This document shows, one piece after another, positions 1 to 64,000 of a stretch of 64,000 nt of DNA. The stretch spans positions 2,976,001-3,040,000 of the forward strand of contig NZ_JAPNKC010000001.1 in assembly GCF_026626705.1 (NCBI RefSeq), read 5' to 3'. Source of the stretch: Pyxidicoccus sp. MSG2 (GTDB taxonomy: Bacteria; Myxococcota; Myxococcia; Myxococcales; Myxococcaceae). The notes under the pieces are model-generated. The model had not been told where the DNA came from. It worked only from the letters and a program-made list of their open reading frames with translations, and searched no databases. A program made the position numbers and the translations under genes. Every line of letters starts with the position of its first letter. The first letter of the stretch is position 1.

Positions 1-521
1 ACGAGGAGAAGCACCTCCAGCAGCGCCGCCGCTCGGACGACCGGCTGGTGCCGGACCACCTCGAGACGCGCCGGGTGCTGGAGCCGGAGCACTACGACTG
101 GATGGCGGGCCTGCCCCACTTCATCCGGCTGCCGGAGCACAACGCCATCGTCGTGCACGCCGGCATGCTGCCCGACAGGCCCGTCGAGGCCCAGGACCCC
201 TACCATCTGCTCCACGTGCAGTGCATCCAGCCACCCTCCGCCAAGAGCTACTGGCCATCCAAGGCTCCTGACGGGTGGACGTTCTGGACGCACCACTGGA
301 AGGGTCCGGAGCGGGTCATCTTCGGCCACACCGTCTTCGACCAGCCGCTCGTCACCGAGCACGCGGTGGGTATCGACACCGGCTGCGTGTATGGCCGCTC
401 ATTGACGGCGGTGGTGCTCCCCACCTGGGAGCTCGTCTCGGTGCCGGCCCGGAACACGTACCGGGGCGGCAAAGAGGTGGCGAAGTTCCCGGTACACGGC
501 GACGTGTGCGTCTACTCCTGA
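1..521 (+). CDS. Metallophosphoesterase / PPP-type phosphatase, 3' part only
   Basis: The reading frame is open from base 3 and continues upstream of the window, so only the C-terminal ~172 codons are present and the true start is not visible. The residue pattern is that of calcineurin-like phosphatases. A 'VVHAGM' segment near the middle supplies a metal-ligand His. A later 'FGHTVFDQP' supplies the second His, followed by 'GIDTGCVYGRSLTA', the usual closing motif of bacterial Ser/Thr or diadenosine-tetraphosphate phosphatases. The N-terminal metal ligands (GDxHG, GDxVDRG, GNHE) would lie outside the window. The substrate (phosphoprotein or ApnA) cannot be decided from this fragment. It ends 16 nt before the Y-RNA-like locus and may be transcribed into it. 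Confidence 0.8.
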   Translation, partial: EEKHLQQRRRSDDRLVPDHLETRRVLEPEHYDWMAGLPHFIRLPEHNAIVVHAGMLPDRPVEAQDPYHLLHVQCIQPPSAKSYWPSKAPDGWTFWTHHWKGPERVIFGHTVFDQPLVTEHAVGIDTGCVYGRSLTAVVLPTWELVSVPARNTYRGGKEVAKFPVHGDVCVYS

Positions 522-537
522 AGCACTGACAGCTTTC

Positions 538-672
538 GCGCCCGTCCGACGGGGTCCCACACGCAAAGAGGCGCGGGTTCGACTCCCGCCGGCCGCTCCT
601 GTGCGGCCGTAGCTCAATGGTAGAGCGCTGGACTCCAACTCCAGAGGACAACCGGCCTCGTCACTCGGGCGC
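538..672 (+). ncRNA. Y RNA-like (YrlA-type) RNA with permuted tRNA-like module
   Basis: The ends pair: GCGCCCG (538-544) with CGGGCGC (666-672). After a 3x3 internal loop, GACGGGGTC (548-556) pairs over 9 bp with GGCCTCGTC (654-662), including G-U pairs. Inside lies a tRNA-like fold in circularly permuted order. First comes a T arm (GCGGG 573-577, loop TTCGACT, CCCGC 585-589), then acceptor strand CGGCCGC (590-596), a 6-nt loop TCCTGT, acceptor strand GCGGCCG (603-609), TA, a D arm (612-626), and an anticodon arm with loop CTCCAAC (633-639; anticodon CCA) and stem CTGGA/TCCAG. The ends leave from where the variable loop would be. Bacterial Y RNAs that bind Ro60/Rsr are known to combine an end stem with a tRNA-mimicking module, and the next gene is TROVE/vWA-like. 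A U-rich tract (675 onward) follows the outer stem and may terminate the RNA. It is not a normal tRNA, because the 5' half follows the 3' half. Confidence 0.8.
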
Positions 673-822
673 ACTTTTCTTCCTTCTCAACGACTTCGCA
701 CGGGCGGCCTTCGCTGACGTGAAGGCCCCCGTGCGTTCCACGCGCGGTGCACTCCCCTCGCCCCTCACGCGAGAGGTCCGCCCCGCGCCTGACCCGCGGC
801 ATGTCCCGAAAGGGGAACACCC

Positions 823-2598
823 ATGACGACCACGACGCAGAACACGAACCTGTTGCCCGAGGCGCAGCGCGGCCCGGCCGAGCGGCTGCTGGACCTGGTG
901 CTCGGGGGCTCGGCGCACCTGTGGCACAACCGGCCCGGGCTGGACGTGAATGGCACCTGGTACGCGGCGGCGCACGCCACCCCGGCGCAGAAGGCCAGCG
1001 GGCGGCCGGTGAAGCCGGGCCTCTTCGTGCCGGCGGCGGTGAAGCTCTACCGGCAGCTGCTGGACATCTACAAGCTCAACGCGGAGCTGATGGCGCACTT
1101 CGCGTCGTACGCGCTGACTCAGACGGACTGGCGTGACCTGAAGGTGGCCACGTGCGCGCTCATGCTGGTGCAGGAGCACGCGGGCCAGCCCGTGCGCGAC
1201 GACAACGGCCAGGTGGCGTTCCACGACGACGACTGGCGGGCCATCGGCGAGGCGATGGTGCTCCACTACGAGCGCAAGTCCACGCGCATGCTCGCGCCCA
1301 AGGCCGTGCTGCGGGTGGCGGAGCTGCTCGAGCAGCCGGAGATTGCACGCCTCAACCGCGAGGCGGGCTTCGGTGACCCCGCGTCCCGCAAGGCGCCGCT
1401 GGGCCGCTGGAAGCGCGTCGCGTCCAAGTGGCTGGCGGCACGTGAGGCGAACCTGCCGATGCTCCAGGGTCTGGTGAAGGCCGGGTACAAGGAGACGTTG
1501 AAGAAGCTGGCGCGCAAGGCGGGGTACAAGCCGGGCACGCAGGGCTTCTTCGAGGTGCTCGGCTGGAAGCAGAAGCAGTCCGACGCGGGCCACCGCACGG
1601 TGGGTCTGACGGGCCTGACGCTGGTCAAGCGCGAGCGCTTCGACGGGCTGTCGGAGGCGGAGATCTGCGAGTGGGTCGAGCTGGAGCGCCTCTCCTACAA
1701 GGAGGTGGTGGGCCGGCTGCCGAAGGACGTGGGCCTCACGCCGGCCATCATGGCGGCCCTGCTCCCGTCCCTGTCGGACCGTGACCTGCGGCTGATGACG
1801 CCGACGCTGGAGGAGCTGGGCCTGCTGGCGGAGCCCACGGTGCGCGCGCGCTGGGAGAAGGCGGTGGCGAGCGCCACGGACCAGCGGGCGCTGAACATCG
1901 CGAAGAACGTGCGCAGCGTGGTGCTGCGGCAGAAGCTGGAGGAGGCGAGCGACAACGCGGCCCGTACCGCGGTGGCGGAGGCGACGGCGGAGACCGACGT
2001 GAGGGTGATGTTCCTCATCGACAAGTCGGGGTCCATGGAGGGGGCCATCGAGAACTCGAAGGAGGCGCTCGCGCGCATCCTCGCGGGCTTCCCGCTGGAG
2101 AAGCTGCACATCGCGGCGTTCGACACGATGGGCACGGTGCTGCGGCCGAAGGCGGCCAACCGCACCGCCGTCCAGCACATGCTGGCCGGGCTGAAGGCGT
2201 CGGGTGGCACCACGCACGCGGCCGCGTTGCAGGCACTGCACCGCGACGGCGTGAGGGTGCCGGAGGGGGCGAAGCTGGTGGTCATCGTGGTGGGTGACGA
2301 GGCGGGCGAGGCAGGGGACCAGCTCGCCCGGGCGTTCCGCGACTTCGGCTACTCCGTGGCGGCCATGGCGTTGCTGGTGTCCGTGGCGGGTGCGCGCGGC
2401 AACACGGTGCGCACGTGCGCGGGGCAGCTGAAGGTGCCGTTCAGCGAGGTGAACGTGGACCAGTTCGCGGACCCGTACCAGGTGCCGCGCGTGCTGAAGG
2501 CGCTGCTGGACGCGCCGGCGGCACAGGGCGGTGCCACCACCGTGCAGTCCGGGTGGGTGGAGCGGGTGATGCGCACGCCGCTGCTGAAGGTGGCGTGA
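823..2598 (+). CDS. rsr: TROVE/vWA-domain protein, Ro60 (Rsr)-like
   Basis: A 591-residue protein. The C-terminal third is a von Willebrand A domain with an intact MIDAS start, 'DKSGSM' (D400, S402, S404), a later Thr/Gly-rich 'SGGTTHAAAL', and a 'VVIVVGDEAG' strand. The N-terminal ~380 residues are largely helical and include an 'RWKRVASKWL...LPMLQGLVK' stretch reminiscent of the HEAT-like TROVE ring. TROVE+vWA is the domain order of Ro60, which holds misfolded RNA and Y RNA. The TROVE part is divergent, so the assignment leans on order, the vWA domain and the Y-RNA-like locus 150 nt upstream. The start ATG at 823 has AAAGGGG upstream. The protein is cytoplasmic, with no signal peptide or membrane segment. 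It begins a three-gene + strand run with the unknown protein at 2632 and the JAMM protein at 3825. The alternative is a vWA protein of a MoxR-type chaperone pair, but no MoxR ATPase is adjacent. Confidence 0.65.
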   Translation: MTTTTQNTNLLPEAQRGPAERLLDLVLGGSAHLWHNRPGLDVNGTWYAAAHATPAQKASGRPVKPGLFVPAAVKLYRQLLDIYKLNAELMAHFASYALTQTDWRDLKVATCALMLVQEHAGQPVRDDNGQVAFHDDDWRAIGEAMVLHYERKSTRMLAPKAVLRVAELLEQPEIARLNREAGFGDPASRKAPLGRWKRVASKWLAAREANLPMLQGLVKAGYKETLKKLARKAGYKPGTQGFFEVLGWKQKQSDAGHRTVGLTGLTLVKRERFDGLSEAEICEWVELERLSYKEVVGRLPKDVGLTPAIMAALLPSLSDRDLRLMTPTLEELGLLAEPTVRARWEKAVASATDQRALNIAKNVRSVVLRQKLEEASDNAARTAVAEATAETDVRVMFLIDKSGSMEGAIENSKEALARILAGFPLEKLHIAAFDTMGTVLRPKAANRTAVQHMLAGLKASGGTTHAAALQALHRDGVRVPEGAKLVVIVVGDEAGEAGDQLARAFRDFGYSVAAMALLVSVAGARGNTVRTCAGQLKVPFSEVNVDQFADPYQVPRVLKALLDAPAAQGGATTVQSGWVERVMRTPLLKVA

Positions 2599-2631
2599 GT
2601 CGGACGTAGCAGTGGGAAAGGAGGAGGCGAC

Positions 2632-3807
2632 GTGGACTACCGGAAGTTCCTCGGGAAGGTGGAGTCGGCGGTGCTGCCGTATCTTGGCGGCGGCACCGTG
2701 GACGCCCCCTCGCGCCGCCTCCGTGTCGCCACCCCGGTCCGTCCGGGGTGGTGGCGCTTCGAGGTGCAGGGGCGTGTGGCGACGGCGCGCGAGCCGGCCG
2801 GGCCGGAGGGCCTGGATGGGTTGCCGCGCGTGCGGGGCCATGTGTGGGGCAGCCGGCTGGTGCGCGAGGGCGCGGTGGCCGAGCCCCTGGAGTTGATGCC
2901 GGAGGAGGAGCCGCCCCGGCTGGCGCTGGTGAGCGCCCGCAGGTGGCATGACGGCTCGCTCCTGTTCGACGGGCTGGAGTTCGAGGGTGAGGCGGAGGAC
3001 GCGGCACGCCGCGCGCTGGAGGAGGGGCAGTCCCTCTCTAGTGCGAAGGGCGTGAGCGCGGCGCTGCGGGCGGCGTTCGGCTACGCGCTGCTGGAGGGTG
3101 CGTCGCGCGCGCTGGCCATCCGCTTCGCGCCGGCCGAGGTGCGCGCGCGGGTGCTGGACGTGGCGGAGGGCGGCCGCGAGAAGGCGGAGGCGTGCCTGCG
3201 CCACCTGGTGGCCGAGCGCGAGGCGCACCTGCGGGCACGGGCGGCGCGGGAGGCACGGACGCAGGAGGAGCGCGAGGCGGCGCTGGCTCGGGAGTACGCG
3301 GCGGGGCTGGTGTCGGAGGCACAGCGGCGGGCGGCGGCGGGCGGCGCGTATCCGGCGGACACGATGGCCGAGGCCCAGCGGCGGGCGCTGGCGGGGGGCG
3401 CATACCCCGGGGGCACGATGTCCGAGGCCCAGCGGCGGGCGCTGGAGCGCGACGCCGCGGCGGGACGGGCGCACACGGCACAGGTGGTGGCCGAGGCGCT
3501 GCGCCAGTCCGCGCGGCACGGGCGGCGGGGCACGCAGGAAGACAGCGTGGAGCGCGCGGAGCGGGCGCTCCAGAGCGCCGGTGCGCGGCTGCGCGATGTG
3601 CGGCGGCTGGGCGGCAACCGGCTGGAGGTGACGTATGCCTTCATGGGCGAGCGCTTCATCTCCATCGTGGATGCCCACTCGCTCCAGGTGGTGGACGCGG
3701 GCGTGTGTCTGGCGGGCGCGGACAGCGAGGTGACGCTGGAGAGCCTGCCGTCCGTCATCCGCGAGGCCATCGACACGGGCGTGCTGGTGATTACGCGGCA
3801 CGCGTAG
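2632..3807 (+). CDS. Unknown protein with coiled-coil EAQRR repeats, Ro60-operon partner
   Basis: A 391-residue protein starting at GTG 2632 with the strong ribosome site GGAAAGGAGG, 33 nt after the TROVE/vWA gene. I do not recognise the family. Residues ~1-160 look globular (alternating beta-rich segments). Residues ~180-310 are charged and helical, with near-identical tandem units around EAQRRA and a GGAYP linker (residues ~227-285). The last ~70 residues form a compact domain ending 'LESLPSVIREAIDTGVLVITRH', whose conserved look suggests it carries the function. No transmembrane segment or Cys/His metal site is seen. Its place between a Ro60-like protein and a JAMM peptidase suggests an RNP-associated or conjugation-related role, but this is inference only. 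The tandem units make this part likely to vary in length between strains. Confidence 0.85.
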   Translation: MDYRKFLGKVESAVLPYLGGGTVDAPSRRLRVATPVRPGWWRFEVQGRVATAREPAGPEGLDGLPRVRGHVWGSRLVREGAVAEPLELMPEEEPPRLALVSARRWHDGSLLFDGLEFEGEAEDAARRALEEGQSLSSAKGVSAALRAAFGYALLEGASRALAIRFAPAEVRARVLDVAEGGREKAEACLRHLVAEREAHLRARAAREARTQEEREAALAREYAAGLVSEAQRRAAAGGAYPADTMAEAQRRALAGGAYPGGTMSEAQRRALERDAAAGRAHTAQVVAEALRQSARHGRRGTQEDSVERAERALQSAGARLRDVRRLGGNRLEVTYAFMGERFISIVDAHSLQVVDAGVCLAGADSEVTLESLPSVIREAIDTGVLVITRHA

Positions 3808-3824
3808 ACGGGAAGGAGGAAACC

Positions 3825-4196
3825 ATGAGGACGCGAGAGGTGTGCCTGCTCATCGGCCGGGACGGTGACGTGCTGTGGAGCGACGAGTCCGACAACGCGT
3901 TCCTCCTGCCGGACTCGCGCGAGCGGTGGGAGGCCATCTGGCAACTGCGGGCGGAGCTGGCGGAGGTGGCGCACAGCCACCCCGAGGGCCCGCTCGGCTT
4001 CTCCGCCGAGGACGAGAGCACCATGTCCGCGCTCACCTCCGCGCTCGGGCGCACGCTGCGGTTCTCCGTGGTGGCGCCCGGCGGCATGGTGGCGCGCGTG
4101 GACGGGCGCGACGTGCTCGTCTCCGAGGAGCCGTGGTGGGCCGAGCCCCTGCGCCGCGCGTCGGGCATGCGCCACGCGCCGATGGCCCTCGCCTGA
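3825..4196 (+). CDS. JAMM/MPN (JAB) metallopeptidase-like protein
   Basis: A small 123-residue protein starting at ATG 3825 behind GGAAGGAGG, 17 nt after the previous gene. It contains the exact JAMM zinc signature H-x-H-(x)7-S-(x)2-D: H50, H52, S60, D63, in 'HSHPEGPLGFSAED'. The family includes deubiquitinases and, in bacteria, peptidases that process or remove ubiquitin-like proteins in E1/Ubl operons, as well as RadC-like proteins. The length fits a stand-alone JAB domain. An upstream acidic residue able to act as the catalytic Glu is probably among E21-E33 but cannot be fixed without alignment. An E1/ThiF protein and a small Ubl candidate lie 12.5 kb downstream. Only 32 nt separate it from the convergent HAM1-like gene. 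Confidence 0.75.
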   Translation: MRTREVCLLIGRDGDVLWSDESDNAFLLPDSRERWEAIWQLRAELAEVAHSHPEGPLGFSAEDESTMSALTSALGRTLRFSVVAPGGMVARVDGRDVLVSEEPWWAEPLRRASGMRHAPMALA

Positions 4197-4204
4197 GCCG
4201 GGCC

Positions 4205-4226
4205 TCGCACCCCAGGAGCGAGGTCA
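4205..4226. terminator. Short hairpin between convergent genes
   Basis: CCTCGC (4205-4210) and GCGAGG (about 4220-4225) pair across a 9-nt loop in the 32-nt gap between the JAMM gene and the HAM1-like gene. There is no clear U tract on either side. It could serve both convergent units. Confidence 0.4.
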
Positions 4227-4228
4227 GG

Positions 4229-4789
4229 TCAGAGGCCGAGCTCCTTCTTCAGCTCGGCGTACGCGAGTCCCGAGGCGGAGAGGCTCAGCTTGTCATCCAG
4301 TGAGTTCTCGGCAATCTCCGCGAAGGTCTTCGTGCGGCCCTGGGGAATGAAGATGGGGTCCCAATCGAAGCCGCCCTTGCCGCGCGGTGCATCCGCCAGC
4401 GTCCCTTCGACTTCCTTGAGAATCACCTTCCGCTGCTTGCCGTCGCAGAAGCAGACAGCGGTCCGGGTGATTACCCGCTTGCGCTCGGGATGGACCAGGT
4501 CGCAGAGCCTTGTCCCGAGCGTCTCCCAGAAAGGCCGGATGAGCGGCCCCGGGAGCCAGCCGAGGTCTTCGATACAGAAGGCGCCATGCTCGATGATGAG
4601 GGGAAAGCGGACCCGGGCGTAGGCCTCCGCGGCCTTGTTCAGGACGAGCGTCTTCAGGTCCGTTTCGAGGAGCTCGACGAAGGCCGACCTGCGCGCCTTG
4701 ACGAAGCCCAGCTTCGACGAGCCCTGGAAGAAGTGCTCGGCCTCACGGAGCCTGTCGGCATTCGACGTGAGGTAATAGGCGGTCTTCAT
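4229..4789 (-). CDS. HAM1/RdgB-fold NTP pyrophosphatase-like protein (KomB-like candidate)
   Basis: A 186-residue protein with the Ham1/ITPase layout: an N-terminal 'YYLTSNADRLREAEHFF' (NTP-binding TSNxxKxxE-like), a central strand-turn at 66-71, and 'GTLADAPRGKGGFDWDPIFIP' (129-149), the family's GxGFGYDP-like purine-recognition loop. The canonical catalytic segment E-D-S-G-L reads E67-H68-G69-A70, so the catalytic Asp is His; pyrophosphatase activity may be lost or altered while nucleotide binding is kept. The start ATG at 4789 follows GAGGGG and lies 15 nt after the stop of the SIR2 gene, so the two are co-transcribed. In the Kongming defence system a HAM1-like KomB senses dITP and controls the SIR2-like NADase KomC. 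This pair fits that arrangement, inferred from family and gene order. The alternative is a housekeeping ITP/XTP pyrophosphatase, which the motif change and partner argue against. Confidence 0.85.
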   Translation of the reverse strand: MKTAYYLTSNADRLREAEHFFQGSSKLGFVKARRSAFVELLETDLKTLVLNKAAEAYARVRFPLIIEHGAFCIEDLGWLPGPLIRPFWETLGTRLCDLVHPERKRVITRTAVCFCDGKQRKVILKEVEGTLADAPRGKGGFDWDPIFIPQGRTKTFAEIAENSLDDKLSLSASGLAYAELKKELGL

Positions 4790-4804
4790 TCCAATCCCCT
4801 CCCG

Positions 4805-5650
4805 TCATCCGCCGATACTCCTCAGGAGCTCCGCGACGCTCGCGGTCTTGTCCTCCGGGTCGAGCTGGATGACGTCGACGTTCCACTGCTCGAGCAGCAT
4901 CGGCTGGACCGGCCCGGAGCCATGCGTGGCGAAGAAGCACTTGCGAGGCGCCAGCGGCGCGCGGCCTCCGGCCTGGCTGCGCTGGCGAAGCTGGTGCATG
5001 CGGTACCAGATGTAGCGGATGTTCATGTCGCTGAAGCTGTAGCCGATGAACAGGAAGCTGTGGCTGAGCAGGTCCGCCCGCAGTCGCTGGTCCGCGGCAT
5101 CCTCCAGCGCCATCCGGTCGAAGAAGCCGCTCTCCGTCAGGATGATGGTGTTGCGGACCTCCAGCGTGCCGTGGAACTTGATGACATCGCAGGCACCGGC
5201 CTCCTGCTTGTCCTGGTAGTCCACGAAGGAGGCCAGCACGGAGACCTTCCTTCCCGCATCCCTGAGCGCCTGCTCGATGTGGCAGTCGAAGTTGGTCGTG
5301 TAGATGGTGTGGAACTGGTCCAGGAGGGCCAGGGCCTTGTGCGTGGGAGAGGCCTTGCGGAGTTGACAGGCCTCTTCCGAGTTGAACTTCCGCGCCATGC
5401 CATAGACGAGGCGCTCGAAGTTGTTCGGGTGCGCCACGGCGAAGAACTCCGCGAGTTGCTCGGCGCTGCCGTGCTCCTTGAACAACTCCGGCTCGAAGCC
5501 CAGCGGCTCCGCCATGGACGCGATGAGCTCGCTCCAGTCCGGCAGGCGCAGCGGCTTGGAGAAGCCCGCGCCCAGAAAGGGAATGAGCCGCCCTTCCCGG
5601 TATTCCTGCTGGAGCAACGGCGCAGCCTGGGGCAGTTCGAGAACGGCCAT
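4805..5650 (-). CDS. SIR2-like NAD-hydrolysing effector candidate (KomC-like)
   Basis: A 281-residue SIR2-family protein. Motifs are GAGFS (27-31, NAD phosphate loop), TTNFD (118-122, with the N and D of the NAD site) and a catalytic 'KFHG' (H160-G161). A Cys4 zinc ribbon typical of deacetylase sirtuins is absent, as in antiphage SIR2 NADases (ThsA, DSR, SIR2-HerA, KomC). The ATG at 5650 is preferred because GGAGGTG lies 4 nt upstream; an earlier in-frame Met (5725) has no such site. It is the first gene of a two-gene unit with the HAM1-like protein. The likely role is NAD+ depletion on infection when the HAM1 partner binds an altered nucleotide (inference). No membrane segment is present. 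The same strand carries a DUF2267 gene 110 nt upstream, probably unrelated. Confidence 0.85.
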   Translation of the reverse strand: MAVLELPQAAPLLQQEYREGRLIPFLGAGFSKPLRLPDWSELIASMAEPLGFEPELFKEHGSAEQLAEFFAVAHPNNFERLVYGMARKFNSEEACQLRKASPTHKALALLDQFHTIYTTNFDCHIEQALRDAGRKVSVLASFVDYQDKQEAGACDVIKFHGTLEVRNTIILTESGFFDRMALEDAADQRLRADLLSHSFLFIGYSFSDMNIRYIWYRMHQLRQRSQAGGRAPLAPRKCFFATHGSGPVQPMLLEQWNVDVIQLDPEDKTASVAELLRSIGG

Positions 5651-5760
5651 GGTCACCTCCGTGGCCGGTGGCCGGGGAGCACGTTCCTGCAATCGCACCT
5701 TGTCCACGTGGCCCCATCGCAACAAGCCCGGGGCCTGCCTGGTCCTGCCGCCCTTCAGGG

Positions 5761-6270
5761 TCAGATGGCCCGGCCCCAGAGGTCCCGCAGGTCATGCGGG
5801 AGCTGGGACATCACGTCCTCGGCCTCGCCCTCGGAAATCTGGTGCCGGAGCGCGTCCAACACGGCGCGCACCACCGGCTCCACCGCGTCCGGGTTGAGCG
5901 ACAAATCCTCTCCCACGCGCTTGAGCAGGTGCTCGCGTCCGAACTTGGGCGGCAGCTCCTCCTCGTGCCGCTCACAGCGGTGCAGCAGCGCCGTCAGCTT
6001 GAGGGGGAGCTGGGCCTCCAGGTCGGCGGCCTCCTCGGCCAGGATGCGCTGCTCCAGCGCGCACAGCACGGAGACGGCCGCCTGCTGGGCCACCGAGGGA
6101 GACATGCCTCCCCGCTCGCACAGGTGGTCGAGGAAGGCCTTGTACGTCTGGCTGGCGCGAGACTCGCTCCGCTGGGCGCGCCGGACCTCGATGGGAAGGT
6201 CGCGGCGGCTGGCCGGTCGCTCGTCCTCCTGTGGGGCGCCCTTTCCCTGCTGCTCATGGTCATCGGCCAT
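5761..6270 (-). CDS. DUF2267 family protein
   Basis: About 169 residues. After a charged, disordered N-terminus (~45 residues) the chain shows two DUF2267 halves. Each has an 'LLxRVGEDL...AVRAVLDALRHQISEGEAEDVMSQLPHDLRDLW' type pattern, here most clearly in the last 60 residues. The biochemical function of DUF2267 is unknown; members are often stress-linked. ATG 6270 is chosen because GGAGG lies ~10 nt upstream; in-frame Mets at 6309 and 6354 lack a ribosome site. It lies between the SIR2 gene (downstream) and the GMC oxidoreductase gene (upstream) on the same strand, with ~110-nt gaps on both sides. Confidence 0.7.
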   Translation of the reverse strand: MADDHEQQGKGAPQEDERPASRRDLPIEVRRAQRSESRASQTYKAFLDHLCERGGMSPSVAQQAAVSVLCALEQRILAEEAADLEAQLPLKLTALLHRCERHEEELPPKFGREHLLKRVGEDLSLNPDAVEPVVRAVLDALRHQISEGEAEDVMSQLPHDLRDLWGRAI

Positions 6271-6382
6271 GGGGTGTCGTTCCTCCGGGGACTCGTGCTG
6301 TCTGGGCATCACGGTGCCCACGGCGCCCCGGAGGAGCACGCCCGGGGCGGACACGCACCGCGCGCGTCCGCCTCCCCGCCCG

Positions 6383-8725
6383 CTACGCCGCCTTGCGCAC
6401 GTACGTGTCGAAGAGTGCCCCGAAGAAGAAGCGCCCGAAGCGGGCCAGCGCCGCCAGCCGCTGCGCCGGGTCCCGCGCGTGCAGCACCCGCAGGGTGGAG
6501 AGCTGCACGGTGAAGTCCTTCGCGTTCAGCCGCAGGAACCCCCGGTACACACACGGCCCCGACGCGTCCGTGCCCCGGTGCACGGTGACGAGCAGCCGCG
6601 TGGTGTCCTCCCAGAGGTCCAGCCCCGCATCGTCGTGGACGTCCTTGTAACCATCCATGAAGAAGCGCTCTCCCGACTCGGAGACGAGCGGAAGCTGGTA
6701 ACGCATCCGCCGCCCGCCCATCCGGGCCAGGTCCTTCGTCATCAGGTGCAGCACGCCCCCCTCCACCGTCAGCGGCCGGGAGGACAGCACCGGCGCCTGC
6801 ACGCAGCCGGAAATGCTCAGCGGGTGCAGCGAGTGGGTGAACACGGCCTCCAAATCACTCGCCTCCACGGTGACGATGAAGCGGAAGGGCGAGGTGTCCA
6901 GCCGCTCCGGGTCCCCCGCGCGCAGGAAGTCGTCATCCACCGAGCTGGAGATGTAGCCGTGCATCGTCTCGGTGAACTGAACGGACAGCGGCCGCGACGG
7001 CAGCGGCGCGGGCGCCTCGGAGACGGGTGAATAGTCCACCGTCCACCCGTGGCGCCGCGCCATCAGCGCCACGGAGCGCTCCGCCACCGCGGAGATGGTG
7101 AGCAGCGGATTGGTGCCCAGCGGCCGCGGAATCACCGAGCCGTCGCTGACGTAGAGCCCCTCGTGCACGCCGGTGCCGGACGCACCCGCGAAGAGGCGGC
7201 CCTCGTCGTCCACCACGCCCTCCTCCGCGCGCTCGGCCATGGCGCAGCCGCCGAGCGGATGCGTGCACAAGAGCTCATGGCCTGTGAGCTTGCTCCACAG
7301 CGGGTTGCGCACGAAGGTGCCGCCCAGCGCCTCGGTGGCGCGGCGCAGCCGCTCGTCCACCCGGGTGAAGACGGGCTGGAGCCCCGCGTCCGGCCAGTAC
7401 ACGCGCACCCGGTCTCCCGCCAGCCGCATCTCTCCCTTGCCGTCGTCGTGCGACATGACGAGGAACGTCTGCGTGTTGCGCATGGCCCCGAAGTACGGCC
7501 CGCGCAGGGCGCTCTCCGCCATGCGCGCCATCTCCTCCAGGCGGTCCTTGACGCCCCGGTCCGTGTCCTCCCCGGAGAGGGCGGAGGCCGCCGCGAGCAG
7601 CGCCGTCACCGGCCGGGCCAGGGCCCCGGGGATGACGCCGTTCTCGATGACCATGCCGTCTTCCTGATGCGGCGTGGCCCGGTCGTCGATGATGCCGCTG
7701 ATGGTGGGGCCCACCGGCTCGAGCGTGTCGTGCGGCTTGTCCCCATGCCCCACGCCGTTGATGGTGACGTCGGTGTTGTAGCCGAAGGCCATCACGTCGC
7801 CGTTGTTGCTGAAGCGCCGTCCGAGCTGCTCCGAAAGTGGCAGCCCCAGCGCCTTCGAGCGCAGCAGGATTTCCGTCGTGCCCACCGTGCCCGCCGCGAG
7901 GATGACGCGGTCCGCGGTCACCCAAAGGTCCGGCGCATCGAAACGCTCGCGGCCGGCGTTCATCGGCCGGTAGTAGACGCGCCAGCGCCCGCCGTCGCGC
8001 GCGAGGTAGCGCACGCCCACCTCGGTGAAGAGCTTCGCCCCGTGCCGCGCGGCGTCCGGCAGGTAGTTCATCAGCACCGAGTTCTTCGCGCCGACGTTGC
8101 AGCCCGTCATGCAGTCACCGCACAGCGAGCACCCGGGCTGGCGCACTCCGGCGGCGTTGATGCCCGGCTCGAAGGTGACGGCCAGCGGCGGCCGTCGGAA
8201 GGTGCCGCCCAGCTTCTTCGCGGCGCGCTCCAGCGCGTGCAGCGTGGCCAGCGGCGGCGCGTCCTCCGGGTAGGGCGTGGGGCGCAGCATGTGCTCCGCC
8301 CAGGCGAAGCCGTCCTCCAGCAGCCCGTCCACGTCGTCCCGCAGCGCCGCGGGCCAGCGCGTGTCCAGGAAGACGCGCGGGTCCGGCCGCAGGGCCACGC
8401 TGGCGTTGATGAGGGACGTGCCGCCCAGGCCGCAGCCGTTGACGACCGAGACGTCGCCCCCCCGGTGCACCTCGAACAGACCCGTGGGGTTGCCCACGTC
8501 CAGGCCGCTCTCGGGGTCGAAGTGGACTTGCAGCTCCTTGAAGAACTCGGACTCGGTGCGCGGATAGTCGCCGGGCAACAGCTCGCGGCCGCGCTCCAGC
8601 ACGCAGACCTGCTGGCCCGCCCGCGCCAGCCGGCTGGCGCTGATGGCGCCTCCATACCCCGAGCCCACCACCACGACGGAGTAGTGGGACTGCAGCTCGC
8701 TCCACGGTGACGACAACCTGCGCAT
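6383..8725 (-). CDS. GMC-family FAD oxidoreductase (cholesterol-oxidase-like) with C-terminal extension
   Basis: A 780-residue flavoprotein. The N-terminal Rossmann motif is 'VVVGSGYGGAISASRLA' (GxGxxG), followed by 'VLERG' and 'NGCGLGGTSLINASV', the GMC flavin site. A cysteine-rich 'CSLCGDCMTGCNVGAK' sits in the middle. The GMC C-terminal part has 'CTHPLGGCAMAE' and 'YVSDGSVIPRPLGTNPLLTISAVAER', with His and Asn in the places used for catalysis. The family (~550 residues) is exceeded by a ~210-residue C-terminal domain after 'HGW'; similar extensions occur in large bacterial cholesterol-oxidase-like proteins. The start ATG at 8725 has GGGAGCG just upstream. The substrate is unknown (sterol or other alcohol). 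No signal peptide is seen, so it is likely cytoplasmic. Confidence 0.85.
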   Translation of the reverse strand: MRRLSSPWSELQSHYSVVVVGSGYGGAISASRLARAGQQVCVLERGRELLPGDYPRTESEFFKELQVHFDPESGLDVGNPTGLFEVHRGGDVSVVNGCGLGGTSLINASVALRPDPRVFLDTRWPAALRDDVDGLLEDGFAWAEHMLRPTPYPEDAPPLATLHALERAAKKLGGTFRRPPLAVTFEPGINAAGVRQPGCSLCGDCMTGCNVGAKNSVLMNYLPDAARHGAKLFTEVGVRYLARDGGRWRVYYRPMNAGRERFDAPDLWVTADRVILAAGTVGTTEILLRSKALGLPLSEQLGRRFSNNGDVMAFGYNTDVTINGVGHGDKPHDTLEPVGPTISGIIDDRATPHQEDGMVIENGVIPGALARPVTALLAAASALSGEDTDRGVKDRLEEMARMAESALRGPYFGAMRNTQTFLVMSHDDGKGEMRLAGDRVRVYWPDAGLQPVFTRVDERLRRATEALGGTFVRNPLWSKLTGHELLCTHPLGGCAMAERAEEGVVDDEGRLFAGASGTGVHEGLYVSDGSVIPRPLGTNPLLTISAVAERSVALMARRHGWTVDYSPVSEAPAPLPSRPLSVQFTETMHGYISSSVDDDFLRAGDPERLDTSPFRFIVTVEASDLEAVFTHSLHPLSISGCVQAPVLSSRPLTVEGGVLHLMTKDLARMGGRRMRYQLPLVSESGERFFMDGYKDVHDDAGLDLWEDTTRLLVTVHRGTDASGPCVYRGFLRLNAKDFTVQLSTLRVLHARDPAQRLAALARFGRFFFGALFDTYVRKAA

Positions 8726-8927
8726 CGACGCTCCCAATGACTGCTCCCGCCCTGCCCCACCCCTCACGCACTCCAGGTGCTACAGCCACTGCAGGCAGCC
8801 GGGGAAGAGCGACCAGGGAGACATACGCCCGAGCCGCCATTCCTTGGGCCTGCGGGGCCCTCGGACTCCACTCGGACATAGAAGGGCTTCTGGCACCGGT
8901 CAAAATCCGTCCCGGCCGGGCCGCGTC

Positions 8928-9629
8928 TCACTCCAGCTCCGCCGCCTCCCCATCCGCGCGGCGGAGCGCGTTGACGAGCCGGTGCGCATGCCGCGTCGTC
9001 TCCGGCTCGCGGTACTTCGGGCTCACCTTCAGCACCAGGTCCACCGCGGTGGGCAAATCCATCAGGTGGCCCGGCGACACGTATACGGGCTGCACGCCCT
9101 TGCGCGTACGCACCGCCATGCCCACCACCTCGCCCTTGTGGGTGATGGGCGCGGTGGCGCCCCGCGCGTCCCCCAGCTTCCCGTACGTGCCCACCAGCAG
9201 CGACTTGGCGCACCCGATGGACGGCACGCCGAACAGCAGCCCGCCGTGACAGGCAATCCCCATGCGTCGGGGATGCGCCGTGCCCTGCCCGTCGAAGATG
9301 ACCACGTCCGGGCGCACGGTGAGCCGCTCCCACGCGGCCTTCACGATGGGCAGCTCCCGGAAGGACAGCAGACCCGGCACGTAGGGGAACGTCAGCGCCA
9401 CCGCCGCCCCGGACTGCGCCACCGGCACCAGCGTGGCCGCGTCGAGGACGACGATGCCGCCGTAGCCCGTGTCGTTCCCCTTCTCCGTGGAGATGTCCGC
9501 GCCCGCCACGCGCTCCACCTTCATGCCCGCTGGGGGCTGGAGCACCAGCAGCTCGCGCAGCCGCTTCTGCAGCGCCACCGCTTCCGTGGGCGTGACATCC
9601 CAGCGGCCCACTTCTTCCCGAAGCTCCAT
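8928..9629 (-). CDS. nfi: Endonuclease V (deoxyinosine 3' endonuclease)
   Basis: A 233-residue protein of normal EndoV length. It cuts DNA (or RNA) one nucleotide 3' of inosine during alternative excision repair. Family signatures are 'VAGADIS' (D45, first metal ligand), 'YVPGLLSFRELP' (Tyr/Pro wedge region plus Glu), 'DVVIFDGQGTAHPRRMGIACHGG' (second Asp and the AHPRRxGxAxHxG motif) and 'VYVSPGHLMDLPTA' near the end. The start ATG at 9629 follows GGGAGG; an upstream Met at 9692 has no site. It is a single-gene unit with ~200-nt gaps. Its inosine specificity is worth noting next to a HAM1-like protein 4 kb away, but no operon link exists. Confidence 0.93.
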   Translation of the reverse strand: MELREEVGRWDVTPTEAVALQKRLRELLVLQPPAGMKVERVAGADISTEKGNDTGYGGIVVLDAATLVPVAQSGAAVALTFPYVPGLLSFRELPIVKAAWERLTVRPDVVIFDGQGTAHPRRMGIACHGGLLFGVPSIGCAKSLLVGTYGKLGDARGATAPITHKGEVVGMAVRTRKGVQPVYVSPGHLMDLPTAVDLVLKVSPKYREPETTRHAHRLVNALRRADGEAAELE

Positions 9630-9848
9630 GCGCCGGCCCTCCCGTGACTGCCGCCCAATCTGGAACCCTCCTGCCCCGAGGCAACCCACCACGTCACGTC
9701 CCTTTCATCCAACCGTGGACTACCGGACGCGAGGCCCCCCTCTGGAGCAAAGTCCCTGTTCTTTGGTCACCCGGCCTCGCGTCCCGCCTCTTGTGGAGGG
9801 GAGGGACGACGGGCGTAGCGTGGACCTTCCCTGGTACGGGAGGTCGTG

Positions 9849-10877
9849 ATGCATCGGTTCCTCGCAGGCTGTCTCGCAGTGTCCGCGCTGGTGTTGGCCC
9901 ACTCCGCCAACGCGTCCGAGTGTGGCTACACGTCCGCTGGCTGGAATGCCCCCAATGGCGCGGTGGTGTTCGACCGGGGCGAGGGCCCCATCCGCAACGT
10001 GATGGACGCCATCGGCGAGTACCGGACGCACTCCATGCTGTCCCACGGCGCCATCGGCAGCGTGTCCCACGCCACCATGAAGGACCCGGACCAGAACGGC
10101 TGGCCCACCGTGTGCGGGACGCCGCTCAACGTGAATCAGCTCCAGTACGGCTACCCGGGGCTGGAGCAGGTCAACCAGGGCGGCATCTACCACTACATGT
10201 ACGACCCGAACGGCAGCGGCCCCGAGTGGACGGCGTGGCAGCTCGGCGACGCCATGGGTGCGGCCCAGGTGGCGGACAACCTCTGGTTCAACCACCCGTA
10301 TGTCAGCGACGCGTCGCGCGTGGACTCGGGTCAGTACATCGACCGGCCGCTGTGGAACGGCGCGCGCGTGCCCTACTCGCTCTTCCAGTACCGCGACCTC
10401 CAGAGCGTCCACCAGATGCCGGGCAGCGCGACGAACAACGGAATGGTGTGCTCCACCTTCCTCGCCTATGCGCACAACTACGCGGGCCGGGGCTTCGTCT
10501 CCGCGTACACCTATTCGCATGACCGCATCGCCAACGCGTCCAACTCGCTCTATTCGGGCGTGTACAACCACTGCAAGTCGTCGCTCGGGTGGTTCGAGAA
10601 CGCGGCTCTGACGGTCATCTGCCCCGTCTTCTGGAACGTGTGTGGCAACGCCGGCAACCAGGTGGCCAACTGCATGTCCGCCGGCCGCTGCGACACGAGC
10701 AGCAGCAGCATCTGGAAGGGCGTGCGTGACAACGCCTCCACCACCGCGACCTCCATCAGTCCGGACCGCATCGGCGGCTGGGGCGTCCACCCCATCTCCG
10801 CCACGCTGTGGGCGAGCGACTACTCGCACCAGCTCCAGTGGAACTCGGGCGGCAACGTGTACGGCTGCTGGCAGTGA
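9849..10877 (+). CDS. Exported Cys-containing protein of unknown function
   Basis: A 342-residue protein with a clear Sec signal (residues 1-22, cleavage near ANA-SE). The mature protein is rich in Asn, Gly, Tyr and Trp, with about eight cysteines in spaced pairs typical of disulfide-bonded secreted proteins. A 'NNGMVCSTFLAYAHNY' segment contains a Cys followed by His and Asn at protease-like spacing (NlpC/P60 or YiiX-type peptidases begin with such a Cys). An earlier 'THSMLSHG' also fits such a fold, so a cysteine peptidase/amidase is possible but unproven. ATG 9849 is chosen over GTG 9846 because GGGAGG gives a 5-nt spacer. It is followed after 41 nt by a membrane-anchored partner in the same direction. 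Confidence 0.75.
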   Translation: MHRFLAGCLAVSALVLAHSANASECGYTSAGWNAPNGAVVFDRGEGPIRNVMDAIGEYRTHSMLSHGAIGSVSHATMKDPDQNGWPTVCGTPLNVNQLQYGYPGLEQVNQGGIYHYMYDPNGSGPEWTAWQLGDAMGAAQVADNLWFNHPYVSDASRVDSGQYIDRPLWNGARVPYSLFQYRDLQSVHQMPGSATNNGMVCSTFLAYAHNYAGRGFVSAYTYSHDRIANASNSLYSGVYNHCKSSLGWFENAALTVICPVFWNVCGNAGNQVANCMSAGRCDTSSSSIWKGVRDNASTTATSISPDRIGGWGVHPISATLWASDYSHQLQWNSGGNVYGCWQ

Positions 10878-10918
10878 CGCGAGTCCCGGTTCCCTGACGG
10901 GAAGAGAGGAAGCCTCGG

Positions 10919-12277
10919 ATGAAGCCGGTGGACCGTCCCTTCTGGAAGCGGCGCTGGGCACGCATGATTGGACTGGCCACGGTGGTGCTCGTGGCCGGGT
11001 GGTTCCTCTCTCGGGAGCGACCGCCGCCTCCGGGTCCGGCTCCGGAGGTGGCGCGGGCGCCCGAGCCCGAGCGCCTCTCCCCTGCCCCGTCTCCAGCGCC
11101 CGCCGCGCCGCCGCCCACGGTGGCGGTGGATGCGCCCCGAGCGGCACCGGTGCCTCCGCCCGTCATCGACGCGGTGACGGTGGAGAAGCAGGAGGTCTGC
11201 TCCGGCGAGGACAACCTCATCAGCGTCCGGGCGCACTCGCCGGATGGCAATGACACGTATCTGCACTCCACCATCGGCACGGGCACTGGAATGCGCGTGC
11301 CGCTGCGCGTGTGGCTGGAGCCGGATGGGACGTACGCGCAGCCGGTGGTGACGGTGTTCGGCAAGGACAACGTGTCCACGACGGTGACGGTGCCTCACTA
11401 CACGGTGAAGTCGTGCGAGCCCGAGCGGCTGGTGGAGGTCCTCTCCCGGCGCCTCCCCAACGCCGACGAGGACTACGAGTTCCTCGCCCGCATCATCGAA
11501 GTGCCGAAGCGGGACGCGGCGCCCCGCACACCCTTCACGCCAGTGAAGTACGTGTGGACGTTCGATGACCAGCACACGGTGACGACGACGGCGCCGACGA
11601 CGTCCCACACGCTGAGCGGCACGGGTACGCAGCCGTGGGCCATGTATCTGCAGCACCTGGTGCGGGTGGATGTGTTCGACGCGAAGGGCCGGAAGCTGAC
11701 GGGACGCTCGTCGATGCAGGTGCTCAACACGTCCTTCGAGAACTTCGACAAGAAGGGCGTCGTCACACTGCTGGCCCGGGGCACTCCGCGCTTCCCGGAG
11801 CTGGGCGAGGACGGCGTGGTGAGGCAGAAGTTCCGCCTGTATCACCAGTGGAAGGGGCTGGTGCGCCTGGAGCGGGTGACGGCCCTTCGCGCCCGGGTGC
11901 CGGAGCGCGGCGCTCCGCCATTGCCGGAAGAAGCGGCCGAGGTGTCCCTGGGCGTGGATGTCATCCCCGAGGGCCAGGGGGTGGAGGTGACGGTGTCACT
12001 GGACACGAAGGTCGAGCCGGAGGTGTCCGTCGTCACATACGCGCTGGAGGGCAACACGCTGGACGGCCACCCGGCGCGGGGGACGTTTTCGGTGATGCGG
12101 CCGCCGCCCCGGCCCACGAAGGAGAACAGCACGCCCATCACCGACCCGCTGCTGATGGCGAAGGTGAAGAAGGCCCGCGAGCTGCTCGGCCAGCCATTCG
12201 TCACCGACGAGGACCTCTGGCGACTGGAGCGCGAGGGGCGCTTCGACGACCTCAAGGTCCAGCGCGAGGTGCCCTGA
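10919..12277 (+). CDS. Membrane-anchored periplasmic protein of unknown function
   Basis: A 452-residue protein. Residues ~17-31 form a single N-terminal transmembrane helix after a basic cytoplasmic stub. Next comes a Pro/Ala-rich linker (35-85) and then beta-rich sequence, resembling two or more Ig-like or PKD-like beta-sandwich domains ('VSVRAHSPDGND', 'VKYVWTFDDQHTVTTTAPTTSHTL'). The 'WTFDD' pattern is reminiscent of PKD domains. No catalytic motif is seen. It follows the exported protein at 9849 with 41 nt between, suggesting a two-gene unit whose products meet outside the inner membrane. GAGAGGAAG precedes the start codon. The palindrome array begins right after its stop. Confidence 0.7.
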   Translation: MKPVDRPFWKRRWARMIGLATVVLVAGWFLSRERPPPPGPAPEVARAPEPERLSPAPSPAPAAPPPTVAVDAPRAAPVPPPVIDAVTVEKQEVCSGEDNLISVRAHSPDGNDTYLHSTIGTGTGMRVPLRVWLEPDGTYAQPVVTVFGKDNVSTTVTVPHYTVKSCEPERLVEVLSRRLPNADEDYEFLARIIEVPKRDAAPRTPFTPVKYVWTFDDQHTVTTTAPTTSHTLSGTGTQPWAMYLQHLVRVDVFDAKGRKLTGRSSMQVLNTSFENFDKKGVVTLLARGTPRFPELGEDGVVRQKFRLYHQWKGLVRLERVTALRARVPERGAPPLPEEAAEVSLGVDVIPEGQGVEVTVSLDTKVEPEVSVVTYALEGNTLDGHPARGTFSVMRPPPRPTKENSTPITDPLLMAKVKKARELLGQPFVTDEDLWRLEREGRFDDLKVQREVP

Positions 12278-12302
12278 CCGCCGCGGCCCGCAGGCCGGAA
12301 TG

Positions 12303-12865
12303 GCCGTTCCGCCGACGGGGGACGGGGACTGCCGGAACCGCTACCGCCGGAAGGAACGTTCCTTCCAGACCGACCGGCGCCCCCCGGCCGCCGCCGACCT
12401 TGCCGGAATGAACGTTCCTTCCAGACCGACCGGCCCCCCCCGGCCGCCGACCTTGCCGGAATGAACGTTCCTTCCAGACCGACCGGCGCCCCCCGGCCGC
12501 CGCCGACCTTGCCGGAAGGAACGTTCCTTCCAGACCGACCGGCGCCCCGGGCAGACCTCCCGTCGGAATGAACGTTCCTTCCAGACCGACCGGCGCCCCG
12601 GGCAGACCTCCCGTCGGAATGAACATTCCTTCCGGCCCGACCGGCCCCCCGGGCGGCCCTCCCACCGGAATGAACGCTCCTTCCAGACCGACCGACGCCC
12701 CGGGCGGCTCTCCCACCTGAAGGAACGTTCCTTCCAGACCGACCGGCGGCCCGCCCGGGCAGCCGTGCCATTGGAATGAACGTTTCTTCCAGGCAACCGG
12801 TGGCGGCTCCGCCTCCCACCTGACCGGAACGACCGTTCCATCAAGAGTCCCGACCGGCGGCCGTT
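12303..12865. repeat. Tandem array of ~10 palindromic GGAANGAACGTTCCTTCC units
   Basis: Palindromic cores lie at 12349-12366, 12405-12422, 12458-12475, 12514-12531, 12565-12582, 12616-12633, 12667-12684, 12718-12735 and 12773-12790, with a degenerate one at 12825-12838. The period is 51-56 bp. The perfect unit is GGAAGGAACGTTCCTTCC. Most units are followed by AGACCGACCGGCG and a C-rich spacer that is itself repeated (CCCCGGGCAGACCTCCCGTC or a longer C/G variant). Spacers are not unique, so this is not CRISPR. Reading frames stay open across it on the - strand only because the period and GC content permit it. It fills the gap between two + strand genes. Confidence 0.9.
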
Positions 12866-12890
12866 CCAAGCGCCGCAGGCACGCGAAGAC

Positions 12891-14066
12891 GTGGTGACGT
12901 CTCCGCGCATGTCCGGAGCCTCGTCTTCCCCTTACGGCTGGCGGGCCCTGCTCCCGCTCCTGGTGCTGTGCTGCTGCGTCCCGGTCGCCGCACGCGCGGA
13001 GGGCCTGCCGACAGACGGGGGCACCACCGCGCCACATCCCTCGCCGGAGCCCACGACAGACTCCCTGCCGAAGGACTCACTTGATGCGCTGGAGCAGCGC
13101 ATCCTCGGCAAAGGCTGCGAGCCCAAGCTCCTCGGCAACGCCGACCGCCGCTTCATCGAGGCGCAGCTCCTCTGCGATGCGCACCTGTCCTTCATCCTCG
13201 TCCAGGCCGCGATGGACGGGAACCCGGTGCCGGACACGCAGCGGCGACTGAAGGCGCTGCTAGCAGATGCGCTCGAACGAGCCCGGGGTCCCTTCAAGGC
13301 ACAGGGCGGAACGAGCATCGCGGGACATGCACTCCCGCCCAGCGTGCTCTACCGGGGCTACGTCCTGCTGATGCTCGCGGGCATGGAGCGCGCCGGGCTC
13401 GCGGACGCGGAGTCCACCGCCCTCTTCGACGGCCTGGCCGCGCAGCTCGTGGACGCGCTCTCGCGACAACTCCTGCTGCCCAGCTTCGGCCGGTCCATCT
13501 GGCCCTGCGACAGTGCACCAGCCGCGGCGGGCCTGCTGCTCCACGGACGGCTCCGAAGCAACGCGGAGTCACGTGCCACGGGTGAGCGGCTCGTCGCGCG
13601 GCTGGTTGAACTGTCGAACCTGCCCACGGGCTTCCCCACGAAGGTCGACGCGAAGGGACGGCCGGTGGAGCCCACGCAACGCGCCACCACCCTGGCGTGG
13701 ACGGGCGCCTTCCTGGCCATGGCCTCGCACCCGGCGGCGCGGCACTTCACGGCCACGCTGGTAGGCGGCTACTGCGACCATCCCGCTGGCAACGCCCTGC
13801 CCCTCGCCGCCTGCCGCGAGTGGCCGCGCGGAGTGAAGGGACGGGAGGACTCCGCCAGCGGACCGCTCGTCTTCGGCGGCTACTCCGTGGGCGCGAGCGC
13901 CCTGGCCATCGCCGCCACCCGGCTCTCCAGCGAGCACTCGCAATGGCACGCCCACCTGCTCAACGCCGCGAGGGAGATGGGCATCCGCGCCACGCTGGAG
14001 CAACCCCGGAAGCAGCCCCTGGAGGCGGCGCTCTACTGGTGGGGCACCACCGTGCGTCCGTGGTAG
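12891..14066 (+). CDS. Exported protein of unknown function
   Basis: About 391 residues if GTG 12891 is used, or 385 from ATG 12909; neither has a good ribosome site, so the start is uncertain. After either start comes a hydrophobic stretch with Cys (LLPLLVLCCCVPVAARA), a Sec signal. The mature part is helical, with repeated Leu/Ala patterns and a C-terminal 'LYWWGTT'. The cysteines at 'GKGCEP', 'LLCDAHL', 'WPCDSA' and 'YCDHPA...LAACREW' suggest disulfides. I do not recognise the family. Its stop is 7 nt from the convergent phytochelatin-synthase-like gene. The palindrome array covers its promoter region, so the array could affect its expression. Confidence 0.7.
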   Translation: MVTSPRMSGASSSPYGWRALLPLLVLCCCVPVAARAEGLPTDGGTTAPHPSPEPTTDSLPKDSLDALEQRILGKGCEPKLLGNADRRFIEAQLLCDAHLSFILVQAAMDGNPVPDTQRRLKALLADALERARGPFKAQGGTSIAGHALPPSVLYRGYVLLMLAGMERAGLADAESTALFDGLAAQLVDALSRQLLLPSFGRSIWPCDSAPAAAGLLLHGRLRSNAESRATGERLVARLVELSNLPTGFPTKVDAKGRPVEPTQRATTLAWTGAFLAMASHPAARHFTATLVGGYCDHPAGNALPLAACREWPRGVKGREDSASGPLVFGGYSVGASALAIAATRLSSEHSQWHAHLLNAAREMGIRATLEQPRKQPLEAALYWWGTTVRPW

Positions 14067-14073
14067 CGCGAGG

Positions 14074-14910
14074 CTACGGCGTGCTTCGCGCTTGCGCCGG
14101 CCTGCCCTCCTTCACCAGCAGGTAGCCACGGTTCTCCTGCACGTCCGGCGTGCGCATGGACGCGAGGAGCGAGGAGGCCTTCACCCATACCCAGCGCTGG
14201 TCCGTGGCGTTGACGTCCATGACCAGGAACGAGTCGGACTTCGCGTCATACGCCGCCAGCGGCGAGACATGCCCGCCACCCTGCTGTCCCAGCACGGGCC
14301 GGAAGTAGTTGATGATGACGTAGTCGCCCTGCGTCTTGAGGTTCTTCTTCAGCTCCTCACGGACGACAGCGTCCTTCAGCGAGTCGTTGAGCACGCGCAG
14401 CTTCACGTCCAGCCCCTGCGCCGCGAGCATCCCCGCGAGCTGGCGAAGCTGGATGCCGGCGTCCGACTGGCCGTCCTCGCCACGCGGCTGGCCGAAGACC
14501 TCCGAGCGGGTCTTCACCTCGCGCACCTTCTCGTCGAAGAAGTTGTTCTGCGTGTAGCGGTAGAAGAGCGGGTCGAAGCCCGGGGGCAATCGCGCGCGGT
14601 CCTCGGCGGACACGAGCGAGGGGTCCTGCGGCTTCGCCACCGCGTCATTCCCCATGCGCACGGCGTTGAGCACGATGACGGACGAGGTAGGGCCGCAAAA
14701 GGCCTTGTTGCCCTGCGACTCGAACTGGTTGGCCAGGTGGAAGAAGTCCACCTTGTAGCGGCTGCGCTCGAGGCGCTTGATGGACTCGGGGGCCGCGAAG
14801 CTGACGACGACCGGGGCCGCGGGCCTGAAGCCCCTGGCGGGAGCCGTCATCGGCGCGAGGGCGGCGAGCCCACCGCCGAGCACGAGCAGCGTGGTGCGGA
14901 GCGTCTTCAT
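14074..14910 (-). CDS. Phytochelatin-synthase-family papain-like cysteine protein, exported
   Basis: A 278-residue protein. An N-terminal signal segment (1-26) is followed by the phytochelatin synthase domain. The catalytic Cys72 lies in 'GNKAFCGPTSSVIVLNA', His214 in 'GGGHVSPLAAYD' and Asp232 in 'FLVMDVNATDQRW'. Bacterial one-domain members act on glutathione (removing Gly) or related peptides rather than making long phytochelatins. Export to the periplasm fits a thiol or peptide hydrolase role there. ATG 14910 is chosen because the signal peptide begins there; no clear purine-rich site is visible. It is divergent from the protease gene at 15175, with a 264-nt shared upstream region. Confidence 0.85.
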   Translation of the reverse strand: MKTLRTTLLVLGGGLAALAPMTAPARGFRPAAPVVVSFAAPESIKRLERSRYKVDFFHLANQFESQGNKAFCGPTSSVIVLNAVRMGNDAVAKPQDPSLVSAEDRARLPPGFDPLFYRYTQNNFFDEKVREVKTRSEVFGQPRGEDGQSDAGIQLRQLAGMLAAQGLDVKLRVLNDSLKDAVVREELKKNLKTQGDYVIINYFRPVLGQQGGGHVSPLAAYDAKSDSFLVMDVNATDQRWVWVKASSLLASMRTPDVQENRGYLLVKEGRPAQARSTP

Positions 14911-15174
14911 TGGAGGCTGTGACCTGGGGTGTGCATACGAAGCGCGTGCGCACAGCCTGCCACGGGCCCCGACACGCAGGAAATCCAGCGCCGCCGCCTC
15001 CCTGCCTGCTTCAACCCGGGGCCTCCGCCACTGCAAAACCATACACGTCGCTCTGACATCCCCACGCCTGTTCATTGACGGACCGCTGTCTCATCCCAGA
15101 GGGTCGAATCAGGGATAAACCGCTTTGAACGTCGATTCGTTTCACCCGGACAACTCCTTTCCCAAAGGTGAAAC

Positions 15175-16479
15175 ATGTATCGACACATCCTGAAGTGGAC
15201 GCTCACCGTGGGCGCGCTGGTGTTCCTGGGTGCGTGTGCGTCGCAGCAGGTGCCCTGCAGGGACCCGGCCGCCAAGAGAATCACCGTCAGCCAGCAGCGT
15301 ACGGGGAAGTTCCTCACCGTCCGCAAGAAGGTGCCGGGCGAGTACATCGTCGTGCTGAAGGCGCCGGAGCAGAGCCTGGCACAGGTAGCGGTGACGCAGG
15401 CCACGCACAGCCTCACCGCGAAGTACGGCGGCAGCGCCTTCGCCGTGTACGAGCACGCGCTGCGCGGCTTCGCCAGCAGGATGAGCGAGGCCCAGGCGCG
15501 GGCCATGGCCAAGGACCCGGCCGTGGACTACGTGCAGGAGAACGGCATCGTCTCCCTCGCCGAGAGCCAGCCCCGCCCCACCTGGGGCATCGACCGGGTG
15601 GACCAGCGTGACCTGCCGCTCGACCGGCTCTACATGTACACCGCCACGGGGCTGGGCGTGCACGCGTACATCCTCGACACGGGCGTGCGCTTCTCGCACC
15701 AGGAGTTCGGCGGCAGGGCCTCGCTCGGCTTCGACTCCGTGGGCGACAGCATGAAGGGCAATGACTGCCACGGCCACGGCACGCACGTGGCGGGCACCGT
15801 GGCGGGCAGCACCTACGGCCTCGCGAAGAATGCCTCCATCCACTCCGTCCGTGTGCTCGGGTGTGACGGCTCCGGCTCCACGTCGGGCGTCATCGCCGGC
15901 ATCGACTGGGTGACGAAGAACCACCAGTCCCCCGCGGTCGCCAACATGAGCCTCGGCGGTGACACCGACCAGGCCATCGACGACGCGGTCAGCAAGTCCG
16001 TCGCCTCGGGCGTCACCTACGTCGTCGCCGCGGGCAACGAGGACGCGGACGCCTGCAAGCACTCGCCCGCGCGCGCTCCGGCGGCCATCACCGTGGCCGC
16101 CACCGACGACGAGGACCAGCGCGCGTCCTTCTCCAACTGGGGTGACTGCGTGGACGTCTTCGCGCCCGGCAACAAGATCACCTCCTCGTGGCACTACGGC
16201 GACGATGCAACGCGCGTCCTCAGCGGCACCTCCATGGCGTCTCCCCACGTGGCGGGCGTGGTGGCCCTCTTCCTCGAGATGAACCCCAAGGCCACGCCAG
16301 ACGAAATCACCACCGCGCTGCTCACCAACTTCACCACCGACAAGGTGGCCAACCCCGGCTGGTGCTCGCCCAACCGGATGGCCTACTCGGGCTTCATCGG
16401 CGCCGTGCCCCTGCTCCCCACCGTCATGAGGGCGCGCATCCAGGCACCGGCTCCCGTCACTGATAGCACCCCGCGGTAA
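15175..16479 (+). CDS. Subtilisin-family (S8, proteinase K-like) lipoprotein protease
   Basis: A 434-residue secreted serine protease. A lipobox 'VFLGAC' gives acylated C21. Residues ~45-125 form an I9 inhibitor propeptide ('[12 protein letters not shown]...[10 protein letters not shown]'). The S8 catalytic domain carries Asp168 ('YILDTGV'), His201 ('HGHGTHVAG') and Ser353 ('[12 protein letters not shown]'), with the oxyanion Asn in 'VAAGNED'. The domain end is near residue 415. The order is typical of proteinase K relatives. The start ATG at 15175 follows AAAGGTG. A strong terminator hairpin follows. The likely role is extracellular protein digestion, in keeping with a predatory, proteolytic lifestyle (inference). 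Confidence 0.92.
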
Positions 16480-16506
16480 CCCCTCCCACGCGGAGGTGCT
16501 CCAGGC

Positions 16507-16537
16507 AGCCCGGCTCCCCGCCTACGGGAGCCGGGCT
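16507..16537 (+). terminator. Terminator after the S8 protease gene
   Basis: AGCCCGGCTCCC (16507-16518) pairs perfectly with GGGAGCCGGGCT (16526-16537) around a 7-nt loop, followed by GTCTGCTTT. It lies 28 nt after the protease stop. Confidence 0.8.
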
Positions 16538-16664
16538 GTCTGCTTTGCGGGCCCCGATGCCCCGCAAAACGTCAGGAAGCCGCCTCCGCCCGCGTCCCGG
16601 CGTCAGTGCCCGGCCGGCCGCGCTCCTCGCGTCCCGCCCGCGGCGTGAGGAGGCACGAGAAGCC

Positions 16665-16913
16665 ATGGCGACGCTCAATATCACCTATGACGGGATGTCC
16701 GCGGACGTGCCGGTGGAACTGGACCGGCCGGTGTCGGACACCGATGTGCGGCGCATCGCCGCGGAGCTCGTGCGCTCTGGCGGAGTGCCCGGGCTGCACC
16801 TGCCCCACCTGCGCGACGACGCGTTCCAGCACTACGTGGTGGACCGGTTCCGCGGTGCGCGCGGCGACGAGCGCATCTACCTGCGCCCGAAGGTGCCGTT
16901 CGGCGCCCGGTGA
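16665..16913 (+). CDS. Small protein, candidate ubiquitin-like (beta-grasp) partner of E1
   Basis: An 82-residue protein starting at ATG 16665 behind GTGAGGAGG. It is 9 nt upstream of an E1/ThiF gene and certainly co-transcribed with it. The pattern (strand 'LNITYDGM', strand 'DVPVELDRP', helix 'VSDTDVRRIAAELVRS', then shorter strands ending 'ERIYLRPKVPFGAR') matches the order and length of a beta-grasp fold. Small Ubl proteins are the usual neighbours of bacterial E1-like genes. The C-terminus is FGAR, not Gly-Gly, so if it is a Ubl it needs trimming after the Gly or works without conjugation. The assignment rests on size, predicted secondary structure and neighbour only. Other possibilities are a small E1 co-factor or an unrelated protein. 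Confidence 0.75.
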   Translation: MATLNITYDGMSADVPVELDRPVSDTDVRRIAAELVRSGGVPGLHLPHLRDDAFQHYVVDRFRGARGDERIYLRPKVPFGAR

Positions 16914-16922
16914 GGAGAGGCC

Positions 16923-17504
16923 ATGCGCATCCTCTTCTGTGGCGTGGGGGCCATCGGCTCCTCGGCGGTGGTGCTGTGCCGCAACCTGGAGGCCCAGCTG
17001 GCCTTCATCGACTTCGACCGGGTGGAGTCCAAGAACCTGCTCGCCCAGGCGTACGTGAAGCCCTCGGTGGGGAAGAACAAGGCCGAGGCCCTCAAGCTGC
17101 AGTTGCTCAACCTGCACGGCGTGAAGGCCGAGTCCTTCGGCGTGCGCCTCACCCGGGACAACGTGGAGGCGCTGTGCGGCGGGGGAGACCTGCTGGTGGA
17201 CTGCTTCGACAACCAGGACAGCCGCCTGCTGCTCAGCGAGTACGCACGCAAGGCGGGCAAGCCGTTGGTCCACGGCGCGGTGAGCGCTGACGGAACCTTC
17301 GGACTGGTGCGCTGGGACGAGCGCTTCATCCCGGACGCCGAGGACACGGCGGGCCAGGCCACCTGCGAGGGTGGCGCGCATCTGCCCCTGCTGGGCCTGC
17401 TGGCCGCGACGCTCGCCCGCGCCGTGCAGGACTTCGTGAAGCACGGCGTGAAGCGCGATGCCCTGGTCAACCTGACGGCGGTCATCCCCACGATGGGCGC
17501 GTGA
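16923..17504 (+). CDS. E1/ThiF/MoeB-like adenylating enzyme
   Basis: A 193-residue protein comprising only the adenylation fold. It has the nucleotide motif 'FCGVGAIGSS' (7-14), the acidic strand end 'FIDFDRVESKNLLAQ' (D30/D32, N38 region), 'VDCFDNQDSR' (the Asp that coordinates Mg/adenylate) and a late Cys148 in 'TCEGG' that could be the thioester cysteine. It is shorter than ThiF (~250), consistent with stand-alone E1-like proteins of prokaryotic Ubl systems. It would activate the C-terminus of a partner, most simply the 82-residue protein encoded 9 nt upstream. A JAMM peptidase gene lies 12.5 kb upstream. No E2-like gene or moeB/thi/moa cluster is next to it, so a sulfur-carrier role is less likely but not excluded. 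Confidence 0.85.
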   Translation: MRILFCGVGAIGSSAVVLCRNLEAQLAFIDFDRVESKNLLAQAYVKPSVGKNKAEALKLQLLNLHGVKAESFGVRLTRDNVEALCGGGDLLVDCFDNQDSRLLLSEYARKAGKPLVHGAVSADGTFGLVRWDERFIPDAEDTAGQATCEGGAHLPLLGLLAATLARAVQDFVKHGVKRDALVNLTAVIPTMGA

Positions 17505-17511
17505 AGAGACA

Positions 17512-17543
17512 GAGGCCCCGGAGCTCCCATGCTCCGGGGCCTC
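17512..17543. terminator. Bidirectional terminator after the E1-like gene
   Basis: GAGGCCCCGGAGC (17512-17524) pairs perfectly with GCTCCGGGGCCTC (17531-17543), loop TCCCAT, followed by TTCTCGT. It sits between convergent units (E1 gene and the 86-residue ORF). Confidence 0.85.
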
Positions 17544-17552
17544 TTCTCGTGC

Positions 17553-17813
17553 CTACTCCAGCGTGCGAAGAAGCGCCTGGGCCAGCCGCCGCACGGCGTA
17601 GCCCTCGAAGTCGTCGACGGGGTCGAGGCTCGAGGGGAACACCTCGAGCAGGCTGCCCAGGAGCAGCTTCACCCGGCGCTGGCGCTCCTCGCGTTCAGGA
17701 GCGCCGCCCATGGCGAGCGTTGCCCCGTCGTCATCGAGAAGGAGGGCGGTGTGGAGGAGGTGCTGCCAGCGGTCCTCGCGCATGGTGTCGTTCCCGAGCT
17801 CGGACGCGCTCAC
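17553..17813 (-). CDS. Small hypothetical protein translationally coupled to rnk
   Basis: An 86-residue acidic protein starting at GTG 17813, whose first bases overlap the rnk stop (GTGA overlap, 17810-17813), indicating translational coupling. The sequence is mostly helical and ends with 'YAVRRLAQALLRTLE'. No family is recognised. It lies against a strong terminator. The coupling suggests a role linked to the Rnk-like protein. Confidence 0.6.
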   Translation of the reverse strand: MSASELGNDTMREDRWQHLLHTALLLDDDGATLAMGGAPEREERQRRVKLLLGSLLEVFPSSLDPVDDFEGYAVRRLAQALLRTLE

Positions 17814-18226
17814 AGGTGGAAGTGTCCCGCGGCCTCGGGCTGGTAGGGCACGGCCACCACGCGCAGCCGGCGCCTGCGGCCACCGGGCACCTCCAATTCC
17901 ACGCGCTGCCCCAGCGACAGGCCCAGGAGGGCCACGCCCACGGGCGCGAGCACCGACACACGGCCGGGAGCACTGCGCGAGTCCTTGGGGTAGCAGAGCG
18001 TCACCTGCTGGAACTCGCCCCTTCCCTCATCCTCGAAGAGGACGGTGCTGTTCATCGTCACGAGGCCCGGCGGCACGGCCTCGGGAGAGGTGACGCTCGC
18101 CTTCGAGAGCTTCCACTCGAGCGCTTCGGTGTGCTCGGTGGGAGCGCCGTCTCCCTGGAGGTCGAGCACCCGCTGCAGGCGCTCCACGTCGAGCTCGGTG
18201 ACGACAACGGTATGGGGGGTGTGCAT
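17810..18226 (-). CDS. rnk: Rnk-type nucleoside diphosphate kinase regulator (GreA/GreB C-terminal fold)
   Basis: A 138-residue protein. It has an N-terminal 'VVVTELDVERLQRVL' helix and then the Gre-factor C-terminal domain: 'VPPGLVTMNSTVLFED', 'EFQQVTLCYPKDS', 'GRVSVLAPVGVALLGLSLGQRVELEVPGGRRRRLRVVAVPYQPEAAGHFHL'-type order, which is the Rnk consensus. Rnk binds RNA polymerase and affects nucleotide pools. The start ATG at 18226 follows AAAGGAA. A 363-nt gene-free stretch lies upstream. It overlaps the small gene at 17553. Confidence 0.9.
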   Translation of the reverse strand: MHTPHTVVVTELDVERLQRVLDLQGDGAPTEHTEALEWKLSKASVTSPEAVPPGLVTMNSTVLFEDEGRGEFQQVTLCYPKDSRSAPGRVSVLAPVGVALLGLSLGQRVELEVPGGRRRRLRVVAVPYQPEAAGHFHL

Positions 18227-18589
18227 GGGGATTCCTTTGCAATGGGAGACGTGCCCTGCCAGCGACGGCAGGGGCGGAGAGGGAATGGTGGCCGTGGGCG
18301 CGCCCCGAGAGGGGACGGCGCCGGGGCTCAGGACTGCATGGGAGGGGGAGGACGCCGCACGCTAGGAAAGGCGCGTGGCGTCCGTCCCAAGCCAGGCCGT
18401 GGCCCGGCCGTGCGCGAGCAGGACCCGGCCGTCCGCGACCTGGCGGGGTCCAGTGCTCACCAGGGCTGACGTCACGAAGGCCATGAGGGCAGTCACACCG
18501 TGGAGGGCCGAGCGGCCCTCCGCATCCATGCCAGGGAGTCTAGTGCGCCAACGCCGTTTGGCAACCGGCCGTGCGTGAGCAGACGGACC
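18227..18589. other. Gene-free interval between rnk and the SLC13 transporter
   Basis: This 363-nt stretch holds no convincing ORF with a ribosome site, no tRNA and no clear promoter consensus. It must contain the rnk promoter (near 18240-18300 on the - strand). I see only short GC-rich inverted repeats. Confidence 0.6.
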
Positions 18590-20377
18590 TCACCGCCCGT
18601 GCAGGGGCCACACCCAGGGGACGATCAGCACGAGCGCGGCGAGCATCAGCGCGGTGAGCGGCCCTCCGAGTCGAAGGAAGTCGCTGAAGCGGTAGCGCCC
18701 GGGCCCGTAGACGAGCATGCAGCTCGGCTCGAGGGGCGTGAGGAACGAGCACGACGCCGCGAGCGCAATCCCCATGGCGAAGCCGCGCGGGTCCACGCCC
18801 AGCCCCGCCGCCGCGCTCAGCCCCACCGGCAGCACGACGAGCGCCGCGGCCTGGTTGCTCATCGGAATCGAGAGGACGACGGTCAGCACCATCAGGCACA
18901 GCAGCACCAGGCGGGGGCCGCCCACCTCCGCGAGCCCCGCGGCGAAGCCGCCGAGCCACTGCCCCGCCCCGCTCTTCTCCATGGCGAGCCCGAGCGCCAT
19001 CATGGACCCGATGAGCAGCACCACCCGCCAGTCGATGCGGAACACGAGCTTCGCGTCCAGGCACCCGGTGAGGACCATGAGCAGCACGCCGGCCACGCCC
19101 GCGAACGCCAGGGACACCGCGCCGCTCGAGCCCGCCACGAGCGCGGCGACGAAGATGAGGCCGGCGAGCAGCGCCCTCGAGCGGCGTGGCACCGGCAGGA
19201 AGCCCAGGTCCGGCATCAGGAGCAGCGTGGGCGCGTCCACCAGCGCGTGAAGTCGCTCGCGCGGGCCCGCGAGCAGCAGCGCGTCTCCCGGCTGCAGCCG
19301 CACGTTGCGCAGGGAGCCCAGCTCCCGTGAGCGCAGGGGCCGCTGGATGGACGGGTGGCGGTGCAGCGCCAGCAGGCGGACGCCCAAACGCCGCGAGAAG
19401 CCCACGTCGCCCACCCGGGCTCCCACGAGCCCGCTCGTCGGCTGGACGATGGCCTCGGCGAGCACGGGCTCCGGCCCGCGCCGCGCCGTGCGCGTGTCCA
19501 CGCCGTGCGCCGTCTCCAGGCCGCGCAGCTGCACCGGACGCAGGATGTCCCGGCGTCGCCCGCTGAGCAGCAGCCGGTCCCCCGGCGCGAGGAGGACGCC
19601 CGGCCCCGGTGCCAGCATGGAGCCGGCCTGCGTGAGCGACACCACCTCCAGCCCCACGCGTCGCTCGAGCCAGTCCAGCCCCTTGCCCACGAGCCGGGAG
19701 CCGTGGGGCACCCGGGCCTCGGTGACGAAGTGGCGGCCCTGCCCTCCGTCCGCCTCCGTGCCCGCGCGGACGGGCAGGAGCCGGGGCGCCAGGAAGACGA
19801 CCAGCGCGATTCCCAGGAGCGCCAGGGGCAGCCCGACGGGTGTCAGCTCGACGAGGCCGATGGGCCCGAGGCCGAGGTCCTCCAGGCGCGCGGAGACCAC
19901 CAGGTTGGTGGAGGTGCCGTAGAGAAAGCCCATCCCTCCCAACATGGACGCGAAGGCGAGCGGCATCAGCACCCAGCTGCGGCGCAGCCCCGCGGCCTTC
20001 GCCCCGCGCAGGACGACCGGCAGGAAGGCCGCCGTGGTGACCGTGTTCGAGACCACCGAGGAGAAGGCCGCGACCAGGACCATCACCCCCAGCAGGAAGC
20101 CCCTCGGCCCGAGCCGGCCCAGGTGGGACAGCCAGGCGCCGGCCCGGTGCATCACCCCCGCGGAGGCCAGCCCCTCGGTCATCGCCAGCAGCGCGAAGAT
20201 GAAGATGACCGTCTCGTTGGAGAACCCAGCGAAGGCCTCCGCGGGCGTCAGCACGCCCGTGAGCCCCAGCAGGCACACCACGGCCAGCGAGGTGACCTCG
20301 AGCGGGATTCGCTCCAGGGAGAAGAGGATGATGGTCACCAGCACGATGGCCAGCACGAGCGAGATATCGGTGAACAT
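18590..20377 (-). CDS. SLC13/DASS-family anion transporter with two RCK_C (TrkA-C) domains
   Basis: A 595-residue inner-membrane protein. Hydrophobic helices fill residues 1-200 and ~395-595; the middle (~205-375) is a soluble part with two TrkA-C/RCK-like repeats ('VPHGSRLVGKGL...GVLLAPGDRLLLSGRR' and 'VQPTSGLVGARVGDVGF...VRLQPGDALLLAGPRERL'). The 'SNTVTTAAFLPVVL' and 'GTSTNLVVSARLE' motifs are the Na+/substrate loops of the CitT/DASS family, with a second 'SNQAAALVVLPVGLS' in the second half. Such transporters carry sulfate, dicarboxylates or other anions; the substrate is not readable here. The start ATG at 20378-20376 region follows CAGGAGC. It lies 45 nt downstream of the HAD-like gene, probably in one operon. 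Confidence 0.88.
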   Translation of the reverse strand: MFTDISLVLAIVLVTIILFSLERIPLEVTSLAVVCLLGLTGVLTPAEAFAGFSNETVIFIFALLAMTEGLASAGVMHRAGAWLSHLGRLGPRGFLLGVMVLVAAFSSVVSNTVTTAAFLPVVLRGAKAAGLRRSWVLMPLAFASMLGGMGFLYGTSTNLVVSARLEDLGLGPIGLVELTPVGLPLALLGIALVVFLAPRLLPVRAGTEADGGQGRHFVTEARVPHGSRLVGKGLDWLERRVGLEVVSLTQAGSMLAPGPGVLLAPGDRLLLSGRRRDILRPVQLRGLETAHGVDTRTARRGPEPVLAEAIVQPTSGLVGARVGDVGFSRRLGVRLLALHRHPSIQRPLRSRELGSLRNVRLQPGDALLLAGPRERLHALVDAPTLLLMPDLGFLPVPRRSRALLAGLIFVAALVAGSSGAVSLAFAGVAGVLLMVLTGCLDAKLVFRIDWRVVLLIGSMMALGLAMEKSGAGQWLGGFAAGLAEVGGPRLVLLCLMVLTVVLSIPMSNQAAALVVLPVGLSAAAGLGVDPRGFAMGIALAASCSFLTPLEPSCMLVYGPGRYRFSDFLRLGGPLTALMLAALVLIVPWVWPLHGR

Positions 20378-20422
20378 GTGACGCTCCTGGGGGGATGCTC
20401 GGGCGCACCCGCCGCCCCCGCC

Positions 20423-22129
20423 TCAGGCCGCCAGTGCGTAATGGTGGGTGATGGCGCCGCACACCTCGCGGCGGCTGTCCGCCGCGGGCAGCTCGTAGCG
20501 GCACTCGATGGCGGCGACCTTCCGGGCGAGCGCGTCGTCGTGCAGCGCGTCCCGGAGCCAGCGTGAGAAGTCTCCGTTCCAGAGGTGGAAGAGCCAGGTG
20601 TCGTCGTCCACCTGCGCCGCCAGGCGGCAGAAGGCGCGCAGGTTGTGTGCTCGCGGGCCGGTCCGCCCGCGACGGCCCCGGAAGGTGAAGCCAAGCGCGC
20701 CCAGGTCCCCCTCCACCTGCTCGGGGACACGGCGCAGGCGCTCGGCCCGCCGCGGCGGTGCCCGGAGCCGCAGCGGCCAGCGCCCTTCCGCGATGAACCA
20801 GGCGAGCACCGCATGCTCCGCCCCCGCGGACAGGGGCAGGTGCAGCGCCGTCTCCTCGATTGCCCCGGCGAACTGCTGGAGGGCCCGGGCAGACGCCGGC
20901 CCCACTCCCACCGCGACGTCCATCTGCTCGAGGATGGGGCGCGCCACCGCGCCCGGGTCTTCGACCCGCAGGAGCGTCTCCCCGAGCTTCGGCGCGTCGC
21001 GAAGAGCGTCCCGCGCCCCGGCAGGCCACAGGCGCTGCGCGCCGTTGACGATGAGCCAGTGGGGACGCCCCGTCCGCAGCCGCATCCCCTCGAGCGCAGG
21101 GAGCAGCTCGCGGAAGAAGCCGGGCTGCGCCTCGGGCGCCAGCGCGGCCAGGCTCACCACGGGCTTCACGGCGGGGGCCGTCAGCGCCGCCATCACCTGG
21201 GACACCCGGGGGACGTGCAACCTGTCACCCAGCTTCACCATGTCGTCGCGCGGCTCGAAGTCCCCGATGCAGTCGATGACACAGGGCTGGTACCGCCGCT
21301 GGAGGAGGCGCTCGAGGAAGCCCTGCACGTAGCTGGCCCCCTCTTCACCGCGTGGCCCGACGACGAGGAGATTCTCGCCGTACGCGGGGATGCCCACGCG
21401 CTCACCCGACGGGCCGTACCCGAGGGTCAGCGAGTCTTGAGGTGTCCATGCTCCGTCCGTCCGGAGGTCGTGCTGGACCAGCTCCTCGACGAGCTCGACC
21501 ACCCCCGCGCCCGCCGCGCCGCGCGTCGTGAAGGCGGCCCGCTCCTTGAGCGCCGGTAGAGCGTTGGCGACGGCCACCGCGCACTCACTCACGTCGAGCA
21601 GCGAGTGGTCGTTGGCGCCGGCACCGAGGCTGACGACCTCGTGCACGGACATCCCGAGCGACAGCAGGGCCTCACGCAGTCCCTCCCCCTTGTTGATGCC
21701 CGGCGGCACGGCCAGGACGCGCTCCCCGGCGAAGATGACCTGCAGCTCGAGGCCCAGCTCGCCCACGGCCTCGACGAACGTGCGGGCCTGGGTGCGCGGG
21801 GCGTAGACCACCGCCTGGCCGCGCACGAGCGGGGTGACACCGCGCTGGAGCATCGCGCGGACGAAGGACTCGGGAACCGGGCGGCAAAGGGCCGTGCTCT
21901 CACGGCGCGCGGGCCAGTAGAGGAGCGCGCCGTTCTCCGCGACGACGCAGTCGAAGGGCTCCAGGGACGAGAAGACAGACGTGAGGTCCGCGAGCCTTCG
22001 CGAGGTGACCAGGATGACGCGGCGCCCGGTGCGGCGCAGGCGCGAGAGCGCCGCCAGCGCGGCCTCATCGGCACGGCCGCCGGTCGCAAGGGTTCCATCC
22101 AGGTTCATGGCAAGGGCGAGGTAGCGCAT
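20423..22129 (-). CDS. HAD-IIB-like protein with C-terminal P-loop-like region, nucleophile replaced
   Basis: A 568-residue protein. The first ~230 residues follow the Cof-type HAD hydrolase plan: motif I 'MNLDGTLATGG', motif II 'VILVTSRR', a cap region, a Lys-containing 'GINKGEGLREAL' and motif IV 'GAGANDHSLLDVS'. Motif I begins with Asn9 instead of the nucleophilic Asp (NxD), so phosphatase activity is doubtful. The remaining ~330 residues contain 'ENLLVVGPRGEEGASYVQGFLERL' and 'PHWLIVNGAQRLWP', resembling a degraded P-loop/ATPase domain lacking a clean GKS/T, and a conserved-looking tail near 'LFHLWNGDFSRWLRDALHD'. ATG 22129 is chosen for its GGGAG site and HAD start. It is upstream of, and likely co-transcribed with, the SLC13 transporter gene. 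Confidence 0.8.
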   Translation of the reverse strand: MRYLALAMNLDGTLATGGRADEAALAALSRLRRTGRRVILVTSRRLADLTSVFSSLEPFDCVVAENGALLYWPARRESTALCRPVPESFVRAMLQRGVTPLVRGQAVVYAPRTQARTFVEAVGELGLELQVIFAGERVLAVPPGINKGEGLREALLSLGMSVHEVVSLGAGANDHSLLDVSECAVAVANALPALKERAAFTTRGAAGAGVVELVEELVQHDLRTDGAWTPQDSLTLGYGPSGERVGIPAYGENLLVVGPRGEEGASYVQGFLERLLQRRYQPCVIDCIGDFEPRDDMVKLGDRLHVPRVSQVMAALTAPAVKPVVSLAALAPEAQPGFFRELLPALEGMRLRTGRPHWLIVNGAQRLWPAGARDALRDAPKLGETLLRVEDPGAVARPILEQMDVAVGVGPASARALQQFAGAIEETALHLPLSAGAEHAVLAWFIAEGRWPLRLRAPPRRAERLRRVPEQVEGDLGALGFTFRGRRGRTGPRAHNLRAFCRLAAQVDDDTWLFHLWNGDFSRWLRDALHDDALARKVAAIECRYELPAADSRREVCGAITHHYALAA

Positions 22130-22535
22130 GGCACTCCCGGGGGCAGGGGTGGGATGAAGACTCAGGGGGATGGTCGGAGCGACACGTGGGGCGGGTGCCC
22201 ACGGCGCGGCACTCCCGCGTGCGGTCACGCGGTGCGGCGAGCACGAGCTCCACTCAGCAAGCGCGAGACCCCTCTACGAGCGAGGCGTCCCTGCGCGAGC
22301 GAGGAGCCAGGCGGCAGCCCGGTGACGGATGCACGAACGAAGGCGCGGCCCTGCCCGGCGGGTGTGGTGCTTCCCGGGGGCTGGCAGCAGCGACGTGGGC
22401 ATCTCGACCTCCTTGGGAGCAACCCCTCCTGCGCGTCGCTTCTTCCCCCTGCCCTCCCGCACGGAAAAAAGAAATCACCGCGCTGTCAGGGACGAATTAT
22501 CGCCGCGTCAGTCCCCCATGAAAGGAGCGGTGGCC
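22130..22535. other. Promoter region between the HAD-like gene and the tRNA array leader
   Basis: This 406-nt stretch holds no supported gene. The right end (22460-22535) is unusually A-rich for this genome (AAAAAAGAAATC at ~22466 and GAATTAT at ~22494), which fits a promoter for the small ORF and tRNA array, but no convincing -35/-10 pair can be assigned. The left part must hold the HAD-like gene promoter on the - strand. Confidence 0.5.
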
Positions 22536-22694
22536 ATGAACACGACGAACCGGAAGAGCCCGACGCAGTCCCAGATTCAGAACAACAACCCCTGGCACAG
22601 CATCTCTGTCCTCCCGTGCATGCGCCCCGCCGCCGTCCCGAGCTTTTCCGTGGGACTCCGCTCGTATCACGGCCTCTCGCCCGACTCCTGCTGA
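22536..22694 (+). CDS. Small ORF (52 residues) preceding the tRNA array
   Basis: ATG 22536 lies behind AAAGGAG with an 8-nt spacer, the best ribosome site in the area. The peptide starts MNTTNRKSPTQSQIQNNN and is rich in Asn, Gln, Ser and Thr at first, then Pro/Ser with two Cys. The low-GC, Asn-rich start is unlike random GC-rich sequence. It ends 35 nt before a terminator hairpin, after which the tRNA genes begin, so it could be a leader peptide, a small protein or a modified-peptide precursor. No family is recognised. Confidence 0.45.
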   Translation: MNTTNRKSPTQSQIQNNNPWHSISVLPCMRPAAVPSFSVGLRSYHGLSPDSC

Positions 22695-22729
22695 CGCTCC
22701 CGCTGTGTCTCCGACACGCGAAGCCATGC

Positions 22730-22770
22730 AGAGGCCGGGCTCCCCAAAGGGACCCCGGCCTCTCGGCTTT
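22730..22770 (+). terminator. Terminator/attenuator-like hairpin before the tRNA array
   Basis: AGAGGCCGGG (22730-22739) pairs with CCCGGCCTCT (22754-22763), followed by CGGCTTTT. It stands between the small ORF and the first tRNA (22789). There is little room for a separate promoter after it, so it may be an attenuator that is read through. Confidence 0.75.
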
Positions 22771-22788
22771 TGGGCTCCCGCTCCATCC

Positions 22789-22873
22789 GGGGACGTAGAG
22801 CGTTACGGAGACGCGCCAGCCTGTAGAGCTGGAGCCCGAGAGGGCCCGCTGGGTTCGACTCCCAGCGTCCCCA
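22789..22873 (+). tRNA. tRNA-Tyr(GTA)
   Basis: Acceptor GGGGACG/CGTCCCC, anticodon arm CCAGC-CTGTAGA-GCTGG, a variable arm GCCC-GAGA-GGGC as expected for bacterial tRNA-Tyr, and T loop TTCGACT. The D stem (GCGT/ACGC) is shifted by two bases from the normal place. No encoded CCA. First gene of the array. Confidence 0.85.
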
Positions 22874-22898
22874 TCACCGCAGATTCGCAGCACCACTC

Positions 22899-22973
22899 CT
22901 GGGTGTAGCTCAGTCTGGCCAGAGCGCACGGTTCGGGTCCGTGAGGCCGCAGGTTCAAATCCTGTCACCCAGA
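22899..22973 (+). tRNA. tRNA-Pro(CGG)
   Basis: Acceptor CTGGGTG/CACCCAG, D arm GCTC/GAGC, anticodon arm CACGG-TTCGGGT-CCGTG and T loop TTCAAAT make a regular cloverleaf. Confidence 0.9.
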
Positions 22974-22993
22974 TACGCAGCACATGCAGTGCA

Positions 22994-23064
22994 CGGGGTA
23001 TGGCTCAAAGGCAGAGCTCCCGCTTGATAAGCGGGCGGTCCCGGTTCGACTCCGGGTGCCCCGA
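22994..23064 (+). tRNA. tRNA-Ile(GAT)
   Basis: Acceptor CGGGGTA/TGCCCCG (one G-U), D arm GCTC/GAGC, anticodon arm CCCGC-TTGATAA-GCGGG and T loop TTCGACT. The variable loop is short (4 nt). Confidence 0.85.
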
Positions 23065-23140
23065 CAGCAGCAACTCTCTGACAACTGAATCGCAGTGGTG
23101 AAAGCACGCCGCCCGCTCACATCAGGGGCGGCACGCAAAC

Positions 23141-23211
23141 ACCTCCGTAGCTCAACGGCTGAGCACCCGGCTCTTACCCGGGCGGTGAGGGTTCGAATCC
23201 CTCCGGAGGTA
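23141..23211 (+). tRNA. tRNA-Lys(CTT)
   Basis: Acceptor ACCTCCG/CGGAGGT, D arm GCTC/GAGC, anticodon arm CCCGG-CTCTTAC-CCGGG and T loop TTCGAAT. The 76 nt before it hold only a GCCGCCC/GGGCGGC hairpin. Confidence 0.88.
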
Positions 23212-23216
23212 CTCAC

Positions 23217-23287
23217 GCGGGTGTCGTCCAGCGGCAGGACTTCGGTCTCCCATACCGAGGACACGGGTTCGAATCCCGTCACCCGCT
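23217..23287 (+). tRNA. tRNA-Gly(CCC)
   Basis: Acceptor GCGGGTG/CACCCGC, D arm GTCC/GGAC, anticodon arm TCGGT-CTCCCAT-ACCGA and T loop TTCGAAT. Only 5 nt separate it from tRNA-Lys. Confidence 0.9.
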
Positions 23288-23301
23288 TTCACGTCTTCTC
23301 T

Positions 23302-23373
23302 ACCAGGGTGGTCAAACGGCTACGACGGCGGATTCTGACTCCGCAAGCGCAGGTTCGATTCCTGCCCCTGGTT
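23302..23373 (+). tRNA. tRNA-Gln(CTG)
   Basis: Acceptor ACCAGGG/CCCTGGT, 3-bp D stem GTC/GAC, anticodon arm GCGGA-TTCTGAC-TCCGC and T loop TTCGATT. Confidence 0.87.
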
Positions 23374-23402
23374 CTCGGTAGCACGCAGCAAGCGCAGCAC
23401 AT

Positions 23403-23474
23403 TCCCCGGTAGCTCAATGGCAGAGCACGCGGCTGTTAACCGCGGGGTTGAAGGTTCGAGTCCTTCCCGGGGAG
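23403..23474 (+). tRNA. tRNA-Asn(GTT)
   Basis: Acceptor TCCCCGG/CCGGGGA, D arm GCTC/GAGC, anticodon arm CGCGG-CTGTTAA-CCGCG, T loop TTCGAGT and discriminator G as usual for Asn. Confidence 0.92.
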
Positions 23475-23485
23475 CTGATTCACAT

Positions 23486-23555
23486 GGCCTGTTCCGCCTG
23501 GGGCGGCAGCGGTCTGCAAAACCGTTTGAGGCGGGTTCGACTCCCGCACTGGCCT
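23486..23555 (+). tRNA. tRNA-Cys(GCA), reduced D arm
   Basis: Acceptor GGCCTGT/ACTGGCC (one T-T mismatch), anticodon loop CTGCAAA on a GCGGT/ACCGT stem and T loop TTCGACT. The D arm is reduced to CGCC-TGGG-GCGG, so the conserved D-loop GG for pairing with the T loop is cramped or absent. Discriminator T fits Cys. Confidence 0.75.
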
Positions 23556-23574
23556 CTCTCTCACCGCAACACAT

Positions 23575-23647
23575 GCCGGCCTGGCGTAGGTGGTCCGCGC
23601 GCCTGTCTGAAGCACAGGAGGACTCGGTTCGATTCCGGGGGCCGGCA
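23575..23647 (+). tRNA. tRNA-Phe(GAA)
   Basis: Acceptor GCCGGCC/GGCCGGC, D stem GCG/CGC, anticodon arm CCTGT-CTGAAGC-ACAGG, T loop TTCGATT and discriminator A. Confidence 0.85.
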
Positions 23648-23677
23648 CTCGCAGCACGCAGCAAGCAGCACCTTCAT

Positions 23678-23746
23678 AGGCCGCGCTCCGGGGAGCAGCC
23701 TCGACTCCAAATCGAAGCCAGCGGGGATCAACACCCTGGCGGCCTG
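23678..23746 (+). tRNA. tRNA-Trp(CCA)-like, degenerate
   Basis: Acceptor AGGCCGC/GCGGCCT is perfect. The D arm GCTC-CGGG-GAGC follows directly, so bases 8-9 are missing and the D loop has 4 nt. The anticodon loop CTCCAAA sits on a 4-bp stem TCGA/TCGA. The T loop ATCAACA is non-canonical (T54 lost). It may be inactive or act as a decoy; compare the CCA arm of the Y-RNA-like locus. Confidence 0.6.
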
Positions 23747-23754
23747 TTTCAGAC

Positions 23755-23828
23755 GCTCCTGTAGCTCAGCTGGTAGCAGCACCGGTTTCGTAAACCGGGG
23801 GTCGTCGGTTCGAACCCGACCGGGAGCA
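23755..23828 (+). tRNA. tRNA-Thr(CGT)
   Basis: Acceptor GCTCCTG/CGGGAGC, anticodon arm CCGGT-TTCGTAA-ACCGG and T stem GTCGG/CCGAC. The D stem is imperfect (GCT/AGC, with an extra CA before AGC). Confidence 0.85.
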
Positions 23829-23854
23829 CTCGTCGCACCGCGGTACCGTTTCAT

Positions 23855-23925
23855 GGGGCCATGGCTCAATGGGAGAGCGCTCGGCTTGCACCCGAGATGT
23901 CCGGGTTCGAATCCCGGTGGTTCCA
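23855..23925 (+). tRNA. tRNA-Ala(TGC)
   Basis: Acceptor GGGGCCA/TGGTTCC with two G-U pairs, D arm GCTC/GAGC, anticodon arm CTCGG-CTTGCAC-CCGAG and T loop TTCGAAT. Confidence 0.88.
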
Positions 23926-23931
23926 CTTCAC

Positions 23932-24006
23932 GCCTCTGTAGCTCAGTGGGATGAGAGCGCACGGTTCCGAACCGTGAGGCCGCAGGTTCGAGCCCTGCCA
24001 GAGGCA
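23932..24006 (+). tRNA. tRNA-Arg(CCG)
   Basis: Acceptor GCCTCTG/CAGAGGC, D arm GCTC/GAGC, anticodon arm CACGG-TTCCGAA-CCGTG and T stem GCAGG/CCTGC. It lies 6 nt after tRNA-Ala. Confidence 0.9.
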
Positions 24007-24019
24007 TCTGTCACACCAC

Positions 24020-24094
24020 GCTTCCGTAGCTCAGTGGATTCAGAGCGGGCGCGTCCTAAGCGCACGGTCGCAGGTTCGAGTCCTGCCGGGAGCA
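24020..24094 (+). tRNA. tRNA-Arg(CCT)
   Basis: Acceptor GCTTCCG/CGGGAGC (one U-G), D arm GCTC/GAGC, anticodon loop GTCCTAA on a 4-bp GCGC stem (outer G-A mismatch; G32 unusual) and T stem GCAGG/CCTGC. Confidence 0.8.
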
Positions 24095-24113
24095 CACACA
24101 CCAACGTCTTTCA

Positions 24114-24185
24114 TGCGGAGTGGGACCGGACGTCCCACTGGGCCTCATAAGCCCGGGTCGCAGGGTTCGACTCCCTGCTCCGCAA
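24114..24185 (+). tRNA. tRNA-Met(CAT), unusual D arm
   Basis: Acceptor TGCGGAG/CTCCGCA, anticodon loop CTCATAA on GGGC/GCCC (outer T-G) and T stem CAGGG/CCCTG. The D region is a 5-bp hairpin GGGAC-CGGAC-GTCCC instead of the normal 3-4 bp arm. It could be elongator Met or the Ile2 (lysidine) type. Confidence 0.75.
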
Positions 24186-24193
24186 CTCTTCAT

Positions 24194-24266
24194 GCACGCC
24201 GAGCCAGCTGGAGACGGCGACGGTCCCACACACCGTATCTGCCGGGTTCGATCCCCGGGGCGTGCA
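24194..24266 (+). tRNA. tRNA-Val(CAC), C33
   Basis: Acceptor GCACGCC/GGCGTGC, D stem GCC/GGC, anticodon stem ACGGT/ACCGT and T stem CCGGG/CCCGG. The anticodon loop CCCACAC has C at position 33 where U is nearly universal. Confidence 0.75.
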
Positions 24267-24281
24267 CTCTGTAGTTCCCAT

Positions 24282-24356
24282 GCCGGGATAGCCCAACCAG
24301 GTAGAGGCACCAGGTCGAGAACCTGGCGAGTGCGGGTTCGACTCCCGCTTCCGGCA
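24282..24356 (+). tRNA. tRNA-Leu(GAG)-like, C33 and short variable loop
   Basis: Acceptor GCCGGGA/TTCCGGC, D arm GCCC/GAGGC, anticodon arm CCAGG-TCGAGAA-CCTGG and T stem GCGGG/CCCGC. Position 33 is C. The variable loop CGAGT is only 5 nt, whereas bacterial tRNA-Leu has a long arm, so the isotype is uncertain. Confidence 0.65.
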
Positions 24357-24410
24357 CATGCAGTCGCAGTGAGTCGTACAGAGGTGTCGTCAGAGAAACT
24401 CCCGAAGCAC

Positions 24411-24484
24411 GTCCACGTAGCCCAATTGGGAGAGGCCGCCGGCTCAAACCCGGCCGAGTGCGAGTTCGAATCTCGCCGTGGACA
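24411..24484 (+). tRNA. tRNA-Leu(CAA)-like with short variable loop
   Basis: Acceptor GTCCACG/CGTGGAC, D arm GCCC/GAGGC, anticodon arm GCCGG-CTCAAAC-CCGGC and T stem GCGAG/CTCGC. The variable loop CGAGT is 5 nt instead of the long class II arm. It is the last tRNA before the HNH gene (22-nt gap). Confidence 0.75.
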
Positions 24485-24506
24485 TCAACCCGAGAGGCGC
24501 CGTGTC

Positions 24507-25049
24507 ATGGAGACGCTGGTACTGAGTCAATCCTACGAGCCCGTCGCGCGGGTCCCCTGGCAGCGCGCGGTGATGTTGATCTTCCAGGGCAAGGTCGAGG
24601 TGGTCGAGGAGTACGAGGACCGCTTCGTGCGCTCGGTGACGGTGGCGGTGAAGATGCCGTCCGTCATCCGCTTCATCCGCGGGCTGCGCCGGGGTCCCAA
24701 GGGCGTGAAGTTCAGCCGGGAGAACGTGTACCTGCGCGACAACTGTCGCTGCCAGTACTGCGGCAGCAAGGTGTCGCGGCCCGAGGCCACGTACGACCAC
24801 GTCCTCCCTCGCGCGCAGGGTGGCAAGACCTGCTGGGAGAACGTCGTCATCGCGTGTGTGCCCTGCAACCAGAAGAAGGGCAACCGCACGCCGGTGGTGG
24901 CGAAGATGGCGCTGCGCAGCACGCCGGCGAAGCCGAAGAAGCTGCCCGAGGCAATGCACCTGACCTTCCTGTTCGAGAAGGGCATGCCCGTGTCGTGGGC
25001 CAAGTTCCTCGGTGACATGGCGTACTGGCACGTGGAGCTGGAGGAGTGA
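24507..25049 (+). CDS. HNH endonuclease inside the tRNA array
   Basis: A 180-residue protein. The HNH core has a zinc site 'CRCQYCG' and 'CVPCN' (two CxxC pairs), the first His in 'YDHVLPRAQGG' and the last Asn/His segment in 'ENVVIACVPCNQKKGNRTP'. The N-terminal ~70 residues ('VLSQSYEPVARVPWQRAVMLIFQGKVEVVEEY') are typical of the stand-alone HNH family common in actinobacteria, cyanobacteria and myxobacteria. ATG 24507 is chosen where this conserved N-terminus begins, behind GAGAGG. It is 22 nt after tRNA-Leu(CAA) and before three tRNA-Ser genes, so it is probably on the same transcript. A role in array mobility, in RNA/DNA processing or in defence is conceivable; the sequence does not decide. 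Confidence 0.9.
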   Translation: METLVLSQSYEPVARVPWQRAVMLIFQGKVEVVEEYEDRFVRSVTVAVKMPSVIRFIRGLRRGPKGVKFSRENVYLRDNCRCQYCGSKVSRPEATYDHVLPRAQGGKTCWENVVIACVPCNQKKGNRTPVVAKMALRSTPAKPKKLPEAMHLTFLFEKGMPVSWAKFLGDMAYWHVELEE

Positions 25050-25063
25050 GGTCGCGGAGCAAT

Positions 25064-25115
25064 AGGGGAACCACCAGAGGTGGCCCCTAGGAGGTCCCAC
25101 CAGAGGTGGGCCTCC
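25064..25115 (+). repeat. Twin hairpins between the HNH gene and tRNA-Ser genes
   Basis: Hairpin 1 is AGGGG-AA-CCACC-aga-GGTGG-CCCCT (25064-25088). Hairpin 2 is GGAGG-T-CCCAC-cagag-GTGGG-CCTCC (25090-25115). Both share the core CCACCAGAGGTGG, as if duplicated. There is no U tract. They may be processing or stability elements of the tRNA transcript, or a terminator of the HNH gene. Confidence 0.6.
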
Positions 25116-25178
25116 CGCTCCACGCGGACCTCCCCGCGCGCCGGCAGGCGGGAACGCTGCTGCCGGCACTTTTCACCT

Positions 25179-25262
25179 GGGAGGTCGACGCCGGAGGCCG
25201 GCGGCCCGTTTCGAAAACGGTGCGAGCGCACCGCGCTTGGGGTTCGAGTCCCCTGCCTTCCG
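25179..25262 (+). tRNA. tRNA-Ser(CGA)
   Basis: Acceptor GGGAGGT/GCCTTCC with G-U pairs, anticodon loop TTCGAAA on a 4-bp stem, a long variable arm, T loop TTCGAGT and discriminator G as usual for Ser. Confidence 0.8.
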
Positions 25263-25273
25263 CTGTCTTTTCT

Positions 25274-25359
25274 GGAGCATGCAGACCGGGTGGCCGGTCG
25301 CCTGGTTGGAAACCAGGAGAGCCCCTCGTGGGCTCGTGGTTCGACTCCACCCTGCTCCG
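25274..25359 (+). tRNA. tRNA-Ser(GGA)
   Basis: Acceptor GGAGCA/TGCTCC (seventh pair mismatched), anticodon arm CCTGG-TTGGAAA-CCAGG, a long variable arm GAGCCC/GGGCTC, T loop TTCGACT and discriminator G. Confidence 0.85.
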
Positions 25360-25367
25360 TCTTTTCT

Positions 25368-25455
25368 GGAAGTTGGATTGGCGATGGCGCCAGGCCCCGC
25401 TGCTACCGGGTGCGAGCCGGAACTCCGGCTTGAGGTTCGAGTCCTCCGACTTCCG
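25368..25455 (+). tRNA. tRNA-Ser(GCT)
   Basis: Acceptor GGAAGTT/GACTTCC, anticodon loop CTGCTAC on CCCG/CGGG, a long variable arm GAGCCGG/CCGGCT, T stem GAGG/CCTC and discriminator G. Last gene of the array; a long GC-rich inverted repeat (GTGGGGCC 25473 region / GGGCCCCAC) follows and may terminate it. Confidence 0.85.
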
Positions 25456-25604
25456 CTCTCCCTGCCCCGTGGGGCCGGGCCCTTCACCGGGTGTGCACCG
25501 GGTGACTCGGGCCCCACACCGGCACGCAGCATGGCCGCACGCCGCGCCGTCCCTAGCCTCCCTGCCACCGGGCCCCCCCGGGAGCAGGGAAAGGACGCGA
25601 GCAC

Positions 25605-26213
25605 ATGAAGGACTTCCGGATGGGCCATTGGGCGGCGGCGGGGCTGGGGTTGCTCACCGTCGCGACGGGACTTGCCCTCGGCTGCGGGTCGGACGGCACC
25701 ACGCAGGACTTTCCACAGGACGAGCAGAGCCAGGTCCCGGTGGGAGCCGAGGACCGCGAACGCATCGAGATGGGGCTGATGCACTCCCCCGTCCCCGTCA
25801 ACCTGACGGGGCTGGACCGGGACCTGGTGGGGCTGGGCAGCTACATCGTCAACTCCCAGGCGGCCTGCAATGACTGCCATACCAACCCGCCCTTTGCCCC
25901 CGGCGGCAATCCCTTCCTGGGAGAGCCGACGCAGGTGAATGCCACGAACTTCCTCGCGGGCGGGGTGAGCTTCCCTCCAGGTGTGGTGTCCCGGAACCTC
26001 ACCCCCAACGCCCAGGGCCTGCCAGCGGGTCTCACCTATGAGGAGTTCCTCGCCCTGATGCGCACCGGCCGGGAGCCGAGCGGGGCCATCCTCCAGGTGA
26101 TGCCCTGGCCCATCTACGGGATGATGCGGGACGCGGACCTGCGGGCCATCTACGAGTACCTGCGGGCCATTCCCCCGGCCCAGCCAGGGACGACGCCCGC
26201 CCCGGTGCCCTGA
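25605..26213 (+). CDS. Cytochrome c-like lipoprotein
   Basis: A 202-residue exported protein. A lipobox 'LALGC' gives acylated C27. A single haem-binding motif C-N-D-C-H lies near residue 89 ('AACNDCHTNPPFAPGGNP'), and a later Met-rich helix 'ILQVMPWPIYGMMRDADLRAIYEYLRAI' provides the distal Met ligand. The layout matches small class I cytochromes associated with outer-membrane or periplasmic electron transfer. The start ATG at 25605 lies behind GGGAAAGGACG. It stands alone between the tRNA array and the AAA+ gene. Confidence 0.85.
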   Translation: MKDFRMGHWAAAGLGLLTVATGLALGCGSDGTTQDFPQDEQSQVPVGAEDRERIEMGLMHSPVPVNLTGLDRDLVGLGSYIVNSQAACNDCHTNPPFAPGGNPFLGEPTQVNATNFLAGGVSFPPGVVSRNLTPNAQGLPAGLTYEEFLALMRTGREPSGAILQVMPWPIYGMMRDADLRAIYEYLRAIPPAQPGTTPAPVP

Positions 26214-26337
26214 GAGCGGCCACTCGCCGCCCGGCCCCGGCCATCCGGGGCCCGCTGGCGACTCCTCGGGATTGCGCGCTCACCACGGCGGTTCAGCAAG
26301 GTTAGAGTGCGCAACCGGCGAGGGGGCGTCTGACGAC

Positions 26338-28716
26338 ATGGCGACGAGGAAGAGCGAGGACCAGGAACGGCTCATCGACCGCGACCTCACCGCGTTGGCG
26401 CGGGAGGGCAAGCTGCCGGCCGCCCATGGCGTGGACGCCGCCGTGACGGAGGTGCTCGGCCTGCTCACCCGCGGGGGCAAGCACCCGCTGCTGGCGGGCG
26501 AGCCCGGCGTGGGCAAGAGCGCCCTCGTCCAGGAGGTGGCCCGCCGCATCGCGGAAGGGCGCGTGGACGCCGAGCTGGCCCAGGGACGGCTGGTGGAGGT
26601 GTCCGTCGCCAACATCCTCGCGCGCAGCACCCAGCGCCAGGCCGCGGAGAGCTTCGAGGAATTGCTCGCGCACCTGGGCCGTCACTCCTGTCCCATCGTC
26701 TACATCCGTGATTTGCCGGCGGCCCTCGGTGGCCCCCTGGCCCCGGTGGCCGTGCGCGCGCTGCGCACCGGCGGCCTCCGCTTCATCTTCGAGACGGAGC
26801 CCAAGCGCGTGCAGGAGTTGCTGCGCTCGGACGAGGCGCTCGCGGAGCGGCTCCACCTGCTGCCCCTGCACGAGCCCCCGCTGGAGAAGGCGCGCTGGGT
26901 GCTGGGCCGCGTGGCGGAGGAGCTGGAGAAGGAGCTGCGGCTGCCCATCGACCCGGCCGCGTGTGACCTCGCCCTGCGCCTGTCGGCCAAGTTCCTGCTC
27001 GCGCAGCGGATGCCGCGCAAGGCGATTGAACTGCTCAAGGAGACGGCGGCGGAGGCCGCGGGCGCGGCCAAGGACCACGTCGGTCCCGAGGACGTGCTCA
27101 CCCGCTTCTGTTCCGCCACGCGCCTGCCGCGCTTCGTGGTGGACGACGCGATGCCGCTCGATCTGGACGAGACGGAGCGCTTCTTCGGGGAGCGGCTGCT
27201 CGGCCAGACGGACGCGGTGGGCGCGGTGCTGCGCTCGGTGGCGCTGCTCAAGGCGGGCCTCAATGACCCGCGCCGCCCGCTGGGCGTGTTCCTGTTCGCG
27301 GGCCCCACCGGCGTGGGCAAGACGCAGCTGGCGAAGCTGCTGGCGGAGTACCTCTTCGGCTCGGCGGACAGGCTGGTGCGCCTGAACATGGCGGACTACC
27401 CCAACGACGGCGACGAGAGCGTCCCCTTCGGCGCGGCGTGGGCCCCGGCGCTGGAGACGCGGCGGGGCGAGCTGAGCGCGTTGCTCGACGGGAAGGTGTT
27501 CACCGTGCTGCTGCTCGACGAGTTCGAGAAGGCGGCGCGCAGCGTGCACGACCGCTTCCTCCAGCTCTTCGACGAGGGCACCTTCGTCAACGGGGCGGGC
27601 GAGACGGTGTCGTGCAACAACACGCTCATCGTCGCCACGTCCAACGTGGGCGCGGAGGTGTACCGCGAGTCGGGCATGGGATTCGTGGGCCACAAGCGCG
27701 CGGAGGAGATGGTGACGGAGGTGGACCGCCGCATCGGCGAGTCCTTCCGCCCGGAGTTCCTCAACCGCTTCGACGCCATCTGCCACTTCCGGCCGCTGTC
27801 CAAGGTGGACATCCGCAAGATTGCCCAGCGCGAGGTGGGCCGCGTGCTGGAGCGCGAGGGCATCCGCGCGCGCTCGCTGGACGTGGAGGTGACGCCGCAG
27901 GTGGTGGACCTTCTTGTGGAGCGCGGCTACTCGCCGCAGTTCGGTGCGCGCTACCTGCAACGTGAAATCGAGAAGACGCTCACCGCGGCGCTGGCGGTGG
28001 AGATTGCGCGCAAGCCGCTGCCTCCGGGCACGCCGGTGCGGGTGGAGACGCGGCCCGGAAGCCGGGTGGTGGCCGTGGCCGAGCCTCCCGCCGCGCCGCC
28101 CTCCCCCACCGCGCAGCTGCTGCTGCCGTCCGCGCGCGGCCCCGGTGAAGCGGCGGTTGGACCGCAAGTCGCTCCTGTTCGAGATGGACCGGCTGGTGGG
28201 CAAGACGCGCGCGCTGGCGGTGTCCTCGGGCCGGCCGGAGCTGGAGACCCGGCGCGCGGCGCTGCTGGCGGAGACGCAGGCGCCCAACCTCTGGGACGAC
28301 CCCACGCGCGCGGCGGAGGTCATCCGCGCCTTCCGCTCGGTGGAGGCGCACCTCAACGAATTGGAGCGGCTGGAGGCCGCGTGCCTCTTCGCGCGCCGGC
28401 TGGTGCGCGAGGCGAAGAACGAGGTGCAGCTCGCCTCCGCGGCGAAGCAGGTGGAGGACGTCGCGCGCGAGGTGCAGATGGCCGAGGCGCTGCACGCGTC
28501 CGGCGCCACGCAGCAGGACAACGAGGCGCTGGTGGACATCTGCGCCAGCGACGCGGCGGAGGCACAGGACGCGTGGGTGCAGGAGCTGGCCACCATGTAC
28601 CTGGGCTGGGCGCAGCGGCGCGGCTACGAGGCCGTGGCGGTGGCCGAGGCGGAGGAGCCCGCGCGCGTGGTGGTGCGCATCGCCGGCCCGGGAGCGTATG
28701 GCTTCCTCGCGGGTGA
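26338..28716 (+). CDS. Two-domain AAA+ (ClpA/ClpB-like) ATPase; 3' end uncertain
   Basis: The convincing part is ~600 residues. AAA-1 has Walker A 'GEPGVGKSALVQ', but the Walker B-like strand 'CPIVYIRDLP' is weak, with a regressed second half. AAA-2 has Walker A 'GPTGVGKTQLAK', Walker B 'TVLLLDEFEKA', sensor 1 'TLIVATSN', an arginine-finger region 'RPEFLNRFD' and the Clp D2-small domain 'YSPQFGARYLQREIEKTL'. No ClpB middle coiled coil or N-domain is present. After residue ~600 (28140) the frame runs on for ~190 Gly/Ala/Arg-rich residues over the release-factor-like gene; this tail is probably not real protein. A GTGA junction at 28145-28148 would end the gene neatly in another frame, so a frame change just upstream is possible. 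ATG 26338 follows a GAGGGGG site. Confidence 0.8.
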   Translation: MATRKSEDQERLIDRDLTALAREGKLPAAHGVDAAVTEVLGLLTRGGKHPLLAGEPGVGKSALVQEVARRIAEGRVDAELAQGRLVEVSVANILARSTQRQAAESFEELLAHLGRHSCPIVYIRDLPAALGGPLAPVAVRALRTGGLRFIFETEPKRVQELLRSDEALAERLHLLPLHEPPLEKARWVLGRVAEELEKELRLPIDPAACDLALRLSAKFLLAQRMPRKAIELLKETAAEAAGAAKDHVGPEDVLTRFCSATRLPRFVVDDAMPLDLDETERFFGERLLGQTDAVGAVLRSVALLKAGLNDPRRPLGVFLFAGPTGVGKTQLAKLLAEYLFGSADRLVRLNMADYPNDGDESVPFGAAWAPALETRRGELSALLDGKVFTVLLLDEFEKAARSVHDRFLQLFDEGTFVNGAGETVSCNNTLIVATSNVGAEVYRESGMGFVGHKRAEEMVTEVDRRIGESFRPEFLNRFDAICHFRPLSKVDIRKIAQREVGRVLEREGIRARSLDVEVTPQVVDLLVERGYSPQFGARYLQREIEKTLTAALAVEIARKPLPPGTPVRVETRPGSRVVAVAEPPAAPPSPTAQLLLPSARGPGEAAVGPQVAPVRDGPAGGQDARAGGVLGPAGAGDPARGAAGGDAGAQPLGRPHARGGGHPRLPLGGGAPQRIGAAGGRVPLRAPAGARGEERGAARLRGEAGGGRRARGADGRGAARVRRHAAGQRGAGGHLRQRRGGGTGRVGAGAGHHVPGLGAAARLRGRGGGRGGGARARGGAHRRPGSVWLPRG

Positions 28717-29158
28717 GGCGGGCCTGCACCGGCGTCTGGAGGACGAGAAGCGCCAGCGCGCGTACGTGCGCGTGCACCGGGGCGGTGCGCTGTCGGAAGA
28801 CGACCTGGAGTTGCTGGACGTGCAGGGCCGGCCGGTGAAGAGCCACGAGGGCTCCTACCTGCAGCGCGTGCGCACGGAGGTGACGGTGAAGGACGAGTCC
28901 ACCGGACGCGTGCTCACCCTCACCGGCGCGGGCGAGCTGGATGAATTGAAGGACATCGCCGCGCGCTGTGTGGCCGGCCAGGGTGGCTCCACGGACGAGG
29001 CCCGGCGCTACTACGTGGGCCGGGGCGCCCGCGTGGAGGACCCGCGCACCGGCGCCGGCAGCCCGCGCGTGAAGGACGTGATGCGCGGCGAGCTGGACGT
29101 GTTCATCGCCGCGTGGATTTCCCGTCCCCCCGCGGAGCCGCCCGCCACGGGGAGCTGA
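28145..29158 (+). CDS. Release factor-like protein (PCRF domain) lacking GGQ
   Basis: A 337-residue protein from GTG 28145. Residues ~25-110 resemble the PCRF domain ('RPELETRRAALLAETQAPNLWDD...'). Residues ~180-215 show the RF2 signature 'GAYGFLAGEAGLHRRLED...RAYVRVH', matching the RF1/RF2 'GVHRL...RRHTSFA' region. The catalytic GGQ loop that triggers peptide release is absent; the part that should hold it reads 'SEDDLELLDVQGRPVKSHEGSYLQ'. It therefore may bind the ribosomal A site without hydrolysing peptidyl-tRNA. The start codon sits in the tail of the AAA+ frame, so the two genes overlap and are co-transcribed. An energy-driven ribosome or aggregate function with the AAA+ protein is conceivable but only inferred. 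Confidence 0.75.
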   Translation: MKRRLDRKSLLFEMDRLVGKTRALAVSSGRPELETRRAALLAETQAPNLWDDPTRAAEVIRAFRSVEAHLNELERLEAACLFARRLVREAKNEVQLASAAKQVEDVAREVQMAEALHASGATQQDNEALVDICASDAAEAQDAWVQELATMYLGWAQRRGYEAVAVAEAEEPARVVVRIAGPGAYGFLAGEAGLHRRLEDEKRQRAYVRVHRGGALSEDDLELLDVQGRPVKSHEGSYLQRVRTEVTVKDESTGRVLTLTGAGELDELKDIAARCVAGQGGSTDEARRYYVGRGARVEDPRTGAGSPRVKDVMRGELDVFIAAWISRPPAEPPATGS

Positions 29159-29186
29159 ACCCGAGGCCCTCCAGGTTCCGGGTAGG

Positions 29187-30248
29187 ATGCGGCCCATGCT
29201 CCGCATGCTGGGCGCGTCCGTGCCGCTGGTGTTTCTGCTCTTCTGGTCCTCCATCACCCTGGTGGCGGATGGGTTCGCCTTCCACGGCATGTTGAAGGGC
29301 CTCCGGGCGACGGCCTGGCCCGAGGCCCCGGGCACCATCACCCACAGCTCCGTCAGCACGTCCCGGGGCAGCAAGAGCACCACGTACAAGCTGGCCGTGC
29401 GGTACACCTACTCCGTCGACGGCAGGCCCTACGAGGGCCACCAGCACCGCTTCTCCAGCTGGAGCACCTCCAACCGGGGTGCGGCGGAGGCGCTGGTGGA
29501 GCGCTACCCCGTGGGCTCGCCCGTCACGGTGTTCCACGCTCCGGAGGCCACCGACTCCGTGCTGGAGCCCGGCATCAACGGGGGAGACCTCTTCCTGCTG
29601 CTGTTCCTCCTGCCCTTCAACCTGGTGATGGTGGGCATGGCGCTCGGCGCGCTCCGGGGCAAACGGCCCGAGGACACGGAGGTGGTGCCCGTGCAGAAGG
29701 AAGGCAGGCTGCACGTGGCGCTCAATGCCATTTCACCGAAGCTCGCGGCGGCCTCCGGTGCGGGCGGAGCGGGCTTCGCGTCCATGTTCATCGTGGGCAT
29801 CCCCACGGACTTCGACCCGCCGCTGCCCGTGGCCCTCGTCACCTGGGGGGCCGTCGTGGCGGCGGGGGTGTACGCGTTTCGGTGGACGCGGGCGCGCGTG
29901 GTGTCCGGCCACTACGACCTCATGGTGGACGCACGTGCGCGGCGGCTGTCCCTGCCCGCCATCTCCGGGCGCAACGCGCGGCTGGACGTGGCGTGGGATG
30001 AGGTCCAGGCCGTCACGGTGGAGCCCCACCAGCAGAAGACGGGCAAGGGCACCCGGACGACGTACCGCCCCACCCTCGAGCTGCCCGGTAACGACGGGCC
30101 CCGCCGGGAGGTCATCAGCGACGTGTCCGACGCGCAGCGGGCGGAGGCCCTGGCGGCCTGGCTGCGCTCCCAGTTGAGGCTCGGCAGGATGCCCCCCACT
30201 TCCAACACAGACATCACATGGAGTGGGAGCAAACGAGTTCGCGGGTGA
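29187..30248 (+). CDS. DUF3592-domain membrane protein
   Basis: A 353-residue protein. A transmembrane helix lies at ~10-28, then a DUF3592 domain (~45-130: 'WPEAPGTITHSSVSTSRGSKSTTYKLAVRYTYSVDGRPYEGHQ' pattern, with 'RYPVGSPVTVFHAPEATDSVLEPG'). Two to three more helices follow (~132-150, ~185-235), then a soluble C-terminal domain. DUF3592 has no known biochemical role. The start at 29187 (or ATG 29196) is weakly supported. It follows the RF-like gene by 28 nt and may share its transcript. Confidence 0.8.
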   Translation: MRPMLRMLGASVPLVFLLFWSSITLVADGFAFHGMLKGLRATAWPEAPGTITHSSVSTSRGSKSTTYKLAVRYTYSVDGRPYEGHQHRFSSWSTSNRGAAEALVERYPVGSPVTVFHAPEATDSVLEPGINGGDLFLLLFLLPFNLVMVGMALGALRGKRPEDTEVVPVQKEGRLHVALNAISPKLAAASGAGGAGFASMFIVGIPTDFDPPLPVALVTWGAVVAAGVYAFRWTRARVVSGHYDLMVDARARRLSLPAISGRNARLDVAWDEVQAVTVEPHQQKTGKGTRTTYRPTLELPGNDGPRREVISDVSDAQRAEALAAWLRSQLRLGRMPPTSNTDITWSGSKRVRG

Positions 30249-30316
30249 CCCCTCCAGGAGAGGCCACCCGCGGCGTGCTTCCGTGTCAGCGGCCACCCGG
30301 CCGGTGACCCTTCACG

Positions 30317-30877
30317 TCAGGGCGTCCTGCCAGCCACCCGGGCCGGAGAGCTCGCACCCAGGGCCTGGCTGAGCTTGCTGGCGCTGTCCGGGAAGGGTCC
30401 TCGGGCCACTTCCTGCCCGGCGGGGTTCAGCACCGTCGCGACGACCTGGTCGAAGCCCTTCTTCAGGCCGACGGAGTTGTGAGGCTCACCCTTGGAGTCC
30501 GCCACCATGAAGAGCGACGCGTCCATCTCCGCTGGCGCCGCCTGCCCGTGCGCACGGAACTCCTTGCTCATCAGGTCGAGCGACTCCTGGTGGCTCTTCT
30601 TGATTTCACCCTTCGCCATGCCCTTGAAGAGGCCGGGCACGTCCCGCAGGTCCACGCGCACCACGACGATGGGCTTCTGCTCGCGCACGCCGTAGATGAA
30701 CTTGTAGACGCTCTGACGCAGCTCGTCACGAGTGCCACGATTGGCATAGAGCACCAACGTGGGGCGCCCCTGGCCGATGGGAACCTCCCTGCCGAATACG
30801 TCCTTGAGCTCGGCAGCGGTGGCGGGGAGAGCCCCAAGCAGTCCCAACAGGCATGCGAGCGCCGCGATCTTCCTCAT
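30317..30877 (-). CDS. Exported thioredoxin-fold-like protein
   Basis: A 186-residue protein. A signal peptide (1-21) is followed by a compact alpha/beta domain: 'VFGREVPIGQGRPTLVLYANRGTRDELRQ', 'KPIVVVRVDLRDVP', 'DASLFMVADSKGEPHNSVGL', the order of a thioredoxin-like fold as in YtfJ-type proteins. No CxxC pair is present, so a redox role is doubtful. ATG 30877 is chosen because it begins the signal peptide. It is divergent from the NodB gene, with a 213-nt shared region. Confidence 0.7.
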   Translation of the reverse strand: MRKIAALACLLGLLGALPATAAELKDVFGREVPIGQGRPTLVLYANRGTRDELRQSVYKFIYGVREQKPIVVVRVDLRDVPGLFKGMAKGEIKKSHQESLDLMSKEFRAHGQAAPAEMDASLFMVADSKGEPHNSVGLKKGFDQVVATVLNPAGQEVARGPFPDSASKLSQALGASSPARVAGRTP

Positions 30878-31090
30878 GTGACGTATCCCTTTCGTGAAGT
30901 GCTGCGGAGTCCTGTCGAACAGGGTGAATCGCATCCTGAATCCCATCCTTTTCCCGCCGGTTTACGGCTCCGAGGCAGCCGCCATGCGAGGACTGGCGGG
31001 CACGTCTGCTCGATTGCCCGGCGTGTGGGACGTCTGCTATCGCCCCCTCCCTCCGCGCCGCACCCGCGTGGCGCCGGGAGGGGGAACCCC

Positions 31091-32302
31091 ATGTTGGACT
31101 CACGCAAGGCTTTGAGAGGGATTGTCACGCTGTGCTTCCTGGCGCTGGCGTTGCCCGCGTCCGCCGCCAACCCCTTCGCGCAGGGGATGGTGACCATCAC
31201 CCTGGATGACGGCTGGGCCACGCAGTACACGAAGGCGCGTCCGGCGCTCAACGCGCGGAACATGGACGCCACCTACGCGCTCATCACCAATGCCCTCGCG
31301 CAGGGCTGGGGCGGCTACATGACCACGACCCAGGTGAGGACGCTCGTCAGCGAGGGCAACGACATCGCCAGCCACACGCTCACGCACCCGGACCTGACGA
31401 CGCTGACCGCGCCCCAGCTCACCTCCGAGCTGCAGGACTCGCAGGCATGGCTGGTGAGCAACCTGAACCTGCCCGCCGTGCCGCACTTCGCGGTGCCGTA
31501 TGGCATCTACAACGCCGCCGTGCTCACGGGCATCAAGCAGCACTACGCCAGCAGCCGCACCGTGAGCGCCGGCCGCAACTTCCGCGACACGGTGGTGTAC
31601 GAGCTGCGCGCCAATGACGTGGCGCGAACGGTGACGGTGGCCACGGTGCGCGGGTGGATTGACCAGGCCATCGCCGAGAAGAGCTGGCTCATCCTCGTGT
31701 TCCACGAGTTCGTGGACGGCACGCCCACGCGCGACACGCAGTACAAGACGGCCAACTTCGCGGCCATCCTCGACTACCTCCGGACGCGCGGCGCGCTCAC
31801 CGTCACGCTGTCCCAGGGCGTGGCGATGATGGAGGGGAAGACGGAGCCGGACCCGACGGTGGGCCTGCCCATCTACGTGGACGCGCTGGAGGGCGGCTTC
31901 CAGGACTGGAGCTGGGCGACGCACTCGCTCGACGAGACGGGAGTGGTGCACGCGGGCTCCAGCGCCATCCGCTTCGAGCCGGACGGCTGGTCGGGGCTGA
32001 TGTTCCACCACTCGGGGGTGGACCTGTCCGGGTACCAGGCCCTCGAGCTGTGGGTGCACGGCGGCACCACGGGCGGACAGTCCGTGCAGTTGGTGCTCCA
32101 TGACGGCACGCAGACGCTCGGGGCGGTGTCGCTGGACTCGGCGCTGGGGGCGCCCATCGCAGCGGGCACGTGGCAGAAGGTGACGGTGCCGCTGAGCAGC
32201 CTGGGAATCTCGTCGGGGACGCTGGTGGACCTGTACTTCCAGGACACATCGGGCGGGGACCAGGGCACGGTGTACCTGGATGACGTCTCGCTAATTCCCT
32301 GA
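31091..32302 (+). CDS. Exported polysaccharide deacetylase (NodB, CE4) with C-terminal carbohydrate-binding-like domain
   Basis: A 403-residue protein. After a signal peptide (1-25) comes the NodB domain (~30-240): motif 1 'ITLDDGW' (catalytic Asp and metal Asp), motif 2 'DIASHTLTHPDL' (H-x3-H metal ligands), motif 3 'HFAVPYGIYN' and a late 'LILVFHEFVD'. Residues ~255-403 form a beta-rich domain ('IYVDALEGGFQDWSW...YLDDVSLIP') like CBM/jelly-roll domains that bind glycans. It would deacetylate chitin-like or peptidoglycan sugars outside the cell. ATG 31091 follows GGGAGGGGG. Confidence 0.9.
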   Translation: MLDSRKALRGIVTLCFLALALPASAANPFAQGMVTITLDDGWATQYTKARPALNARNMDATYALITNALAQGWGGYMTTTQVRTLVSEGNDIASHTLTHPDLTTLTAPQLTSELQDSQAWLVSNLNLPAVPHFAVPYGIYNAAVLTGIKQHYASSRTVSAGRNFRDTVVYELRANDVARTVTVATVRGWIDQAIAEKSWLILVFHEFVDGTPTRDTQYKTANFAAILDYLRTRGALTVTLSQGVAMMEGKTEPDPTVGLPIYVDALEGGFQDWSWATHSLDETGVVHAGSSAIRFEPDGWSGLMFHHSGVDLSGYQALELWVHGGTTGGQSVQLVLHDGTQTLGAVSLDSALGAPIAAGTWQKVTVPLSSLGISSGTLVDLYFQDTSGGDQGTVYLDDVSLIP

Positions 32303-32384
32303 GCGGCCGTGAAGCGTAAGCCCCCGGGGGCGCGGCGTCAGAAGCCGCCGACGCAGCCACCCCGGGGGAATGGACAGACGTGGC

Positions 32385-33281
32385 TCAGGCGCCCGGCGTC
32401 AGCTCGCCGTGGAGGTGGGGCTGCCCGTCCTCGGCCCTCACGCGATAGGCCACCGCTCCGTCCTTCTTCGGGGCCGTCTGGAACACCACGCGCGAGGGGA
32501 GCAGCAGCGGACGGCGGAACTCCGAGGTGAGGGTGAGGGCGGGTGCCTCCGCGGCCTCGCCCATCTCCGCCACGCAGCGCCCCACGGTCCACATGCCGTG
32601 CACGATGGCGCGCGGGAAGCCGAAGAAGCGCGCGGTGAGGGCATACAGGTGGATGGGGTTGTAGTCCCCCGAGGCTTTCGCGTACCGCCGGCCGGTGTCC
32701 TCCGGCACCGTCCAGCTCGCGGGGCGGCTGTTCGCGAAGAGCGTGTCCTCTTCCGTGGCGGCTGACGTGTTCGCGGGCTTCGGCTCGCGCGGGCGCGCAT
32801 CGGCGTTGGGGAGGCGGCGGAGCATGGTGGTGAGGGCGCTCCAGACGGGCGTGCCTTCCACTTCGACGTGGGTGTGCAGGTCCAGCTCGCGCCCCTGCCG
32901 CACCTCGCGCTGACCCTCCACCCACGTGTGCACGGAGAGCGCGGTGCCTTCCGCGAGCCGGCGGTGCTGGTGGATGCGATTGCGCACGTGAATCATGCCG
33001 AGCAGCCGGTAGGGAAAGTCCGGGTGGTTGAGCAGCGCGATGTGCAGCGGCGCGGCGAGCACCTGGGGAAAGGGCAATGGCAGATATCCGTCGGCGGGGA
33101 AGCCGCAGACCTCGCGGTAGCGCGCGAGCTGGACCGGGTCCGGTGAGAAGTGCCGCAGCTTCACCTCCAGCCGGGGAACCTCGCCAGGGCGCGAGGGGCG
33201 GCGGGCCACGGCGGCGCGCAGCAGCTCCCGCGCGAGCGGCGGAGGCGAGGTGAGCTCGAGGACACGCGAAGTGGCGGACAC
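32385..33281 (-). CDS. MaoC-like hot-dog dehydratase family protein
   Basis: A 298-residue protein with two hot-dog halves. The C-terminal half has the MaoC hydratase motif 'YAKASGDYNPIHLYALTARFFGFPRAIVHGMW', with the catalytic Asp and His of R-specific enoyl-CoA hydratases. The N-terminal half is degenerate. The likely role is in acyl-CoA or acyl-ACP metabolism, unless it has become regulatory. GTG 33281 is chosen for its AGGAG site, 7 nt upstream; earlier frames contain low-quality sequence. It is divergent from the kinase gene at 33483. Confidence 0.85.
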   Translation of the reverse strand: MSATSRVLELTSPPPLARELLRAAVARRPSRPGEVPRLEVKLRHFSPDPVQLARYREVCGFPADGYLPLPFPQVLAAPLHIALLNHPDFPYRLLGMIHVRNRIHQHRRLAEGTALSVHTWVEGQREVRQGRELDLHTHVEVEGTPVWSALTTMLRRLPNADARPREPKPANTSAATEEDTLFANSRPASWTVPEDTGRRYAKASGDYNPIHLYALTARFFGFPRAIVHGMWTVGRCVAEMGEAAEAPALTLTSEFRRPLLLPSRVVFQTAPKKDGAVAYRVRAEDGQPHLHGELTPGA

Positions 33282-33482
33282 GGAGGGCTCCTGTCGGGAA
33301 TCGGCCGGACGCGCCGCATGGCAGCACGCGTTGCTTCTGACGGGAAGCGGAGTCTCATGCCCGGTGCACGGGAATCCGCGCGGGTTGCGGGCCCTGCCTG
33401 AAGTTTCCTGGGGAAAGCAAGTCCCCGGGCCCCGGGGTGGGCCCCTTCTCACGGGCACGGAGCGTGGGGGAACATCCCGGCC

Positions 33483-35762
33483 GTGTCCTGCTTCGATGAG
33501 AAGACCGCACGTTCGCTCGCCGCCGGGATGCTTCCCTCCATGGAGGCCAACCGGTTGCGTCGCCATGCGGAGGGGTGCCGTCAGTGCGCGGCGCTCCTGG
33601 CCCGGGTGACGCCTCCGGGTACGGCTTCGCACCGTCGTGTCCCCGCGCCGGAAGACGAAGTGACGGGCAGGAATGTTGCCGCACCGCGAAGCGACGCACA
33701 GGACGGTGTCGATGAGGATGGCGTCACCGAGCCCATCGTCCTCGCCCGTCTTTCGAAGGCGTGGACGGAGGCGAGCCAGGGCTCCGCGGAGGCGCGCACG
33801 GAGGTCAACGTCGCGCCCGAGCCCGCCACGCTCGTGTCGCCGCCGCCCGCGCCGCGCGTTCCCGCGACGATTGTCTCGCCGCCGCCCGAGCGCCCCGAAG
33901 CGCCGACGCTTGTCTCTCCTCCGCCAGTCCCGGGGGCTTCACGGGCAAACCCGGGGCACGCGTCAGTCGGCGCCGCTACGTCCTCGGCTTCGACACCTGG
34001 CAACGGTGCTGCTCAGCCTGCGCCCTCGAAGGCAGGCAAGCGGTCCGCGACGCCCGAGCCCGCGGCCTCTCCTCCGTCCGCGACTTCAGAAGCTGGCCCC
34101 ACGGGCATGCAGCCTGCCTCCGCCGCACGAGCCACCGCGCCGGCCTCTTCCGCTCCCAGCCACGCCGCCGCGCCGGCCTCTTCCGCTCCCAGCCACGCCG
34201 CCGCGCCGGCCTCTCCTGCTCCGAGCCACACCGCCGCGCCGGCCTCTCCTGCTCCGAGCTCCGCAACCCCGCCCGCGCAGGTGACGCTGATCGTCCCTCC
34301 CCCCGCGCCACCCCAGGGCGCCAGTGTCCGCGTCCCTCCGCCCTCGCAGCATCCGGGCGCCAGCGCACGCCCCGCTGCACCGCAGAACGCCAGCCCACGC
34401 GCCGCTCCGCCCGAGCGAGCCAGCCCCGAGGCACCGCTCCCGCCCGAGCCCTTCTCCCCCGCCGACGCCATCCCCACCGTCCCCGGGCGCAAGGCCCATG
34501 CGGACCGTGAGCCGTCCTCGCGCGCCTCGGTGGGCCGCTACCACATCCTCGACAAGCTGGGCTCCGGCGGCATGGGCGTCGTCTACAGCGCCTATGACCC
34601 GGAATTGCACCGGCGCGTCGCCATCAAGCTGCTGCACCCGGACGCCAACACGGTGGCGCGGGCCGACGGTGCGTCGCGCCTGCTGCGCGAAGCCCAGGCC
34701 ATGGCCCGCCTCTCGCACCCGAACGTCGTCTCCGTCCACGACGCGGGCACCTTCGCCGGGCGCGTCTTCATCGCCATGGAATTGGTGGACGGCCTGTCGC
34801 TGCGCCACTGGCTCCGCGCCGAGCACCGCACCTGGCGCGAGGTGCTGGAGGTCTTCCGTCAAGCCGGCCGGGGACTCGTGGCGGCCCATGCGGCGGGCCT
34901 CGTGCACCGAGACTTCAAGCCCGCCAACGTGCTCATCAGCCAGGACGGCCGCGCGCAGGTGACGGACTTCGGGCTGGCGCGCACCACCGCGGACATCGAG
35001 GCGGCGGAGGCCGGCCGGCGCACCGCGCCCGCGAAGGTGCCCATCCTCCAGGACGACTTCCTGGAGTCGCCCCTCACCGAGGCCGGCCTCGTCATGGGCA
35101 CGCCCGCGTACATGCCGCCCGAGCAGCACGAGGACGGGCGCACCGACGCACGCGGAGACCAGTTCAGCTTCTGCGCCTCCCTCTACGAGGCCCTCTACGA
35201 ACAGCTCCCCTTCGAGGGGAAGCGCTCGACGGAGTACCTCCTCGAGGTGAGTGCCGGCCGCGTGCGCCCGCCGCCCCGGGGCAGCCGCGTCCCCGCCTGG
35301 CTGTTCCGCGCCGTCTCACGCGGCCTCTCTCCCGCCCCCGAGGCCCGCTACCCGTCCATGGCCGTGCTGCTGGACGCGCTCGGCCAGGACCCGTCCGCGA
35401 CGTGGCGCCGCGGTGGCGTCGTGGCCGCCGCGGCGCTGCTGCTCACCGTCGCCGTGGGCGTCACGTGGTCGGTGGGCAACCGCGTCAGGCACCGTGCCTC
35501 GGCGCCGAGGCGCGACTGGCCGGCGTCTGGGATGCGCAGCGCAAGGCCGACCTCCAGAAGGCCTTCACCGCCACGGGCCGGCCCCACGCGTCCGCGGCCT
35601 TCACCCGCGTGGCGGCGGCGCTCGACGGCTTCGCGCGCGAGTGGACCGGCATGCACCGCGAGGCCTGCGAGGCCACCCGCGTACGCGGCCACCAGTCCGA
35701 CGAGGTGCTGTCGCTGCGCATGGCCTGCCTGGACCGGCGCCGCTCCGCGCTCGACGCGGTGA
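33483..35762 (+). pseudogene. Ser/Thr protein kinase, probably frameshifted before its TPR half
   Basis: The N-terminus carries 'HAEGCRQC', an anti-sigma-like zinc finger. A long Ala/Pro/Ser linker (residues ~65-340) contains four 12-13-residue repeats (34135-34260). The kinase domain (~345-610) is complete: 'LGSGGMGVVYSAY', VAIK, 'HRDFKPANVLI', DFG and 'GTPAYMPPEQ'. A transmembrane helix follows (~645-665). After 'VGNRVRHR' (~35,490) this frame turns into Arg/Pro-rich nonsense ending at 35762, while the expected continuation 'CLGAEARLAGVWDAQRK' is found in the frame ending at 37204. Myxobacterial kinases of this type are normally one polypeptide with C-terminal TPRs, so a one-base indel near 35,485-35,505, or a sequencing error, is the likely cause. 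GTG 33483 is the assumed start. Confidence 0.75.
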
Positions 35763-37204
35763 CGGGCGTGCTCGCACAGACGGACGTGGAGTCGCTCGAC
35801 TCCGCGCTGGACACGGCGCAGCGACTGCCGCCTGTCTCCGGCTGCGCGGACGTGGAGGCCCTGCAACGCGGCCTGCCCGAGTCCCCCGAGCAGCGCGAGC
35901 GCGTGCAGGCCCTGCGCGCCCACGTCGACCGCGCCACCGCGCTGGTGGACGCGGGCCGCTACGCCCAGGCCCGGGAAGAGCTGAAGACGGCGCTGGAGCA
36001 GTCGCGCGCGTCCGGAGCCCGGCCGGTGCTCGCGGAGGCGCTGGAGCTGGAGGGCCGTCTCGGACTCGTCACGGGCGACGAAGCGCGTGCCCAGGCCGCG
36101 CTGCGCGAGTCCCTCCTCACCGCGCAGGCCCTCCGCCATGACCAGCTCGCCGCCCGCGCCGCCGCGCGCCTCGTCACCACCGTCTCCTCCGAGCCCACGC
36201 TCGAGGAGTGGAGCGTGGCGCAGGCCCGCTCCTCCATCGAGCGCGCAGGCGGCGCCCCGGAGCTGGAGGCGCTGCTCCAGACGAGCCTGGGTCGCAACGC
36301 CTTCCTCCGGGGCCAGTACGCCCAGGCCGCCGAGGCCTTCGGCCGCTCCGCCACGCTGCGCGAGAAATACTTCGGTGCCGAGCACCTGCTCACCGTGGAG
36401 TCGCTGCGCAACGAGGCCGCGGCCCTGTCCCGCACGCCGGACACGGAGCGCGCCGCGGGGCTGCTGCGCCGCGTGCTGGAGACGACGGAGCGGGTGATGG
36501 GCCCGGACCATCCGCAGACGGCCATGGCCGCCAACGCCGTGGGCTACCACCTGGTGTCCAGCCGCCGCTTCGAGGAGGGCATGCCCTTCCTGCGCCGGGC
36601 CATCACCCTGGAGGAGCAGGCGCTGGGCCCCGACAGCGCCACGCTGAGCTACCCGCTCAACAACCTCGCCGACGCGCTGGAGGCGCTTGGCCGCTACACG
36701 GAGTCACGTCCCCTGCGCGAGCGCGCGCTCGCCCTGGACCTGAAGGCCTATGGCCCCGCGCACCCGGAGACGGCCACCGATTTGACGGCGCTCGGGGAGC
36801 TGGCCCTGCGCGAGGGCCGACCGCGCGACGCGGTGGACTTCGCCCGGCGCGGCGTGGCCGCCTACGAGGCCTTCCAGAAGGACCACCCGGACGTGGCCGC
36901 TCCGCTCACCACACTGGGGCAGGCCCTGCTGGCCGAGGGACAGTCGCGCGAGGCCCACGCCTCGCTGGAGCGCGCGCTCGCCCTTCGCACGAGCAACCCC
37001 GGCCCGGGAGAGGACCTCGCGAAGACGCGCTTCGCCCTCGCCAGGGCCCTGGCCTCGAGGGACGCGCCCCGGGCCCGCGCGCTGGCCGCCCAGGCCCTGG
37101 ACTTCTACGCCTCGGACGCCGCCACCTTCTCCGCGGAGGCCGGCAACGTCCGCGAGTGGCTCCAGCGCCGACGTTCCGGGTCTCCCCGGACCCAAGCCCC
37201 CTGA
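35493..37204 (+). pseudogene. TPR half of the frameshifted Ser/Thr kinase
   Basis: From ~35,493 the frame reads 'CLGAEARLAGVWDAQRKADLQKAF', then ~560 residues of helical repeats. At least seven tetratricopeptide-type units are visible, including 'LLRRVLETTERVMGPDHPQTAMAANAVGYHL' and 'ALDLKAYGPAHPETATDLTALGELAL', typical of kinase-attached TPR arrays that bind partner proteins. There is no credible start codon plus ribosome site at the beginning of this part, so separate translation is unlikely. It is best read as the second half of the kinase gene at 33483. Confidence 0.75.
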
Positions 37205-37307
37205 CATGCCGCGGCGACGCTTTCCCAAGCACTTCCGGAGGACTTCGCCCCGATAACCAGGGCAGAGGTCCTACGCGGGTGTCGTTCCACCCGACCGGAG
37301 TAAAGCC

Positions 37308-37781
37308 GTGAGAATCGCTGCCCAGCAGGCTCCCGCCAGCCCCACAGCCTCGCGTCCCGCTGCCGCCGTGCTGTCCGCCGCCTCCGCGCGGACGCCGGCC
37401 TTCCGGGCCCTGTTCCCGCAGCTCCGGCTGTTGGGTCGCGTGCTGAAGGAGCTGCTGCCCCAGACGCCACGGTGGCCCATGCCATCCACGCCCCGCCCGT
37501 CCGGCCCGCGCCAGGGCCGGGGTGAGGCCATCGTCGACCAGTTCGCACCGCCCTCCGGCCGGGGCATCCCCATCCGCATCAGCGCGTGCAAGCCCCAGCC
37601 CCACGCGGCGCCGCTTCCCCTACGGCCGTGGCACGGCTCGCCCCTGAAGCCCTGGTGCGGCACCGAGCTGAAGCCCTGGGTGCGCCTGCCGCACATCTTC
37701 ATGCCGTTCCTCCGGCTCGCCTGCCAGGTGGTGGACTGCGGCGGGACGCGCGGCAAGGGCATCCCCATCCGCATTTCCTAG
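37308..37781 (+). CDS. Small Pro/Arg-rich protein with two GIPIRIS motifs
   Basis: A 157-residue protein from GTG 37308 with the good site GGAG, 7-nt spacer. It is strongly basic and Pro-rich, with no family recognised. 'RGIPIRIS' occurs mid-chain (residues ~89-96) and 'KGIPIRIS' forms the exact C-terminus, each preceded by a Pro/Trp/Cys-rich block. The repeated ending may reflect a duplicated functional tail. It lies between the TPR gene and RNase J. Confidence 0.5.
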   Translation: MRIAAQQAPASPTASRPAAAVLSAASARTPAFRALFPQLRLLGRVLKELLPQTPRWPMPSTPRPSGPRQGRGEAIVDQFAPPSGRGIPIRISACKPQPHAAPLPLRPWHGSPLKPWCGTELKPWVRLPHIFMPFLRLACQVVDCGGTRGKGIPIRIS

Positions 37782-37922
37782 GCTGCCGCCGGCTCCAGGC
37801 TGCCGCCGGCATCCAATGCCGCCGGCCAGGGGGGCGGGCGAACGGGCATCGCCGCCCTCCTGCCTCCTCGCCATGCAACTTTCCACCGCGCGCGACGGCG
37901 TGAGTCCTTAGACTCCCGTCAA

Positions 37923-39563
37923 ATGCTTCACGTCATTCCCCTGGGCGGTCTCGGCGAAATCGGCCTCAACTCGATGGTCGTCGCCTGTCGCGGGGAGATG
38001 CTGCTCATCGACGCCGGGCTGATGTTCCCCTCGGCGGGGATGCCCGGGGTGGACATCATCATCCCGGACTTCACGCACCTGAAGCAGAACGCCGCCCAGC
38101 TCAAGGGCGTGTTGCTCACGCACGGCCACGAGGACCACCTCGGCGCGCTCCCCTACCTGCTCAACGAGGTCCCCGTCCCCGTCTACGGCACGCGCTTCAC
38201 GCTGGCCATGGCGCGCCACCGGCTCAACGAGATGGGGCTGGAGGCGGACCTGCGCGAAATCGAGCCGCGCGAGCCCTTCCCCGTCGGCACCGCGTTCAAG
38301 GTGGAGGCAAGCCGCGTCACGCACACCGTGCCGGACGCGGTGGGCTTCATCATCCGCACCCCCGAGGGCACCCTCATCCACACCGGGGACTTCAAGCTGG
38401 ACCCGGACCCCATCGACGGGCTGCGCACGGACCTGGAGCGCTGGGGCCAGGCCGGTGAAGAAGGCGTGCTGTGCCTCCTCTCGGACTCCACCAACTCCGA
38501 GCTCACCGAGGAGACGGGCAGCGAGCGCGTGGTGGAGCAGACCTTCGAGCGCCTCTTCACCGGCGCCACCGGCCGCATCGTCGTCGCCCTCTTCTCCTCC
38601 AACCTGCACCGCGTGCGGCACCTGCTCGCGTTGGCCGAGCGGCTGGGGCGCAAGGTGGCCCTCCAGGGCCGCAGCATGATCCGCAACGTGGAGATGGCGC
38701 GCGAGCTGGGCTACCTGGACGTGCCCGACTCGCTCTTCATCCACCTGGACACGGTGTCGCAACTGGCGGCCCACCGCGTGCTCGTCATCACCACCGGCGC
38801 GCAGGGCGAGCCCCGCGCGGGACTGTCGCAGCTCGCCTCCGGAGACGGGCCCGTGCGCCTGGACCCGGGAGACCTGGTGGTGCTCAGCTCGCGCCCCATT
38901 CCCGGCAACGAGCGCTCCGTGGGTGCCCTCATCGACGACCTCCAGTGGCGCGGCGCGAAGGTCGCCTACGCGCAACTGGAGCCGGGCGTCCACGTCTCCG
39001 GCCACGCCAGCCGGCCACAGCAGCGGCGGGTGTTGGACCTGGTGCGCCCGCGCCACTTCGTCCCCGTCCACGGTGAGGGCCGCCACCTGCACCGGCACCT
39101 CGCCACCGCGCGCGAGGCGGGGATGGAGCCCGCGCAGTGCCTGCTGGCACAGGACGGAGACGTGGTGACGTTCGACCAGGGCCGGGGCCGCTTCAGCGGC
39201 AGCGTGCCGTCGGGCCGCGTCCTCAAGGACCGCTCCAGCAGCGGCATCATCACCCCGGACGCCCTGCAGGAGCGCGTGAGGCTGTCCGAGACGGGCATGG
39301 TGGCGGCCGTCGTCGTCCTCCAGCGGGACAACCAGAGACTGGTGGCCGGGCCTCAACTGTCAGGCCAGGGACTGAACCTGGACGAGCAGGTGATCCTGCC
39401 CCGGGTGGCCCAGGAGGCCCGCACCCTCTTCGAGGCCCTGTCGCCCCAGCTCCGGGGGGATGACGCCCTGGTGCGAGAGGAACTCACCCGGGCGGTGCGC
39501 CGCGCCTTCAAGCTGTACACCTCCCGGCGCCCCCTGGTGGTGCCCATGGTCGTCCGGGTGTAG
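37923..39563 (+). CDS. rnj: Ribonuclease J-like metallo-beta-lactamase/beta-CASP nuclease
   Basis: A 546-residue protein. It acts in RNA decay and processing as a 5' exonuclease/endonuclease with two zinc ions. Motif 1 is 'LLIDAGLMFP', motif 2 'LTHGHEDHLGALPYL' (HxHxDH), motif 3 'VTHTVPDAVG', motif 4 'IHTGDFKLDPDPIDG', then the beta-CASP insert with 'LLSDSTN' and 'SGHA', and the terminal 'VPVHGEGRHL'. The C-terminal domain follows from ~residue 450. It heads a + strand set with yajQ, a CBM9-like gene and rimO (gaps of 21, 12 and 5 nt). Confidence 0.93.
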   Translation: MLHVIPLGGLGEIGLNSMVVACRGEMLLIDAGLMFPSAGMPGVDIIIPDFTHLKQNAAQLKGVLLTHGHEDHLGALPYLLNEVPVPVYGTRFTLAMARHRLNEMGLEADLREIEPREPFPVGTAFKVEASRVTHTVPDAVGFIIRTPEGTLIHTGDFKLDPDPIDGLRTDLERWGQAGEEGVLCLLSDSTNSELTEETGSERVVEQTFERLFTGATGRIVVALFSSNLHRVRHLLALAERLGRKVALQGRSMIRNVEMARELGYLDVPDSLFIHLDTVSQLAAHRVLVITTGAQGEPRAGLSQLASGDGPVRLDPGDLVVLSSRPIPGNERSVGALIDDLQWRGAKVAYAQLEPGVHVSGHASRPQQRRVLDLVRPRHFVPVHGEGRHLHRHLATAREAGMEPAQCLLAQDGDVVTFDQGRGRFSGSVPSGRVLKDRSSSGIITPDALQERVRLSETGMVAAVVVLQRDNQRLVAGPQLSGQGLNLDEQVILPRVAQEARTLFEALSPQLRGDDALVREELTRAVRRAFKLYTSRRPLVVPMVVRV

Positions 39564-39584
39564 GTATGGTAAGGGCCCCGGCCG

Positions 39585-40082
39585 ATGCCATCCTTCGACG
39601 TCGTCTCGAAAATCGACCTCGCCGAGCTCGACAACGCGGTCAACCAGACCAAGAAGGAGCTCAGCACCCGCTATGACTTCCAGGGCGCCCAGGCGGACGT
39701 CGTGGTCGCCCCGGACCATACCGCCATCACCGTGAAGGCCAACAGTGAAGAGCGCGTCCAGGCCGCCAAGGAAGTGCTGCTGGTGAAGCTGGCCAAGCGC
39801 AACATCAGCCTGCGCGCGCTGGAGTACGGCGACATCGAGAAGACGGGCCTGCACAACGTGAAGCAGGTCATCAAGCTCCAGCAGGGCATTCCGGTGGAGA
39901 AGTCCAAGGAGCTGGTGAAGCTGCTGAAGGATTCGAAGATGAAGGTGCAGGGCTCCATCCAGGCGGACCAGCTCCGCGTCACCGGGAAGAACCGGGACGA
40001 CCTCCAGGCCGCCATCGCCCTGTTCCGTCAGGAGCAGGACCGGCTGAAGCTGGACATGCAGTTCACCAACTTCCGCGATTAG
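39585..40082 (+). CDS. yajQ: YajQ-family nucleotide-binding protein
   Basis: A 165-residue protein, normal length. YajQ proteins bind c-di-GMP or other nucleotides/RNA through a two-domain fold. Diagnostic stretches are 'SFDVVSKIDLAELDNAVNQ', 'RYDFQGAQADV', 'LHNVKQVIKLQQGIPVEKSKELVKLLKDSKMKVQGSIQADQLRVTGK'-type order and the end 'LDMQFTNFRD'. It lies 21 nt after rnj. Confidence 0.96.
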   Translation: MPSFDVVSKIDLAELDNAVNQTKKELSTRYDFQGAQADVVVAPDHTAITVKANSEERVQAAKEVLLVKLAKRNISLRALEYGDIEKTGLHNVKQVIKLQQGIPVEKSKELVKLLKDSKMKVQGSIQADQLRVTGKNRDDLQAAIALFRQEQDRLKLDMQFTNFRD

Positions 40083-40094
40083 AGAAGACGCCCC

Positions 40095-41198
40095 ATGCGC
40101 GCCGCTGCTGTCCTGTCCCTCTTCATGCTCTGCGCTCCGGCCGTGGCTTCCGCCCAGGAGGAGCGCGCCTCGAAGCCGGTGCCCTCGCTGGCGAAGGCTC
40201 CAGGCTTCCAGGGTGGCTTCAAGAGCCTCGCCTCGCCGCTGGTGCTCAAGCCCGCTCCCGCGGCGGGGGCCAGCGCGTCCTTCACCGCGAAGGTGGGCTA
40301 CCGCAAGGACACCCTCTACGTGGGCGTGGAAGCCACGGACGACCAGCTCGGCGCGTCCGACCTGCTCACCGTGTCCCTCTTCTTCCCGGGCGCCGGCCCC
40401 ACCGCCACCGGCCACACGTGGCGCTTCGCCTTCGATGGCAAGCGCGCGTCGGGCGCGGAGAGCGGCACGCCGGCCTTTGCCCAGGAGAAGGTGAACGCGG
40501 CCGTGCAGCGCCGGGGCAACACGCTGGAGCTGATGGCCGCCATCCCCGTGCGCGCCTTCCCCCGCTTCCCCGCGAAGGACCCGCTGGTGATGGACCTGTG
40601 CCTCACCTACGAGGACCAGGACGGCACGGGCGGCAAGACGACGTCCGTCTCCAACTGCCAGAGCGGCACCATGGTGGGCGACGCGCTCCGGCTGCCGGAC
40701 GACGTGCGCAAGGCGCTCAAGCTGAAGCCGCCGGAGACCGTCATCGCGCTGGAGCCGGCGAAGGACGGCTGGCTGGGCTGGGACGCGTTCAGCTACCCGG
40801 CCTGGGCGCAGGCGGACGGGCCCCTGACTCCCGCCTCGCTGCACGCACTGGTGGTGCCGCAGGCGCTGGACGCGACGAAGATGGGCGTGAATGTCCCGGA
40901 GACACTCAGCCTGCCGGACGGGCGCCCGATTGTCTCGGTGCTCACGGGGAAGAATCCCTATGCCGTCGACGGTCGGTGTGACTCCGAAAGTGAATTGCGG
41001 GTGGGGCTGTACCTGGTGACGGGGAAGACGGCGCTTCGGGTGCTCGAGTGGCCGGCCGCCACCTGCGCGCTGGGCCGGGCCGCTTCGATGGAGCTGGATG
41101 AAGAGGGAGCGCTGGCCATCGGTTACTCGAACGGCGCGACCATGAACTTCGCCTGGAGTGGGAACCACTTCGAGCGAACCGAACTCGGAAAGCGGTAG
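40095..41198 (+). CDS. Exported protein with CBM9-like domain
   Basis: A 367-residue protein. A signal peptide (1-20, AQA/E site) is followed by a beta-rich domain with '[23 protein letters not shown]', the 'YVGVEATD' motif common to CBM9-like/DOMON carbohydrate-binding modules, and a paired '[12 protein letters not shown]'. The rest is not recognised. It is 12 nt downstream of yajQ and 5 nt upstream of rimO, so it is transcribed with RNA/translation genes although it acts outside the cytoplasm. Confidence 0.75.
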
Positions 41199-41203
41199 AC
41201 GCA

Positions 41204-42628
41204 GTGGAAGACACCAAGAGCCTGTACATGATGACCCTCGGCTGCCCGAAGAACCGGGTGGACTCCGAGGTGATGCTGGGCACGTTGCAGCACCACGGCT
41301 ACAAGCTGGTGCAGGAGGCCTCCGAAGCCCAGGTCATCGTCGTCAACACGTGCGCCTTCATCGGCCCGGCGAAGCAGGAGTCGGTGGACTCCATCCTGGA
41401 GATGGCGGAGCTGAAGAAGTCCGGCGTCTGCAAGACGCTGGTGGTGACGGGCTGTCTGTCCCAGCGCTACGGCCAGGAGCTGTCGAAGGAGATGCCGGAG
41501 GTCGACCACTTCCTGGGCACCAGCGCCTACGCGCAGATTGGCGACCTGCTCGCCGCCGAGGCGTCGCCGCGTCAGGTGATTCCGGACCCCGACTACATCC
41601 ACGACGCCAACACGCCGCGCGTCAACTCGATGCCGAAGTACACGGCATACCTCAAGGTGTCCGAGGGCTGCGACAACGCCTGCGCCTTCTGCATCATCCC
41701 CACGCTGCGCGGCGGGCAGCGCTCGCGCCCCATCGACGACATCCTCATCGAGGCGAAGCGGCTGGCGGAGAGCGGCGTGCAGGAGCTGAACCTCGTCGCG
41801 CAGGACCTCACCGCGTACGGGCATGACTTGCCGGGCAAGCCGAAGCTGCACGACCTGCTCAAGGCGCTGGTGCAGGTGGACGTGAAGTGGATCCGCCTCC
41901 ACTACGCCTACCCGCGCGTGTTCCCGGACGAGCTCATCGACGTCATGGCGTCGGAGCCGAAGATTGCCCGCTACCTGGACATGCCGGTGCAGCACGTCAG
42001 CGACAAGCTGCTGCTGTCCATGAAGCGCGGCCGCAACTCGGAGTTCCTCAAGGGCCTGCTGGCGAAGCTGCGCGAGCGCGTGCCCGGGCTGGTGATGCGC
42101 ACCTCGCTCATCGTCGGCCTGCCGGGGGAGACGGAAGAAGACTTCGAGATGCTGAAGGAGTTCGTGAAGACGCAGCGCTTCGAGCGGCTGGGCGTCTTCC
42201 AGTACTCCGACGAGGAGGGCACCGCCGCGTTCGATTTGCCGGACAAGGTGCCGCAGAAGACGATTGAGCGCCGGTGGCGCGAGGTGATGGCCATCCAGAA
42301 GCGCATCAACCGCGAGCAGAACAAGAAGCTCGTGGGGAAGCGGCTGGAGGTGCTGGTGGAAGGCCCCGCGCCGGAGACGGAGCACCTGCTGGTGGGCCGC
42401 CACCAGGGCCAGGCGCCGGACATCGACGGGCTCGTGTACATCAACGACGGCCTGGCGTACCCGGGGGAGCTCGTCACCGTGGAGGTGACGGAGGCCCACG
42501 ACTACGACCTGGTCGCCCGCGTGGTGGAGCGCCCGGACCCGAAGCAGCGCACGCACACCGCCCGCGACGCGCACCCCGCGCCCGTGCAGATGACGCCGAA
42601 GCCGCGCCCGTCGACGCGCGCGGAGTAG
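41204..42628 (+). CDS. rimO: Ribosomal protein S12 methylthiotransferase (radical SAM)
   Basis: A 474-residue enzyme that adds a methylthio group to S12 Asp. It has the N-terminal UPF0004 domain with Cys at '[11 protein letters not shown]', 'VNTCAF' and 'TGCLSQRYG' (second Fe-S cluster), the radical SAM motif '[17 protein letters not shown]' (CxxxCxxC) and a C-terminal TRAM domain ('[25 protein letters not shown]'). A ~40-residue basic tail is extra. The start is GTG 41204, 5 nt after the previous stop. Confidence 0.96.
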
Positions 42629-42680
42629 TCCGTCACCCGGGCCGTGGCGGGTGCGCCACGGCCCGCCCGGCGCGACGCGC

Positions 42681-43649
42681 TCACTTCGTGGGCGCGTCCT
42701 CCAGGAGGATGCGACGGCCGGGGCTGACTTCCTGCAGCCGCTCGCGCAGCTTCTCCCGCTCCTTCTGCATCCCCTTCGGCAGCGCGGCCAGCTTCTCGTG
42801 CAGCTCGCGCGCCGTCTCGTCGTACCAGTCCTGGCGCGCGGTGCCGCCCGACGCGAGGTAGCGCGCGGCGCCCGCCAGGAGCACGCAGGCATTCTCCCAG
42901 CCCGGGTCCTGTCCGGGGCCGCCCTCGTTGCGGGTGAAGAGGACGGCCTGCCCCAGCGTCGTCCCCGGCGCGAGGTACACGTTGACGAGGGAGAACGCCG
43001 CGGTGCCCGAGGGCTCGCGCATGCTGAGCCAGAGGAACCAGTAGCGCCCCTCGGGCGCGGGGGACTCCACCGCGTAGATTTCGGTGATGGGTGCCAGGAC
43101 GCCGCCGGGCAGCCGGCCCACGAGGCCGACCTCTTCGGGCACCACCAGCACCAGCGAGTCCACCGGCAGCTTCACGTCGTCACACGGCAGCGTGGGCGGC
43201 GTCTCGCGCAAGAAGCGCCGGGCGAGATCCGCCGTCACCTCATAGCGCTGCCGGCCGCGCTGTTCGTGGGCGACGAGATGCCAGTGGCGGAGGACGGTCT
43301 GGAAGGTGGACTGGCGCAGGCGCTCGCGCGCCTCGGGGGCCTCGACCTTGTGCCGCTCGCTGATGTCGTCCAGGGCGAAGCGCATCGCGTCCGCCATCTC
43401 CGGGTCCTTCATCAAATCGACGTAGCGCGTGTAGCCGACGCGCGCGGCCACGCGCTCGACGACGGCCAGCAGCGCGTAGCGGACGGCGCCCGCGCCCTCC
43501 TCCTTCGTCAGATTGCCGCGCTCCACGTCCTTCACGAGCGCGCGCTGCATCCGCGCGAAGCCCTCCTTCTCCAGGTATTGGCGGGCCAGCTCGATGGAAT
43601 GGCGCTGCTCGGTGTACTGACGGTCGAACTCGGTCGGGGGCGGTCGCAT
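42681..43649 (-). CDS. Hypothetical cytoplasmic protein
   Basis: A 322-residue protein, rich in Arg, Glu and Leu, with no signal peptide or membrane helix. The N-terminal ~120 residues are helical; the middle is beta-rich ('DDVKLPVDSLVLVVPEEVGLVGRLPGG', 'RYWFLWLSMREPSGTAAFSLVNVYL'). The C-terminal 60 residues are charged and possibly coiled ('ARELHEKLAALPKGMQKEREKLRERLQEV'). No family is recognised. It is the last gene of the - strand series running from rplU. Confidence 0.75.
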   Translation of the reverse strand: MRPPPTEFDRQYTEQRHSIELARQYLEKEGFARMQRALVKDVERGNLTKEEGAGAVRYALLAVVERVAARVGYTRYVDLMKDPEMADAMRFALDDISERHKVEAPEARERLRQSTFQTVLRHWHLVAHEQRGRQRYEVTADLARRFLRETPPTLPCDDVKLPVDSLVLVVPEEVGLVGRLPGGVLAPITEIYAVESPAPEGRYWFLWLSMREPSGTAAFSLVNVYLAPGTTLGQAVLFTRNEGGPGQDPGWENACVLLAGAARYLASGGTARQDWYDETARELHEKLAALPKGMQKEREKLRERLQEVSPGRRILLEDAPTK

Positions 43650-43781
43650 GAAGGAGGGAAACCCGTGGGACGTGGAGGCCGGAGCAGAACGCAGGCCCCG
43701 TCGACTGTCCAGGCAACCGGCGTGGGACTGTCGCGGCCCCCCGTCAGTCCGCCAGCCCTCCGCCCCACCCGCCGCCGTCCG

Positions 43782-45446
43782 CTACTTCGGGTCCTCGGGC
43801 TCCAGCTCGCGCTCCTCGGGGGGCGGCTCGCGCGAGGGCGACGTGCGGGAGGGCAGCCCCACGCCCTCGCCCAGGGGGGTGGGCTGGCACTCGCAGACGG
43901 TGCGGCGAGAGGCGGCCTCGGTGACGAAGGCGCAGGCCGTGGGGCACTCGGGCTGGCGGCCTTCCTCGAACAGGGCCAGCTTGAAACCGGTGGCCGTGGC
44001 CAGCGCCGCATGGCAGGCGGGCAGCGCCTGCGCCAGAGAGGTCCACGGCAGCCGGTGCTGCGTCGTCAGCCCCCGGCTGGTCGAGGGGAAGCTCAGCCCC
44101 ACGCCACAGCCCGTCTCCAGCCGCTGGCCATCCGCGCCCACGGGCTCCAGGTGCAGCCGCCCGCCCTCGGGCAGGTCGCGGTAGACGGCTCCGCTGACGG
44201 ACACGCTGCCGTCCGGCTCGCGGCGCACGTAGAGGCCGTAGCAGGCCTCTTCGCTGAGGGTGCCGCCCGGGCTGGCGCAGTGCTGACGCTCGGAGGGAGC
44301 CGGGGGGGAAGCCGATGCGGCCAGCGCGGCTGCGGAAGGAGCCGAGCCCGGCGCGGAAGCCGACGCGGCGGGTGCGCTCGCGGATGGAGCCGAGCCCGGC
44401 GCTGAAGCCGACGCGGCCGGCGCGGCTGCGGAAGGAGCCGAGCCCGGCGCTGAAGCCGACGCGGCGGGTGCGCTCGCGGATGGAGCCAGGCTCGGGACAG
44501 GGCCCGACGCGGGAGGAGGCTCAGCCGAAGCCGAAGGTGCCACCAGCGGCCCCACGCGCGGCCGGCGCAGCACCAGCGCCCCACCCTTCGCGTCGAGCGT
44601 CGCGGTGAAGCGGCCCCAAACGTCCGGTCCCAGCCGCCCCAGGCTGCTCGGCGAGTCCCACCGCCCCGCCGCCTCCACGACCAGTGGTCGCGCCCCCACG
44701 CCCTCCGACACCTCCACCGCGTCCACCGCGAAGGTGCGCGCCGGCAGGTTGGCCGCCGTCTCCAGCGGCTGCAGCCCCTGCGCCTCCGCCGGGCCCACCG
44801 CCAACCGGGAGAACGGCTCGCGCGAACCCAGGACGAATGGCCCCGTCAGGTCTGCCTCTCCCTGCCTCACGCGCGCGGCCAGCAGGGGCCAGTCCCCCAG
44901 CGGCTCGCGGCTGAGTTCCACCACATGCACCTCGCGAGAGGCCTCGGAAGCGGCGGCCTCCGCGGCATATGCCTCCCGGGGGCGGGACGCGGCGAAGACA
45001 ACTTCGCGGCGCAGCGGGTCCACGGTGAGCGCATAGGGCTCCAGGACGTCCGCCCCCAGCGTCACCGCGCAGGCGCGCTCGCCGGACAGGCCCGCGGTGC
45101 GCATCGGCGATACCACGGGCCCCACGGAGAAGGCGGGCAGCCGCACCACCGACCAGGAGCGGAAGCCGCCCGCGGGCTCCGGCGCGCGCACCGTGCCCTC
45201 GGGCGCGGGAAGCGGCCCCTCGAAACAGCCCTTCGAGACGAGCGAGAGGGGCCGGGCCACGTCCAGCACCACCGGCACGGAGCGCGTGCCCAACCGCCCC
45301 GCCACGGTGAGCCGCAGCGCGGGCGAGGCCAGCAGCGGCAGGGTGTGCCCCGCGAAGCCCTGGGAAGGCGCGGGGCTGGAGGCCGTGGCGCCGCGATGGC
45401 ACCCGGCCAGCATCACCACACCCGCGAGGAGGAACGCGCCGCGCAC
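43782..45446 (-). CDS. Lipoprotein with retropepsin-like N-part, Ala/Ser/Pro repeats and Cys-rich tail
   Basis: A 554-residue protein. A lipobox 'MLAGC' gives acylated C16. The first ~290 residues resemble an aspartic-protease-like fold ('SVPVVLDVARPLSLVSKGC', 'AVTLGADVLEPYALTVDP'), without a clean DTG. A linker (~305-390) repeats ASASAPGSAPSA-type units three times (44318-44500). The C-terminal ~150 residues hold eight Cys ('CASPGGTLSEEACYGL', 'CPTACAFV', 'CECQP'), suggesting disulfides. No function is assigned. It is 10 nt downstream of the LolA-like gene. Confidence 0.8.
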   Translation of the reverse strand: MRGAFLLAGVVMLAGCHRGATASSPAPSQGFAGHTLPLLASPALRLTVAGRLGTRSVPVVLDVARPLSLVSKGCFEGPLPAPEGTVRAPEPAGGFRSWSVVRLPAFSVGPVVSPMRTAGLSGERACAVTLGADVLEPYALTVDPLRREVVFAASRPREAYAAEAAASEASREVHVVELSREPLGDWPLLAARVRQGEADLTGPFVLGSREPFSRLAVGPAEAQGLQPLETAANLPARTFAVDAVEVSEGVGARPLVVEAAGRWDSPSSLGRLGPDVWGRFTATLDAKGGALVLRRPRVGPLVAPSASAEPPPASGPVPSLAPSASAPAASASAPGSAPSAAAPAASASAPGSAPSASAPAASASAPGSAPSAAALAASASPPAPSERQHCASPGGTLSEEACYGLYVRREPDGSVSVSGAVYRDLPEGGRLHLEPVGADGQRLETGCGVGLSFPSTSRGLTTQHRLPWTSLAQALPACHAALATATGFKLALFEEGRQPECPTACAFVTEAASRRTVCECQPTPLGEGVGLPSRTSPSREPPPEERELEPEDPK

Positions 45447-45456
45447 GTCCCGCAGG

Positions 45457-46365
45457 TTACTGCTTCTTGCCCTTGGTGAAGTCGTCCACGCGGGTGTCGT
45501 CCGGCACGTCCAGCTTGAAGCTGTCCGCGTCGATGCCCACGTTCGTCTTCAGGCCCAGGAAGGAGATGGTGTTCTCGCTGCCGTCCGGGTCCACCACGGT
45601 GCTCTTGAGCACCTGCGCCGTGGCCGGATCCACCTCCAGGCGCACCTGGCGGAAGCGGGGCTCGGTCTTCAGCGGGTCCAGCACCAGCAGCGTGCCCTTG
45701 CAGTCCTTGCACGCGCCCTTGGTGATGGCGAACTCGTCCGCCAGCTTCCCCTGGCCGAAAAGGAACGTCACCGACGCGGAGAGCTGGCTCGTGTCCACGC
45801 CGCCCACCGTGAGGCTCTGCGCGGCCGGGTCGTACGCATATATCTTGTTGCCGGCCAGCACGAAGGTGCGCGCGGTGGGCTTCTGGTACTCCCAGCGCAT
45901 CAGGCCCGGCTTCTTGTAGGTGACGGTGCCCTCGGACGTCTGCGTGCGCCGGAAGGTCTTGTACTTGTAGTCCTGCCGGAAGCCGGAGCGGAAGTCGCCC
46001 GTCTTCTCGTAGAAGGCCTGCATCCGGTCCACCAGCGACTTCACCTCCGGCGTCATCGCCGGTGCCGGCTTCGCGGGCGCCGCCTGCGCGGGCTTGCCCT
46101 GCGGCGCGGCGGCGGGCTTGCCGGCCTCTGCGGGCTTGCCAGCCTCGGCGGGCTTCGCCGGAGCGGCGGCAGCCGGCGTCTCCGTGGCCTTCGTCCCCTG
46201 GGGCGCCTTGCCCGCCTCACCCGCGGGCTTCGGGGCGGCGGCGGGCGCGGTCGTGGCCTGGGCCACCACCACGGACTTCACCGCGCTGGCGGTGGAAGCG
46301 GCCGGCGTGGTGGAGGCCGGCGCGACGGCGGACAGGAGCGTGGCGAGCAGGGTTTCCAGGAACAT
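45457..46365 (-). CDS. lolA: LolA-family outer-membrane lipoprotein carrier with long Ala/Pro/Lys linker
   Basis: A 302-residue exported protein. After the signal region there is a ~85-residue low-complexity linker (EAGKPAEAGKPAAAPQGKPA), then the LolA domain from ~residue 105: 'VDRMQAFYEKTGDFRSGFRQDYKYKTF...TSEGTVTYKKPGLMRWEYQKP', 'KIYAYDPAAQSL' and 'LEVDPATAQVLKSTVVDPDGSENTISFLGLKTN'. LolA shuttles lipoproteins from LolCDE to the outer membrane. ATG 46365 is chosen for GGAG and the hydrophobic start. The gene lies between the TrmH-like gene and a lipoprotein gene. Confidence 0.88.
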   Translation of the reverse strand: MFLETLLATLLSAVAPASTTPAASTASAVKSVVVAQATTAPAAAPKPAGEAGKAPQGTKATETPAAAAPAKPAEAGKPAEAGKPAAAPQGKPAQAAPAKPAPAMTPEVKSLVDRMQAFYEKTGDFRSGFRQDYKYKTFRRTQTSEGTVTYKKPGLMRWEYQKPTARTFVLAGNKIYAYDPAAQSLTVGGVDTSQLSASVTFLFGQGKLADEFAITKGACKDCKGTLLVLDPLKTEPRFRQVRLEVDPATAQVLKSTVVDPDGSENTISFLGLKTNVGIDADSFKLDVPDDTRVDDFTKGKKQ

Positions 46366-46443
46366 GGCGTGCGTCTCCAGGCGGGCCGTGTAGGCCAGCG
46401 GCGTCCATCTACCCCATACCGACGGGGAAGAGGGGCACGGCAT

Positions 46444-47121
46444 TCATGGCTGCGTCTTGAAGATGCGCTTCCTCTGTTTGATGGACAGCACGTAGAAGCG
46501 CTCGCGCAGGGCCTGGGCCTCCTCGGGGGGCAAATCCCCCGAACCCCCCAGGTGCTCGTCCCGCCAGGCGACCGCCCGGCTGATGCAGGCCGAGGCGGCG
46601 GCGGAGATGTTGAGGCTCTGACTGAAGCCCCGCATGGGCACCCAGAAGGTGCCGTCCACGGCGTTCAGCACCTCCTCGCTCACCCCGCGCCGCTCGTTGC
46701 CGAAGACGAGCGCCGTCTTCGCCTCGAAGCGCATGGAGTAGAGGCTGGTGGCCCCCTCGCGGATGGCGGAGGCGTAGAGGAGGAAGCCGCGCGACTTCAG
46801 GTGCTCGCGGCACTCGGCGAAGCTCTTGTAGAGCTTCACGTCCAGCCACTTGTCACACCCCTGGGCCACCTTCGAGTTGGGAACGAAGGGGGCCTCGGGG
46901 TTGATGACGACGTGCACCTCCTGGACGCCGAAGGACTCGCAGGTGCGCAGCACCGCGGCCATGTTGAAGCTGTCCTCCAGCCGGTCCAGGACGACGGTGA
47001 AGTTGCGCGTGCGCTGGCTGATGACCCGGTCGATCTTCTCCTTGCGCGCATCGAGCAGGAACTGCTCCGGCTCGTACTGCTCCTTCTCGAAGCGCTCGTA
47101 ACCAGCACCGCCGCCGGACAT
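46444..47121 (-). CDS. trmH: SpoU/TrmH-family RNA 2'-O-methyltransferase
   Basis: A 225-residue SPOUT methyltransferase. Motif 1 is 'DRLEDSFNMAAVLRTCESFGVQEVHVV' (catalytic Arg in NxxAVLR), motif 2 'TALVFGNERRGVSEE', motif 3 'FWVPMRGFSQSLNISAAASACI'. These match TrmH, which methylates G18 in the tRNA D loop. The start is 4 nt after the obgE stop. D-loop modification would matter for the unusual tRNAs of the array, but no direct link is seen. Confidence 0.92.
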   Translation of the reverse strand: MSGGGAGYERFEKEQYEPEQFLLDARKEKIDRVISQRTRNFTVVLDRLEDSFNMAAVLRTCESFGVQEVHVVINPEAPFVPNSKVAQGCDKWLDVKLYKSFAECREHLKSRGFLLYASAIREGATSLYSMRFEAKTALVFGNERRGVSEEVLNAVDGTFWVPMRGFSQSLNISAAASACISRAVAWRDEHLGGSGDLPPEEAQALRERFYVLSIKQRKRIFKTQP

Positions 47122-47125
47122 CGCC

Positions 47126-48550
47126 TCAGGACCTCCTGCCGCCGGGCTTGCGCGCCGGTGCCTTCTTCGCGGTCCGGGTCGGCTTCGCGGCCGGCCGCTG
47201 CTTCGCCACCGCCGCGCGCTTCGCGGGAGCCTTGCGCGTGGCCACCTTCTTCGCCGCGGCCTTGCGCGCCGGAGCCGCCTTCTTCGCGGCCGGGGCCTTC
47301 TTCACGGCCGAGCGAGCGGTGCCCGCGGCCTTGCGCGCCGGTGCCTTCTTCGCGACGGCCTTGCGCGCCGCCACCTTCTTCACCGGAGCAGCGGCCTTGC
47401 GCGCCGGGGCCTTCTTCGCCGGAGCCGCGGCCTTGCGCGCCGGGGCCTTCTTCGCGGCCTCACGCGCCGGAGCGGCCTTCGCCACGGACGCGCCCTTGCG
47501 CGCCGGAGCCGCCCGGACGGGCTTCTCCACGTGCAGCTTCGTCGTGCGGCCGGTGAAGAGCACCTCCGCCACCGAGTCCAGCAGCGCCTGCATGCCCTCG
47601 CCGGTGACGCAGGACACGGGGTAGACGCGGATGCCGCGCTCGCGCAGGGCCTCGGTGAAGGCGCCCAGCTTCTCCTGCGCGTCGGGCAGGTCCAGCTTGT
47701 TGGCCGCCACCACCTGCGGCTTGGACGCCAGCTCCTCGCTGTACTTCGCCAGCTCCGTGTTGAGCACGTCGAAGTCGTGCAGCGGCTCGCGGCCCTCGCC
47801 CTGCGCACCCATGTCGATGAGGTGGATGAGCACCTTGCAGCGCTCCACGTGCCGCAGGAACTGGTGCCCCAGGCCCACGCCCTCGCTGGCGCCCTCGATG
47901 ATGCCGGGGATGTCCGCCATCACGAAGGACAGGCCGTCCTTGTACTGGACCATGCCCAGGTTGGGGACCAGCGTGGTGAAGGGGTAGTCCGCGATCTTCG
48001 GACGCGCCCGGCTCACGCGGGAGATGAAGGTGCTCTTGCCCGCGTTGGGGAAGCCCAGGAGTCCCACGTCCGCCAGCAGCTTCAGCTCCAGCCGCAGCGT
48101 CTTCTCCTCGCCCTTCGTCCCGTCCTGCGCGAAGCGCGGCGTCTGCCGCGTGGACGTGGCGAAGTTCATGTTGCCCAGGCCGCCCCGGCCACCCTGCGCC
48201 GCCACCCAGCGCTGCCCGGGCTCGCCCAGGTCCACCAGCAGCTCCTCCGTCCCCGCGTCCTTCACCAGCGTGCCCACCGGCACCCGGAGAATCATGTCCT
48301 CGGCGCCACGACCGTTGCAGTCGTTGCCCATGCCGTGCTCGCCGGACTTCGCGAAGTGGTGCTGCTGGTAGCGGTAGTCGAGCAGCGTGGTGAGCTGCGG
48401 ATCCGCCACGAAGATGACGGAGCCACCATTGCCACCGTCTCCCCCGTTGGGGCCGCCACGCTCGATGTACTTCTCCCGCCGGAAGGAGACGGAGCCGTTA
48501 CCGCCATCGCCCCCCTTCACGAAGATGCGGACCTCATCGACGAACTTCAT
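47126..48550 (-). CDS. obgE: Obg GTPase with histone-H1-like Lys/Ala tail
   Basis: A 474-residue protein. The Obg N-domain (glycine-rich, 1-158) is followed by the G domain with G1 'GFPNAGKSTF', G2 'TTLVPN', G3 'DIPGIIEG', G4 'NKLD' and a switch at 'VSCVTGEG'. The expected family length is ~340-350; here residues ~347-474 are an extra tail of AAKK/PARKAA repeats resembling AlgP/histone H1, with 25+ Lys or Arg. Obg proteins bind the 50S subunit and ppGpp. The tail could bind nucleic acid. It follows rplU and rpmA, the classic arrangement. Confidence 0.96.
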   Translation of the reverse strand: MKFVDEVRIFVKGGDGGNGSVSFRREKYIERGGPNGGDGGNGGSVIFVADPQLTTLLDYRYQQHHFAKSGEHGMGNDCNGRGAEDMILRVPVGTLVKDAGTEELLVDLGEPGQRWVAAQGGRGGLGNMNFATSTRQTPRFAQDGTKGEEKTLRLELKLLADVGLLGFPNAGKSTFISRVSRARPKIADYPFTTLVPNLGMVQYKDGLSFVMADIPGIIEGASEGVGLGHQFLRHVERCKVLIHLIDMGAQGEGREPLHDFDVLNTELAKYSEELASKPQVVAANKLDLPDAQEKLGAFTEALRERGIRVYPVSCVTGEGMQALLDSVAEVLFTGRTTKLHVEKPVRAAPARKGASVAKAAPAREAAKKAPARKAAAPAKKAPARKAAAPVKKVAARKAVAKKAPARKAAGTARSAVKKAPAAKKAAPARKAAAKKVATRKAPAKRAAVAKQRPAAKPTRTAKKAPARKPGGRRS

Positions 48551-48676
48551 AAAGACTCCTGGAAAAACGCAGAGCGGGCCGCCCTCGCGTCCCGCCGCCG
48601 GAATGGGCGCGTGGACTGGAGAAGCGACCCGCTCGTGGGTGCCACACGGCTACCGGCCGGAAGGGCCGGCGAACCG

Positions 48677-48949
48677 TCAGGCGCTCGGCTGGGCAGCGGC
48701 CGGGTAGACCGAGACCTTCTTCTTGTCGCGGCCCAGGCGCTCGTACTTCACCACGCCGTCGACCACCGAGTAGAGGGTGAAGTCGCGGCCGAGCTTCACG
48801 TTGGAGCCGGCGTGGATGACCGTGCCCACCTGGCGAACCAGGATGCTGCCGGCCGACACCGTCTCACCGCCGTACACCTTCACACCACGATACTGCGGGT
48901 TGGAATCACGCCCGTTGCGCGAAGAACCCTGTCCCTTTTTATGGGCCAT
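48677..48949 (-). CDS. rpmA: 50S ribosomal protein L27
   Basis: A 90-residue protein starting [17 protein letters not shown], the conserved L27 N-terminus that reaches the peptidyl transferase centre. There is no Firmicute-type cleaved prepeptide. The gene order rplU-rpmA-obgE is standard. Confidence 0.98.
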
Positions 48950-48987
48950 GACACCTGCTCCTGAAGTTTGAGGGGAATCCGTCCGGA

Positions 48988-49296
48988 CTAGCCGGCGATG
49001 GAGGTGACCTTCACCTCGGTGTACGGCTGACGATGGCCACGGCGGCGCGTCCAGCCCTCCTTCTCCTTGCGGAAATGGAGGACGCGGCGGTGCTTGTCCT
49101 GAGCCAGGACCTTGCCCACCACGCGAGCGCCAGAGACGGTCGGCTTGCCCACCTTGGGGCTGTCCGTACCACCCAGCATGAGGATGTCCGTGAAGGTCAC
49201 CTCGGCGCCGATGTCTCCCGCGATCTTCTCGATCCGGAGCACATCGCCCTCGGCGACGCGGTACTGCTTCCCGCCCGTGCGAATGACTGCGTACAT
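48988..49296 (-). CDS. rplU: 50S ribosomal protein L21
   Basis: A 102-residue protein: '[20 protein letters not shown]' and '[24 protein letters not shown]' are L21 signatures. It is 38 nt upstream of rpmA. The 257-nt region upstream (shared with the + strand lipoprotein gene) must hold the ribosomal promoter; no known leader motif is recognised. Confidence 0.98.
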
Positions 49297-49553
49297 CGTC
49301 TAACCCCTGTCAGCTTTCGGGTTGGGTCAACCCTTGGAATCGACCGCGCATTTCGGACGGGTACACCATCCAATCGCGCCAAAGGCGGCGGGATTTACGG
49401 GAGATGCCCTGGGGAGTCAAGGCAGATGAAGGATCATCCCGCACACCCTCCAGAGGTTTACTCGCCCCTCAAACCAATGTTAACTGGAAAGCGGGCCTAC
49501 GGTGCCTAGCATGGGTGCCGTTCTACCAACCTCTATTCGAGGGGGAATCCACA

Positions 49554-49901
49554 ATGAAGAAGCTCATGATCGGCCTCGTGGCCGTTTCGTCTCTCGTGTT
49601 CGGCACCGGCTGTGGCGGCAACTACTGCGATGACGCGGCGGACGCCTATTCGGGCCTGGCCGACAAGGCCGACGATTGTCCCGAGATCAAGTCCGTGCTG
49701 AGCGGGCTCGAGTTCTCCGACTCCGACATCGAGGAGTGCAAGAACGACCTCGAGAACTGCTCGGACGGCGACAAGGACAAGCTGAACGACTCCATCGACT
49801 GCATCAACGACATGCCGGACTGCGAGTCGGGCAAGGAGGATGCCTGGATCGCCGACCTGCAGGACTGCGCCGAGAAGACCGAGGGCGTGAGCTGCGAGTA
49901 G
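49554..49901 (+). CDS. Small acidic Cys-rich lipoprotein
   Basis: A 115-residue exported protein. A lipobox 'FGTGC' gives acylated C20. The mature chain is strongly acidic with about nine Cys in pairs (CDD, CPE, CKN, CSD, CIN, CES, CAE, CE). Such small disulfide-rich lipoproteins are abundant in myxobacteria; function unknown. ATG 49554 lies behind GAGGGGGAA. A terminator follows at 49936. Confidence 0.8.
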   Translation: MKKLMIGLVAVSSLVFGTGCGGNYCDDAADAYSGLADKADDCPEIKSVLSGLEFSDSDIEECKNDLENCSDGDKDKLNDSIDCINDMPDCESGKEDAWIADLQDCAEKTEGVSCE

Positions 49902-49935
49902 TCGTCGCCGCCGTCTGCTGATTCGACGGTGCCTC

Positions 49936-49975
49936 GGGGCCCGGCTCCCTCTCAAGGGGACCGGGCCCTGTCATT
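49936..49975. terminator. Bidirectional terminator between the small lipoprotein and the kinase gene
   Basis: GGGGCCCGGCTCCC (49936-49949) pairs with GGGGACCGGGCCC (about 49956-49968), followed on + by TGTCATTT. It overlaps the last codons of the convergent kinase gene. Confidence 0.75.
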
Positions 49976-52318
49976 TCTGGGCGTCACGGCGGCGGCCCGC
50001 GCCGCCAGGGCACGGCGGACCACGCGGTAGCGCTGGAGCAGCCCCGGTTCGAGGGGGTCCAGCGCCAGTCCGCGCTCGTAGTGCTCCAGCGCCCGGGCGA
50101 GCTGGCCGTCGCGCTCCAGGCCGCCCCCCGAGAGGAAGTGGACGCGCGCGGGGCCCGCGGCCTGGGGATGGCGGGCAAGGAACTCGCGCCGCAGCGGCTC
50201 CAATTGCTCCGCCGTGAGCCCGGCCTCCAGGCACCGCGCCACGCCCGGGTGGTTGCCCCTCTCCGCGTCGTACAGGGCCCGCTGCACGGGAGCACCGAGC
50301 GCGTCGCCGGCCTCGCGGACGCGGACCCGCACCGCGTCGAGCTGAGCCCGCTGCGAGGGGGACAGGGGCCGCTGGCGCAGGGACTCCATGGCGGACCAGG
50401 CCTCGCGCGTCCGGGCACGCACCGTCTCCATGTCCGCGTCCGGCGGCAGCCCCAGCACGGCGTAGTGGTCCCCGGCCGAGCGCTGGCGCCACGCCTCCAG
50501 CACCCGGGCCGCCTCGGCGTCATCCCCCCGGGGCCCGGGCGTCGAGCGGCGCACGGGCTCGCCCTTGAGGAGCTGATCCACCGCGATCTTGAGGGCGGCG
50601 GTGGCCTCCACGAACTGGACGCCGAAGCCGGTGGGCATGCCCCAGACGCGGGCCTGCTCGGGAGGCACCTGACGCACGACCTCGCACAGCACCGACTGGG
50701 GCCCGGACTCCAGCTCCAGCACCACCGACAGCCGGGCGCACAGGGGCGGCAGCGAGCCCTCACTGCGCAGGAACAGGCCGCCCCGGGACAGGTCCGAGCC
50801 CGTCAGCCGCACGGGTGCCTCGCCCTGGCGCAGCACCACCTGCACCGGGAGCTCCACCGTGCGAGGCCGCGAAGGCGTCGCGGCCTGGGCGGGAGGTGCG
50901 GCTGAGGCAGGCGCGTCCGGCCCCTTCTGATCGCCCCCGCCAGGACCGGGCGCGGAGGGAGAGGACGGCGTCCGCCCCTGCCCGGGCGTCTCCGAGCCCG
51001 GCGCCGCTGGAGGCGACTGCACCCGCCCCTGTCCCGGCGGCTCCGAGCCCGACGTCCCTGGAGACGACGGCGCCCGCCCCTGTCCCGGCGGCTCCGACCC
51101 AGGCACGGCCGGAGAGGACCGCGCCCTCGGCGTTTCCGCACCCGGCACGGCCGGAGAGGACCGCGCCCTCGGCGTTTCCGCACCCGGCACGGCTGGAGAC
51201 GACGGCGCCCGCCCCTGTCCCGGCGGCTCCGAAGCCGGTGCGACCGGAGAGGACTGCGCCTGCTCTCGCGACGCCCCGCCGGAAGGCGTCGGAGCCCGCG
51301 CGGGCGGTGTCGCGCCGAGCGCCCCCGCCTCCGCGGCCCGGGCATCCTCCGCGATGGCGCCTTGCAGCGCGGAGCGAAGGGCGGAGGCGGACGGGTAGCG
51401 GTCCTCGGGTGCCTTGGCGAGGGCGCGTAGGATGACGCGCTCCACGGCCGGCGAAACGCCCGGGTGCACCGAGCGCGGAGGCGGCGGCAGCCGCGTCTGG
51501 TGGGCCACGAGCTGAGCGGTAATCCCCTCGTCGGTGAAGGGCAGCCGCCCGGTGACGAGCTGGTAGGCGATGACACCCACCGCGTACAGGTCCGCGCGCC
51601 CGTCCAGGCGGCGGCCCACGGACTGCTCCGGGGCCATGTACTCCGGCGTGCCGACGATGATGCCCGCATGCGTCTGCGGCATGTGCGCGTCGAGCAGCTT
51701 GGCGATGCCGAAGTCCAGCACCTTCACGAAGGGCGAGCCCCGCCCGCGCCGCACGAGGAAGACGTTGTCCGGCTTGAGGTCGCGGTGGACGATGCCTCGC
51801 GCGTGCGCGGCCTGGAGCGCGTCACACACCTGGCTCAGCACGGCCACCACCGCCGCGGCCGGCAGCGGCGTGCCCACCCACGCGGACAGCGGCGCCCCGT
51901 CCAGGTACTCCATGATGAGGTACGGGCGCGGCAGCGCGGCGTTCAGGTCGAAGATGCTGACGATGTTCTCGTGGCCGATGAGATTCACGGCCCGCGCCTC
52001 CGCGTGGAAGCGCTGCACCAATTCCGGGTACATGGCCAGGTGGTCGTGCAGCACCTTCACCGCCACCTTGCTGCCAATCGACACGTGCTCGCCCAGGTAC
52101 ACCGACCCCATGCCGCCCCGGCCCAGGCGGCGCACCAGGTGGAAGCTGCCGAAGCGCTGCCCCACCAGCGGGTCCACCTCCTCGCCCGTCGGGGCACACC
52201 GGTTCCGGGGCGTTCCCCCGCCCTCCGCGTCCGCACGCACGAGCGTCGAGCAAGGGGCCTCCGCCCGATGCCATCGGCCGCACGCCGCGCACTCCCCACC
52301 GCTGCTCACCTCGGCCAT
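49952..52318 (-). CDS. Ser/Thr protein kinase with PilZ and J-like/TPR C-terminal domains
   Basis: A 788-residue protein. A Cys-rich N-terminus ('CAACGRWHRAEAPC') may bind zinc. The kinase domain (~52-320) has 'LGRGGMGSVYLG', 'VAVKVL', 'HRDLKPDNVFL', 'DFGIAK' and 'GTPEYMAPEQ'. A Pro/Ser/Gly-rich linker (~340-485) contains repeated SEPPGQGRAPSSPAVPG-type units. A PilZ-type domain (~495-590) has 'SGSDLSRGGLF'-like sequence (here 'TGSDLSRGGLFLRSE'), which in PilZ proteins binds c-di-GMP. A J-domain-like 'DHYAVLGLPPDADMETVRAR' and a final TPR unit follow. It may couple c-di-GMP to phosphorylation. No transmembrane helix is seen, so it is likely cytosolic. Confidence 0.9.
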   Translation of the reverse strand: MAEVSSGGECAACGRWHRAEAPCSTLVRADAEGGGTPRNRCAPTGEEVDPLVGQRFGSFHLVRRLGRGGMGSVYLGEHVSIGSKVAVKVLHDHLAMYPELVQRFHAEARAVNLIGHENIVSIFDLNAALPRPYLIMEYLDGAPLSAWVGTPLPAAAVVAVLSQVCDALQAAHARGIVHRDLKPDNVFLVRRGRGSPFVKVLDFGIAKLLDAHMPQTHAGIIVGTPEYMAPEQSVGRRLDGRADLYAVGVIAYQLVTGRLPFTDEGITAQLVAHQTRLPPPPRSVHPGVSPAVERVILRALAKAPEDRYPSASALRSALQGAIAEDARAAEAGALGATPPARAPTPSGGASREQAQSSPVAPASEPPGQGRAPSSPAVPGAETPRARSSPAVPGAETPRARSSPAVPGSEPPGQGRAPSSPGTSGSEPPGQGRVQSPPAAPGSETPGQGRTPSSPSAPGPGGGDQKGPDAPASAAPPAQAATPSRPRTVELPVQVVLRQGEAPVRLTGSDLSRGGLFLRSEGSLPPLCARLSVVLELESGPQSVLCEVVRQVPPEQARVWGMPTGFGVQFVEATAALKIAVDQLLKGEPVRRSTPGPRGDDAEAARVLEAWRQRSAGDHYAVLGLPPDADMETVRARTREAWSAMESLRQRPLSPSQRAQLDAVRVRVREAGDALGAPVQRALYDAERGNHPGVARCLEAGLTAEQLEPLRREFLARHPQAAGPARVHFLSGGGLERDGQLARALEHYERGLALDPLEPGLLQRYRVVRRALAARAAAVTPRNDRARSP

Positions 52319-52493
52319 ACCGCTCCCCCCGGCCTGCCTTCACAGCTTGGACACCGGGGAACTCACGCATCCACTGTCGGTAAAGGCGGATGTCGCGTAG
52401 TACCGAGCCAACCCGCGCCGAGGTCGCAGGCAAGCGTCCCGCGCAGGACGCCCCTCCTGCCGAGAATTCATCAGCTGGATAGAGTGCGCCCCC

Positions 52494-53456
52494 ATGTCTT
52501 CCACCGCACGTCGCATCCCCATCGTCGACCTCTCCCACTACCGCACCGGCACGGCCCGGGAGCGCGCGCGCTTCGTGCAGGTGTTCGGCGATGGCCTCAA
52601 GGAGTTCGGGTTCGTCACCGTGGAGGGCCACGGCGTCGATGACGGGCTCATCCGCCGCACCTACTCGGACGTGGAGCGCTTCTTCGGCCTGCCCGAGGCG
52701 GTGAAGGCCCGCTACGCGGACACGGAGCGCGGGGGCCAGCGCGGCTACATCGGCTACGGCCAGGAGCACGCCAAGAATCGCAAGGTGGGTGACCTGAAGG
52801 AGTTCTGGCACGTGGGCCGCGAGCTGCCGAAGAGCCACCGCTACCACGACGTCTATGGCGCCAACGTGTGGCCGGAAGAGGTGCCCACCTTCCGCGAGCA
52901 CACGCGGTCGCTCTTCTCCGCGCTGGATGGCGCGGCGGGGGTGATGCTCCAGGCGCTGGCCGAGTACTTCGGCGTGGAGCGCGACACGTTCCGCGACATG
53001 GCCACGGACGGCAACTCGGTGCTGCGGCTCATCCACTACCCGCCGCTGAAGGAGCGCTTCATCCCCGGTGGGGTGCGCGCCGCCGAGCACGAGGACATCA
53101 ACCTCATCACCCTCCTCTGCGAGGGCACCGCGGGAGGCCTGGAGTTGCTCACGCGCGACGGCGAGTGGCTGCCGGTGGACACGCTGCGCGGGCAGATTGT
53201 CGTGGACTCGGGCGACATGCTCAGCCGCGTGACGAACAACGTCATCCCCGCCACCACGCACCGGGTGGTGAACCCGCGCGGCACGGCCGAGGACACGGTG
53301 CGCTACTCCATGCCCTTCTTCGTGCACCCGTACGCGGACTGTGTGCTCCAGCCGCTGCCGTGTACGCAGACGCCGGACAACCCGGCGCGCCATGCCCCCA
53401 TCACCGCGGATGCGTTCCTCAAGCAGCGCCTGCGGGAAATCGGGTTGTTGAAGTAA
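52494..53456 (+). CDS. Isopenicillin N synthase-like 2OG-Fe(II) dioxygenase
   Basis: A 320-residue protein. The N-domain 'PIVDLSHYRTGTARERARFVQVFGDGLKEFGFVTVEGHGV' is the DIOX_N motif. The iron ligands are H199-x-D201 ('HEDINLITLL') and H256 ('TTHRVVN'); R270-x-S272 ('RYSMPFF') binds 2-oxoglutarate. Bacterial relatives act on diverse small molecules; the substrate is not inferable. It pairs with the nitrilase gene 11 nt downstream, suggesting a shared pathway. Confidence 0.9.
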   Translation: MSSTARRIPIVDLSHYRTGTARERARFVQVFGDGLKEFGFVTVEGHGVDDGLIRRTYSDVERFFGLPEAVKARYADTERGGQRGYIGYGQEHAKNRKVGDLKEFWHVGRELPKSHRYHDVYGANVWPEEVPTFREHTRSLFSALDGAAGVMLQALAEYFGVERDTFRDMATDGNSVLRLIHYPPLKERFIPGGVRAAEHEDINLITLLCEGTAGGLELLTRDGEWLPVDTLRGQIVVDSGDMLSRVTNNVIPATTHRVVNPRGTAEDTVRYSMPFFVHPYADCVLQPLPCTQTPDNPARHAPITADAFLKQRLREIGLLK

Positions 53457-53467
53457 TCGGCGCCGCA

Positions 53468-54534
53468 ATGGACGCTCCCCTGCCCGCCTCCCATGTCGAG
53501 CTGTTCGCCGTCCAGCCGCGCGTCGCGCTGGAGGACTACGCCTCTCGTGAGTCCTTCACCGCGCGCCACCGCGCACTGGCCGCGAGGGTGGATGCCTTGC
53601 GCGCGAGGGACGCCAACGGGCAGCCCCTCCACCCTGCCCTCGCGGTGTGGCCGGAGATGGTGGGCGCCGCGCTGGGACTGATGGGGCACCTGCCCCGCGT
53701 GCGTCGCTGCCGCACCACGAATGGCGCCATGACGCGCATGGCGCTCGCCGAGTGGTGGGCCATGTGGAGCACGTGGCGCCGCTTGCGGCCCCCGACGATG
53801 GAGGAGTGCCTCTACGCCGCGGTGGCGCCCCGCGTGCACCGCGCCATGTGGGAGACGTTCTCCGGAATCGCGAAGGACTTCGGCCTGTGGGTGGTGGCGG
53901 GCAGCGCGCTGCTACCGACCAACCGCCTGGGCCCGGACACGCCGGACTTCGAGCCGGACGGCGCGCGCACGTACAACACCAGCTACACCTTCTCGCCCGA
54001 AGGGCACTGCGTGGCGGTGACGCGCAAGGTGAACCTGGTGCCCACGCAGGAGGACGTGCTGCACCTCAGCCCGGGACGGCCCGAGGACCTGCCCGTGCTC
54101 CAGACGCCCTTCGGCCGGCTGGGAACGCTCGTCTGCTACGACGGCTTCCGCGAGCCCCACACCGCGAAGGAGCCGTACTTCGTCCCCTGCGCGCAGTACC
54201 TGGACGCGCTGGGGGTGGACGTCATCGCCCAGCCATCCGCCAACGCGTGGCCCTGGGATGCGCCCTGGGCCTTCAACGACACGGGCGCGGGAGAGTCCCA
54301 GCTCCGCCGCGAGCAGTGGTTCAACGAGGGGCTCTACACGCAGCTGCGCTCCCTCACCCGCGTGCGCTACGCCGTGAATCCGCAGCTCGTGGGCGGCTTC
54401 CTCGACAACACCTTCGAGGCGCCCTCGCTCATCCTCGAGCGGCCGGCGCCGGGCGAGGTGCGCGTGCTCGCCCAGTCCGAGAATCCCCGGGACGAGGACG
54501 TGCTCCACGTCACCGTGCCCCTGCCCGCGCGCGG

Positions 54535-54538
<4 letters not shown>
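53468..54538 (+). CDS. Carbon-nitrogen hydrolase (nitrilase superfamily)
   Basis: A 356-residue protein. The catalytic triad candidates are Glu in 'AVWPEMVG', Lys in 'VTRKVNLVP' and Cys in '[12 protein letters not shown]', in nitrilase order. It is larger than typical amidases (~280) with an insert after the Glu (residues ~65-115). ATG 53468 is 11 nt after the dioxygenase stop. Its stop codon overlaps that of gatB by 4 nt (convergent). Confidence 0.88.
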
Positions 54539-55974
<1,436 letters not shown>

Positions 55975-56008
55975 GGCGGTGTCACCAGGGCGTGCGGCCC
56001 GGCAGGCC

Positions 56009-57469
56009 CTACAGGGGCGCCGGGCGGCGGAAGAAGTCGTGCTCGCGCTCGAAGGCGCGGGCGATGCGCAGCAGGCGGGCCTCGTCGAACGGCCGCCCCA
56101 GAATCTGCAGGCCCACCGGCAGGCCCGCCTTCGTGAAGCCGCACGGCACGGCCAGGCCCGGCAGGCCCGCCAGGTTGCACGGCAGCGTGAAGACGTCCAT
56201 GAGGTACATGGACAGCGGGTCGTCCACCTTCTCGCCCAGCTTGAAGGCCGGCACCGGAGACGTGGGCGACAGCACCGCGTCCACCTGCTGGAACGCCTTC
56301 GTGAAGTCCTCGCGGATGAGGGTGCGGACCTTCTGCGCGCGCAGGTAGTAGGCGTCGTAGTAGCCGGCGGACAGCGCGTACGTGCCCAGCATGATGCGGC
56401 GCTTCACCTCCGGCCCGAAGCCCCGCTCGCGCGTCAGCGCGTACAAGTCCTTCAGCCCGCGCGCGTCCTTCGCCCGCTGGCCGTAGCGGATGCCGTCATA
56501 GCGGGCCAGGTTGCTGGACGCCTCCGACGAGGCGAGGAGGTAGTACGTGGCCAGCGCGTACTTCGTGTGGGGCAGCGACACGTCCACCAGCGTCGCGCCC
56601 AGCCGCTCGTACTCGCGCAGGGCCTCACGGATGGAGGCCTCCACCTCCGGGTCGATGCCTTCGATGAAGTACTCGCGCGGCACGCCCAGCTTCAGGCCGC
56701 GCACCCCGGCCTCCAGGTCCGCCTGGTAGTCCGGCGTCTCCACGGCCGCCGACGTGGAGTCCTGGGCGTCGTGCCGTGCAATCAATTGCAGCAGCGCCGC
56801 CGTGTCCGCCACCGTGCGTGCCATGGGGCCGGGCTGGTCCAGCGACGAGGCGTAGGCGATGACGCCATAGCGCGACACGCGGCCGTAGGTGGGCTTGAGG
56901 CCCACGGTGTTGGTGAAGGCCGCGGGCTGGCGGATGGAGCCACCGGTGTCCGTGCCCAGCGCGCCGAACACCTCGCGCGCCGCCACCGCCGCGGCCGAGC
57001 CTCCCGACGAGCCGCCCGGCGTGCGCGCCAGGTCCCACGGGTTGTGGCTGGGGAAGTAAGCGCTGGACTCGTTGGACGAGCCCATCGCGAACTCGTCCAT
57101 GTTCAGCTTGCCCACCAGCGGCAGGCCCGCGTCCTTCAAGAGGCGCACCACCGTGGCGTCATAGGGCGGGACGAAGCCCTCCAGGATGCGCGAGCCCGCG
57201 GTGGTCTCCACCCCTTCCGTGAGGAAGATGTCCTTGAGCCCCAGCGGCACGCCGTCCAGGGCGCTGGCGGGACTGCCGGCCTGGCGGCGAGCGTCGCTGG
57301 CACGGGCGGCGACGAGGGCGCCCTCCTCGTCCACGCGCAGGAAGGCGCGCACCTTCGGGTCCACCTGGCGGATGCGCTCCAGGCACGCGCGGGTGGCCTC
57401 CTCGGAGGAGACCGCCCGCTCGGCCAGCTTCGCCGCCAGCTCCAGCATCGTGAGGTCCGTGAGCTGCAT
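56009..57469 (-). CDS. gatA: Asp/Glu-tRNA amidotransferase subunit A (amidase)
   Basis: A 486-residue amidase-signature protein: a 'GVPLGLKD' Lys region, 'GSSNESS' and '[14 protein letters not shown]' (Ser-cisSer-Lys triad parts), '[14 protein letters not shown]'. It releases ammonia from Gln for GatB. It lies 18 nt after gatC and 34 nt before gatB. Confidence 0.98.
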
Positions 57470-57487
57470 TGACGTGGAGCCTCCGGG

Positions 57488-57775
57488 CTACTCGATGATT
57501 TTCGGCACGGCGAAGCTGGTGCCCGACTTCGCCGGGGCGTTGGCCAGGGACTTCTCCGGCGGCAGCGACGGCTTCATCACGTCCTCGCGTAGCAGCGAGG
57601 CCGCGAGCGTGGCGTGGGACGTGGGCTCCACGGCCTCCACGTCGAGCGACTGGAGCTGCGCCACCGCGTCCAGCACGGCGGACAGCTGCGTGGTGAAGCG
57701 CTGCTCCTCCTCCGGAGTCAGCGCCAGCCGCGCCAGCGTGGCCACGTGGCGCACCTGCTCGAGCGTGAGGGCCAT
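57488..57775 (-). CDS. gatC: Asp/Glu-tRNA amidotransferase subunit C
   Basis: A 95-residue protein with the GatC pattern 'LEQVRHVATLARLALTPEEEQRFTTQLSAVLDAVAQLQSLD' and the C-terminal 'REDVMKPSLPPEKSLANAPA'. It binds along GatA. First gat gene of the unit. Confidence 0.97.
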   Translation of the reverse strand: MALTLEQVRHVATLARLALTPEEEQRFTTQLSAVLDAVAQLQSLDVEAVEPTSHATLAASLLREDVMKPSLPPEKSLANAPAKSGTSFAVPKIIE

Positions 57776-57794
57776 GGACGCGTCCCCGCCAGTG

Positions 57795-58130
57795 CTACTT
57801 GTGCTTGAACAGGTTGAGGATGGCGCCCATCACCTTGCCGCTGCCCTCGTGGCCGTGGCGGTTGATGAGCTGGTCCAGCTCGCCCGCGTCCAGGAAGACG
57901 CCGTGGCAGTTGAAGCAGGTGTCGATTTCGACGTTGCCCTGCTTCAGCGTGTGCAGGTCCATGCCGCACTTGGGACACTTCATGTAGTGCAGCTGCTTGA
58001 GCTCCTCGCGCTGCTTCGCCGCGGTCTCCGCGGCCTGCTGGATGGCCAGCTTGCGCTTCTTCTCAATCTCCTCCCGGGCGAAGTACTCCTCCTCGGTGGA
58101 AGACGGCTTTTCGGTTCGGGCGTCAGCCAT
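57795..58130 (-). CDS. Zinc-ribbon (TFIIB-type) small protein upstream of gatC
   Basis: A 111-residue protein. A charged helical N-terminus (~45 residues) precedes a zinc ribbon 'MKCPKCGMDLHTLKQGNVEIDTCFNCHGVFLDAGELDQLI' (CxxC...CxxC), the zf-TFIIB family seen in many bacteria. ATG 58130 follows AAGGAG. It lies 19 nt before gatC and is likely in the same operon. Function unknown. Confidence 0.85.
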   Translation of the reverse strand: MADARTEKPSSTEEEYFAREEIEKKRKLAIQQAAETAAKQREELKQLHYMKCPKCGMDLHTLKQGNVEIDTCFNCHGVFLDAGELDQLINRHGHEGSGKVMGAILNLFKHK

Positions 58131-58380
58131 GGGGTGCTCCTTGGGCGAAGTCCAACCGTCCCGCGACGCGGCGCGTCCGGGCGGCGTTGATGGCGGCAAC
58201 ATACCCCCTCCGTGGAGGGGCGCAGCCGAAATGTAGGCGTCCCGTCAGCTGTCTTCCGCTCCCCTCTCACGACGCTCGGCGGACTGCTGGAAAATTGACC
58301 GCTCCCCCTCCCTCCCTACACTCGCGACGGGCATTGCTACAGCCCGCTACGCGACTGAGACGCGCAGAGGGAAGAGGGTC

Positions 58381-61300
58381 ATGACGGCGAAGAAGGGTCG
58401 GGCGGAGAAGGCGGTACTGTCCCGGCAGGAAATCGCGACGCGGCGAAGGCAGCTTGCGGACAAGCGGATGAAGGCTGGCCCGGGCGGCAGTGTCGCCGGG
58501 CGGGCCATCACCGGTGTCTTCCTGCTGGCGGCCTCGCTGTTGTCCCTGCTGGCGGTGGCCACATTCGATGCGAAGGACAGGGTGGGGCCGGGCTTCCGCA
58601 ACGCGGTGGGGCCCATGGGGCACCTCATCGCCGAGTCGCTGCGGGGCATGCTGGGCGTGTGTGCCTACCTGATTCCCGCGGGTGGCATCTACGCGGCCAT
58701 GGTGCTCTTCGTAGGCAGCAGGGACCGCAAGCGGGCGCCGCAAATCATCAGCCTGGTGATGCTGACGGCCAGCGTGTCCGTGCTGGCGCAGCTCATGTTC
58801 GCCGGTGACAAGGGCTGGGCGCATCCTCCGGGTGGCGCGCTGGGCGCGGGGCTGGGCGGGGTGATGGAGGGGCTGTTCTCCACCGTCGGCACGGTCATCC
58901 TCGTGACGGCCATCAGCGCCGCCGCGCTCATCGTCGGCACGCAGTACACCTTCCTCAAGCTGTGCTCGCTGGCCTGGGCCGGCATGTGCGTGCTGGGCAA
59001 CCGGATGCGCGAGTCCTTCCTCGTCTTCTGGGAGGCACAGAAGGTCGCCTACAAGGAGCGCCAGGAGCGCGCCGCGCAGGAGAAGGAGGAGGAGGCCGCC
59101 TTCCTCGCGCAGCTCGAGTCGGATGAAGAGGAGCTCGCCGAGGCCGAGCGGCTGGCCGCCGAGGCCGAGGCCGCCGAGGCGGAGGCCATGGCCGAGGAGG
59201 CCGTGCGCCTGGCCAGGCAGAGCGAGAAGGAGCAGGCCGCCTCCGCGAAGCTGGCCCTCAAGGAGTCCCGCGACCGCGAGAAGCTGGAGAAGCAGCTGGC
59301 GGCGAGGAACCCCGTGCGCGGCGAGGAGGACGAGTCGCTCCCGCCGGTGTCCGTCACCGCCGTCACCGAGAAGCCGCCCACGCGCGCCGAGAAGCGCCCG
59401 GCGCCCGGCGCCGACCCCGCCTGGGCCGCGTCGTTCCTCGCGCCCGAGCCCCGTGCCCTGCCCGCCCTCGCGGAGAACGCCGAGCCCCCGCGCCGTGGCC
59501 GCAAGACGCCCAACATCGTCACCGGCCCGCAGGCTTCCACGCCGCCCGTGTCCGCACAGGCGTTGGCCGCCGCGCAGGCCCAGGACGCCGAGCCCGTCGC
59601 TCCGGCGGTGGTGCCCCCCATTGCCGCGGCCCCGGTGCAGCCCGCCGCGGCTCCCGCGGCCCCGGCCGCCATCGTCCCGGCGCCTCCGTCCGCGCTGGCG
59701 GCGCGCATGCCGCTCATCGTGGAGCCCAAGGCCCCGCCCAAGCCCACCGCGAAGAGGAGCCAGGACCAGTTCGAGTTCGTCGGAGACCGCAAGAGCTTCT
59801 CGCTGCCGCCGCTGGACGTGCTCGAGTGCGACAGGCAGGAGCGCACCGCGCTGGACAAGGACGCCTTCCTCATCACCGCGGAGAAGCTGCGCGCGAAGCT
59901 GGCGGACTTCGGCATCGTCGGCGAGGTGGTGGAAATCCGTCCCGGCCCCGTCGTCACCATGTACGAGTTCCTCCCGGGACCCGGCATCAAGGTGAGCAAG
60001 ATTGCCGCGCTCGCGGACGACCTCGCCATGGCGATGGAGGCCATGCGCGTGCGCATCGTCGCCCCCATCCCCGGCAAGGGCGTGGTGGGCATCGAGGTGC
60101 CGAACAAGGACCGCGAGACGGTCTACCTCAAGGAGATTGCCGAGCAGGACGCGTTCAACAAGGGCGCCAGCAAGCTGACCATGTGCGTGGGCAAGGACAT
60201 CGAGGGCATGCCGTACGTCCTCGACCTGGCCAAGGCGCCGCACCTGCTCATCGCCGGTACCACGGGCTCCGGTAAGTCGGTGGCCGTGAACTCCATGATC
60301 ATGAGCATCCTCCTCAAGGCCACGCCCGAGGAGGTCCGCTTCATCATGGTGGACCCGAAGATGCTGGAGCTGTCCGTCTACGAGGGCATCCCCCACCTGC
60401 TCCTGCCGGTGGTGACGGACCCGAAGAAGGCGGCGCTCGCGCTGCGCTGGGCCGTGGAGGAGATGGAGCGCCGCTACCAGCTCCTGTCCGAGGCCGGCGT
60501 GCGCAACATCGGCGGCTACAACAAGCTGGTGGAGAGCACCGCCACCGAGGTGAAGGACGCGGCCTCCGAGCCCGCCCCGAAGAAGAAGTCCAAGCCCAAG
60601 AACGTGCTCGTGCTGGACGCGCCCAACACTGGCAGCGAAGGCATGGGCGTGGCCGCGCCCCGCGACGACGACGAGGAGATGCGCGAGGCCGTGGTGTCCG
60701 AGGAGTCCGCCGAGGTGCCCGAGGTCGAGGCCGAGGCGGAGGACGGCGAGGACGCCGCCATGGAGGCCGCCGCGGAAAAGGCGGAGAAGAAGCAGCGCCA
60801 GAAGCTGCCGTACATCGTGGTCATCATCGACGAGTTGGCGGACCTGATGATGGTGGCCAGCCGCGAGGTGGAGACGTACGTGGCCCGCCTGGCGCAGATG
60901 GCGCGCGCGTCCGGCATCCACCTGATGGTGGCGACGCAGCGTCCGTCCACGGACGTCGTCACCGGCGTCATCAAGGCCAACTTCCCCACGCGCGTCAGCT
61001 TCATGCTGCGCTCGAAGCCGGACTCGATGACGATTCTGGGCACGGTGGGCGCCGAGGCCCTGCTGGGCATGGGCGACATGCTCATCATGCCGCCCACCAG
61101 CGCGCACCTGCAGCGTGTGCACGGCGCCTTCGTGTCGGAGAACGAAATCAAGCGCGCCGTGGACCACCTCAAGGCCCAGGGCAAGCCCGTCTACGACGAG
61201 TCCATCCTCAAGCCGCGCGACGAGGAAGGCGAAGGCGGCGGCGGCGAGGAGGACGAGCTGTCCGACGAGCTGTACGACCAGGCGCTCGCGACGGTCAGCG

Positions 61301-61479
61301 AGATGCGGGCCGTCTCCATCTCCATGCTCCAGCGCAAGATGCGCATCGGCTACAACCGCGCGGCGCGCATGATTGAGCGCATGGAGCGCGACGGCGTGGT
61401 GGGCGCGGCGGACGGCGCCAAGCCCCGCGAGGTGCTCATCCGCGGCGTGGGCGACATGCCCGGCGCCGGGGCCATGTAG
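58381..61479 (+). CDS. ftsK: FtsK/SpoIIIE DNA translocase
   Basis: A 1032-residue protein. Four transmembrane helices lie in residues ~38-200. A charged coiled-coil and Ala/Pro linker (~215-455) follows. The motor (~460-960) has Walker A '[19 protein letters not shown]', '[30 protein letters not shown]' and Walker B '[14 protein letters not shown]', then '[29 protein letters not shown]', and the gamma winged helix ends it ('[30 protein letters not shown]'). It pumps chromosome DNA toward dif at division. About 90 acidic/basic residues (~719-807) are inserted between 'NIGGYNK' and the Walker B strand, where most FtsK have a short loop. Confidence 0.97.
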   Translation: [1032 protein letters not shown]

Positions 61480-61577
61480 CTCGAAGGGACTCCAGGGCCG
61501 TCGCGTTTCGGGAACGGGCGCGGCGGCCAGGACGGTTGTTCCTCACGGGGGCGTTCGGGGTTCAGGAACGTGTGACC

Positions 61578-61862
61578 ATGATTGTCGCCATCTCCCGCTT
61601 CCGCCCCGCGCCCGAAGAGGCGGACGCACTGGTCGCCCGCTTCCAGGAGCGCACCCGGCGCGTGGATGCGTACGAGGGCTTCCTGGGCCTGGAAGTGCTG
61701 CGGTCCTTCGAGCGCTCGCCCGAGCTGCTGCTGGTGACGCGCTGGCGGGACAGGGAGGCGATGCGTGCCTACTTCCAGTCGGAGGACTTCCGGCGCGCGA
61801 AGGAGGCCAGCGCCGAGCAGGAGGGCGCCACCTTCGCCATCTACGAGGTGGTGGGCACTTGA
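61578..61862 (+). CDS. ABM-domain (antibiotic biosynthesis monooxygenase-like) protein
   Basis: A 94-residue ferredoxin-like-fold protein. The pattern 'VAISRFRPAPEEADALVARFQERTRRVDAYEGFLGLEVLRS...LLVTRWRDREAMRAYFQSEDFRRA' is typical of ABM/IsdG-like monooxygenases and related sensors. No haem ligand is obvious. ATG 61578 is the likely start. It lies between ftsK and rlmL. Confidence 0.85.
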   Translation: MIVAISRFRPAPEEADALVARFQERTRRVDAYEGFLGLEVLRSFERSPELLLVTRWRDREAMRAYFQSEDFRRAKEASAEQEGATFAIYEVVGT

Positions 61863-61913
61863 TGCGCGTTGCCGGTTCCCAAGCGGGCCCGTGTCGTCTA
61901 TGGGCGGTATCCC

Positions 61914-63146
61914 ATGGCTGAACGCATTGCCCTGTACGCCACCGCCGCCCGCGGCACCGAAGACCTCCTCGCGGATGAATTGAAGGAGCTCGGCGCGCGC
62001 CGCATCCGCCAGGACCGCGGCGGCGTGCGCTTCATGGCCACGCTCGACGAGGCGCTGATGGTGTGCCTCTGGTCCCGCATCGCCATGCGCGTGCTCTACC
62101 CGCTGGGCGCCTTCGAGGCCCACGGCGCGGAAGGCCTCTACGAAGCCGCCGTGAGCATCCCCTGGGAGGAGCACCTCAACCCGGACACCACCTTCGCGGT
62201 GGATGCCACGCTGAAGGACAGCGAGCACAGCCACTCGGGCTTCGTGGCCCTCAAGGTGAAGGACGCGATTGTCGACCGCATCCGAAACGCGGTGGGCGCC
62301 CGGCCCGACGTGAATACGAGAGACCCGGACGTGCGCGTGGTGGCGCACCTGGCGCGCGAGACGCTGTCGCTCTCGCTGGACTTGTGCGGCGAGCCCCTGC
62401 ACCGGCGCGGCTACCGCGTGCGCCCCACCCCGGCGCCGCTCAAGGAGACGCTGGCCGCGGCCCTGCTGCGCGCCGCGAGCTACACGGGTGAGGAGGCGCT
62501 GGTGGACCCGATGTGCGGCTCCGGCACGCTCCTCATCGAGGCGGGACTCATCGCGCGCAAGCGCGCGCCGGGCCTCAACCGCGACTTCGCGGTGGAGCGC
62601 TGGCCGGAGCTGGGCACACGGGCGCGCGAGCTGCTCGCGGACCTGCGCGCGGACGCGCGGCGCAACGAGCGCAAGGTGACGGTGCCGCTCCTGGGCTTCG
62701 ACAAGGACCCGGAGGCGCTGGATGCCGCCATCCGCAACGTGCGCGCGGCGAAGCTGTCGGAGGAAATCCAGCTCGCCGAGGGCGACGCGACGAAGCTCCC
62801 GCCGCTGCCCGCCACGGGCGGCCTGCTCATCACCAACCCGCCCTATGGAGACCGGCTGGGCTCGGGCGGGCAGAAGGGCATGAAGAGCTTCTATTACAAG
62901 CTCGGCGAGTCGCTCCGGGTGCCGGGCTGGCGCATCTGGGTGCTCTCCGGCAACCCGGCCTTCGAGAGCGCCTTCCACGCGCGTCCGTCCATGAAGCGGG
63001 ACATGTGGAACGGCCCCATCGCCTGCACGCTGCTGGGCTACCGGCCGTCGGGAGGCCCCGGCTCAGAAGCGCCGCTCGGTGCGCCGCACGAGCCGGTCGA
63101 TGTTGCCCCGGTGCGTCCACAGCATGAGGAGGAAGAGAACGGCTGA
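61914..63146 (+). CDS. rlmL: 23S rRNA m2G2445 methyltransferase-like (RlmL N-terminal type)
   Basis: A 410-residue protein. The THUMP domain lies at 1-160 ('IALYATAARGTEDLLADELKELGA'), then a Rossmann methyltransferase with 'DPMCGSGTLLIEAGLIA', 'GFDKDPEALDAAIRNV' and catalytic 'ITNPPYGDRL' (NPPY). This is the RlmL/RlmKL N-terminal half without RlmK, normal outside gammaproteobacteria. ATG 61914 is favoured since the THUMP start follows at once; in-frame codons from 61869 are possible. Its end overlaps plsY by 84 nt on the opposite strand. Confidence 0.92.
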   Translation: MAERIALYATAARGTEDLLADELKELGARRIRQDRGGVRFMATLDEALMVCLWSRIAMRVLYPLGAFEAHGAEGLYEAAVSIPWEEHLNPDTTFAVDATLKDSEHSHSGFVALKVKDAIVDRIRNAVGARPDVNTRDPDVRVVAHLARETLSLSLDLCGEPLHRRGYRVRPTPAPLKETLAAALLRAASYTGEEALVDPMCGSGTLLIEAGLIARKRAPGLNRDFAVERWPELGTRARELLADLRADARRNERKVTVPLLGFDKDPEALDAAIRNVRAAKLSEEIQLAEGDATKLPPLPATGGLLITNPPYGDRLGSGGQKGMKSFYYKLGESLRVPGWRIWVLSGNPAFESAFHARPSMKRDMWNGPIACTLLGYRPSGGPGSEAPLGAPHEPVDVAPVRPQHEEEENG

Positions 63147-63641
63147 GAGGCCGGCGTACTCCACCTCCCGGGCGGTGAAGGCCGACGTGCCCACCGCCGT
63201 GGCCCCCGCGGCCAGCGAGCCGAGCGAGCTGACGCGCCACACCGCGAGGATGAGGGCGTACACCAGTGCGGCGGCCAGCGCCGCGAAGGGCACCAGCACC
63301 ACCAGCACGCCCAGCGCGGTGGCCACGCCCTTGCCGCCGTGCAGCTTCAGCCACACCGGGTAGACGTGGCCCAGCACCGCGGACAGGCCCACCAGCACGT
63401 GCAGCGTGGGCTGTCCCGGCAACAGCCGCAGCGCCAATGCCACGGGGAGCGCGCCCTTGAGGGCGTCCAGCAGCAGCACCACGGCGCCCAGCTTCTTGCC
63501 CGCCACGCGGGTGACGTTGGTGGCGCCGATGTTGCCGCTGCCCTTCTGGCGCACGTCCACGCCACGCAGCCACCGCGTCAGCAGCACACCGAAGGGAATG
63601 GAGCCGGCGAGGTAGCCCAGCACGACGAGCGCGTATGGCAC
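63063..63641 (-). CDS. plsY: Glycerol-3-phosphate acyltransferase PlsY
   Basis: A 192-residue membrane protein. The PlsY motifs are 'YLAGSIPFGVLL', 'GSGNIGATNVTRVAGKKLGAVVLLLDALKGALP' and 'GHVYPVWLKLHGGKGVATALG' (motif with HGGKG), with five or more helices. It uses acyl-phosphate to acylate glycerol 3-phosphate. The C-terminal codons overlap the 3' end of rlmL. Confidence 0.96.
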   Translation of the reverse strand: MPYALVVLGYLAGSIPFGVLLTRWLRGVDVRQKGSGNIGATNVTRVAGKKLGAVVLLLDALKGALPVALALRLLPGQPTLHVLVGLSAVLGHVYPVWLKLHGGKGVATALGVLVVLVPFAALAAALVYALILAVWRVSSLGSLAAGATAVGTSAFTAREVEYAGLSAVLFLLMLWTHRGNIDRLVRRTERRF

Positions 63642-63651
63642 GAAGGGGAGG

Positions 63652-64000
63652 CTACAGCAGCAGGTGGGGGAAGCGCGTCTTCACCACCACGTAGGCGTAG
63701 TTGACGACGAGGAGCATGGGCAGCGCCACCCGCACCACGTTCCACTCCCGGGGGGAGAGCTGGATTTCTGGAATGGGCATGGCGAAGACCAGGTGCAGCA
63801 CCATGACCACCGCCGCCAGGGCGAACAGGAGGGCGGCCACCGTCCCCAGGGGGTTGGCCTCCCAAGCGCCGGCGAAGTTGAAGTGCGCCACCCGGTCCGC
63901 CACCCGCGTCAGCCCGCAGCCGAGGCAGGGCCAGCCCGTCCGCTCGCGCAGCACGCATCCCCAGAAGGGGATGAGGCGCGCCACCGGGATGTAGCGGGCC
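63652..64000 (-). CDS. DUF2752 membrane protein, 5' end outside the window
   Basis: At least 115 residues are visible. 'CVLRERTGWPCLGCGLTRVADRVAHFNFAGAWEANPLG' is the DUF2752 signature (two Cys, 'CxGCGxTR', Asn-Pro). Hydrophobic helices lie after it (~50-70 and ~84-100). The frame is open to the window edge, so the start may be upstream of the GTG at 63984. It lies 10 nt upstream of plsY on the same strand. Function unknown. Confidence 0.85.
   Translation of the reverse strand, partial: ARYIPVARLIPFWGCVLRERTGWPCLGCGLTRVADRVAHFNFAGAWEANPLGTVAALLFALAAVVMVLHLVFAMPIPEIQLSPREWNVVRVALPMLLVVNYAYVVVKTRFPHLLL

Follow-up and report, generated by a model that had tools for sequence, protein, structure and literature searches.

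The window, i.e. the whole stretch of 64 kb of DNA analysed here, begins with the 3' part of a gene for a calcineurin-like phosphoesterase, followed by an RNA element (element A) in which a two-part basal stem carries a tRNA core that runs from the T arm through the acceptor and the D arm to the anticodon arm, and by a gene for a Ro60-type protein, whose start codon lies about 150 nt downstream of the end of element A (Table 1). The phosphoesterase gene lies between element A and a second copy, element B. The C-terminal part of the phosphoesterase gives weak NCBIfam matches, far below the cut-offs, to PrpE and bacterial Pnkp, and the enzyme could be considered a candidate RNA-end phosphatase. 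After the Ro60-type gene, a 391-aa protein with imperfect repeats of the SEAQRRALAGGAYPGGTM kind is encoded on the plus strand (2632-3807), for which neither Pfam nor NCBIfam gave a match, and then, at about 3820-4196 (+), a small protein whose HSHPEG...S..D stretch is reminiscent of the JAB/MPN metalloproteases. The same stretch that contains the tRNA mimic also holds a cluster of 19 ordinary tRNA genes (22789-25456). A search of positions 430-900 restricted to sigma-70-like promoters and intrinsic terminators found neither of them.

Table 1. Parts of element A and the features associated with it. Plain numbers are positions in the window; C1 and L019 coordinates belong to the window's genome.
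Feature	Position	Strand	Evidence
Outer basal stem, 7 bp	538-544/666-672	+	fold, covariation
Second basal stem, 9 bp including two G-U	548-556/654-662	+	fold, covariation
Single-stranded conserved ACACGC (ACA[CAU]GC in relatives)	559-564	+	alignments
T arm, 5 bp, 7-nt loop UUCGACU	573-589	+	fold, covariation
Acceptor stem 3' strand, first in the permuted order, 7 bp	590-596	+	fold, covariation
6-nt loop connecting the acceptor strands, without CCA end	597-602	+	sequence, pattern
Acceptor stem 5' strand, pairing with 590-596	603-609	+	fold, covariation
UA between acceptor 5' strand and D arm	610-611	+	sequence
D arm, 4 bp, loop AAUGGUA	612-626	+	fold, covariation
One-nucleotide spacer between D arm and anticodon arm	627	+	sequence
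Anticodon arm, 5 bp, 7-nt loop CUCCAAC (loop 633-639)	628-644	+	fold, covariation
Conserved CACUCGG, overlapping the outer stem 3' strand	662-668	+	alignments
Divergent Ro60-type protein, 591 aa, TROVE-like part and C-terminal vWA, DKSGS motif	823-2598	+	Foldseek, VIA, hhalign
Calcineurin-like phosphoesterase gene, 3' part (full gene L019:9815-10522)	1-521	+	PF00149, E 3.2e-13
Element B, outside the window, before the phosphoesterase gene	L019:9666-9790		
Tandem element pair	C1:7957968-7958264		
Single further element	C1:9496810-9496943		

The first-pass annotation had read the locus as a Y RNA-like structure, in which a tRNA, circularly permuted by a cut in its variable loop, is closed by an outer stem of 7+9 bp, and each of these features was found at its place. 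The minimum free energy structure of 538-672 is identical with the described fold, at -69.1 kcal/mol (z -3.92), a stability that was not reached in any of 200 dinucleotide shuffles. The permutation itself is borne out by a strict T-acceptor-D-anticodon pattern, which occurs on both strands of the window at the single place 573-644 and never in 20,000 mononucleotide-shuffled versions of the element. ARAGORN makes no tRNA call at 538-672, and the Rfam tRNA model gives a match above its cut-off at 603-673, the 3' part of which, however, falls on the Y stem.

The helices of the element are supported by compensatory changes. Thus, in a MAFFT alignment of 48 diverse hairpin-type relatives, made without reference to structure, double-sided changes were found in 24 of the 27 pairs predicted by RNAalifold. 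The absence of such changes from the outer or the acceptor stem had been named in the first-pass annotation as grounds for giving the structure up; they are present in five of six outer-stem pairs and all seven acceptor pairs, as well as in 4/4 pairs of the second, 3/5 of the T and 5/5 of the anticodon stem. The D stem is absent from this prediction, and its pairs show double changes in one of four among 19 close orthologues and in three of four in the alignment fitted to the structure. Among the same 19 orthologues, 8 of 35 pairs have double changes, the pairs of the anticodon stem being invariant and therefore uninformative. With 131 model-aligned sequences, double changes are seen in 35/37 pairs (0/500 shuffles as high), with a covariation score of 0.523, compared with 0.148 for the shuffles and no more than 0.096 for slid controls, the score being biased because this alignment was fitted to the proposed structure.

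The canonical Ro60/Rsr proteins bind Y RNA and misfolded RNA. The Pfam TROVE model (PF05731) gives no match in the 591-aa protein at E up to 1, none in the 12 members of the protein alignment at 0.01, and none in the window's genome; the protein likewise has no match to vWA_Ro60 (PF25045) or PHROGs, and no TROVE name from NCBIfam. Sequence searches of the PDB matched the vWA part, with the addition of one insignificant match to a myosin light chain. Two AlphaFold models were obtained (mean pLDDT 66.1 and 78.6, pTM 0.43 and 0.46), and for both of them the nine best Foldseek matches were all TROVE/Ro60 chains, at TM-scores below 0.5 (0.35-0.49 for ranks 1-9 in one of the two comparisons, 0.41-0.49 for the best). 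VIA aligned 415 residues (68-564) to Ro 1yvp_A with Z 13.1 and rmsd 7.6, a Z equalled or exceeded by vWA-only chains, which reach up to 14.2 over about 165 residues, and the comparison by hhalign with four Pfam-TROVE proteins gave a probability of 97.3% with E 1.9e-11 over residues 197-586, i.e. beyond the vWA domain. Taken together, Foldseek, VIA and hhalign make a divergent Ro60 with a TROVE-plus-vWA fold the best reading of the protein, with moderate evidence from structure, and the association with a Ro60-type gene that had been proposed for the RNA holds by predicted fold and profile comparison. The protein is similar to Ro60/Rsr (PF05731 + PF25045) in the predicted fold, the order of the parts, the DxSxS motif and the RNA partner, but it shares only 11-16% identity with the solved Ro60 structures in the Foldseek alignments and lacks their TROVE and vWA_Ro60 Pfam matches.

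Among 195 Myxococcota genomes, RNA and protein occur together in 74, the protein alone in two, the RNA alone in two and neither in 117 (Fisher P ~8e-49, for genomes that are not independent, since nearly all of those with both belong to one family). The protein was counted at about 366 bits or more, as full length or long fragments (76 genomes), and the element at E <= 1e-3 (76 genomes); the two RNA-only matches are weak (E 7e-4 and 7.6e-4), and one of the two protein-only genomes, G018, has the element in a laxer search (L074). Pfam TROVE is rare in the same genomes (5/195). The named relatives belong to Myxococcus, Pyxidicoccus, Citreicoccus and Hyalangium, and further ones were found in a Labilithrix bin, in bins assigned to Polyangiaceae, Kofleriaceae, Myxococcaceae and Planctomycetota, and in a record labelled Comamonas (sp. 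KCTC 72670, L017); the protein of the latter is 88% identical to the myxobacterial one of the window, and the label is probably wrong. No plasmid match was found. The sets of loci overlap, L001 and L022 being one contig. The window's genome contains five strong copies of the element at three loci, the next matches having E 0.03 or worse, and only one full-length copy of the protein, so that the locus of the tandem pair and the single further element stand without a protein gene. Several relatives have an element match some 8.7 kb before the position of element A, and no element was found beside the protein gene of L011. The gene-adjacent RNA of L051, L052, L053 and L084 is a mini Y RNA, composed of small hairpins without the tRNA part; the genomes of the last three (genus g3) have full-length element matches elsewhere.

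The YrlA RNAs are bound by Ro60/Rsr and modified by TruB and Dus. A search with their covariance model (RF02553), which the first-pass annotation had suggested as a check, gave a full-length match at 542-654 (36.9 bits, E 1.5e-6), though below the gathering cut-off of 69 bits. This cut-off is a weak discriminator in these genomes, because the RNAs associated with the canonical TROVE genes of the phylum (L085-L088) also remain below it, with 31.3-65.1 bits. Element A has the long basal stem formed from both ends, the permuted order T-acceptor-D and the Ro60-type gene nearby, as YrlA does (RF02553; Salmonella structure PDB 6CU1). However, the Rfam consensus structure of YrlA has a short helix enclosing the T arm, acceptor and D arm, in place of which element A has a hairpin of 5 bp with a 7-nt loop. 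In our reading, the enclosing helix of YrlA is the tRNA anticodon stem, so that YrlA is opened in the anticodon loop and has no anticodon hairpin, whereas in the window's element the break lies in the variable loop and the anticodon arm is closed; its partner protein, unlike that of YrlA, is not recognised as TROVE. According to PMC11472068, the Y RNA structure 6CU1, when superposed on tRNAs, is seen to be a circular permutation of them, and PMC8394870 describes YrlA as a mimic of the D, T and acceptor arms of tRNA. A literature search outside the main YrlA and Ro60 papers found no description of a Y RNA variant opened at the variable loop. Element A is best filed as a real, conserved variant of the Ro60-associated Y RNAs, with a layout unlike the YrlA of Rfam.

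The tRNA ring is opened at three different places among the relatives. The opening in the variable loop, as in the window, is found in 78 of 130 elements after curation by hand; the 130 are the 131 matches of the R1 search model minus one antisense, and 69 of the 88 automatic parses were kept, 19 were dropped by eye and nine were added by hand (six of them re-readings of dropped ones), the parser preferring 7-nt loops and 1-nt spacers in ties. Since the search model was built from hairpin elements, the other forms are under-sampled. The opening in the anticodon loop, i.e. the YrlA type, is represented in the window's genome by the second element of the tandem pair (L092:1661-1797), which has the enclosing helix and scores 36.4 bits with the YrlA model, and occurs also in Citreicoccus, a Kofleriaceae bin and others. 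The rule for the enclosing helix was passed by 26 elements: 17 with the normal spacings of tRNA, exactly 5 nt separating the helix from the T arm and a single nucleotide following the D arm, six that are D-arm misparses of hairpin elements, and three with other spacing. In both of these types the intact junctions tend toward tRNA lengths, while the opened junction varies. The third opening, at the acceptor end, gives an unpermuted tRNA with a short acceptor within the same kind of stem, as in the Planctomycetota bin L014, at 3 kb from the gene (called tRNA-Arg by ARAGORN), and likewise in phages. The TROVE-linked RNAs L085-L088 fail the enclosing-helix rule; L085:3325 and L087:532 nevertheless fold with such a helix, the RNAs of L085, L087 and L088 are full-length YrlA matches, and that of L088 permits the hairpin reading too. 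In the Kofleriaceae bin (L013:4392-4537), four consecutive elements were observed, one of which has a tRNA-Ser-like D arm and the anticodon loop UUCGAAA.

The clean anticodon arm emphasised in the first-pass annotation is present in the window's element, but among the 23 gene-adjacent elements of its genus a clean 5-bp arm is found in 16 (with a 7-nt loop in 13) and is absent in seven. In the whole family, 68 of the 78 elements with an anticodon-arm hairpin have a 7-nt loop, and in these 68 loops a pyrimidine stands at 32 in 67, U33 in 53, a purine at 37 in 58 and A or C at 38 in 67, together with 32 different triplets at 34-36. The loop mostly retains the tRNA signature (pyrimidine 32, U33, purine 37), with the exception of most of the gene-adjacent orthologues, of which the 13 with 7-nt loops have nine different triplets and U33 in three only. 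The description of the mimic as nearly a full tRNA-Trp did not survive this hypervariability of the triplet, nor the presence of a canonical tRNA-Trp(CCA) in the window's genome at L090:1486-1561, which was found with a looser pattern after the first gave no match. Already the 99%-identical neighbour of the window's locus, L001, has the triplet UGG, and this closest pair differs at 9/362 4-fold sites of the adjacent gene, 4/7 loop positions and 8/128 other positions of the element. The pairwise diversity among the 19 orthologues is 0.554 for the triplet, 0.249 for the 4-fold sites of the adjacent gene, 0.028 for the anticodon stem and 0.65 for the loop joining the acceptor strands, and at 10-15% 4-fold divergence the triplet difference is 0.55 for A (14 pairs) and 0.33 for B (24 pairs); these figures come from related genomes in which the pairs are not independent, with 4-fold sites constrained in a G+C-rich gene. 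Several close pairs have identical anticodon loops. The triplet diversity and the differences within close pairs thus point to a rapidly changing triplet that is not conserved, for which diversifying selection is a possible cause only.

Relatives of the pair were found also in large phages. The first viral scan with the myxobacterial alignment found no relative. In an annotated phage set, the virus Rctr197k (KX853510) was found to encode a protein of 37% identity, whose gene immediately follows 30 arrayed tRNAs (ARAGORN); beside this gene, the better matches of the R1 model fall on ordinary tRNAs, from which no Y element could be told apart. Scans of viral contigs with the Rctr197k protein gave 5 loci and those with the combined alignment 54 loci, partly on the same contigs; 25 of the 54 are on contigs longer than 200 kb, repeats included. 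Of the 54, 49 loci of 3-22 kb were used for counting tRNA and tmRNA genes, the other five being on shared or repeated contigs: 29 have 10 or more such genes, 35 have five or more and four have none, the counts taking in a few tmRNAs and some unpermuted mimics. On eight contigs of 202-529 kb, chosen for having tRNA arrays and not an unselected set, 150 of 326 tRNA matches were listed, and 146 of these are no more than 30 kb away from the gene. The phage elements score up to 65.5 bits and share the ACA(C/A/U)GC and CUCG segments with Myxococcus, and the weaker RNA matches in the phage loci are often ordinary tRNAs. From 34 matches inspected, four overlapping ordinary tRNA genes and one partial were left out; an anticodon hairpin was parsed right after the D arm in 28 of the remaining 29 (27/28 without L152:15372, which overlaps an unpermuted element), with a 7-nt loop in 22, of which 17 have pyrimidine 32, 14 have U33 and all 22 have purine 37. 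By eye, 12 of 13 phage places are tRNAs inside a Y-type stem, which is not a rate, the places having been picked as odd or isolated. The ARAGORN calls of 'tRNA-Asp(AUC)' at L154:19496, L185:14793 and L152:15457 are tRNAs within Y-type stems, and Y RNAs may be hidden behind other phage tRNA calls with odd anticodons. That some jumbo phages encode TROVE proteins is reported in PMC7824862, which also mentions a tRNA-like partner in cells; a Ro60-related phage protein is noted in PMC7765460, and TROVE together with tRNAs in Borgs in PMC11208441. The phage part is accordingly less novel, as jumbo-phage TROVE proteins are already known in general; the lineage described here differs in that it is missed by Pfam TROVE, its RNAs have anticodon arms in two layouts, and the gene stands amid tRNA genes in many contigs.

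Four other explanations of element A have been weighed. Remnants of the pseudo-tRNA type do occur, since a degenerate copy lies in the same genome at L019:1916-2032, its 3' part lost beside a helicase gene, but the covariation, the numerous orthologues and the shuffling rule out a chance fold and leave a negligible probability to chance and remnant alike. Permuted tRNA genes exist in red algae and archaea, and the complete tRNA arms of the window's element with the CCA triplet, U33 and A37 would suit such a gene, the transcript of which is excised and rejoined into a functional tRNA-Trp. This is highly improbable, for the genome already has its canonical tRNA-Trp(CCA), the closest relatives differ in the triplet, U33 is absent in 10/13 gene-adjacent orthologues with 7-nt loops, the loop joining the acceptor strands has 3-14 nt without a conserved CCA in the parsed bacterial elements, and the basal stem, which lies outside the tRNA part, is among the most conserved regions; the functional permuted tRNA-Trp was rejected on the non-conserved anticodon and U33 and on the ordinary gene. 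The short distance to the start codon of the Ro60-type gene would suit a cis-acting leader by which the next gene is regulated through the Ro60-type protein or through tRNA enzymes, an improbable arrangement when the paralogues precede another gene (B) or occupy two further loci of the genome without a second protein copy, and when, in some of the phage loci, many elements follow the gene only after several kb.

The fourth explanation, that the element is in effect an ordinary YrlA, the tRNA part of which recruits PNPase or another binder of the elbow while the anticodon arm is a passive by-product, is to be taken seriously, though we hold it for less than probable. It agrees with the full-length match of the YrlA model, the paralogue of YrlA topology in the tandem pair, the non-conserved triplets, the seven of 23 gene-adjacent orthologues without a clean 5-bp hairpin and the scarcity of U33 among the 13 with 7-nt loops, and a complex of Rsr, Y RNA and PNPase in Deinococcus is described in PMC8394870 and PMC7790460. 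Against a passive arm stands the family as a whole, which keeps the geometry of the arm and the signature of its loop (7 nt in 68/78, with the pyrimidine 32, U33 and purine 37 counts given above), and so do the phage elements, with 28/29 parsed and 22 loops of 7 nt.

Element A is very probably a Y RNA of a divergent Ro60 in the broader sense, and its partner is predicted to be, with good probability, the protein encoded next to it. The basal stem of 7+9 bp with ACACGC and CACUCGG would be the protein-binding handle, as conservation and the known Y RNAs suggest, and the effector domain would comprise the whole tRNA body, the chain of which is opened in the variable loop, as sequence and covariation show. 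As the opening is there and not in the anticodon loop, the body presents the elbow, the acceptor stem and a closed anticodon arm. The protein would then carry a lure resembling a complete tRNA for enzymes that recognise tRNA by its elbow or its anticodon arm, which may serve the surveillance or protection of tRNA. As to the ligand of the tRNA body, tRNA-cleaving enzymes are predicted tentatively, and an exonuclease such as PNPase, by analogy with the Deinococcus RYPER, is an equally tentative candidate. The element could plausibly decoy or sense tRNA-cleaving enzymes. The hypothesis that phage tRNAs act against host anticodon nucleases is put forward in PMC10264068, and it would be in keeping with this idea that phages rich in tRNAs have a mimic whose anticodon arm bears a rapidly changing triplet; phages with tRNAs and changes in anticodon loops are common to both cases, the loops sitting here in Ro60-linked mimics. 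The combined proposal of a separate Ro60-Y RNA lineage of myxobacteria and large phages, with the ring opened at three places and the arm-keeping forms acting as decoys or sensors of anticodon nucleases, is a possibility that we advance with reserve; if it is true, the conserved signature of the loop serves as bait, while an arms race diversifies the triplet.

The tRNA mimicry of the Y RNAs is not tied to one layout, as the Ro60-type handle joins the tRNA body at three points, and the three layouts separate what the mimic must display, such as the elbow and the anticodon arm, from the way in which the chain is connected. The finding adds a Ro60-type branch that is not named by Pfam, in Myxococcota, where Pfam TROVE is rare, and in large phages, and the role of a bacterial Ro60 and its tRNA-like RNA becomes directly testable.
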